From the NCBI GenBank assembly GCA_030646805.1, contig JAUSKZ010000026.1, forward strand, positions 1 through 32,941: a stretch of 32,941 bases of DNA, written 5' to 3'. This document shows, in pieces, positions 1-32,941 of the stretch; position 1 is the first letter of the stretch, and each line of letters starts with the position of its first letter. This DNA is from Candidatus Daviesbacteria bacterium. GTDB taxonomy: Bacteria > Patescibacteriota > Microgenomatia > Daviesbacterales > UBA10151. Under the pieces are notes generated by a model. That model was not told where the DNA came from. It was given only the letters and a program-made list of their open reading frames with translations, and made no database searches. The translations under genes were made by a program, and so were the position numbers.

Positions 1-571
1 CTAAAACCGATATCCCGACGCTGACCCGAGAGATGACCAATCCGGTAATAAAATTAGAACTTAAAAAAGCTTCCTTTAAGAATACAGCCGAGGCGGCAAA
101 GAAAAAAGCTGCACCTACGGCTAAACCTAGATGAACCCCCCTGATTTTTTGGCCAAACAGTTGATTAAAATTTAAAATAATCATCCCTAAAACTAGGACT
201 AAGAACGCATAGAGTTGATTTTGGGTAGTTGTTTGGCCCAACAGTAAAAATCCTAACAAGATTGTAAATATCGGGTTTAGGGTGCCGGAAATGGGCGAGA
301 GTTTGGAGGCTTCATCAATCCTTAAGGCTTTATAATAAAAAACCCAGGCACAGGTAAAATAAACTCCGGATAAAAAGCCAAAGATTAAAGCTGACCCACT
401 TGGGAGTGAGAAACCAAAGGGGATCAGTAAAAGGGATATAAAACTCAACAGACCAAGATAAAAAGTATAAACAATTGGATTGGGGATATCCCGATCTAAA
501 ATTGCTTTATCAATCAGGATGGCGATCGAAAGGAGAAAATAACCAATTAGGGCAATAGGCAGGTAAATCAT
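1..571 (-). CDS. EamA/DMT-family membrane transporter, partial (runs off window start)
   Basis: Reverse-strand frame from ATG at 571 stays open to position 1: MIYLPIALIGYFLLSIAILIDKAILDRDIPNPIVYTFYLGLLSFISLLL...; repeated TM segments and 'KLSPISGTLNPIFTILLGFLLLGQ' typical of EamA. Its ATGA overlaps the GH1 stop at 568-571. Confidence 0.7.
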   Translation of the reverse strand, partial: MIYLPIALIGYFLLSIAILIDKAILDRDIPNPIVYTFYLGLLSFISLLLIPFGFSLPSGSALIFGFLSGVYFTCAWVFYYKALRIDEASKLSPISGTLNPIFTILLGFLLLGQTTTQNQLYAFLVLVLGMIILNFNQLFGQKIRGVHLGLAVGAAFFFAASAVFLKEAFLSSNFITGLVISRVSVGISVL

Positions 572-1851
572 TTAGACTTCACTACTTCTTCAACTTGAAT
601 TCCATGGCCTAAAAGTTTTAGTAAATAATGGGGAATGCCGTTATTTTTAATGATCTCTTTATAAACAAACGATGAAGGCTTGGGGGTTCGTTTTTGGGTT
701 TCAAAATTAACTTCTATTAGTCCGAACTTGGGGTCAAAACCGTTATTTAATTCCATATTATCGAGCAAAGACCAATAAAAATAACCTTTTATTTTAGTTC
801 CGGATTGGCTAGCATGATAGACTTCTTTAAGGTAAGAGAGTAAAAATCTTACTCTTCGATCATCATTTTTAGAAGCAATCCCATTTTCGGTGATATAGAT
901 AGGAAGTTTATAAGAAGAAAAATCAATTAGGACATCAAATATTCCTTCCGGGTGAATTTCCCAACCGAGATCAGTGACATCTTTACCGGTTTTTACAGCC
1001 TCGACTAAACTTGGAAGTTGCCAATGCCCATTAATGCTAATTCGTTGGTGTTTATAATAATTCAAGGCTAGGAAATCATGAGTCTTTTGAGTGAACCAAT
1101 TAAAAGAGTGGTTTCTAATATTATCCAAAACCCATTTGGCTAAGTTCTCTTGGAGGGAATGAGCATGAAAAGTCTCAAACGATTCAACCGGGTTAGCGAA
1201 ACCTACTTTGACATGAGGGTCTACAACATGCAAAAACCGGTATACTTTCTTGTGAGCTTGGGCCATGTTAAAGAAACACTTAGTTGCCAACCAGTAACTC
1301 TTTTTTTGAGGGGGGAAATGTCCGATTACATAGGCATGAGTAGCGTAAATCCAAGGCTCATTAATGGTAATCCAAAGATCAACATAGTCTTTAAGTTCTG
1401 GCACCACCCGTTTTACAAACCTCTCAAAGTAATAAACAGACTTGCCGCTGGACCAGCCACCAAGATGGGCAAACCAGGCGGGATTTGTAAAATGATGTAA
1501 GGTTAACATGACTGTAAAACCTTTGTCTTTTAAGGATTTTAAGACAGTTTTATAGTGCTCAATTTCGTTATCATCAAACTCACCCTCGCGGGGCTCAATT
1601 CTGGACCATTCTAGTGACAACCTATGAGCATTGTGCCCCAAGCTTTGAGCTAACTTAAAATCTTCTTCAAATCTATTATAGTGATCAGCAGCTTGACCAG
1701 ATCTAAATTCTTCGGGCTGATGAGTCTGTTCCCATTCCCACCAATCAGAGTCTTTAATATTGCCTTCAACTTGAAAAGCGCTGGAACCTGCTCCCCATAA
1801 AAAACCTTCAGGGAACTTTAAGGTAGAGTGATCGTGTTTAGACTGACCCAT
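568..1851 (-). CDS. Glycoside hydrolase family 1 (beta-glucosidase-like)
   Basis: FPEGFLWGAGSSAFQVEGN start, TINEPW acid/base motif and YITENG nucleophile motif. Confidence 0.93.
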   Translation of the reverse strand: MGQSKHDHSTLKFPEGFLWGAGSSAFQVEGNIKDSDWWEWEQTHQPEEFRSGQAADHYNRFEEDFKLAQSLGHNAHRLSLEWSRIEPREGEFDDNEIEHYKTVLKSLKDKGFTVMLTLHHFTNPAWFAHLGGWSSGKSVYYFERFVKRVVPELKDYVDLWITINEPWIYATHAYVIGHFPPQKKSYWLATKCFFNMAQAHKKVYRFLHVVDPHVKVGFANPVESFETFHAHSLQENLAKWVLDNIRNHSFNWFTQKTHDFLALNYYKHQRISINGHWQLPSLVEAVKTGKDVTDLGWEIHPEGIFDVLIDFSSYKLPIYITENGIASKNDDRRVRFLLSYLKEVYHASQSGTKIKGYFYWSLLDNMELNNGFDPKFGLIEVNFETQKRTPKPSSFVYKEIIKNNGIPHYLLKLLGHGIQVEEVVKSK

Positions 1852-1878
1852 GTTCTTAGGATACTATATTTTTGGGTA

Positions 1879-2691
1879 TTAAGGAATTTGTTTAAGGAAA
1901 CTTAAAGCGCCATAAAGTCCGGAGAGATCTCCCAGCTTTGATTTAACAACCGGGGGAATATTGTTTTGAGGTCGGATTTTTTCCATCTCCCTTTTAATTT
2001 GATCAAAAGGTAAAGACTCCGCGACCCCTCCTCCGAGAATTATTATCTCAGGGGCCCACTTTGAGATTATCCGGTTTAGACCCCAAGCGAGATGCTCTGC
2101 CACCTCAGTCCAAGCTGTCGGGTCGGTTAACTCCCCGGCCGGAGTACCATAAATTTTTTCAATCCCGGTGCCGGAAATCAAACTTTCCCACTCCTGGCCG
2201 TTCTTGAGTGTCATATGACCAACATCATCTTTAATACTGGCGGGGTCTAATTTGCCGTCGATTACCTGGGCTCCGCCCACTCCGGTACTGAGGGTCAGAT
2301 AGGCAACATGTTTAAAACCAATACCTGCGCCATAAGTTGCTTCTCCCAAGGCTGCCAAGGCAGCGTCATTTTCTAAATATACAGGAGAGTTGGTAACCGC
2401 CATCAAATCTTCTTTAATTGGCTGGTTTATCCAAAGAGGCAAGTGAGGAGCCTGGCTTAGAGTTGATTTATCAGGAGTTAACAAGCCGGGCAGGCCAACC
2501 ATAGTTTGAGTTATTAAGTGACTTTCTGAGATAGTAAGATAGTTTTTGATCTGGGTGATCGCTTGGTGGTAGTTTTGGGGTGTCTCAAAGATTTCGACGT
2601 CACTTAACTCCTCGGAATCACTTAAAGCCAGTCGGGTTTTGGTCCCACCAATATCCAAAAGGAGTAACATCTCTAAATTATACATCTTCAC
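1879..2691 (-). CDS. ROK-family sugar kinase (glucokinase-like)
   Basis: LLLDIGGTKTRLALSDS phosphate motif, YLENDAALAALGEA, TLSTGVGGAQVIDGKL; the CxCGxxGC zinc motif is not present. Confidence 0.87.
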   Translation of the reverse strand: MKMYNLEMLLLLDIGGTKTRLALSDSEELSDVEIFETPQNYHQAITQIKNYLTISESHLITQTMVGLPGLLTPDKSTLSQAPHLPLWINQPIKEDLMAVTNSPVYLENDAALAALGEATYGAGIGFKHVAYLTLSTGVGGAQVIDGKLDPASIKDDVGHMTLKNGQEWESLISGTGIEKIYGTPAGELTDPTAWTEVAEHLAWGLNRIISKWAPEIIILGGGVAESLPFDQIKREMEKIRPQNNIPPVVKSKLGDLSGLYGALSFLKQIP

Positions 2692-2737
2692 TTACATATT
2701 TACCTTTTTAGCTTTTCTTTGGTATATTACAAAAACA

Positions 2738-3706
2738 ATGATTGATTTAAAGGAACCTTTTGAGACTGAAACTGAAAGTTTAAGCGCTGAGGGGCTTTAT
2801 CTACAGGAAATTGACCGGGCACCTCTTCTAACTCACCAACAAGAGATATTTTTGGCCCGATCTATCAAACGTGGTGATAGAGCCAAAGTAGCCTTGGATC
2901 TTGAGCCACCACCGATTCTAGAAGAGCGCAGATTAGGGTTTGAATCAGCGATCAGGTTAGGTGAGGTAGCCAGGTCAAGGATGATAGAATCTAATTTAAG
3001 GCTAGTCGTGTCAGTTGCTAAACATAGTTTGGGTAAAGGTTTACCGCTTTTGGATCTAGTTCAAGAGGGAAACTTCGGTTTATTCAGAGCTATTGAAAAA
3101 TTTAACCCAGACAGAGGTTTTAAGTTTGGTACTTATGCTTACCGGTGGATTAGACAAGCAGTCGAGAGGGCTGTTAAAGATAAATCCAGAACAATCAGGG
3201 TGCCTATTCCTATGGTTGAGGAAGGACACACTGTTATTGGGAGAATGCGTAGGGCGGAAGTCTTCTTAGGTAATATGTTGGGGCGGGATCCAAGTTTAAA
3301 AGAGACAGCTCAAGAGATCGGAGTTCCGACAGACCAGCTTGAATTTTTATTATCTTTATTTAATAGACCGGATTCGTTAAACTCAAAAAAAGCGGTCACA
3401 GATATAGACGGAGAAGATGTTTACAACTTAGTTGCTGATAAAACTACGCCTGTCCCGGAAGAACAATCGTTTATCCAAAGTTTGAGAAGAGACTTGAGAA
3501 GTATTTTTGATGATATATTAACAGCAAAAGAGAGAGGAGCTCTTCTTTTGCGGTTTGGTTTGAACGGTGAGGCTGGGATGGCGTATGAACAGATTGGAAA
3601 TAGATTGGGATTTTCCCGGGAATCAGCTAGGCAGACTGAAGCTAGAGCTTTGGAAAAACTACGGGATCCGAAGATAAGGGATAGACTAAAGGATTATTTG
3701 ACCTAA
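2738..3706 (+). CDS. Sigma-70 family RNA polymerase sigma factor (paralog 1)
   Basis: Region 2 '[50 protein letters not shown]', region 4 'FSRESARQTEARALEKLRDP'. Start moved from ORF start 2639 to ATG 2738, after TATATT at 2723. Confidence 0.93.
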   Translation: MIDLKEPFETETESLSAEGLYLQEIDRAPLLTHQQEIFLARSIKRGDRAKVALDLEPPPILEERRLGFESAIRLGEVARSRMIESNLRLVVSVAKHSLGKGLPLLDLVQEGNFGLFRAIEKFNPDRGFKFGTYAYRWIRQAVERAVKDKSRTIRVPIPMVEEGHTVIGRMRRAEVFLGNMLGRDPSLKETAQEIGVPTDQLEFLLSLFNRPDSLNSKKAVTDIDGEDVYNLVADKTTPVPEEQSFIQSLRRDLRSIFDDILTAKERGALLLRFGLNGEAGMAYEQIGNRLGFSRESARQTEARALEKLRDPKIRDRLKDYLT

Positions 3707-3709
3707 AAA

Positions 3710-4738
3710 ATGGTAGTTGAAAATAAACAAGAAATTATCCAATTCGATCCGGAAATTTATTTGATTGAGAAAGAAGCAGCTAATTTGAGGGTTGGAGACT
3801 TAGTGGTTGATAGTCCGCTGAATATGTATTTTCGGGATATAACTCAGTTTCCACTTTTGACCCTGGCTGAGGAAAAGAGAATGACTCGGAGTTTTGATAG
3901 AGCCAGGCGGTTGCGGACTGAGTTGGAAAGTCGGGGAGAAAATTCTATTTTAGTCGATCAAGCCCGAGGACGAGAGAGACTGCTTCGAAATGGCTTGACT
4001 GAGGCCAATCTTAGGTTGGTGGTGGCTATGGCCAAAAGGTATAGTGGTAGAGGGGTCGAGGCGTCTGATTTAATTCAGATGGGAAACGAAGGTTTGATGA
4101 AAGCTGTTGAGAAATTTGATTGGAAAAAGGGTTTTAAGTTTTCAACTTACGCTACCTGGTGGATTAGACAAGCGGTCTCTCGTGGTGTAATTGACGAGGG
4201 TCGAACAATTAGAATTCCTGTTCACTTTATTCCGGGTATTAATGCCTTAAATAGAACCAGGACTCAGTTGGAACGTGAAAGAGAAAGCGGTGATATCAGT
4301 CTGGCTGAAATAGCTGAAGCTATGGGTATACCCGAAGCAAAAGCTTTAGAGCTACATCAAGCGTCTTTAGGGGTCATGTCACTTGACCTGCGGGTAGGAA
4401 GTGACGATGATGACGCTTCTTTCGCCGAGTATTTGCCTGATCTCCAAGCTGATACAGCCCGGGAAGCGGAAGATAATCTCCGGTCTTCTGAAATTCGAAG
4501 AATCCTCGATCAACAAAGTAGTCCAAATCCAGGACAAAGTATAAAACCAATCAAACCAAGACATGTCGAGATTTTTCGAGATAGGCATGGTTTGGACGAT
4601 GGACAACCCAAAACTTTAGGGGTAGTTGCGCAAAGATTCGGAGTTAGCCGGGAAAGGGTCAGACAGATTGAGGGTAAAGTTTTCGAAAAATTGAGGCATC
4701 CATCGGTAACTCGGGAGTTGGCAGTTTTTTTAGATTAA
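3710..4738 (+). CDS. Sigma-70 family RNA polymerase sigma factor (paralog 2)
   Basis: '[58 protein letters not shown]' and '[22 protein letters not shown]'. Immediately follows paralog 1. Confidence 0.93.
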
Positions 4739-4750
4739 TAGTGAATGAGA

Positions 4751-4788
4751 CTATATTCGCTCGCGATTTCAAGGCTCGCGATATAATT
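4751..4788. repeat. 38-bp promoter-like element, copy 1 (inverted partner at 6073-6110)
   Basis: ctatattcgctcgcgatttcaaggctcgcgatataatt; reverse complement matches 36/38 nt of 6073-6110. Contains GCTCGCGAT twice, 15 bp apart. Confidence 0.9.
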
Positions 4789-4797
4789 GAGATAATT

Positions 4798-5823
4798 ATG
4801 GTGGCAGAGGTATTAATCGACAGTCAGCCTACTCAAAGTACTCATCAGGCTGAGGTGCCTCCAATTTTGTTGAATCAACCCTCCCCTTTTTTAGAGATGG
4901 GGAAAGCCAATGGAGATTTAAACCCAACAGCCCTTTATTATAAGGATATTGATCAGGCTAAGTTGTTAACTGCCCGAGATGAAAAGACTTTAGCCCAGAC
5001 AATTGAGAGAGGTAAGCAAGCTTATCAAATTTTACAAACTAGAGACGATTCCGACCCCCAAGTGCTGTCTCGTTTTAACCGATTGATTTCCTCCGGTGAA
5101 AAAGCCAGATTAAGATTAATTGAAGCCAATTTAAGGCTGGTTGTTTCGGTAGCCAAAAAATATATGGGTCGTGGTTTACCGCTGGATGATTTAATCCAGG
5201 AGGGGAATATCGGCCTAGCCCGGGCAGTTGAGAAATTTGAGTGGCGACAGGGTTTTAGGTTTTCAACCTATGCCCATTGGTGGATTAGACAAGGAGTCTC
5301 AAGGGCTCTGGCAGATCAGGCGAGAACAATTCGAATCCCGGTTCATGTCGGCGTAAAGATCCAACAATCCATTAGTGCTGCCCGGAAGCTGGAACAAGAC
5401 TTAGAGCGGGAACCAACTATCGACGAGATAGCTGTTGAACTAAAATGGAAGCCCAAGAGAGTTGAAGAGATTTTCTTGGCTGCCCAGCAACACCGGTTAG
5501 TCTCCCTAGATACTCCAATTGGTGAGGATGAAGGGGATACTACGATTGGAGATTTGGTAGATTCTGATGTAGATACTGCAGAAGAGGCAGTTCAAGCTAC
5601 CAGTCGGTCAACAATTGACGAGGTTTTAGGAGAGTTAAATAAAAACGAACAAAGAGTATTGAGGTTACGGTTTGGCTTAACAGATGGAAATGCGAGAACC
5701 TTACAAGAAGTTGGGGATGAATTGGATGTCAGTCGGGAGAGGATCAGGCAAATTGAAGCTGAGGCACTGGGTAAATTAAGACGCTCAAAAAATGCTGCCA
5801 AACTAAAGGGGTTGCAAGACTGA
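4798..5823 (+). CDS. Sigma-70 family RNA polymerase sigma factor (paralog 3, most RpoD/SigA-like)
   Basis: '[74 protein letters not shown]', 'DVSRERIRQIEAEALGKLR'. ATG 4798 preferred over ORF start 4741 because TATAAT (4782-4787) lies just upstream. Confidence 0.95.
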   Translation: MVAEVLIDSQPTQSTHQAEVPPILLNQPSPFLEMGKANGDLNPTALYYKDIDQAKLLTARDEKTLAQTIERGKQAYQILQTRDDSDPQVLSRFNRLISSGEKARLRLIEANLRLVVSVAKKYMGRGLPLDDLIQEGNIGLARAVEKFEWRQGFRFSTYAHWWIRQGVSRALADQARTIRIPVHVGVKIQQSISAARKLEQDLEREPTIDEIAVELKWKPKRVEEIFLAAQQHRLVSLDTPIGEDEGDTTIGDLVDSDVDTAEEAVQATSRSTIDEVLGELNKNEQRVLRLRFGLTDGNARTLQEVGDELDVSRERIRQIEAEALGKLRRSKNAAKLKGLQD

Positions 5824-5850
5824 AAAGTTCTGAGGCCTTAGTCTTAATGT

Positions 5851-5984
5851 GTCATTCTGGGGACTCAGAGCGAAGCGTGAGGACTCCAGAATCTATAAAA
5901 CAAAAAGATCCTGGACAAGCTCGCCTCGCTTGCGCTCTGGCCAGCTTCGCGGCTAGGCGGGCGAAGCGGGCCAGGATGACAGAG
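5851..5984. repeat. Intergenic palindromic repeat pair (gtcattctgg...ccagaatc and gatcctgg...ccaggatgac)
   Basis: Two adjacent imperfect hairpins: ATTCTGG/CCAGAAT and ATCCTGG/CCAGGAT; GC-rich 'gcgaagcg' loops. Confidence 0.6.
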
Positions 5985-6072
5985 TGTATATCAGCTTCAA
6001 TCACAACATGAAAGCCTTAGTGAGTTACAAATAGTAAGGGTACAAAATGTGGTGAAGGAACAAGATTTTCGA

Positions 6073-6110
6073 AATTATATCGCGAGCCTTGGATTCGCGA
6101 GCGAATATAG
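6073..6110. repeat. 38-bp promoter-like element, copy 2
   Basis: aattatatcgcgagccttggattcgcgagcgaatatag, directly upstream of sigma paralog 4. Confidence 0.9.
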
Positions 6111-6122
6111 TAAAATTAGAAT

Positions 6123-7475
6123 ATGGTGGTAGAAGCTCCGTTACGCGTTATAACTGACTCGCCCCAAGCCTTAGTGGGGCATCACTCGCTTGAAGTAAAG
6201 GTAGCTCCGCTGCGTGGCGATGAGTTTATCAGATCGTTCCTAGAAAAGAATAATCTTAATACTCCTCAGACTGATCTTATTCTTTGGGCCAGAGCAACCC
6301 CTGAAGTTTGGCAAAGAGAAAGACCTCTGAGAAAAGCCCTGCTTAACCTCTCTTTGTTTGGATTCGGAGAACATAAAATAGCCAAAAGAGTCTCGGATCT
6401 TTTTAATATCCCCCAAGAAAAAGTAGGAGCGGAGTACCAAAAAGCCCTGGCCAGGCTGGGTGAAAAACAACGGCAAATATCAGTTCAGAAAGACGATAAT
6501 GAGGAGGAGCCTGAGGAATTTGATGAAGAGGTTCATCAGCTAGAGCAAGAAGCGGGGCGTTCGGAGGAGGGTGGTCAAGTTCCAGAAGCACTACAGATGT
6601 ACTTTGATGGACTCCGTTTGGTTCCACTCTTAAATGGCTACGAAGAGAGGTCAAGAGCTTGGGCCTTGGTCCGTCAAAGAGCAATCCGGCAGAGATTGGA
6701 GGCAGATCCTGAGGCTAGTGACCAAAGTTTAAAGGAAGCCTGGGAAAAAGAAAGAATTTTCCGTAATAACTTGATCGAACCCAACTTAAGGCTGGTGGTT
6801 TCGGTGGCTAAAAGATATATGGGCCGGGGTTTACCGCTAGCTGATCTAATTCAGGAGGGAAATATTGGCTTATTCAGAGCTGTTGAAAAGTTTAAACTAG
6901 AAAAAGGTTTTAAATTTTCAACTTATGCTACCTGGTGGATTAGGCAATCAGTGATGAGGGGAATAGCCGATCAGGCGAGGATCATCAGACGTCCAGTTCA
7001 TATGGAGGGAACTCTTAATTTATATAGAAAAGCCAAGGGAGAACTGGAGCAGGATCTAAAAAGAGCTGTTAGTAATAATGAAATAGCTGTTCATATGGGG
7101 GTGAGTGAGGAAAGGGTGGCTATGTTTCAAAAATTCTCAAGTAGCGTTAGTTCCTTGGATAAGCCGATTGGAGAAGACGAATCGACGATCGGTGATTTGG
7201 TTGCCTCAGATCAAAAGCCGGTAGATGCCGAGGCAGAGCAATCTATCCGCCGGGAGAAGATTGCCACCCTGCTAGAAGGAGCTTTAGATCCGAGAGAGGT
7301 GGTTACGATTAAATTGAGGTTTGGACTTGTTGATGGTGGAGAAAGAACTTTAGAGGAGATAGGACGCGAACTTGGCCTGTCTCGGGAGAGAGCCAGGCAA
7401 ATCCAGGAGGAGGCACTGAAGAAATTAAGACACCCTTCCAGATCTAAGGTACTTAAGGATTGGCTGGATGAGTAG
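6123..7475 (+). CDS. Sigma-70 family RNA polymerase sigma factor (paralog 4) with N-terminal extension
   Basis: '[38 protein letters not shown]...[28 protein letters not shown]', '[25 protein letters not shown]'; ~130-aa N-terminal extension containing an HTH-like segment and an acidic linker. Confidence 0.94.
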
Positions 7476-7496
7476 ACACAAGTTTCGCAGTTTGTG

Positions 7497-7573
7497 TCAT
7501 CCTGAGAAGTAAAACGACGAAGGATCTCACAAGTAGAAGCGTCCAAGGGATTCTTCGCTATGCTCAGAATGAC
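7497..7573. repeat. Intergenic palindromic repeat (gtcatcctgag ... ctcagaatgac)
   Basis: Outer arms GTCATcCTGAG / CTCAGaATGAC, internal 'gaaggatctc' and 'gattcttcgctatgctc'. Confidence 0.65.
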
Positions 7574-7596
7574 AACTACGAAATTTATAAGTAGAT

Positions 7597-7625
7597 TGAC
7601 AACCAGCTTTTAGGGTAGTATACAT
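7597..7625 (+). promoter_or_regulatory. Sigma-70-type promoter for the 641-aa protein gene
   Basis: ttgaca - 17 nt (accagcttttagggtag) - tataca, 12 nt before ATG 7637. Confidence 0.6.
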
Positions 7626-7636
7626 TTTAATAACTT

Positions 7637-9562
7637 ATGGCTTTAAGAGAATTTCAATCACTGACTGATCAAGTGCTAGATAGAGCAGTTGAATTTGGAA
7701 CTCAGAATTTGTCTCTGATTAGGGAGAGAGATTTTGCGGGGGCACTGGCAGCTGATAAAGATAAAGATGAGGCCTTAATTGTCTATGAAAGGTTGCTTGA
7801 AATTCAGGCGGAAGTGGAAGGGTATGCCGGACGTTTTCATCTAACGCCACTTCTGGATCAGACTACTTTTGACAGACCCGGGATGTTTATGGTTGGCAGA
7901 GATCCTGACAGGGTGCCTTTGATAGATGATCGGGAGAGCAGTTTGGATTCCATAGATAAAACAGATGATGACTTATATTTTTCAGCTAAACGCGATAAAA
8001 ACACAGGTTTTCCCCGGGTTGAAGTAGTTTTAGAACCGGCTCCAAAGATAGGATCAAGTCCTGATGTTATCGCTGACGCTCAAACAATAGGATCAAGTCC
8101 TGATGTTATCGCTGACGCTCAAACAATAGAATCAAGTCCTGTTTCCTCACTAAGTTCGGAAATAGAATCAAGTCCTGATGTTATCGTTGACGCTCAAACA
8201 ATTAAAGTACCTCAGTCAGAGCCGGTCATAATAAAGCCTGAAAAGAAAAGAATGACCTTTCATTTGTCCAGCTTACAGAGAGCGGTAATGGAAGCACTTT
8301 TGGTTGGTGATGAGGAAGGGATAACTTACCGTTATCCACGGCTGGTTGATGTATCCCGCCAGTTGTATGGAGATAAATTCAGAGTCAAAGGTCTTTCCGG
8401 ACAAGCATTAAATATCGCCTTCAACTCTATAGGTGGTAGTATTATCACTGCCCGAATAGAGATTATAAATAAAGCCTTGGAAAAAGCTAAAAATCCTCAC
8501 CACCCCTCAGACGAGGAGTTTGATGAGTTTTTCCAAGCCATAACTCAAGGGAATAACGCTGCGATTGGGGTTGTGGATAGAGCTGCCAGACGTAAGATTA
8601 CTTTTGCTCAGTTTCAAGAGAAGTTCAGACTTGTTACCGGGGTAGAGTTTAGTCTTCCGCCAAAGGCCACCCAGGATTCAGGGGTTGAACTCCTAAATGG
8701 CGTTCAGGAAGAGGGTTTAGACATGGCTACCACGGCTGTTACCGTTCCTTTTCTAGATTCTGACAGTAGTAATGGTAATGGTGCATCTAAGCCTCAAGAA
8801 GAACTCAACATCTCTTCCGATCAACTGAATTTTACCTGGCCTGAGATGTTGCTCTTGGCTCGAGACTTAATTGGAGTTGGTGTTGATGATGATGAAGAGA
8901 AGAGGTTTCTAGTCTCTTGCTTTGGAAATTTACGAGCTAACTCCGGAGTTGTATCCTTGTCGGAGAACCCTGAAACAGTCCTAAGACTTGAGAAGAAGCT
9001 GGGATTACTAAATGGTCCTAAAGGGAAAGAGATGGTGAGATTAATTGATAATCCGCAGATCCAAGCAGTTTTAGCTATTTATGACCGGCTTAGATCTGAC
9101 TCAATAAGTCCCGAGCCAAGTGAGGTAGTTAGTCCTCCTCCGGTTGAGGTAACTACTCCCATAGGTCGAACTACTCTTCTTCCTCCCAGGATAGTGCCTC
9201 AACATAGACGGCGGGAAGCAAATATGACCAAGGATGGACCTCCGGAATTAACTACAGCTGAGAAGTTAGTTCTTGTAGCCGGGATACTTAAGTTAAAACC
9301 TCATCAATTGAGAGAGAGAGGTATTGACCTAACTCCAGAAGATTATGCTTTACTAAGATCAATGGATCATCATTACCGAACTGACCCAAAAGTTAGGGGT
9401 GCCTTTAATGTGGCTCAAAGAACTGTATCTGGGAAGGTGAGGGAGATTAGATTTGGACTCGATCTTGGAATAATAAGCAAAGAGGATTTACCTGAGGATT
9501 TAAGAAGGATAGTCCATATTATCTCTCCCAAAAAAGCCCAAGTAGAAGTAGGTAAGATATGA
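7637..9562 (+). CDS. Hypothetical 641-aa protein linked to the sigma array; internal 13-aa tandem repeats
   Basis: Long ORF with own promoter; IGSSPDVIADAQT repeats; ATGA overlap (9559-9562) with gnd. Possible HTH-like segments; no family recognised. Confidence 0.75.
   Translation: MALREFQSLTDQVLDRAVEFGTQNLSLIRERDFAGALAADKDKDEALIVYERLLEIQAEVEGYAGRFHLTPLLDQTTFDRPGMFMVGRDPDRVPLIDDRESSLDSIDKTDDDLYFSAKRDKNTGFPRVEVVLEPAPKIGSSPDVIADAQTIGSSPDVIADAQTIESSPVSSLSSEIESSPDVIVDAQTIKVPQSEPVIIKPEKKRMTFHLSSLQRAVMEALLVGDEEGITYRYPRLVDVSRQLYGDKFRVKGLSGQALNIAFNSIGGSIITARIEIINKALEKAKNPHHPSDEEFDEFFQAITQGNNAAIGVVDRAARRKITFAQFQEKFRLVTGVEFSLPPKATQDSGVELLNGVQEEGLDMATTAVTVPFLDSDSSNGNGASKPQEELNISSDQLNFTWPEMLLLARDLIGVGVDDDEEKRFLVSCFGNLRANSGVVSLSENPETVLRLEKKLGLLNGPKGKEMVRLIDNPQIQAVLAIYDRLRSDSISPEPSEVVSPPPVEVTTPIGRTTLLPPRIVPQHRRREANMTKDGPPELTTAEKLVLVAGILKLKPHQLRERGIDLTPEDYALLRSMDHHYRTDPKVRGAFNVAQRTVSGKVREIRFGLDLGIISKEDLPEDLRRIVHIISPKKAQVEVGKI
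8051..8203 (+). repeat. 39-bp in-frame tandem repeat (2 identical copies, 1 partial, 1 near-identical)
   Basis: ggatcaagtcctgatgttatcgctgacgctcaaacaata at 8051-8089 and 8090-8128 (identical), partial at 8129-8140, variant at 8165-8203. Confidence 0.9.
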
Positions 9563-10596
9563 AGATGAAATTGGGGTATGTAGGGCTCGGAAAGATGGGG
9601 AAGAATATGGTTTTAAGGCTGTCTGAACAAGGCATTAAAATTGTGGCTTGGAATAGATCAGTTGAGCCTCGTGAGGAAGTCCGTAAAGCAGGAGTTGAGG
9701 TAGCAGATTCACTTGAAGAGTTGATATCTAAACTCAAAGAACGACCTAGTTCGTCATTGCGAGCTTCAGCGAAGCAATCTCAGAGCGAGATTACTACGTC
9801 ACTCAAAGGTCATTTAGACCTTCTCCCTTCTCGTAATGACGGTATTATTATTTGGATCATGTTAACTGCTGGTTCCGCGACAGATGAAATTTTAAACCAA
9901 CTTACCCCACTTCTTTCTAAAGGCGATCTAGTTATTGATGGGGGAAACTCTTTTTATAAAGATACCCTAGAGCGGGCAGAGAGGTTGAGTAAAGAGGGTA
10001 TCCATTATATGGATATAGGTACGTCCGGGGGTCCAAACGGAGCCAGAACTGGAGCTTGTTTGATGATCGGTGGGAGTAAGGAAGATTTTGAGAGGATCCG
10101 ACCTTTGGTAGAGGCAGCTTCTGCCCCACAAGCTTATGGACACTTTGGACCAGTAGGTAGTGGACACTTTGCCAAGATGGTTCATAACGGTATTGAATAT
10201 GGGATGATGGAAGCAATCGGTGAAGGGGCTGCAGTTTTGAAATCCTCAGGCTTAAAACTTGATTTGGCAGAGGTCTTCCGGGTTTACAATAACCGTTCGG
10301 TGATTGAATCAAGGCTAGTAGATTGGACTCAGCAAGCTTTACAGGAAGACTCTGAACTTTCAGAGATCTCAGAGGTTATTGGCCACAGTGGAGAGGGTGA
10401 ATGGACGATCAAGACGGCAGAGGAGCTTGGTGTTCCAGTACCAGTAATTAAAGAATCTTTTAGGGTCAGAGTCAACTCTAAAGAAGAACCAAAAGGAGCT
10501 AAGAATCCTCAAGCAGTCATCTTTAGAAACCGGGTGGTTTCAGCGATGCGCGGTAAATTTGGTCTACATCAAGTTAAAAGAGGCTCGGTGGGTTAA
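9559..10596 (+). CDS. gnd: 6-phosphogluconate dehydrogenase (decarboxylating), with in-frame repeat insertion
   Basis: MKLGYVGLGKMGKNM, DGGNSFYKDTLERAERL, MDIGTSGGPNGARTGACLMIGG, KMVHNGIEYGMMEAIGEG. Insertion at ~SSSLRASAKQSQSEI...PSRNDG. Confidence 0.93.
   Translation: MKMKLGYVGLGKMGKNMVLRLSEQGIKIVAWNRSVEPREEVRKAGVEVADSLEELISKLKERPSSSLRASAKQSQSEITTSLKGHLDLLPSRNDGIIIWIMLTAGSATDEILNQLTPLLSKGDLVIDGGNSFYKDTLERAERLSKEGIHYMDIGTSGGPNGARTGACLMIGGSKEDFERIRPLVEAASAPQAYGHFGPVGSGHFAKMVHNGIEYGMMEAIGEGAAVLKSSGLKLDLAEVFRVYNNRSVIESRLVDWTQQALQEDSELSEISEVIGHSGEGEWTIKTAEELGVPVPVIKESFRVRVNSKEEPKGAKNPQAVIFRNRVVSAMRGKFGLHQVKRGSVG
9753..9840. repeat. Palindromic repeat element inserted in-frame within gnd
   Basis: gtcattgcgag ... 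ctcgtaatgac arms (one mismatch) bounding 88 bp; encodes SSLRASAKQS-type peptide. Confidence 0.8.
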
Positions 10597-11068
10597 GACT
10601 TTTTAAGTCTCGGTAAAAACTATTTAAATCTTCAACAAATTTGACTAATTTTTGATCATCTTCAAATAGGTGAAGAGTTATTGGCTGACTAAGTTTTAAA
10701 GGTGTCTCAAAGATACCTTTTAATAACTCTGCCGGGCTAATATCATCTGGGCTAAGTTCCTCTGCCCGGTTTAAAACTGCGAGCGTTGATGGGGTAACTC
10801 TAACATCATCTACTACCCACTTATCACCTGGTTTTAAAACAAATCTGATAACTTCTCTTAGACGATTGGCATCGATTCCGTGATTTTTTAGAAACCCTTC
10901 TAAAGTCGGTTGCTCTTGCTGTCGGATTAGTCCTAGCATTAGATGTTCAGGGTTTACAAAGGCATGATTTATTAGTTTAGCTTCGTCTGTGGCGAGTAAA
11001 AAAGCCTCTTTTGAGCCTTGAGATAACTTATATTGGTCAAAGAGGTTTTCAGGTCTGGGTTGTTCCAT
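10574..11068 (-). CDS. Clp N-terminal-domain-only protein (ClpA/ClpC N-domain-like)
   Basis: AFLLATDEAKLINHAFVNPEHLMLGLIRQQEQPTLEGFLKNHGIDANRLREVIRFVL resembles Clp_N repeats; no AAA+ domain. Start refined to ATG 11068, just after the zwf stop. Confidence 0.65.
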   Translation of the reverse strand: MEQPRPENLFDQYKLSQGSKEAFLLATDEAKLINHAFVNPEHLMLGLIRQQEQPTLEGFLKNHGIDANRLREVIRFVLKPGDKWVVDDVRVTPSTLAVLNRAEELSPDDISPAELLKGIFETPLKLSQPITLHLFEDDQKLVKFVEDLNSFYRDLKSLNPPSLF

Positions 11069-11069
11069 C

Positions 11070-12380
11070 TTAAGTTTTAGAAAAATCTGAAGTTTGTGTT
11101 CCGGCCCAAGAGCGACCATCTCTTCGAATCAACAAATCTGCTTCTTTAGGTCCATCCGTTCCTGGCTGGTAGATAATTGGCTGGCCTTTTTTAGAAGCTA
11201 AGGGGTCAATAAAAGCCCACTGAATTTCGACCTCTTCTGCATCATTAAAAAAGGTTTGATCACCTCGGATGGCATCTAATATTAAGGCCTCATATGGATC
11301 TTGAGACATCAGCAATTGCTCTTCCGGCTGAATCTTAAACCGTAATAATTTGGGTTCGCCTTGTTTGAAAACTATTACTACCTCAGTTAGAGTCTGAGCT
11401 AGTTTTTTACCAGCCCGGATATAGATCGGAATATCTTTAAAACGATCGTTATTAATAAAAGTTTTTAAGGCAAAAAAAGTCTCTGTTTTGGAGCTCGGGT
11501 TGACGTTTTTTTCACTTAGATATCCTTGATACTGGCCAAAAACAACGGAGTCTTTTAAAGGAGTTAATTTTTTTAAAATTTTGATCCGTTCGGAAGTCAC
11601 CTCTTCATTGGTAAATTTAGCCGGTTTATCCATAGTGGCAGCAGTTAACATCTGCAGTAGATGGTTTTGACCAACGTCTTTTAAGGCTCCAACCCTATCA
11701 TAAAACGCTCCTCGTTCGCCAATCCCAAAATTCTCAATGGCTGTAACTTGAATATGGTCAATGTGACGGCTGTCAATCAAAGGTTGAAGGTTAGAAGATG
11801 TTTTAAATCTAAATTCCAAGATACCACGCAATGTTTCTTTGCCTAAGTAATGATCTAACCGATAGATTTGATTTTCTTCAAAAAATTGGTGGAGAAGCTT
11901 GTTTAAAGCTTTGGCGGAGTTAAGATCTTGGCCGAACGGTTTTTCAATCATCAGTCTAACAAAGCCCGTCTTGGATTTGTGGAGTTTTGAATCTTTTAAG
12001 TTTTGAAAGATAGCTTGATAAAGCTCGGGGTAGGTCGCCAAATAGAAGATTAAATTTTTAGAGTTCAGGTCAGTTAATTTTTTGTGTAATCTTTGGTAAA
12101 ACTCAGGATCATCTAAGTGCCCATTCAAATAGTGTAACCTCTTGAGTAAAGCTTGTTTGACAGGGTCTTGGATTGTGTGTTTGTGATGAAGATTCTCTTT
12201 ACTCAGCGTAAGGTCAAGGTGTTCTTGAATCCAACCTTCTTCCTTTGGGGACCTGGCTACACCAATAATCGAGGTATTTTCCGGCAATAAGCCTTTTTCC
12301 TCTAAATCATACAAGGCTGGCAGGAGATACTTTTGAGCTAAATTAGAGGTAATACCAAAGATAATAAGGCTTAAAGACAT
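11070..12380 (-). CDS. zwf: Glucose-6-phosphate 1-dehydrogenase
   Basis: IFGITSNLAQKYLLPALYDL, FVRLMIEKPFGQDLNSAKALN, IYRLDHYLGKETLRGILEFRF, YIRAGKKL. Confidence 0.95.
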   Translation of the reverse strand: MSLSLIIFGITSNLAQKYLLPALYDLEEKGLLPENTSIIGVARSPKEEGWIQEHLDLTLSKENLHHKHTIQDPVKQALLKRLHYLNGHLDDPEFYQRLHKKLTDLNSKNLIFYLATYPELYQAIFQNLKDSKLHKSKTGFVRLMIEKPFGQDLNSAKALNKLLHQFFEENQIYRLDHYLGKETLRGILEFRFKTSSNLQPLIDSRHIDHIQVTAIENFGIGERGAFYDRVGALKDVGQNHLLQMLTAATMDKPAKFTNEEVTSERIKILKKLTPLKDSVVFGQYQGYLSEKNVNPSSKTETFFALKTFINNDRFKDIPIYIRAGKKLAQTLTEVVIVFKQGEPKLLRFKIQPEEQLLMSQDPYEALILDAIRGDQTFFNDAEEVEIQWAFIDPLASKKGQPIIYQPGTDGPKEADLLIRRDGRSWAGTQTSDFSKT

Positions 12381-12386
12381 ATCCTG

Positions 12387-12392
12387 ATTATA
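12387..12392 (-). promoter_or_regulatory. -10 box (TATAAT) 6 nt upstream of the zwf ATG (leaderless architecture)
   Basis: Minus strand ...gttatataatcaggatATG. Confidence 0.55.
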
Positions 12393-12488
12393 TAACGTAT
12401 CGGGTTACATCGCGAGCAAATATATAGAAGGTCAAAAGAGTTAATACTTGACTTGTATATCGAGTCTATTTAATCTAAAGAGACTACT

Positions 12489-13772
12489 ATGAAGTTTTTA
12501 TATCAGGATTCAAATCTTTTGGAAAATGAAATTGTTGAAACAATTGAAACTTTAAAACCATATTTGGATCACCTCCAGAAAGTTGCTGAAGATAAAAAAT
12601 ATATTTTTGATGAATCCTCACTAAATTTAGCCTTTGATGACCAGATTTTATCTTCGATCCAAGAGTTAGTTGGGGAAAAAGTTACTCCAAAATTAAAATA
12701 TATTATTGATATTGGGATTGGTGGATCAAATCTGGGAACCAAGGCTGTTTACGATGCTTTATATGGATATGCTGATGTTCTGGAGCCAAACCGGTATCCC
12801 AAAATCTTGTTTGCTGACACCAACGATCCGGAATTTTTAGGAAAGTTGATCAGTAGACTATTTAGTCAATTTAAAGACCCGGATGAGGTTTTAATCAACG
12901 CCATCTCAAAGTCCGGGGGTACAACCGAGACTATCGTTAATTTAGAAGTTGTCATCCAAAATTTAAAATCAAAATTCCCTAATATCCTGGAGAGACTAGT
13001 TATTACAACCGATGAGGGGTCTAAGCTTTGGGTTAAAGCGAAAGAGTTAGGAGTTGAGGTTTTACCTATCCCAAAATTAGTAGGAGGTAGGTTTTCGGTT
13101 TTTTCCTCGGTGGGATTATTTCCGCTGCTATCTGCAGGACTTGACGTAGAAGCTTTAAGAAATGGTGCATTAGCCTCGCAGGGAGAATGCTTGCAAGGAG
13201 GAATAGGAAATCCTGCTTTGGTATCTGCCGTCATTTTGTATTTGCAGAGCAAAAATGGAAAAGCCATCAACGATAATTTTTTCTTTCACCCCGAGCTTGA
13301 ATCGCTTGGTAAGTGGTATCGGCAGCTGCAGGGAGAGAGTATTGGCAAAGTGAATACAGGAATTACTCCAACTGTCTCGATTGGATCAACTGACTTGCAC
13401 TCTATGGCTCAACTTTACTTAGGAGGTCCAAAAGATAAGCTCACTACTTTCGTCGCCAGTTTCAAGTCTGCTGAGGTTTTAATCCCTCAAGATTTAATTT
13501 TTCCTTTAGTTGAAGGAATAGCTGGAAAGTCCACCGAAACCGTCATGAGGGCTATTTATGAAGGGACCAAAGAGGCTTACAGGAAGAATAATTTACCGTT
13601 TATGGAGGTAATTTTGGATGATTTATCCGAAAAGTCGTTGGGAGAGTATTTACAATTTAAGATGATGGAGATGATGTTTTTAGGACATCTTTTAAATGTG
13701 AACACTTTTGATCAACCGGCGGTTGAAGATTACAAACAGTTTACTAAAGTTATCTTAAATAAGGGCTCCTGA
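12489..13772 (+). CDS. pgi: Glucose-6-phosphate isomerase
   Basis: YIIDIGIGGSNLGTKAVYDAL, ISKSGGTTETIVN, GGRFSVFSSVGLFPLL, QLQGESIGK; C-terminal catalytic region. Confidence 0.93.
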   Translation: MKFLYQDSNLLENEIVETIETLKPYLDHLQKVAEDKKYIFDESSLNLAFDDQILSSIQELVGEKVTPKLKYIIDIGIGGSNLGTKAVYDALYGYADVLEPNRYPKILFADTNDPEFLGKLISRLFSQFKDPDEVLINAISKSGGTTETIVNLEVVIQNLKSKFPNILERLVITTDEGSKLWVKAKELGVEVLPIPKLVGGRFSVFSSVGLFPLLSAGLDVEALRNGALASQGECLQGGIGNPALVSAVILYLQSKNGKAINDNFFFHPELESLGKWYRQLQGESIGKVNTGITPTVSIGSTDLHSMAQLYLGGPKDKLTTFVASFKSAEVLIPQDLIFPLVEGIAGKSTETVMRAIYEGTKEAYRKNNLPFMEVILDDLSEKSLGEYLQFKMMEMMFLGHLLNVNTFDQPAVEDYKQFTKVILNKGS

Positions 13773-13774
13773 GA

Positions 13775-13999
13775 TCAGCGGCGAAGAGGTTTATCTGGCA
13801 GAGACTTATCTACCCAAAGGTTATCTCGGCTTGTCTCATCTAAAATTCCCGTGATTACCCTCTCTCCGGGTGGGATTGTTTGGCCTGTTGCTCTCCTGGC
13901 AGACTCCAGTAATTTAAGTGTAGGTGATTTGGGAAGTAGTAAGCCTTCTTGTCTTAAAAACGCCCCTCTTTTTTGGTTCTCAACAGATCCCTCTACCAT
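13775..13999 (-). CDS. Hypothetical 74-aa protein
   Basis: Complete ORF with TAAAAT 6 nt upstream of ATG; no recognised family. Confidence 0.4.
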   Translation of the reverse strand: MVEGSVENQKRGAFLRQEGLLLPKSPTLKLLESARRATGQTIPPGERVITGILDETSRDNLWVDKSLPDKPLRR

Positions 14000-14044
14000 A
14001 AAGGTATTTTACTGTAAAATTTAGTTTCATTTCAAGGGGAAATT

Positions 14045-14290
14045 TTAACTGCGTATCCGCTGAGGTCTTAAGATTTTACGGATAGCTCTGGCCTCGATAT
14101 TTTTTAGAGTGGTTTCGGCAATTCCTGATCCTTGAGATATTTGATCAAAAGTAAGGGGAGGCTTGGTTCTATATCTATAAGTGATAACAGAGACCTCAAT
14201 TGCTGATAAAGATGGTGGTAAATCGCCTCCCAAAAGGTTGTCGATTATAGCTTGACGGTAAGGATCAGGCCGGCCAGATTTTTCAACCAT
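14045..14290 (-). CDS. Stand-alone sigma-70 region-4-like HTH protein (81 aa)
   Basis: LPPSLSAIEVSVITYRYRTKPPLTFDQISQGSGIAETTLKNIEARAIRKILRPQR follows the sigma region 4 pattern (L..E..v...R..., T..qI....gi....l..iEarAirKlr). Confidence 0.6.
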   Translation of the reverse strand: MVEKSGRPDPYRQAIIDNLLGGDLPPSLSAIEVSVITYRYRTKPPLTFDQISQGSGIAETTLKNIEARAIRKILRPQRIRS

Positions 14291-14316
14291 ATCTATAAAG
14301 TTATTGAGAAGCTAGG

Positions 14317-14685
14317 TTAAAGTATATCAACGATCTTAGTTTTACCAAAAAATTTTAGATTTAGGAGCTTTTTATCATTTGTTAAAAACAGATCACACTC
14401 TGCTTCTGCTGCACTATTTAGTTGCACATTATCCTCAAAATCAGTTGTCGGCCCATCTAAAGATCTTTCTACTACAATCTTAGAAAAATCTATCAGTTGA
14501 AACTTTTCTTTTTGGCTAGCCACCTTTTTATTAGGTATTTTTATTTTGTAGGTATAGCAGTAGATATGGAGTGAAAGAGGAGAGATACAGATAATATGCC
14601 CCTCCAAAGAATCAAGAATTTGTCTTTCAGGTTTTCTGTGGATAGCATCAATAAAGTAGTTGGTATCAAGAAAGACCTTTGCCAT
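14317..14685 (-). CDS. PIN-domain toxin (VapC-like)
   Basis: KVFLDTNYFIDAI N-terminus and acidic 'AAEAECDLFLTNDKKLL' motif. Confidence 0.8.
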   Translation of the reverse strand: MAKVFLDTNYFIDAIHRKPERQILDSLEGHIICISPLSLHIYCYTYKIKIPNKKVASQKEKFQLIDFSKIVVERSLDGPTTDFEDNVQLNSAAEAECDLFLTNDKKLLNLKFFGKTKIVDIL

Positions 14686-14935
14686 ATTTTTCTACAAGGT
14701 GTTTTCTATATGTTTTTTCTCTTTGAGCATATGTCATCTTGGGGAGATTAAGCTCTTTAGCTAACCTTTTAAGTTCTTTAATGCCCGACTTGGTCATAGG
14801 TTTTGCATCCTGTTTAGGTTTGAATTCACCGATAACTTTTGAGCGGTGGATTAATGAAACTGAGCCACCTTTTTTGAGGGTTTCAACAAGTTGAGAAGAC
14901 TTTGTTCTAAGCTCTGTCGTGGTAATGTAATTCAT
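14666..14935 (-). CDS. Phd/YefM-type antitoxin, partner of the PIN toxin
   Basis: MNYITTTELRTKSSQLVETLKKGGSVSLIHRSKVIGEFKP; overlaps the PIN gene by 20 nt. Confidence 0.75.
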   Translation of the reverse strand: MNYITTTELRTKSSQLVETLKKGGSVSLIHRSKVIGEFKPKQDAKPMTKSGIKELKRLAKELNLPKMTYAQREKTYRKHLVEKYGKGLS

Positions 14936-14940
14936 CTTCT

Positions 14941-14963
14941 AAATGTACATTTAAGTATACATT
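14941..14963. promoter_or_regulatory. Candidate TA operator
   Basis: aaatgtacattt perfect 12-bp palindrome followed by aagtatacattt; 6 nt upstream of antitoxin ATG. Confidence 0.45.
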
Positions 14964-15081
14964 TTGTCAAGAAAATAGGATATACTTTAGTTATGGAACA
15001 GGAGAGTTCGGAAAAGAAACTTGAAGTATTTAAAGCTAATTTTGAGCAGGGATTGATGATATTTTAGAATCAGCAGAGGTT

Positions 15082-15390
15082 ATGCTTGATATCCCCCGGC
15101 CTCCAGATCCGTACTCTATGGGTTTTGACGAAAGAACGTTGGAGGAGTTAACTCCTGCTGAGTTGGAAGTTGCCAGACGGGTAATTTATAGTAAATTAGG
15201 TTTGGACCCCGACAAAATAGATGATGATAAAGTTAGGACTTATGAATCACCAGTCCCGGAAGATGCCAAATCTCCTGGGATTATTAAGATTGACGTCTTC
15301 AAGACAAATAATCCAGATATTTTCCTTCAAGAACTTAACTCTCCAGATGGAGAAAAGAGATGGTTAATTGGGCCAGACCAAGATATCTGA
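15082..15390 (+). CDS. Hypothetical protein (102 aa as called; true N-terminus probably at 14993 with a frameshift near 15049)
   Basis: Upstream ATG 14993 after TATACT encodes MEQESSEKKLEVFKANFEQG; one extra base in the G-run 15049-15051 would read on into IDDILESAEVMLDIPRPPD. Confidence 0.6.
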   Translation: MLDIPRPPDPYSMGFDERTLEELTPAELEVARRVIYSKLGLDPDKIDDDKVRTYESPVPEDAKSPGIIKIDVFKTNNPDIFLQELNSPDGEKRWLIGPDQDI

Positions 15391-15393
15391 AAA
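15314..15393 (+). repeat. 80-bp direct repeat, copy 1 (3' end of the 102-aa CDS)
   Basis: About 6 mismatches over 80 nt versus 17843-17922. Confidence 0.9.
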
Positions 15394-15519
15394 TCAGTAG
15401 TAATTTTACCTGCCCACATCCCTCTCCAACCTTTTAAGATTTTTTCTAAAGTTGGGTCTATAAAATTCATCTTTACCACAGCATAGCTATATCATTTGAT
15501 CTGATATAATCTAACAAGA

Positions 15520-15900
15520 ATGCCTAAAGGGAAGAGGGTTGGTAAATTTAGTAAGGCTAGGTCAAAAGCAAAAACATATTATTTTAGGTATTGGTCGGGC
15601 CATGAAAAGATAACGCCAGCTTTTAAAAAGAAAGTTCTAGTTACTAGATCGGGTTGGGACCACCTGATAAATCCACCGCATAAACGTACAAAGGTTGAAC
15701 AGATGGAAAGGTTTAGGATCCTTCCGCTCGCAAGAAAGCTGCTAGAGACGGCTCAAACCTTTCAGGAGCATAGAAAGGATAACCTAGGGCATTATTTTGC
15801 CTTTAGTGGATATATTGGAGGGAGAAAAATTAAAGTAATAGTTAGGTCAAAAACTTTTGAAGGACAGAAATACTTTTACTCTTTAATGGTTCTTTGGTGA
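15520..15900 (+). CDS. Putative BECR/RelE-like toxin nuclease domain protein (126 aa)
   Basis: 'VLVTRSGWDHLINPPHKRTKVEQMERFRILPLARKLLETAQ...HYFAFSGYIGGRKIKVIVRSKTFEGQKYFYSLMVLW' resembles PBECR-type small nucleases. TATAAT 9 nt upstream of ATG. Confidence 0.5.
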   Translation: MPKGKRVGKFSKARSKAKTYYFRYWSGHEKITPAFKKKVLVTRSGWDHLINPPHKRTKVEQMERFRILPLARKLLETAQTFQEHRKDNLGHYFAFSGYIGGRKIKVIVRSKTFEGQKYFYSLMVLW

Positions 15901-16067
15901 GACGTCTTCCACTTTATGCAGGTGCAATAATGGGGTCAGGGTCAAGCCCTCCGCCTCACTTAGTATTCTATGTTTTTTCATCTCTTCAGTCAAGTATGAG
16001 GTGAGTAAGCAGGGACTAGTTTATCAGAAGTCTATTCTATTTCTTCGGGCTTAGTTATAATCCAATT

Positions 16068-16610
16068 GTGTTAACCGACAAACAAATCAAAAGATTAATT
16101 AAACAAAGGAATATTTCCGTTGAACCTTTTGATGAAAAGAATGTAAAGGCAGGAAAACTAGATATTCACCTCGGACAATTTATTCTTAAACCTAAATCTT
16201 CTACCAAAGTAATTGATCCACAGCAACTAAATTTTAATCCTGAATATACAAAATATGACTTAATGAAAGATGGTTATATCTTAAAACCAGGTGAATTTAT
16301 ACTTGGACAGACACTTGAATTGATTGGCTTAGACTCCAATACAGGAATGTTTCTTGATGGTAGTACAACAATGGCCAGGCTTGGATTAACAATTCATCAA
16401 TCCTCTATGTTTGTACCACCTGGTCAAGACCCTCACATATTAACTCTAGAGATTCTCAATTCTGGAATATGGAAGGTGAGATTGTCCTATAAATTAAGAG
16501 TGGGTAAAGTTGTCGTGTTTAGGTATTCAGAGAATAATACTACCGATGCCAAGGTTTTTAATCAATATAATGGTCAGAAAGAAGTTACGGGAGCAATTTT
16601 TAGGAAATAA
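16068..16610 (+). CDS. dCTP deaminase/dUTPase-family protein (divergent)
   Basis: GTG start after TATAAT (16056-16061). MLTDKQIKRLIKQ, DGSTTMARLGLTIHQSSMFVPPGQDPHILTLEILNSG. Confidence 0.75.
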   Translation: MLTDKQIKRLIKQRNISVEPFDEKNVKAGKLDIHLGQFILKPKSSTKVIDPQQLNFNPEYTKYDLMKDGYILKPGEFILGQTLELIGLDSNTGMFLDGSTTMARLGLTIHQSSMFVPPGQDPHILTLEILNSGIWKVRLSYKLRVGKVVVFRYSENNTTDAKVFNQYNGQKEVTGAIFRK

Positions 16611-16614
16611 AACA

Positions 16615-16740
16615 GTGAATGAGGTTTATGAAGTTATTTATCATCCATTTCCAGCCAGAGAGATGGTCTGTGTTAAAGAATTACCTTTAGGATCTAAAAC
16701 CAAGCTCATTATCGTTATCTCATTGGATAAAACTATATAG
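16615..16740 (+). pseudogene. C-terminal remnant of a RidA/YjgF-family gene
   Basis: VNEVYEVIYHPFPAREMVCVKELPLGSKTKLIIVISLD matches the RidA C-terminal pattern (NevY...f..pPAR..v.V..LP.ga.vei..ia); N-terminal two thirds absent. Confidence 0.55.
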
Positions 16741-16798
16741 AGCTTGTCAAAAGTTTCATTGATGACAGTAGAAGGAACAATTTTCAAAGGACATCAAT

Positions 16799-17050
16799 CT
16801 ACTTTCTTTGTGGCATCCCCAGTTTTGCCTGCTCACATTGACCCTTAACAATAGGTACATCTAAAAATGTTTCGCAATTATCACAAAGCGTATGCATTTC
16901 GCCATCTATGTGCTCATTGAGCTTAATTTCCTGCAATCCATTTGCAAGTACGTAACCATCATAAGTTAAATATTTACTTTGCCATTCGTCAATTTTTTCA
17001 TTGCATTTAGGGCATCTCATTGTACTGTTGATAACATTGTATACTCCCAT
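16799..17050 (-). CDS. Small zinc-ribbon protein
   Basis: MRCPKCNEKID...LCDNCETF, two CxxC knuckles. Confidence 0.55.
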   Translation of the reverse strand: MGVYNVINSTMRCPKCNEKIDEWQSKYLTYDGYVLANGLQEIKLNEHIDGEMHTLCDNCETFLDVPIVKGQCEQAKLGMPQRK

Positions 17051-17121
17051 ATTAGACCGTAAACTTTACTAGATGTTTATTATATCAACTAGGTGAAATC
17101 TATAAAATATCCGAACTTAAT

Positions 17122-17793
17122 TTATTTAGCTGTCATTAAGGCGAAAATCCACTTCTCTTCAAAACTGGGAATATACACATCTCTTCTATAAACTTTTGCA
17201 AATCCTTCAAGTAACCTAGCTAATAAATACCTATTCCTGTACGCATACTCAACCGACAGTAGTCCACCTTCTTCTAAATGACTACCAAGAACTCTAAAAA
17301 AATTAAGAGAGTAAAGATTGGTTGATGGAGTCGAGTCTCTGTTCTGCCATCTATAAGGGTCAGTTAGATCCCAAACAATGAGATCATAGTGTTCTTTTGA
17401 TTGTTGAACAAATTTTCCGGCATCTTCATAATGTAATTTAAGTCTCGGATCGTCAAAAGCTCCTTGGTGCCACTGTGGTAAATATTCCTTACAGATTGCT
17501 ACTAAACCTGGATCGATATCAACCATTGTTACTTTTTCTACCGTAGGTTGTTTTAAGATCTGTTTTGCTGTTGCACCCTCACCACCACCCAATATAAGTG
17601 CAGTTTTGATTCTTGGATTAAACTTAAAAGCTGGGCAAACTAAAGCTGAGTGGTATTGGCCCTGATCAGATTCAGCTGACTGCAAATCACCGTCTAGGAA
17701 TAAACACTTACCATATTCAGGTGTCACTGCTATGGTAACTCGTTGGAATGGAGTAGTCGTATCAATAAGTATTTCAGTCCGCTCGTCTAACAT
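17122..17793 (-). CDS. speE: Spermidine synthase-like (polyamine aminopropyltransferase) methyltransferase-fold protein
   Basis: LFLDGDLQSAESDQGQYHSALVCPAF, LILGGGEGATAKQILKQPTVEKVTMVDIDPGLV, DLIVWDLTDP. Confidence 0.82.
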   Translation of the reverse strand: MLDERTEILIDTTTPFQRVTIAVTPEYGKCLFLDGDLQSAESDQGQYHSALVCPAFKFNPRIKTALILGGGEGATAKQILKQPTVEKVTMVDIDPGLVAICKEYLPQWHQGAFDDPRLKLHYEDAGKFVQQSKEHYDLIVWDLTDPYRWQNRDSTPSTNLYSLNFFRVLGSHLEEGGLLSVEYAYRNRYLLARLLEGFAKVYRRDVYIPSFEEKWIFALMTAK

Positions 17794-17842
17794 GGTGGTA
17801 ATTATATTACTTTTGTGGTTAGAGTTCGAATTGTATTCCCTT

Positions 17843-17922
17843 CAGACATTTTCCTTCAAGAACTTACTTCTCCGGATGGAGAAAAGAGATGGTTAATTGG
17901 ACCAGATCAAGATATCTGAAAG
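17843..17922 (+). pseudogene. Displaced/duplicated 3' tail of the 102-aa CDS (copy 2 of the 80-bp direct repeat)
   Basis: Encodes IFLQELTSPDGEKRWLIGPDQDI*; upstream sequence is unrelated to copy 1. Confidence 0.88.
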
Positions 17923-17946
17923 TACTAACAAGCTAGTTGTGGCAGG
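17921..17946 (+). repeat. Duplicated tRNA-Trp 3' end plus flank (26 bp, 23 identical to 20621-20646)
   Basis: agtactaacaagctagttgtggcagg versus agcactaaagagctagttgtggcagg; 16-nt perfect core. Confidence 0.75.
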
Positions 17947-18030
17947 CCCAACAGGGTTATCAGAAAAATTTCAGGCAGAGATAAGGCAGAGTTTCCGAAA
18001 ATTAATTATATTGGACTTGAGCCAAAGTAG

Positions 18031-19053
18031 TTAAGCTGCAAGTAGAGATATAATCCGTGAAGCAGGGAATTTTTTATCTAATCCTTTGGATCGTATTTTT
18101 CTTAAGAAGCTCGCAGGCACATCTTCTCGGTTTTCTGCAGATTGAAAAACTTCTTCAACATCATCTGTTAAAAATTCTGAGCCAATTTCCCTAAGTGAGT
18201 CTTTAAATTCGCCAAAGTTTAGACTTGATATATCAAGCGTGTTTTGTAAAACGCGTTGAAGTAGTGATCTTGCAAGTAATATATCGTCGACTTGTTTTTC
18301 GAACATAAAGGCACGCAGAGCTTCGCTTTCATAGTCGAAATTATAAGGAGAGTTGCTAAATTCTCGAGATACCTTATCGGGTAGTTTCTTCTTTAGATCA
18401 ATATATAATCCAGTGTGCACAGCTCCAATAACTAACAATACTTGGATTTCTTTTTTGTCTTTTAGGTCAGGGCTATTTTGGATTATGCTTTGAACAGTGG
18501 GGTCAAGCTGGGAAAGCATATATTCTTCTCGTTGTTTTTGAATCAGAGCAAATGCTTTAACATACTCTTGCCAGTCATTGATAAAATCACTAAAATCTTC
18601 ATGTGACCTGTTTGCCGGTGAATACATAAAGTAGAGAGCTCCTTGGAGTCCAAACGTTCTGAGTAATCCTGTACTCTGTTCGAGTAAATGGTGGTTCAAA
18701 GGAAGATCGATATAGCCGAATGGTTTTTGAGTGTTATATCTAGCCTGAAGTTCGGATAGATAAATAGCATACCTTGAGTTGTCTAATGATACATTGTCTC
18801 TTGCAAGTTCCTCTTCTGGAGTTCTCCTGCCGTCAATAACTTCTTGAGTATTTCTTTGCAAATCATGATCCCAGCCAACTGATTCATCAATTACAATGTC
18901 AGCTTGCTCTATGTGTTCTCTCTGCAGTGCATAATCCCTTTTTGTACCATGTTCACCGAAGAAAAATTTATAGTAAATATTCGGCCCACCCGGAACTTCT
19001 TTTTGCAAAGGGTAGGGCGCATCCTTTAATTTTAAATCGTTCAGAATTTCCAT
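18031..19053 (-). CDS. Hypothetical 340-aa protein, possibly TraB/Tiki/EreA-like
   Basis: FFGEHGTKRDYALQREHIEQADIVIDESVGWD...VLLVIGAVHTGLYIDLKKKLP suggests this superfamily, weakly. Confidence 0.5.
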   Translation of the reverse strand: MEILNDLKLKDAPYPLQKEVPGGPNIYYKFFFGEHGTKRDYALQREHIEQADIVIDESVGWDHDLQRNTQEVIDGRRTPEEELARDNVSLDNSRYAIYLSELQARYNTQKPFGYIDLPLNHHLLEQSTGLLRTFGLQGALYFMYSPANRSHEDFSDFINDWQEYVKAFALIQKQREEYMLSQLDPTVQSIIQNSPDLKDKKEIQVLLVIGAVHTGLYIDLKKKLPDKVSREFSNSPYNFDYESEALRAFMFEKQVDDILLARSLLQRVLQNTLDISSLNFGEFKDSLREIGSEFLTDDVEEVFQSAENREDVPASFLRKIRSKGLDKKFPASRIISLLAA

Positions 19054-19092
19054 ATTAGAATTTACTTCCTGTATATTTCGTCATGAGTGCCT

Positions 19093-19130
19093 TGCAGGAA
19101 GCCGAGGGATTTTAGCCCTCGGAACTTCAC
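19093..19130. repeat. REP-like hairpin repeat (copy A)
   Basis: tgcaggaagccgagggattttagccctcggaacttcac; stem CCGAGGG/CCCTCGG. Confidence 0.7.
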
Positions 19131-19864
19131 TTTGAGATAAACCGCTCTGATACTGGATAAATGGCTCGGAATATAGCCCTTGAGAAATCTGCTCCTGCAG
19201 CAACGAATTCAGGAACCAGCATTTCGGATAAATTGTATTGTTCTAACCTATTGGGCAATCCTTTTAGTTGTTTATTTAATTCATCCACTAATATAAAACC
19301 TTTAGGATTTTTACTAGTGGTTTCATCGAATAAAACTGACCATCTATTTTTCTCAGATTGGATTTTAAGAAATATTGAAGCTTGATCAGTAATACTAATA
19401 ACTTTCCCCAAGAAATGCTCTGATTCCTCAGTTGTGTCTGCAATAACAGTAGATAAATCCGGTATAGATTTAGCAGATTCAGGTTTTGTGATTGCTATAA
19501 TAGGATGAATTCCCATTGTAGCACCAAAATCTGTATCAAAAAATAAAATAAACAATGCAGGTTGCTGGTCTTGTCGAGCTCTTATAGCATTTGATCTAAA
19601 AGCATCCACTGCAGCATCTGTGGCATAGAATGCAGAGAGAGTAGCTGGTCCTAAATAACTTTTCCTAACTCCTAAACGATCAACGACTTCATCTAATCGG
19701 TTGTGAACTCGAGATGAGTTCGATCTAATTAGTTCTAATTCTTCTTCTTGAGTAGGTGTAATTACTTTCTGAACTGCTTGAGTTGCTCGTGCGATATCAA
19801 ACGGTTGATAGCCTGTCTGGCTAAGGGCTTTCCTAATGATGTATGAGTCAGGATTTTCTATCAT
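19127..19864 (-). CDS. Hypothetical 245-aa protein
   Basis: Long complete ORF; no family recognised. Confidence 0.55.
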   Translation of the reverse strand: MIENPDSYIIRKALSQTGYQPFDIARATQAVQKVITPTQEEELELIRSNSSRVHNRLDEVVDRLGVRKSYLGPATLSAFYATDAAVDAFRSNAIRARQDQQPALFILFFDTDFGATMGIHPIIAITKPESAKSIPDLSTVIADTTEESEHFLGKVISITDQASIFLKIQSEKNRWSVLFDETTSKNPKGFILVDELNKQLKGLPNRLEQYNLSEMLVPEFVAAGADFSRAIFRAIYPVSERFISK

Positions 19865-19996
19865 AATGAATCAGTGAATAATAATCTAAATGAAGATGAT
19901 TGTCAAACTATGGGATTATTTTACAGGGACTGGTTGACTTGTGGTGAGTTTGCCAGAAGTCGTTTTATTTCTCCAGGTTTGAGGTATAATTCAACA

Positions 19997-20584
19997 ATGG
20001 TTAAAGCAGTTATATTTGATGCTGATGGAGTCTTAATCAATGCTGAGCGGTTTAGTCTTCAACTGGAGAGAGAACATGGAATCTCGACTGAAAAAACCTC
20101 CTCTTTTTTCCAGGGAATATTTCAAGACTGTTTGATAGGTCAAGCTGATTTAAAAGAGGTGATTGCCAAACATTTATCTGAATGGGGTTGGGATAAATCG
20201 GTAGATGAATTCTTGAACTATTGGTTTAAGTCTGAGCACAAGGTTGATGAGGAGTTAGTTGAATATATTAAGAATTTAAAAGAAAAAGGATTAAAAGTTT
20301 TTGTTGCCACCAATAACGAGAGACATCGAACAGAATACATTATAAACGAGATGGGATTTGGGCAAATTTTTGACAAAGTTTATGGATCGGGTCACATTGG
20401 TTGCAAAAAACCTGACCACCAGTTTTTTCAGCATATCGTAGATGATCAAAATCTAAACAACGATGAGATTTTATTCTGGGATGATACTGAGGAAAATATT
20501 AAGGCTGCTAAAAAGTTTGGGATTAAAGCTGAACTCTACATCAACCTCTCAGACTTTAAAGAAAAAATGGTCTCTTATCTCTAA
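19997..20584 (+). CDS. HAD-superfamily hydrolase
   Basis: VKAVIFDADGVLINAERF, VFVATNNERHRTEYI, GCKKPDHQFFQHIV, ILFWDDTEENIKAAKKFGI. Start refined to ATG 19997, 6 nt after TATAAT 19985-19990. Confidence 0.88.
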   Translation: MVKAVIFDADGVLINAERFSLQLEREHGISTEKTSSFFQGIFQDCLIGQADLKEVIAKHLSEWGWDKSVDEFLNYWFKSEHKVDEELVEYIKNLKEKGLKVFVATNNERHRTEYIINEMGFGQIFDKVYGSGHIGCKKPDHQFFQHIVDDQNLNNDEILFWDDTEENIKAAKKFGIKAELYINLSDFKEKMVSYL

Positions 20585-20639
20585 ACATTTAATGAATTTG
20601 TGAGGTTCATCACAGCTACGAGCACTAAAGAGCTAGTTG

Positions 20640-20714
20640 TGGCAGGGGCGGTAGGACTTGAACCTACAACCGTCGGTTTTGGAAACCGATGCGCTACCAT
20701 TGCGCCACACCCCT
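20640..20714 (-). tRNA. tRNA-Trp (anticodon CCA), 3' CCA encoded
   Basis: AGGGGTGTGGCGCAATGGTAGCGCATCGGTTTCCAAAACCGACGGTTGTAGGTTCAAGTCCTACCGCCCCTGCCA folds as a cloverleaf; loop TTCCAAA. Confidence 0.95.
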
Positions 20715-20744
20715 AATTATTCATGTATTATATACTAATTAAGC

Positions 20745-20957
20745 ATGAACTACATTGATTTTTTTCCTGAACTGAGCGATAAACAGCTAGATAGGTTATC
20801 AGAATTTCTTTCTAATGCTTCTTTGCTTTCTGTAGCATCATTGGTCATTCCCAATATATTTGGGTTTGACAAACTGAATATCCTTGACCTAACATTGGGA
20901 TTAGTGTTGACAGCAGCCTTTTTATCAACAAGTTTAATTATAATTAGGAGAGACTAA
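20745..20957 (+). CDS. Small membrane protein (70 aa)
   Basis: Hydrophobic ORF MNYIDFFPELSDKQLDRLSEFL...; TATACT 8 nt upstream of ATG. Confidence 0.5.
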   Translation: MNYIDFFPELSDKQLDRLSEFLSNASLLSVASLVIPNIFGFDKLNILDLTLGLVLTAAFLSTSLIIIRRD

Positions 20958-21064
20958 TGAGTGAACTACAAACTTTTTATTTAATTCTAGCAATCATACT
21001 TTTGGCCGTAAGCATTTTAGTTGCTCCAACCCTTTGGAAACGTTCCAAAAGAGGTAAAAAATGA
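20957..21064 (+). CDS. Small single-TM protein (35 aa), stop/start overlap with preceding ORF
   Basis: MSELQTFYLILAIILLAVSILVAPTLWKRSKRGKK; taATGa overlap. Confidence 0.4.
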   Translation: MSELQTFYLILAIILLAVSILVAPTLWKRSKRGKK

Positions 21065-21067
21065 CTC

Positions 21068-21238
21068 CTACTTAATTTTGCCTTCTTTGTGTTCGGTGTG
21101 TTTTCGGCACTTTCGGCAAAATTTACTCAAGGTTAGTTTATCCTTGGAGTTAATTACATTCTTTTCAGAGGTGTAATTTTTCATTTTACAAACAGAACAT
21201 TCAAAAGTTATTAATTGTCGGTTGCCCTTTTTAGCCAT
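21068..21238 (-). CDS. rpmG: 50S ribosomal protein bL33
   Basis: [56 protein letters not shown]; CxxC pair. Missed by the ORF track because of length. Confidence 0.92.
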
Positions 21239-21277
21239 GGGATGAATTATATCTTAAGCAGGATCAAGATTTCAAGC

Positions 21278-22093
21278 CTAAGAGCCAACTTTATAAAACT
21301 TTATTGAACTCTGTCTGCCATCAGCACTTTTAACATCGACCCCGTATTCTACCGAGTTATTAACAGTGCTAGGAATTTTACAGCTGATCTCTTCTTGGGA
21401 CCAAGAGACTATTTCACATTGGCCTTTGGTAGTGACAGAAAAATTAGTAATCTCAGTAAAATTAACAGATCCGTTTGCGGCCCCAAAGTCTTTTCCCGAG
21501 ATTTTGATATTTTGCAGGGGTTGAGCATTTCTAGGTGAGATATCATCAATTCTAGGCTGGCCACCTTTAACCATAAAAGTAACAAAATTACTTTTTCTAC
21601 CATCTTTATGCTGGACTTCAAAATAGATTGTTTGGTTCCCTGCTAATAAGGTTGGAACTGTAACTTTGATCTCAGTTTCAGTCCATCTATTTGGGGTAAG
21701 ACGCATCCAAGGTGTATCGAATCCTACTTTTGCGTTATAAAGTATGATCTCACCCATAACCGGTCCAAAACCTAAACCGGCAAGAATTATCTCATCTCCA
21801 ATTTTACCCTCGGAAGGGGTTACTAAATCAATCTTAATCGAACTTGAACCTCGCTGGGGAAATTGGGAGATACTAGGAGATGGTTTAATCTTTGTAGGGG
21901 TAGGACTTGGAGTTTTTTTAGATACCTCTCCGGAAGGCGAAGCAATCGGAGTAACTGTTGGTTGTGAATCTATGGTTGGAGTAACTTGTGAATTTTGGTT
22001 AGCGATACTCACTTGAAAATAGTTTTTATAAAAATATGCTCCAGCTACAAGCAGGACAACTATGATTAGTGGTTGGAAGGTATTTAGTCTCAT
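21278..22093 (-). CDS. Membrane-anchored IPT/TIG-domain protein
   Basis: N-terminal TM, Pro/Ser/Thr linker, two repeats of 'ItPs.g..Gd.i.l.G..FG' type. ATG 22093, 7 nt after TATAAT on the minus strand. Confidence 0.7.
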   Translation of the reverse strand: MRLNTFQPLIIVVLLVAGAYFYKNYFQVSIANQNSQVTPTIDSQPTVTPIASPSGEVSKKTPSPTPTKIKPSPSISQFPQRGSSSIKIDLVTPSEGKIGDEIILAGLGFGPVMGEIILYNAKVGFDTPWMRLTPNRWTETEIKVTVPTLLAGNQTIYFEVQHKDGRKSNFVTFMVKGGQPRIDDISPRNAQPLQNIKISGKDFGAANGSVNFTEITNFSVTTKGQCEIVSWSQEEISCKIPSTVNNSVEYGVDVKSADGRQSSIKFYKVGS

Positions 22094-22144
22094 CTTTATT
22101 ATTATAGTTGATTTTCTCAAAAATCTGATATAGTGGATATAGAT

Positions 22145-22178
22145 CCTCCTGCGCTAAAGCTACGGAGGACGAAGGAGG
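22145..22178 (+). promoter_or_regulatory. Leader hairpin able to sequester the Shine-Dalgarno of the DUF378 gene
   Basis: cctcct (22145-22150) can pair with ggagg (22164-22168) or with SD aggagg (22173-22178). Confidence 0.4.
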
Positions 22179-22186
22179 TGAGATTA

Positions 22187-22393
22187 ATGAAAAATTTACA
22201 TATGGCTGCCTTTATTTTGGTCGTGGTTGGAGCTATAAATTGGGGACTAGTGGCACTTTTAGGTTTAAACCTGGTTGATGCAGTTTTAGGCTCAATGCCA
22301 CAACTGGCCCAATTAGTTTATATTTTAGTGGGAGCTTCAGGAGTTTATCTTCTGACCACTCATATGGGTGACTGTAAAGCTTGTGGTAAGTAG
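22187..22393 (+). CDS. DUF378-family small membrane protein
   Basis: MKNLHMAAFILVVVGAINWGLVALLGLNLVDAVLG...LVYILVGASGVYLL; SD aaggaggtg upstream. Confidence 0.85.
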   Translation: MKNLHMAAFILVVVGAINWGLVALLGLNLVDAVLGSMPQLAQLVYILVGASGVYLLTTHMGDCKACGK

Positions 22394-22470
22394 GATAGGG
22401 TCGCCTTGAACTTTGTTCAATGGCGCTTCCTTCCTTATCCCTGCTGGGAATAGAACTTCCCACAGGTTGG

Positions 22471-22567
22471 TAATTATTTTAATTGCTGTTAATTAAATCA
22501 AGATTGCGCAGCAAGATTATTTTAATGCTGCCATTAAATCAAGATTGCGCAGCAAGATTATTTTAAT
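22471..22567 (+). repeat. ~2.5 copies of a 41-bp tandem repeat
   Basis: attaaatcaagattgcgcagcaagattattttaat at 22492-22526 and 22533-22567 (identical), degenerate half copy at 22471-22490. Confidence 0.88.
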
Positions 22568-22597
22568 TAAATCTCGCTCCAAGGGGGCGAGATTTTT
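22567..22597 (+). terminator. Rho-independent terminator
   Basis: aatctcgctccaagggggcgagattttttgc: stem ATCTCGC/GCGAGAT plus T-run. Confidence 0.75.
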
Positions 22598-22753
22598 TGC
22601 TCTAAAACTGGTTTGGGACTGCCTATGATAAACTCATTTAACTCGAGTTTGCAACTCTCGTGAAATAATTTTGAACTCAAAATTTTGATTAAAAGTTGTA
22701 AATTGGAGTATTTTGAGTATAAAATGTTGGCAGTAGATTAAGAAAACTAAAAA

Positions 22754-24013
22754 ATGAGTGATGGGTCTTTAAGATCAATAGAACACGCCTTTCCTTTGCA
22801 GAATCTCGAATTGGAGCAGACTAAAATTTATTGGAGTCGCCAAGAAGGGGCAAAACTTCCAACGGTGATAACCGGATTTAGAGATCCTGGTGGAGCGAAC
22901 GCTCATTTACCGGTGATCGCAAGGCTTTTGGATAAAGCAAATGTTTGTGTTTTAACCGATAGCCGTGGTCAACAACAGTTAGAACAATCAGGACTGGATT
23001 TAAGGCGAGATAAATTTGAGGGTTCTGCACTACTGGCAGCATCTCAAGCACTTACCCTAGCTGATGTTGTATTGACAGGTTTATCAGACAACCTAGGTAC
23101 AGAACTACTGCTTATGGCTAATAGCCAATGGGATAATCTGAATGGGGTTGTGCAGAGACCTTTGATAATAGGACTGGAAGATTATCCCGGTGCTAACGCC
23201 AGATGGTATTTTGGAAACAAGAAAGTTCCAAGTTGGATTGTTCCAGATTATTTATGTGTAGTTAATGAGTGGTCCAAGGATGAAGAATTAAAGTTTTTAC
23301 CTCAGGGTTTTGATCCCGAAAGAGTAGTCATAACCGGTCAGCCTAGTTTTGACAGACTGGCCAAAGAAGACAGGGTCAAGATCAGGCGAGATGTTAGGCA
23401 AAAACTAGAAATTGGAGAGTCCGACATCTTCGTAACTTATATGGGAACTGTCACCACAGGTGATCCAATCGGTGAAACAGCTAAAACACTCCAAACCCTA
23501 GTTCCTATCTTAAAAAGTGTGGACCCAAAAATCCGTTTAGCCTTAAGAGCTCACCCCAGAGATATGACCGATCCGGAGGTTTATAATCAAGCATTTAGAC
23601 CTATGAAAGACATGAGAGTTGATACAACCGGTCTGACTACTGATCAAGTTGGAATTGCCTCTGATCTAGTTATCTCTAATGGTTCAACTACAGGAGTTGA
23701 TGCTGTTTATCGCGGCATCCCTTCAGTGAATGTTTTTTTAGCCCCGAACAATTATTTTTCTCAACAACCACAAAGCCATCAAGAAGTCTTGGATAAATTT
23801 CCATTACCAACTGTAGAAGACGGAGCCAGTCCATTGGCTATTAATTCACAAGAGCTTGGAAATATTTTAGACAAAATATTTAATGAGCAGTCATATGTTA
23901 CTAAACTGAAACAAAAAATGGCTGGTTGGAAGGTAGATGGGAGGGCAACCGATAGAGTAACGGATTTAGTCTTAAATATTGCCAATGAACATTTTTTAAA
24001 GAGCATAAAGTGA
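22754..24013 (+). CDS. GT-B-like glycosyltransferase / epimerase-fold protein (419 aa)
   Basis: TGFRDPGGANAHLPVIARLL, VVITGQPSFDRLA, VTYMGTVTTGDP, LALRAHPRD, ASDLVISNGSTTGVDAVYRGIPSV. Confidence 0.55.
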   Translation: MSDGSLRSIEHAFPLQNLELEQTKIYWSRQEGAKLPTVITGFRDPGGANAHLPVIARLLDKANVCVLTDSRGQQQLEQSGLDLRRDKFEGSALLAASQALTLADVVLTGLSDNLGTELLLMANSQWDNLNGVVQRPLIIGLEDYPGANARWYFGNKKVPSWIVPDYLCVVNEWSKDEELKFLPQGFDPERVVITGQPSFDRLAKEDRVKIRRDVRQKLEIGESDIFVTYMGTVTTGDPIGETAKTLQTLVPILKSVDPKIRLALRAHPRDMTDPEVYNQAFRPMKDMRVDTTGLTTDQVGIASDLVISNGSTTGVDAVYRGIPSVNVFLAPNNYFSQQPQSHQEVLDKFPLPTVEDGASPLAINSQELGNILDKIFNEQSYVTKLKQKMAGWKVDGRATDRVTDLVLNIANEHFLKSIK

Positions 24014-24044
24014 AGCTCCTGGCTTTAGCCCGCGGCTTCCTGCA
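24010..24044. repeat. REP-like hairpin repeat (copy B, opposite orientation to copy A)
   Basis: Reverse complement tgcaggaagccgcgggctaaagccaggagcttcac is similar to 19093-19130. Confidence 0.65.
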
Positions 24045-24056
24045 AAAGTAAGGAAT

Positions 24057-24461
24057 TTATTTAGGAAGTAATTTTCTTGGAATTTGACCCGGTGGATAAC
24101 CTTTAGTCAAAAGTTTTGCACAATTATTTTGTAAAAATGATCCTACTCTCCTTGAGGAAGCATTAGTGGCTGAAAATCCCATCCCCTCACTTCTGAATTT
24201 ATCTACAATACCACAACCCGGGCAGTTGATAGTAGTTTCTATGACTGTGGGAGATTGCTGTCTTTTGGGATCACGTATTTGCTTTCCGGCTTCGGTCCAC
24301 ATCCCGTCTAAATATCCCTGTTGCAGGGTTCTCTCTCTAACTTCTGCCTCACACCCCGGATCTAGATTCCATGCGGGTCTTTCTTCAACCTGAGACTCAA
24401 CCTGAGACTCAATTTTTCCTGGAGTTGTCTGGATTTCACGATCTGGTGCTCCTTCGTTCAT
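24057..24461 (-). CDS. Hypothetical 134-aa protein
   Basis: ORF with TATAAT 11 nt upstream of ATG; single CPGC motif. Confidence 0.4.
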   Translation of the reverse strand: MNEGAPDREIQTTPGKIESQVESQVEERPAWNLDPGCEAEVRERTLQQGYLDGMWTEAGKQIRDPKRQQSPTVIETTINCPGCGIVDKFRSEGMGFSATNASSRRVGSFLQNNCAKLLTKGYPPGQIPRKLLPK

Positions 24462-24527
24462 ATTAAGTAATGATTATACAGCGAAAGGTCTTTGTGTCAA
24501 CGATAGGTTTTTAGTTTAGGACTTCGT

Positions 24528-24601
24528 TGGAGCCGGCAGCGAGAATCGAACTCGCGTCGCGTCATTACCAATGACGTGCTTTACCACTAAGCTATGTCGG
24601 C
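24528..24601 (-). tRNA. tRNA-Thr (anticodon GGT), 3' CCA encoded
   Basis: GCCGACATAGCTTAGTGGTAAAGCACGTCATTGGTAATGACGCGACGCGAGTTCGATTCTCGCTGCCGGCTCCA; loop TTGGTAA; one A-C mismatch in the acceptor stem. Confidence 0.88.
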
Positions 24602-24659
24602 CTCTGGCCTCTATTCTTGCGCTCATATTCTTCGCGCACAAGGCGCTCATTCACGTTCG

Positions 24660-24676
24660 CACTAAGCTATGTCGGC
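24660..24676 (-). repeat. Duplicated 5' end fragment of tRNA-Thr(GGT)
   Basis: cactaagctatgtcggc identical to 24585-24601; separated from the intact tRNA by ~58 bp of repeat-like sequence. Confidence 0.85.
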
Positions 24677-24677
24677 A

Positions 24678-24752
24678 TGGAGCCGAGACGGGGATTTGAA
24701 CCCCGGACCGACTGTTTACAAAACAGTTGCTCTACCACTGAGCTATCTCGGC
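24678..24752 (-). tRNA. tRNA-Thr (anticodon TGT), 3' CCA encoded
   Basis: GCCGAGATAGCTCAGTGGTAGAGCAACTGTTTTGTAAACAGTCGGTCCGGGGTTCAAATCCCCGTCTCGGCTCCA; loop TTTGTAA. Confidence 0.95.
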
Positions 24753-24805
24753 GAAACTATGTAATTCTATCAAAAATACGAGTTTGAAGGAAGGGAATGT
24801 GAATT

Positions 24806-24837
24806 TAAAAAAACCAGTCCGTAGTTCTACGGACTGG
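24806..24837 (-). terminator. Rho-independent terminator of the ncRNA candidate
   Basis: Minus strand CCAGTCCGTAGAACTACGGACTGGTTTTTTT. Confidence 0.9.
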
Positions 24838-25104
24838 ACAGAATAACTTTTAATAACTTCAACTAAACGATTTAAATCCATTAGATCAGTCGTAGACTGA
24901 TCGCAGGATTTGGATAATTCCAAATCCTACTTAGTCGTCATTTGAGGTTTTTCCCCCGAACATACAGGTGGGAATCCTGCCCCTTAGACCAAGGTCCTTG
25001 GGAACTCGAATCAACCCATTAAAGGAAGATTGTAGAAGGAAAAATTCTCCTCAAATTATTAACGTGCCAAGTAGGAAAACATCCAACTGGTTTCCCAAAT
25101 GGAC
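24806..25104 (-). ncRNA. Structured non-coding RNA candidate (~300 nt), family not recognised
   Basis: Own promoter (TTGACA-16-TAGAAT), long-range pairings CCTACTT/AAGTAGG, ATTTGAGG/CCTCAAAT, TCCATT/AATGGA, local hairpins GGATTTGGA/TCCAAATCC and GATCAGTC/GACTGATC, strong terminator. Confidence 0.7.
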
Positions 25105-25110
25105 AACTTT

Positions 25111-25138
25111 ATTCTAGCACTCCTCCGTATTATGTCAA
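25111..25138 (-). promoter_or_regulatory. Sigma-70-type promoter of the ncRNA candidate
   Basis: Minus strand TTGACA-(16 nt)-TAGAAT. Confidence 0.75.
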
Positions 25139-25168
25139 GTCAAAGAAGTTTAATTTTTGAGGCTAAAT

Positions 25169-27241
25169 TTAATCCTTTTTTTCTTTGTCTTTGTCTTTTT
25201 GATCTGGTGGTTGTGGCGATGGATTTGGAGGTGGAGCATAACAGACCCCTTTGGGTTCACTGCCTTTGATAAAATACTCGGTGTAGGCTGAGGAGGTAGC
25301 TTCTTTGCTCCTTAAACCGTTATGGCGACAAATTGCCAATTTGATTAATCCGTCAGGAGGAATGAAGTTTGCCGCGGTCGCAAATTTCTCGATTAAACTT
25401 TTAAATATTGGTGCTGCTCCTAAAGATCCGGCGATATTATTCATCGGAGCGCCATCGTTATTTCCGACCCAGACTCCGACTGTTAAATCATTGGTATAGC
25501 CTAAGGTCCAAGAGTCCTTGTAATCAGAGGTAGTTCCAGTTTTTACTGCTGCACCCTTTGAATTAGTTAAGGCACCACCAAATATCTCCTGGCGGGCGTT
25601 ATTATCAGACAAGATTGAGGAGATCAAGAATGTATATTTTTTATCTAATACCTTTTTCGGTTTTGCTTCTTGCTGATAGATTTTTTGGTTATGTTTATCA
25701 TAAATTTCCAAAATTGTTATTGGGGGGTTATAAACTCCGTCGTTAGCAAAAGTCGCGTAAGCCCCGGTCATCTCAATCAGTGAAACCTCGCCTGCTCCCA
25801 AAACTAAAGATAACCCGTATTTTGAAGGATCGTTAAGACTAGTTATTCCCAACCGTTTAGCCATCTCCAAAGCCTCTGGCATCCCAAGTTTGGATAAAAC
25901 TTGTACTGAGGGGACGTTTAAAGAATTAGCTAAAGCCCGGCGGGGTAAAACCGGCCCGCGGAACTTACTATCATAGTTTCGAGGTGTGTAAGCCTGGGAC
26001 CAACGGTTGGCCTGATAAGTGGTTGGCTCATCTTTTAAAACAGTCGATGGGGTAATGACGCCTTTTTCAAAGGCCGCGGCATAAACAATTGGCTTAAAGG
26101 AGGATCCGGGTTGTCTTTTTGCGGTAGCCACATTAACCTTGCCGAAGCCTTCAGTGCGCCAATCTTTACTGCCTACTAGTGATAAGATCTGTCCGTTTTC
26201 AGGGTCAATAACAACAGCTGCTCCGTTGCTAACTTGATTTCCGGAGATTTTTTGAACATGATCAGCTACGACTTTTTCAGCGTATTCTTGCCACTCAAGA
26301 TTAATTGTGGTTCGGACTTTATAACCTGAGCGGGTAACCTTTTCCTCACCGTACATTTTATTTAACTCGTCTCGGACCATCATCGCAAAATGAGGTGCCA
26401 GGTCATTCATCTCATCTTCACCTCGCTCAAATTCAACTGGGATTTTTTGGGCCTCTTCTTTTTCCTCTTGATTTATATACCCTGCATCTTGCATCCGGGA
26501 CAAGGTATAAAGTTGTCGGCTTTTAGCCTTATCTCCGTTACCGTTAAAAGGTGAGTATTTGGAAGGAGATGGTAAGAGTCCTGCTAAATAGGCCGATTCT
26601 GCTAAAGTTAATTTTTTGGCAGGTTTATTAAAGTAAGCCTCGGCTGCCTCCTCAATCCCAAAAGCCCCTGACCCAAAATAAACTGAGTTTAAATACATCT
26701 CCAAAATCTCATCTTTTGAGTAATTGACCTCGATTCTTTCCGAGAGTAGGATCTCTTGGTATTTTCTTAAAAAGCTTTTACCGGAGGTTAAAATTGAGTT
26801 TTTAACTAATTGTTGGGTGATAGTTGAGCCGCCTTGTTTAGCTTGTCCAAGCTTAACATCTGTAACGAGTGACCTAACTATTCCTCGAATTGAAAAGCCT
26901 TGGTGTAAGTAAAAATCATCATCCTCAACGGCGATAACGGCCTGTTTTGTTTGCTCAGGAATTTCTGATAAAGGGATAAAAGTTTTTTGGCGGGCTTCGT
27001 AAAGGGTAAAAAAGGGAGTATTGTTTTGATCCATCAAAATTACCCCGGTATCTTTACGGTTCATAATCCGTTCTCGGCTTGAGATATCTGGGGCAAAATA
27101 GAGATGGGTAAAAACAGCGATCAAAGATAAAACCGATAAAGGAATCAGTGCCAAAATCCAAACGCTCCCTCGGATAAAAGTTAGCCAAGACCCCAAAAAG
27201 TTTTTAAGGGAGTAAAAATAGTTAAATTGAAAAAAATTCAC
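25169..27241 (-). CDS. Class A penicillin-binding protein (PBP1A-like)
   Basis: GT51 motifs EDDDFYLHQGFSIRGIVRS, GGSTITQQLVKN; transpeptidase motifs RQPGSSFKP, SLNV, KTGTTSDYKDSW. Confidence 0.95.
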   Translation of the reverse strand: MNFFQFNYFYSLKNFLGSWLTFIRGSVWILALIPLSVLSLIAVFTHLYFAPDISSRERIMNRKDTGVILMDQNNTPFFTLYEARQKTFIPLSEIPEQTKQAVIAVEDDDFYLHQGFSIRGIVRSLVTDVKLGQAKQGGSTITQQLVKNSILTSGKSFLRKYQEILLSERIEVNYSKDEILEMYLNSVYFGSGAFGIEEAAEAYFNKPAKKLTLAESAYLAGLLPSPSKYSPFNGNGDKAKSRQLYTLSRMQDAGYINQEEKEEAQKIPVEFERGEDEMNDLAPHFAMMVRDELNKMYGEEKVTRSGYKVRTTINLEWQEYAEKVVADHVQKISGNQVSNGAAVVIDPENGQILSLVGSKDWRTEGFGKVNVATAKRQPGSSFKPIVYAAAFEKGVITPSTVLKDEPTTYQANRWSQAYTPRNYDSKFRGPVLPRRALANSLNVPSVQVLSKLGMPEALEMAKRLGITSLNDPSKYGLSLVLGAGEVSLIEMTGAYATFANDGVYNPPITILEIYDKHNQKIYQQEAKPKKVLDKKYTFLISSILSDNNARQEIFGGALTNSKGAAVKTGTTSDYKDSWTLGYTNDLTVGVWVGNNDGAPMNNIAGSLGAAPIFKSLIEKFATAANFIPPDGLIKLAICRHNGLRSKEATSSAYTEYFIKGSEPKGVCYAPPPNPSPQPPDQKDKDKEKKD

Positions 27242-27345
27242 AAACTGATCATAGTAAAAGTAAAAGTATTAGATATAAGTATTGAGTAAGAAATGTGTTA
27301 ATAATAATGGAAGTTTAAAAACCCTTTTTTGGAATAGGGTAAATC

Positions 27346-27609
27346 CTAAGATTTTGGTTTTTCGTCAAACTCACCCGGAATGGGAACGTATCTGTAAAGT
27401 GTTAAATTAGGCCTTTGGATAAATATTCTGTCTTGGATACCCTCATCATTTTGTCCGCCTGTTTGATCAGGCGGTTGAGTTTGGTTTAATAAATCCAATC
27501 TCAACTTGGCTGCTAAACGGGTAGATCTTTCGTCAAGGTAACTTCCGGGTACTCGGTAGTATGATTCCTCAAAAGTGTCATAGCCGACTATATTCCAAAC
27601 TTCTTTCAT
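27346..27609 (-). CDS. Hypothetical ~87-aa protein
   Basis: MKEVWNIVGYDTFEESYYRVPGSYLDERSTRLAAKLRLDLLNQ...; TATAAT 6 nt upstream of ATG 27609. Confidence 0.5.
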   Translation of the reverse strand: MKEVWNIVGYDTFEESYYRVPGSYLDERSTRLAAKLRLDLLNQTQPPDQTGGQNDEGIQDRIFIQRPNLTLYRYVPIPGEFDEKPKS

Positions 27610-27653
27610 GGTGGAATTATATGACTTTGGCAATTGGACTTCAAATCAGCTAG

Positions 27654-29608
<1,955 letters not shown>

Positions 29609-29639
29609 ATTTTTAATTCAAACTTCGCGAATACCTCCT

Positions 29640-29725
29640 AGCTCTGCTGCGGGTATGAGCGAAGCAGTGATCAAACTCGTCCCGCCGAAGGCGGGAATAC
29701 TCCGTAGTTTACTGCGGAGTAGTTT
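29640..29725. repeat. Intergenic hairpin repeats
   Basis: cccgccgaaggcggg and actccgtagtttactgcggagt hairpins; gcgaagcagtgatcaaactcg resembles the window end (gcaaagcagtgatcaaaccg). Confidence 0.6.
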
Positions 29726-29799
29726 ATTTTGGCACATTTGAGCAATTTTTAACAGTACCTTAGGTTGCAACCATAAGAGATAAATGTTATATTTCCTTG

Positions 29800-30042
29800 A
29801 TGTTAATTTGTGATGTTTGTCAAAAAGGGAAGAAAAAGATCAGTTATTCCCGTCATAAGAAGGGTAGCTCCGGAGCTGGTGGTACTTGGGCCTTGCGGGC
29901 TCCAATTTATAAAAAGATCCAAAGACCAAATTTACACTCCTATCAAGGGATGAAGTTTTGTACAAAATGTTTAAGGGCGGTTAAATCAGCCATCTTACCT
30001 CAAAAACAAGAAATAGTTGAAATTCCAACCTCTCCAGCATAA
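29800..30042 (+). CDS. rpmB: 50S ribosomal protein bL28
   Basis: CDVCQKGKKKISYSRHKKG...RPNLHSYQGMKFCTKCLRAVKS; ATG 29800, 6 nt after TATATT. Confidence 0.82.
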   Translation: MLICDVCQKGKKKISYSRHKKGSSGAGGTWALRAPIYKKIQRPNLHSYQGMKFCTKCLRAVKSAILPQKQEIVEIPTSPA

Positions 30043-30051
30043 TATAAATTT

Positions 30052-30756
30052 ATGGCATCGGAATACCCAAATAAATTTCAAGGATTTAGCTTGGATCAGA
30101 TTTTGGCAGAAACCAAATCTATTCTGGCATCAGCCAAACCAAAACCTAAGACTTCGGAAATTTATCTAGGAGCTGTTCAAGCGGCTGTTGCACCTCAATC
30201 CATACCGAGGTTTGATTTTGAGACAGTTCAAGTTATGAAGTCTAGGGGACTAGAGGTTTTTGAGATCGGAGGTAAGTCGATTGAGGAGTTGGTTCGGGAT
30301 GAGGGATTGGTTTTAAATATGGAAAACTCATTACGATTTAGACTTGCTAAACTTCTACAAGAGCCAATTCCTAGAACTCAAGCCGCAATCTTCAAAGATC
30401 CGGATAAATTTTTTATAGAGGGTAGTCAGAGGTTGGACCCAAAAAAACACCGGCAATCCTTGATATTTTATGATCAAAATAGGCGGTGGTTAACTAGGGA
30501 AATTCGAGCGGTAAGTGGTAGTTTGGGCCAGATTGTGGATTGTCACTGGCAGATGATGGACAAATTTCAAGAAACCCCGTTTTCGTCTTGTAATAGTCCG
30601 ATAAGATATATTCCTGCCGATGACTTCATATCTCCTAAGATAATCCTTCGAGTTGGTAATTACACTGATGATGGATTAAGGATAGAAAAGGTTATGAGAG
30701 AGGATGCTCTTTCTAATACCTGGCTATCAGGAGTTTTTTTACCAAAATTCGACTAG
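30052..30756 (+). CDS. Hypothetical 234-aa protein, probably co-transcribed with rpmB
   Basis: Complete ORF 9 bp after rpmB; no family recognised. Confidence 0.6.
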   Translation: MASEYPNKFQGFSLDQILAETKSILASAKPKPKTSEIYLGAVQAAVAPQSIPRFDFETVQVMKSRGLEVFEIGGKSIEELVRDEGLVLNMENSLRFRLAKLLQEPIPRTQAAIFKDPDKFFIEGSQRLDPKKHRQSLIFYDQNRRWLTREIRAVSGSLGQIVDCHWQMMDKFQETPFSSCNSPIRYIPADDFISPKIILRVGNYTDDGLRIEKVMREDALSNTWLSGVFLPKFD

Positions 30757-30839
30757 ATGATTGGAGGAAAGCTTGGGTAGCCTCTTTTAAATTCTTCCCA
30801 GGAAACAATTTTTTTTCCTTCCATCTGAATTAAGAACTT
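30753..30839 (-). pseudogene. Fmt-like C-terminal tail remnant
   Basis: KFLIQMEGKKIVSWEEFKRGYPSFPPII* aligns with the intact Fmt tail KFLPEGMVQIEGKKPTDLDSFLRGYPNFPIRSLK; abuts a gtcattctgag-type repeat at 30840. Confidence 0.65.
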
Positions 30840-30872
30840 GTCATTCTGAGCTACTCGCGAAGAATCTAATTT
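30840..30872. repeat. gtcattctgagc-type repeat fragment next to the Fmt tail remnant
   Basis: gtcattctgagctactcgcgaagaatctaattt. Confidence 0.6.
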
Positions 30873-30996
30873 AGATCCTTTTACATATGCAGAAGATGAA
30901 ATACATCGGGTTACACATCTAAGGTGTACTGTCGCAGATGCACACACCTCTAACAGCTGTTTGACTTTTTAAAAGCCTATGTGTTATATAAGAGGC

Positions 30997-31401
30997 ATGA
31001 GTGCTGATAATAATGTCGGTAGAGGCATTTTCGTGAATCCATCTCCATCTGAAGCATCATCTCAACCGGATGCAGGGCCTCCTCTAAATCTCGAAGGAAT
31101 GAGGGGAATACACCAAAAACTAGTAGAACAAATAGCAGCTCATGGCGGTGGAGCGAGCGTTGCAGAGGCGCATGAGATTATGGGATTTTTGGGCCAGGTG
31201 GAACGAGGTCGTATAAGGATGGACTCTCCTGATCATGTTAAGGCTAAAGAGATTTTTAACTTTTGGAGTGTTATGGTAGAGGGAGTTCTTGGTGGAACGG
31301 TTTGGAGTTTAGATGAACATCCGTATGTCGGGAGAATCCTTCCTGGCGGGTGGAGCTTCAGACCTCAAACCACCTCCAATGAGCCCCCCAATCCTACTTA
31401 A
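30997..31401 (+). CDS. Hypothetical ~134-aa protein
   Basis: TTGACT-18-TATATA promoter directly upstream of ATG 30997; 3' end overlaps the fmt 3' end by 8 bp. Confidence 0.55.
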   Translation: MSADNNVGRGIFVNPSPSEASSQPDAGPPLNLEGMRGIHQKLVEQIAAHGGGASVAEAHEIMGFLGQVERGRIRMDSPDHVKAKEIFNFWSVMVEGVLGGTVWSLDEHPYVGRILPGGWSFRPQTTSNEPPNPT

Positions 31402-32299
31402 GACTTCTAATTGGAAAGTTAGGATATCCTCTTAAAAAACTATCAAGATCAGTCGGTTTTTTTCCTTCTATTTGAACCATTCCTTCCGGCAAAAACTTTA
31501 CTATTTTCTCATTTTTATCCCCCGAAGCCTTGGCGAAGGGGGACCATTTAGTCCAAGCTGTTGGCCAAGGATAATAAGCCCGGATCATCCTATCTAATTT
31601 TTCCAAGAATTCTTGAGTTACCTGCCTGCCGGCAGGTCGAAGATCCTGGAAGGGCAGGTCAAAATAACCATCCTCTTTAGTAATTCGGTTACAATAAGAC
31701 GCTATAGCGTGGTCTTGTACACATAAGTTAATTTTACCAGTTATAAATTCTGGGATAATTTTAATTAAATCCTCTGCCGCTAGTATAAACACTTTTTTAC
31801 TCAAAGATTCAAAGGTATCTTCCTTTGAAAGTCTAAACTCCTTGGTAAATATTATTGGACCGTGATCCACCTCAGAGTCCATTTTAATAAAAGTTACTCC
31901 AGAAATTTCATCTCCGTTTAAGATAGATTCCTGAATAGGTGAGGCTCCCCGGTACTTTGGTAGAAGCGAAGGGTGGATATTGATACTTCCAAATTTAGGT
32001 ATATCTAAAATTTCTTGAGGGATAATTTTGCCATATGCTGCGACTATAAATAAATCAGGTTCAAGACTTTTTAATTTAGTGCTTACTTCCTCATCAAATA
32101 TTTTCGGGGTCAGACATGTTTTTTTAAATGCTTCTTTAATAGGTGAAGGAGTTAAAGTTTGGGTTCTGCCCACTAAATTATCAGGAGCAGTCACAACTGC
32201 CACAACGTCAAAGTTATCCTCTAAAGTTTTTAAAACTGGGATTACAAAGTGAGGTGTACCAAAAAAAACAATTTTAAGATTTTTCAAATGTTTCACCAT
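31394..32299 (-). CDS. fmt: Methionyl-tRNA formyltransferase, with in-frame repeat insertions
   Basis: KIVFFGTPHFVIPVLKTL, INIHPSLLPKYRGASPIQESILNGDEISGVTFIKMDSEVDHGPI. Confidence 0.95.
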   Translation of the reverse strand: MVKHLKNLKIVFFGTPHFVIPVLKTLEDNFDVVAVVTAPDNLVGRTQTLTPSPIKEAFKKTCLTPKIFDEEVSTKLKSLEPDLFIVAAYGKIIPQEILDIPKFGSINIHPSLLPKYRGASPIQESILNGDEISGVTFIKMDSEVDHGPIIFTKEFRLSKEDTFESLSKKVFILAAEDLIKIIPEFITGKINLCVQDHAIASYCNRITKEDGYFDLPFQDLRPAGRQVTQEFLEKLDRMIRAYYPWPTAWTKWSPFAKASGDKNEKIVKFLPEGMVQIEGKKPTDLDSFLRGYPNFPIRSLK

Positions 32300-32829
32300 G
32301 GTGTCACTTCTTCAAAAACCTCGCCGCCACTACGATCTTTCCCTACTACTTTAAACATCCTGCCCTTTTGGTTTAAAACCCGGTCTACAAACAAAGTTCC
32401 TTCTAGGTGATCAACTTCATGCTGAAAAACCCAGGCTAAAAGACCAGTTAGTTTTTTAGTTTGAACTACTCCTTTTTCGTCCTCATAAGAGACAGTTACG
32501 CTAATTGGTCTTTCTATCTCACCATAATAATTGGGGATAGACAGACAACCTTCAAAAAAGATTTTAGTTTTTTTGGAACTTGTGACAATTTTGGGATTTA
32601 TAAAAACAGAGAAATCTTTACCATTTTTGGCTACAAAAAGTTTTTCATCCCGGCCAATTTGGGTGCTGGCCAGTCCGACCCCTTCCGGATCTTTAAAGGT
32701 CTTGGTAAGTTTGACCATCTCCTCGGTAATTCTAATTAGCTCTGGGGTGACTTTGTTAACCCTTTTAGTCTTAACTCGAAGTCTGTTATCTGGAGCTCGA
32801 ATCACCTGGATATTATTTTTATCTTTCAT
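32293..32829 (-). CDS. def: Peptide deformylase
   Basis: GVGLASTQIG, EGCLSIP, QHEVDHLEGTLFVDR. Start refined to ATG 32829; overlaps fmt start. Confidence 0.93.
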   Translation of the reverse strand: MKDKNNIQVIRAPDNRLRVKTKRVNKVTPELIRITEEMVKLTKTFKDPEGVGLASTQIGRDEKLFVAKNGKDFSVFINPKIVTSSKKTKIFFEGCLSIPNYYGEIERPISVTVSYEDEKGVVQTKKLTGLLAWVFQHEVDHLEGTLFVDRVLNQKGRMFKVVGKDRSGGEVFEEVTPW

Positions 32830-32941
32830 AGCCGTAATTTTAACATTTTTGGGCTTTGATTCAAACTTTGCGGAAACCGTGTGGCTTTTAACCCTTCCAG
32901 GACTTTCAGCCCACGGATGAAGCAAAGCAGTGATCAAACCG

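Follow-up and report, generated by a model that had tools for sequence, protein, structure and literature searches.

The last 26 codons of an accessory gene in a Candidatus Daviesbacteria bacterium are present twice, about 2.5 kb apart, on either side of a handful of apparently acquired genes. We will argue that the tail duplicate and the block that it bounds most likely record an ordinary acquisition of DNA, of which they would be the scar. An insertion in general is plausible, and its best reading, to which we assign a probability of roughly 0.4, is a join that was homologous at one end, within the shared tail, and illegitimate at the far end, as in homology-facilitated illegitimate recombination (HFIR). 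The stretch of DNA that was analysed, called the window here, is the continuous contig C2 (32,941 nucleotides, ca 33 kb) of a 685-kb MAG in 49 contigs.

The direct repeat consists of 79 nt at 15314-15392 and 17843-17921, both read on the plus strand, with 73 of the 79 bases identical (92%). A BLAST search against the own genome recovered the second copy with an E-value of 6.6e-28 and gave no third one in the 685-kb MAG. The longest exact run common to both is 26 nt, with the core GATGGAGAAAAGAGATGGTTAATTGG, and both finish with the same stop codon plus three bases (TGA-AAA). The first copy is the 3' tail of the full gene. The second is tail-only, begins 50 nt upstream of the start codon of a SpeE-like gene, and has an open frame with the translation SDIFLQELTSPDGEKRWLIGPDQDI followed by the stop. 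Beyond either edge of the two copies the sequences are unrelated; the left edge is abrupt and falls within the coding frame (17842/17843 in the tail-only copy), and the right edge is the onset of intergenic sequence. These results bear out the original prediction of a duplicated coding-sequence tail of ca 92% identity that ends just past the stop codon, and also that the duplication is limited to the tail.

The gene to which the tail belongs (14994-15390, plus strand) was delineated from its open reading frames, a six-frame reading, homologues and a profile match, and codes for an acidic protein of about 135 aa from a family without a name; none of the Pfam or NCBIfam profiles matched it above cut-off. 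Its longest ATG-initiated frame is 15082-15390. In the assembly, however, a 1-nt frameshift near 15047 (within 14994-15060) interrupts the gene, such that it starts at about 14994 in the other frame. The N-terminus reads MEQESSEKKLEVFKANFEQG in one frame, from about 14994, and continues as IDDILESAEVMLDIPRPP... in the next, and the profile match to the family spans 15028-15387, passing through stops. This is either a recent break or a one-base mis-assembly near 15047. The earlier suggestion of a restored target gene holds in that a whole gene is followed by a tail-only copy, but the frameshift in the gene body had been missed.

Protein and profile searches located the family in seven other genomes (G005, G006, G001, G067, G155, G258 and, more weakly, G047), with one copy in each and none of the seven a close relative. 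The family is thus sporadic. The homologues are about 133-145 aa long where the frame was read, a matching N-terminus is found in G005, G006 and G001, and the G005 protein is 59% identical to that of the window. At the 3' end, the family protein reads ELTFQDGHKSWVIGPDQNI in G005 and ELNSPDGEKRWLIGPDQDI in the window. Because the full gene belongs to a protein family that shares this end, the repeat is the native 3' end of the gene.

We now turn to the genes between the two tails. A 126-aa frame at 15520-15900 (plus strand) is LPD3/BECR-like and may code for a toxin, with a match to PF18798 (E 1.6e-4, 22.3 bits) that lies below the Pfam cut-off of 27. It is followed on the same strand by a dCTP deaminase (Dcd) family protein at 16068-16610 (TIGR02274, 98.0 bits, above the NCBIfam cut-off of 92.8). 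This is a diverged second copy, 37% identical to a better-scoring Dcd gene on contig C9. Joined directly to the end of dcd is the 3' tail of a RidA-family gene (16609-16740, plus strand; TIGR00004, E 0.0028, profile positions 86-122 of 125), a remnant of about the last third of the gene; intact RidA was not found elsewhere in the MAG. On the minus strand follow an 83-aa zinc-ribbon-like protein with two CxxC pairs and weak MJ0042/CXXC matches (16799-17050) and the SpeE-like protein, a member of the spermidine synthase family with a short C-terminus (17122-17793; PF01564, E 6e-31). A counterpart of the latter was found in none of the 44 other genomes of the taxonomic family and is rare in the class. 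The accessory genes that had been anticipated between the tails are thereby recovered, the BECR-like one with a match that does not reach the Pfam cut-off.

Judged from these assignments, the block of ca 2.45 kb looks acquired: SpeE is absent from the 44 other family genomes, the genome has a second, better-scoring Dcd from which that of the block has diverged, and the RidA remnant lies inside it. The GC content is 0.361, close to the 0.379 and 0.368 of the neighbours, and composition thus does not mark the block as foreign. Searches of the region for defence and phage families returned Dcd only from PHROGs and, from PADLOC, a resemblance of SpeE to mads_2 (a methyltransferase-fold match) and a weak one of a neighbouring PIN protein to GajA. 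Phage SpeE matches are less than 60% identical. A viral, phage or plasmid origin of the block was rejected: the block together with the tail has no nucleotide match in IMG/VR or in the phage and plasmid collections, and these gave no usable relatives. The idea that the tail-only copy serves as a terminator or promoter was likewise dropped. Promoter matches over the region number 19 against 9.9 expected, including a weak one at 17859-17830 (minus strand) before SpeE; no terminator was found in the tail-only copy.

The differences between the two tails are informative about their history. Five of the six differences across the 79 nt fall at third codon positions, and a single residue is changed (Asn/Thr). 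When six changes are placed at random, one residue change or fewer has P=0.002, and the tail-to-tail comparison gives dN 0.018 and dS 0.47. Since the differences are biased to third positions and alter only one residue, most of the divergence would have arisen while both copies were coding, which in turn speaks against a local duplicate of recent date that decayed where it stands. With G005 as the outgroup, the tail-only copy carries the G005 base at five of the six sites, i.e. five of the derived differences lie in the tail of the full gene and one in the tail-only copy. Under equal rates, one of six or fewer on one named branch has P=0.11, and the counts are small. The direction is nevertheless opposite to that expected for a decaying non-coding duplicate. 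The tail-only remnant is thus probably young, and the pattern can be accounted for by the alleles of a donor and a recipient or by two paralogs of long standing.

In the mechanism that we favour, a foreign segment of about 2.45 kb would have entered the chromosome where the accessory gene has its 3' end. At one end, a homologous crossover would have taken place in the gene tail common to donor and recipient, such that the recipient gene body now bears the donor tail. The far end would have been closed by an illegitimate join immediately upstream of the original tail of the recipient, and this tail would stay as the 26-codon remnant. The crossover, the choice of the native tail and DNA uptake as the source are all inferred. 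What speaks for the mechanism is a homologous anchor with donor-type divergence, namely tails that are 92% identical and differ in a coding-type manner, together with the sporadic distribution of the block genes, as seen for SpeE and for the diverged second Dcd. The absence of a recombinase from the block fits as well, because a one-sided join needs no site-specific recombinase, and the RidA remnant, a second truncated tail, points to repeated illegitimate joins. It is further favoured by the restriction of the duplicate to the tail, with its abrupt left edge, and by the G005 comparison, in which the derived changes lie mostly in the full gene. Against it, neither a donor nor an empty site was found among the genomes and collections searched, and the number of differences is small.

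HFIR, with one homologous and one illegitimate end, has been described in naturally transformable species (PMC3240628, PMC5361080). It is known from Acinetobacter, Streptococcus pneumoniae and Pseudomonas stutzeri, and it has also been reported for E. coli conjugation (PMC3240628). Where measured, its frequency is low (PMC3240628, PMC5361080), which counts against HFIR in the present case. Competence and homologous-recombination genes have been reported in Patescibacteria (PMC12455944). The window shares with the described events (PMC3240628) one homologous and one non-homologous end, the addition of foreign genes beside the anchor, and the lack of need for a site-specific recombinase; it differs in that the event is here deduced from its scar alone. 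A further likeness is to the orphan 3' regions and immunity-gene arrays of T6SS/Rhs loci (PMC5361080), where an incoming module displaces a gene via a shared anchor and the old leftover remains downstream. In those loci, however, the anchor is the conserved 5' part and the leftover is a variable 3' end or an immunity gene, whereas in the window the two tails, leftover and joined, hardly differ, and no known effector is encoded by the gene.

Another option considered was that the gene was formerly present in two full copies with other genes between them, and that the downstream one was truncated by a deletion or by the insertion of the SpeE end of the block, which left the tail. The coding-type divergence would be equally natural in this case, the RidA remnant demonstrates that 5' truncation occurs in the region, and erosion of genes is typical of small genomes. 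However, all seven other genomes that bear the family, which are more distant relatives, have a single full-length copy, and most of the derived changes lie in the tail of the full gene. We regard an eroded paralog as a serious alternative, but as less likely than not.

The original prediction was that of an integration that restores the 3' end of its target gene. This would correspond to a small island that now lacks a recombinase, or that was mobilised in trans (CIME-like), and that entered the gene end, restored the gene and displaced the old tail. A regenerated target together with a displaced fragment is the mark used for mapping islands in tRNA genes (PMC4383910), and by the same logic it could be applied to protein genes. 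Here, too, the whole target lies at one end and the short displaced tail at the other, although the gene body is frameshifted; the 79-nt repeat with its 26-nt exact run bounds the block, and the block is foreign-looking. On the other hand, no integrase, resolvase or transposase is present among the block frames, within which serine recombinases were also searched for. A single tyrosine recombinase (PF00589) was found in the genome; it is encoded on contig C8 and, with 62% identity to the Xer-type gene of G005, looks like a conserved Xer. Furthermore, the target gene is accessory and of sporadic occurrence, neither the tail nor the block recurs in the collections named above, and no relative gave an empty site. 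The case thus departs from Islander-type islands in that the block lacks an integrase and no empty site was found in the relatives searched, and in its protein-coding, accessory and frameshifted target. The architecture and the foreign look of the block agree with an insertion that brought along a tail, and the synonymous-biased divergence with a meeting of two different alleles, while a recombinase, an intact gene and a mobile match are missing. A one-sided homologous recombination or the erosion of a second copy of the gene would leave the same picture. The island reading is backed by the geometry and not supported beyond it, and we consider it unlikely. A broader variant, in which the family tail would be an attachment site for tiny recombinase-less cargo blocks that the Xer-type recombinase of the cell moves in trans in ultra-small Patescibacteria, is highly improbable. 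Nothing found shows the tail and block to be a mobile element.

We have also considered an artefact of the metagenome assembly, in which variants of one gene from different strains would have been put together and the second tail would be false. The 49 contigs of the MAG and the suspicious 1-nt frameshift in the target gene would be compatible with this. However, the copies show six differences and are separated by 2.5 kb within one unbroken contig of 33 kb, and a k-mer-driven misjoin would usually want an identical overlap longer than 26 nt, which makes an artefact very unlikely. Finally, a palindromic or MITE-like small repeat inserted in frame at the gene end, suggested by unit ends with 10 complementary positions that fold onto one another, has next to no likelihood: it is ruled out by the presence of only two copies in the genome, by homologues that carry the tail as native protein sequence, and by a synonymous-codon control in which 11% of synonymous versions reach equal or better terminal complementarity. 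The complementary 10-bp ends arise because Asp-Ile codons stand at both ends of the unit. An RNA structure in the tail was likewise rejected, as its fold does not stand out clearly from those of shuffled sequences (z -1.5 and -1.0).

An uninterrupted site was looked for in relatives, all of them from outside the genus and none with a neighbourhood in common, and was not located. The gene order around the target-family gene is common to no relative, according to searches with the PGI, HAD and 340-aa neighbours and a comparison of the family-gene loci. The PGI flank gene is present in 1 of 42 other relatives searched, and 56 related genomes gave no counterpart of the 340-aa neighbour. The flanks thus appear to be accessory too, and the region variable as a whole, which explains the failure of the empty-site comparison. 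At 18031-19864 (minus strand) there are two genes, of 340 and 245 aa, with no family match above cut-off. The gene adjoining the target is a PIN-domain toxin with an upstream antitoxin-like frame (14317-14935, minus strand).

The tail duplication on its own changes little and is ordinary in kind. It offers a small, readable case of accessory genes being gained, with no visible mobile element, by an ultra-small bacterium whose genome is reduced. If the HFIR reading is true, gene-tail scars could be used for counting such events across Patescibacteria.

Some features elsewhere in the window deserve mention. Four tandem sigma-70 (RpoD-like) genes lie side by side at 2639-7475, with a mutual identity of 61-71% over a 234-nt core, a number that is unusual for a 685-kb genome. 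A sigma region-4-like frame of 81 aa is found at 14045-14290 (minus strand). An inverted repeat of 47 nt (4750-4796 and 6065-6111, 89% complementary, 1268 nt apart) brackets the third sigma gene, immediately ahead of the fourth, and could be an operator/promoter that is shared or a segment that can invert. Downstream of the sigma cluster, a 641-aa gene contains near-identical, in-frame direct repeats of 42 nt at 8047-8202, with spacings of 39 and 75, and two perfect 35-nt direct repeats are located at 22492-22567, 41 nt from start to start.

Follow-up and report, generated by a model that had tools for sequence, protein, structure and literature searches.

Direct repeats at a Daviesbacteria tRNA-Trp gene are best read as scars in an insertion hotspot, which also holds a candidate LPD3-like protein-RNA module

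The window, i.e. the whole stretch of DNA that was analyzed, comprises 32,941 nucleotides of a Candidatus Daviesbacteria bacterium (assembly GCA_030646805.1, contig JAUSKZ010000026.1, positions 1 to 32,941 of the forward strand), whose genome is 685 kb with the assembly 90% complete. It contains a tRNA-Trp gene in a gene order (M50, tRNA-Thr, tRNA-Thr, tRNA-Trp and, farther on, bgl) that is largely conserved across the family. The features on the 3' side of this gene are as follows.

15082..15390, plus strand: gene X1, a 102-aa ORF with a 137-aa homolog in G005; its 5' part appears frameshifted
15393..17842: block A, between the 3' ends of X1 and X2, with an LPD3-like gene and an RNA, an extra dCTP deaminase gene, p83 and a speE-like gene
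17843..17921, plus strand: X2, a truncated copy of the gene X 3' end (92% over 79 nt) that abuts repeat T
17921..17946: distal copy of repeat T, 23/26 identical to the proximal copy
17947..20620: block B, between the T repeats, with p340, p245 and a HAD hydrolase gene
18031..19053, minus strand: p340, an orphan without a Pfam, PHROG, PADLOC or NCBIfam family and not found in 44 family genomes or in IMG/VR
19127..19864, minus strand: p245, an orphan with weak C-terminal similarity in G005 (contig C20) only
19998..20584, plus strand: HAD-IA family hydrolase
20621..20646: proximal copy (copy 1) of repeat T, 19 nt of tRNA-Trp trailer and 7 nt of tRNA 3' end
20640..20714, minus strand: tRNA-Trp(CCA) gene (ARAGORN, Rfam RF00005), whose 3' end belongs to the proximal copy

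The two copies of repeat T lie 2.7 kb apart in direct orientation, with three mismatches in 26 nt and a 16-nt perfect core (AGCTAGTTGTGGCAGG). A match of this grade occurred in 0/100 dinucleotide shuffles of the window, the analytic expectation was 1e-6 per window and about 2e-5 per genome, and whole-genome searches (685 kb, 90% complete) found no third copy. These data bear out the direct 23/26 repeat reported in a preliminary description of this DNA and indicate that the similarity does not recur at many other sites. That description had derived the repeat from the 3' flank and 3' end of the tRNA. Both parts are indeed present, but the tRNA contributes just 7 of the 26 nt (20640-20646, the CCA end and four more nucleotides), which is too short to rebuild an interrupted tRNA end, and the other 19 are 3' trailer. 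The distal copy, placed downstream of tRNA-Trp in the description, is downstream in the tRNA's own direction, i.e. on the minus strand.

Further repeat analysis revealed a second direct repeat that the preliminary description lacked, in which 17843-17921 matches 15314-15392 over 79 nt (92%). X2 and the distal T copy meet at 17921, and 17843-17946 is a mosaic that runs from the gene X 3' end into tRNA-Trp trailer, with the junction within about 20 bp; both halves have a second copy elsewhere, at 15314 and 20621. The mosaic thus reads as a putative fossil of an older junction between the gene X 3' end and the tRNA-Trp trailer, with inserted blocks on either side. Between X1 and X2 there are four synonymous differences at about 15 sites and three nonsynonymous ones at about 63. 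Most of this divergence therefore probably accumulated when the two were both coding, as would be expected if one end arrived with donor DNA. The 5' end of X1 is shorter than that of its 137-aa G005 homolog, with an apparent one-base frameshift that may be an assembly error.

The genes of blocks A and B are mostly accessory, and the two blocks have a GC content of 36-37%, against 40% for the window. Between the LPD3-like gene and tRNA-Trp lie 4.7 kb with the dCTP deaminase gene, p83, the speE-like gene, the X2/T scar, p340, p245 and the HAD hydrolase gene. Hardly any family genomes have the speE-like gene or p245, and the dCTP deaminase gene is a second copy. As previously described, block B encodes an unknown 340-aa protein, a 245-aa protein and a HAD hydrolase, and no recombinase was found among its ORFs. 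Nor is it conserved core sequence: p340 occurs in 0/44 family relatives and p245 has just the weak C-terminal match. Neither protein was named by any profile library tried or matched in IMG/VR. Single-sequence AlphaFold models of p340 and of the LPD3-like protein (pLDDT 37 and 45, respectively) were of too low quality to search for related folds.

The leaders of the extra dCTP deaminase gene (16005-16064) and the HAD gene (19876-20000) resemble that of the LPD3 gene in G007, a genome of another genus (L122, 9852-9991), and all three have TATAAT about 6-8 nt upstream of the start codon. These features suggest leaderless transcription and promoter reuse in the region. Elsewhere in the window (2639-7475), four consecutive sigma-70-like genes adjoin sugar-metabolism genes (named by eye from translations), which is unusual for so small a genome.

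The tRNA-Trp locus was compared with genomes of the same family, none of them of the same genus; the degenerate tRNA-Trp pattern proved too stringent to gather all relatives. On the 3' side of tRNA-Trp, the next conserved gene is about 0.3-4.4 kb away in relatives, and bgl is 18.8 kb away in the window. Among the relatives compared, G007 has the best identity at def and fmt, and it keeps the same order of def, fmt, M50, tRNA-Thr, tRNA-Thr, tRNA-Trp and, later, g6pd, gnd and ROK. In G007, 275 bp separate tRNA-Trp from an LPD3-like gene, with g6pd, gnd and ROK farther on. The locus is thus compact there, yet G007 belongs to another genus and has neither gene X nor a T trailer at this place. Most relatives have tRNA-Trp trailers unrelated to that of the window. 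The trailer of G043, also of another genus, has in common with it CCTGCCACAACTAGCTC(G/T)TTA and a CTCGTAG-YTG block around a dyad. In G043 (L041, 7930-8020), the window-like trailer is interrupted by a 35-nt near-perfect hairpin, and a similar ACAGGATCGTTT-hairpin-AAAGGTAGCCC element lies near tRNA genes in G007 (L122, about 9330-9375) and G006 (L037, about 8910-8955). The genes after tRNA-Trp in G043 looked phage-like by eye, but two of them searched against PHROGs and four against Pfam gave no phage match, and a prophage is therefore not proposed.

The locus is best read not as a mobile island that is still intact but as an insertion hotspot with scars. We give a probability of roughly 0.55 to the reading in which insertion-duplication, at a hotspot of gene turnover 3' of tRNA-Trp, left the repeats as scars. 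In the ancestor, gene X would have been convergent with tRNA-Trp. The 26-bp duplication would have arisen when incoming DNA with block B entered at the tRNA trailer, and the 79-bp duplication when block A, whole or in part, went in at the 3' end of gene X. Both events may be due to Campbell-type or homology-facilitated illegitimate recombination of incoming DNA on short homologies, with no dedicated integrase. Insertion-duplication by general or illegitimate recombination is favoured because the repeat is imperfect, lies outside the tRNA and abuts a second duplication, and the tRNA-Trp gene would stay functional since a duplication at its very end leaves it whole. The statistics and uniqueness of the repeat, the abutting duplication, the pattern of X1/X2 divergence, the accessory genes, the 275-bp spacing in G007, the low GC content and the presence of a single tyrosine recombinase in the genome all count for this history. 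Against it, the uninterrupted junction of gene X and tRNA-Trp was not seen in the compared genomes, which are of other genera, and G007 has the LPD3 gene rather than gene X beside tRNA-Trp and thus lends no direct support to the proposed ancestral order. At this place the LPD3 gene may predate the remainder of block A.

It also speaks against the insertion-duplication history that repeats at the 3' end of a tRNA are, a priori, typical of integrase sites. Block B could be a small integrase-less or decayed integrative element that a tyrosine recombinase supplied in trans inserted site-specifically at the tRNA-Trp 3' end, the repeats being attL and attR, although we consider this doubtful. Accessory genes are enclosed by a direct repeat at a tRNA 3' end, and the trailer shared with G043 looks as if delivered by a similar element. 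However, only 7 nt of tRNA fall within the repeat, 3 of its 26 positions are mismatched, and a 79-bp duplication of different sequence adjoins it. No integrase is encoded nearby. The preliminary description had proposed searching for tyrosine recombinases elsewhere, and the search, limited to that class in a 90% complete genome, found a single Xer-like enzyme on contig C8 in addition to confirming that the block has none; the missing part of the genome could still encode an integrase. The repeat core, used as a pattern for attP in 2.9 million IMG/VR viral contigs, gave 35 matches, none beside a tRNA end, and all of these candidates look like coding chance; used for attB in 84,980 genomes, it gave four matches, all by chance.

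The att-flanked island proposed in the preliminary description is therefore retained in part. The block is accessory and the region varies among relatives, but a classic island is not supported, given the absence of an integrase from the block, the single Xer-like tyrosine recombinase of the genome, the slight reach of the repeat into the tRNA and the lack of a related attB or attP in the viral and genome collections searched; it is further disfavoured because a tRNA integrase would not make the abutting, unrelated 79-bp duplication. Site-specific integration at tRNA-Trp is nevertheless possible but unproven, since the resemblance to G043 continues past the tRNA into the trailer. The locus resembles tRNA-associated genomic islands and integrative elements of the Islander/TIGER type (PMC9580842) in its direct repeat of a tRNA 3' end, its accessory cargo and its variability between relatives. 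It differs from them in having no integrase, a length of just 2.7 kb, an imperfect repeat that is nearly all trailer and a second, unrelated duplication next to the repeat.

A tandem duplication of gene X and tRNA-Trp, later eroded to partial copies, would need no foreign insertion, and the duplicated pieces do adjoin in the scar with similar divergence (8% and 12%). We regard it as improbable, as from 17947 on there is no remnant of the tRNA body beyond the 7 nt, and none of the genes in between duplicates another. The repeat could also be a chance resemblance or a processing signal conserved in tRNA trailers, for which short trailer-like words near two other tRNA-Trp genes of the family might speak, but this is very improbable given the expectation of 2e-5 per genome, the exact abutment to X2 and the unrelated trailers of most relatives.

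Homology-facilitated illegitimate recombination, or insertion-duplication after DNA uptake, leaves short duplicated homologies at the ends of the insert without a recombinase gene. The insertion-duplication reading of the tRNA-Trp locus matches such cases in its short duplicated homologies at the insert ends and its lack of a recombinase gene, but differs from them in that the process is read from sequence alone, with no donor seen. Such a scar would represent gene gain beside a tRNA in a streamlined genome without a resident integrase, and it cautions that repeats at a tRNA end are not by themselves proof of an island.

Block A contains a protein gene and a convergent RNA with the following features.

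15520..15900, plus strand: LPD3-like protein gene, 126 aa, 88% to its G007 counterpart, which lies 275 bp from tRNA-Trp
15897..15959, minus strand: structured RNA with a closing stem and two hairpins (63 bits to covariance model R1, which was built partly from this RNA)
15965..15993, minus strand: sigma70-type promoter of the RNA, with TTGACT (15993-15988), a 17-nt spacer and TAGAAT (15970-15965); conserved in G007

The protein scores 22.3 bits against Pfam LPD3 (PF18798), under the curated cut-off of 27, and of seven homologs aligned, five hit LPD3 with E values of 1 or less, the lowest being 1.8e-5. From these alignments it is classed as a distant LPD3 relative, hence LPD3-like. LPD3 is among the domains of elusive function described by Iyer et al. 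2017 (PMC5512222). Genes of this kind are sporadic, being present in 8/374 genomes of the class and 35/380 of the phylum. Identity between the window and G007 at fourfold sites is 42% for the LPD3 gene, 28-44% for core genes and 44% for g6pd, and a recent intergeneric transfer of the LPD3 gene was rejected on the likeness to core g6pd.

After the LPD3 stop, the window and G007 agree at about 95% or more of the next 58 nt. At most LPD3 loci, the DNA after the stop showed a convergent RNA with a closing stem and two hairpins, often behind a terminator; the module spans 15520-15993 in the window, and the other loci are L141-L173 and L176. Two covariance models were built from two subgroup alignments of 10 and 6 sequences hand-picked by eye. 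They found ten further RNAs outside the training set (E 5e-8 to 4e-3), all of which adjoin the stop of an LPD3 gene and run on the other strand. Across the 145 kb searched, the models gave just two other matches at E < 1: L149 (0.027), next to its LPD3 gene, and L162 (0.34), a cross-match between the two models. In total, the models cover the RNA at 26 of 35 LPD3 loci. Covariation was 0.858 against 0.249 in shuffled alignments for the group containing the window's RNA (16/17 pairs changed on both sides) and 0.475 against 0.258 for the other group (14/20 pairs), in counts that use model-fitted alignments and so lean towards the model structure. A TTGACA/TATAAT-like promoter (score of at least 9/12) lies just upstream of the RNA at 20 of the 26 loci, against 8% in shuffled controls. 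No Rfam family reached its gathering score on the LPD3-adjacent RNAs.

The LPD3-like protein and its convergent, promoter-bearing, covarying RNA make up a candidate new protein-RNA module of a toxin-antitoxin-like kind. The layout, size and sporadic distribution are what suggest toxin and RNA-antitoxin functions. We tentatively propose, a little short of even odds, that the tRNA-Trp hotspot holds an undescribed, phylum-sporadic module of this protein and a convergent three-helix RNA of 50-90 nt driven by a sigma70 promoter of its own, which together would form a new toxin-antitoxin or defence system under RNA control. Alternatively, the RNA could be a regulatory RNA or a bidirectional terminator. 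If confirmed, the module, which is testable in the laboratory, would add a new protein-RNA pair to the poorly known accessory systems of these bacteria. No paper linking LPD3 to an RNA was found in the literature searched, outside which most subscription journals lie.

In type III toxin-antitoxin systems, a repeat RNA lies upstream of the toxin in one operon with it. The LPD3 module likewise has a small structured RNA adjoining a small protein gene, but this RNA is convergent on the opposite strand, has its own promoter, is usually single-copy and has a three-helix fold, in contrast to ToxIN, CptIN and TenpIN (reviewed in PMC5086642). The DUF3800-associated RNAs of Rfam (RF02964 and RF02968) are also structured RNAs named after a neighbouring protein gene, and one of them lies near each of two LPD3 modules (L176 and L168); the LPD3-adjacent RNAs, however, occupy other positions and score below gathering. 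In addition, the same RNA family occurs without an adjacent LPD3 gene in three genomes (G405, L184; G555, L186; G658, L183), in the first of which it forms a tandem pair.
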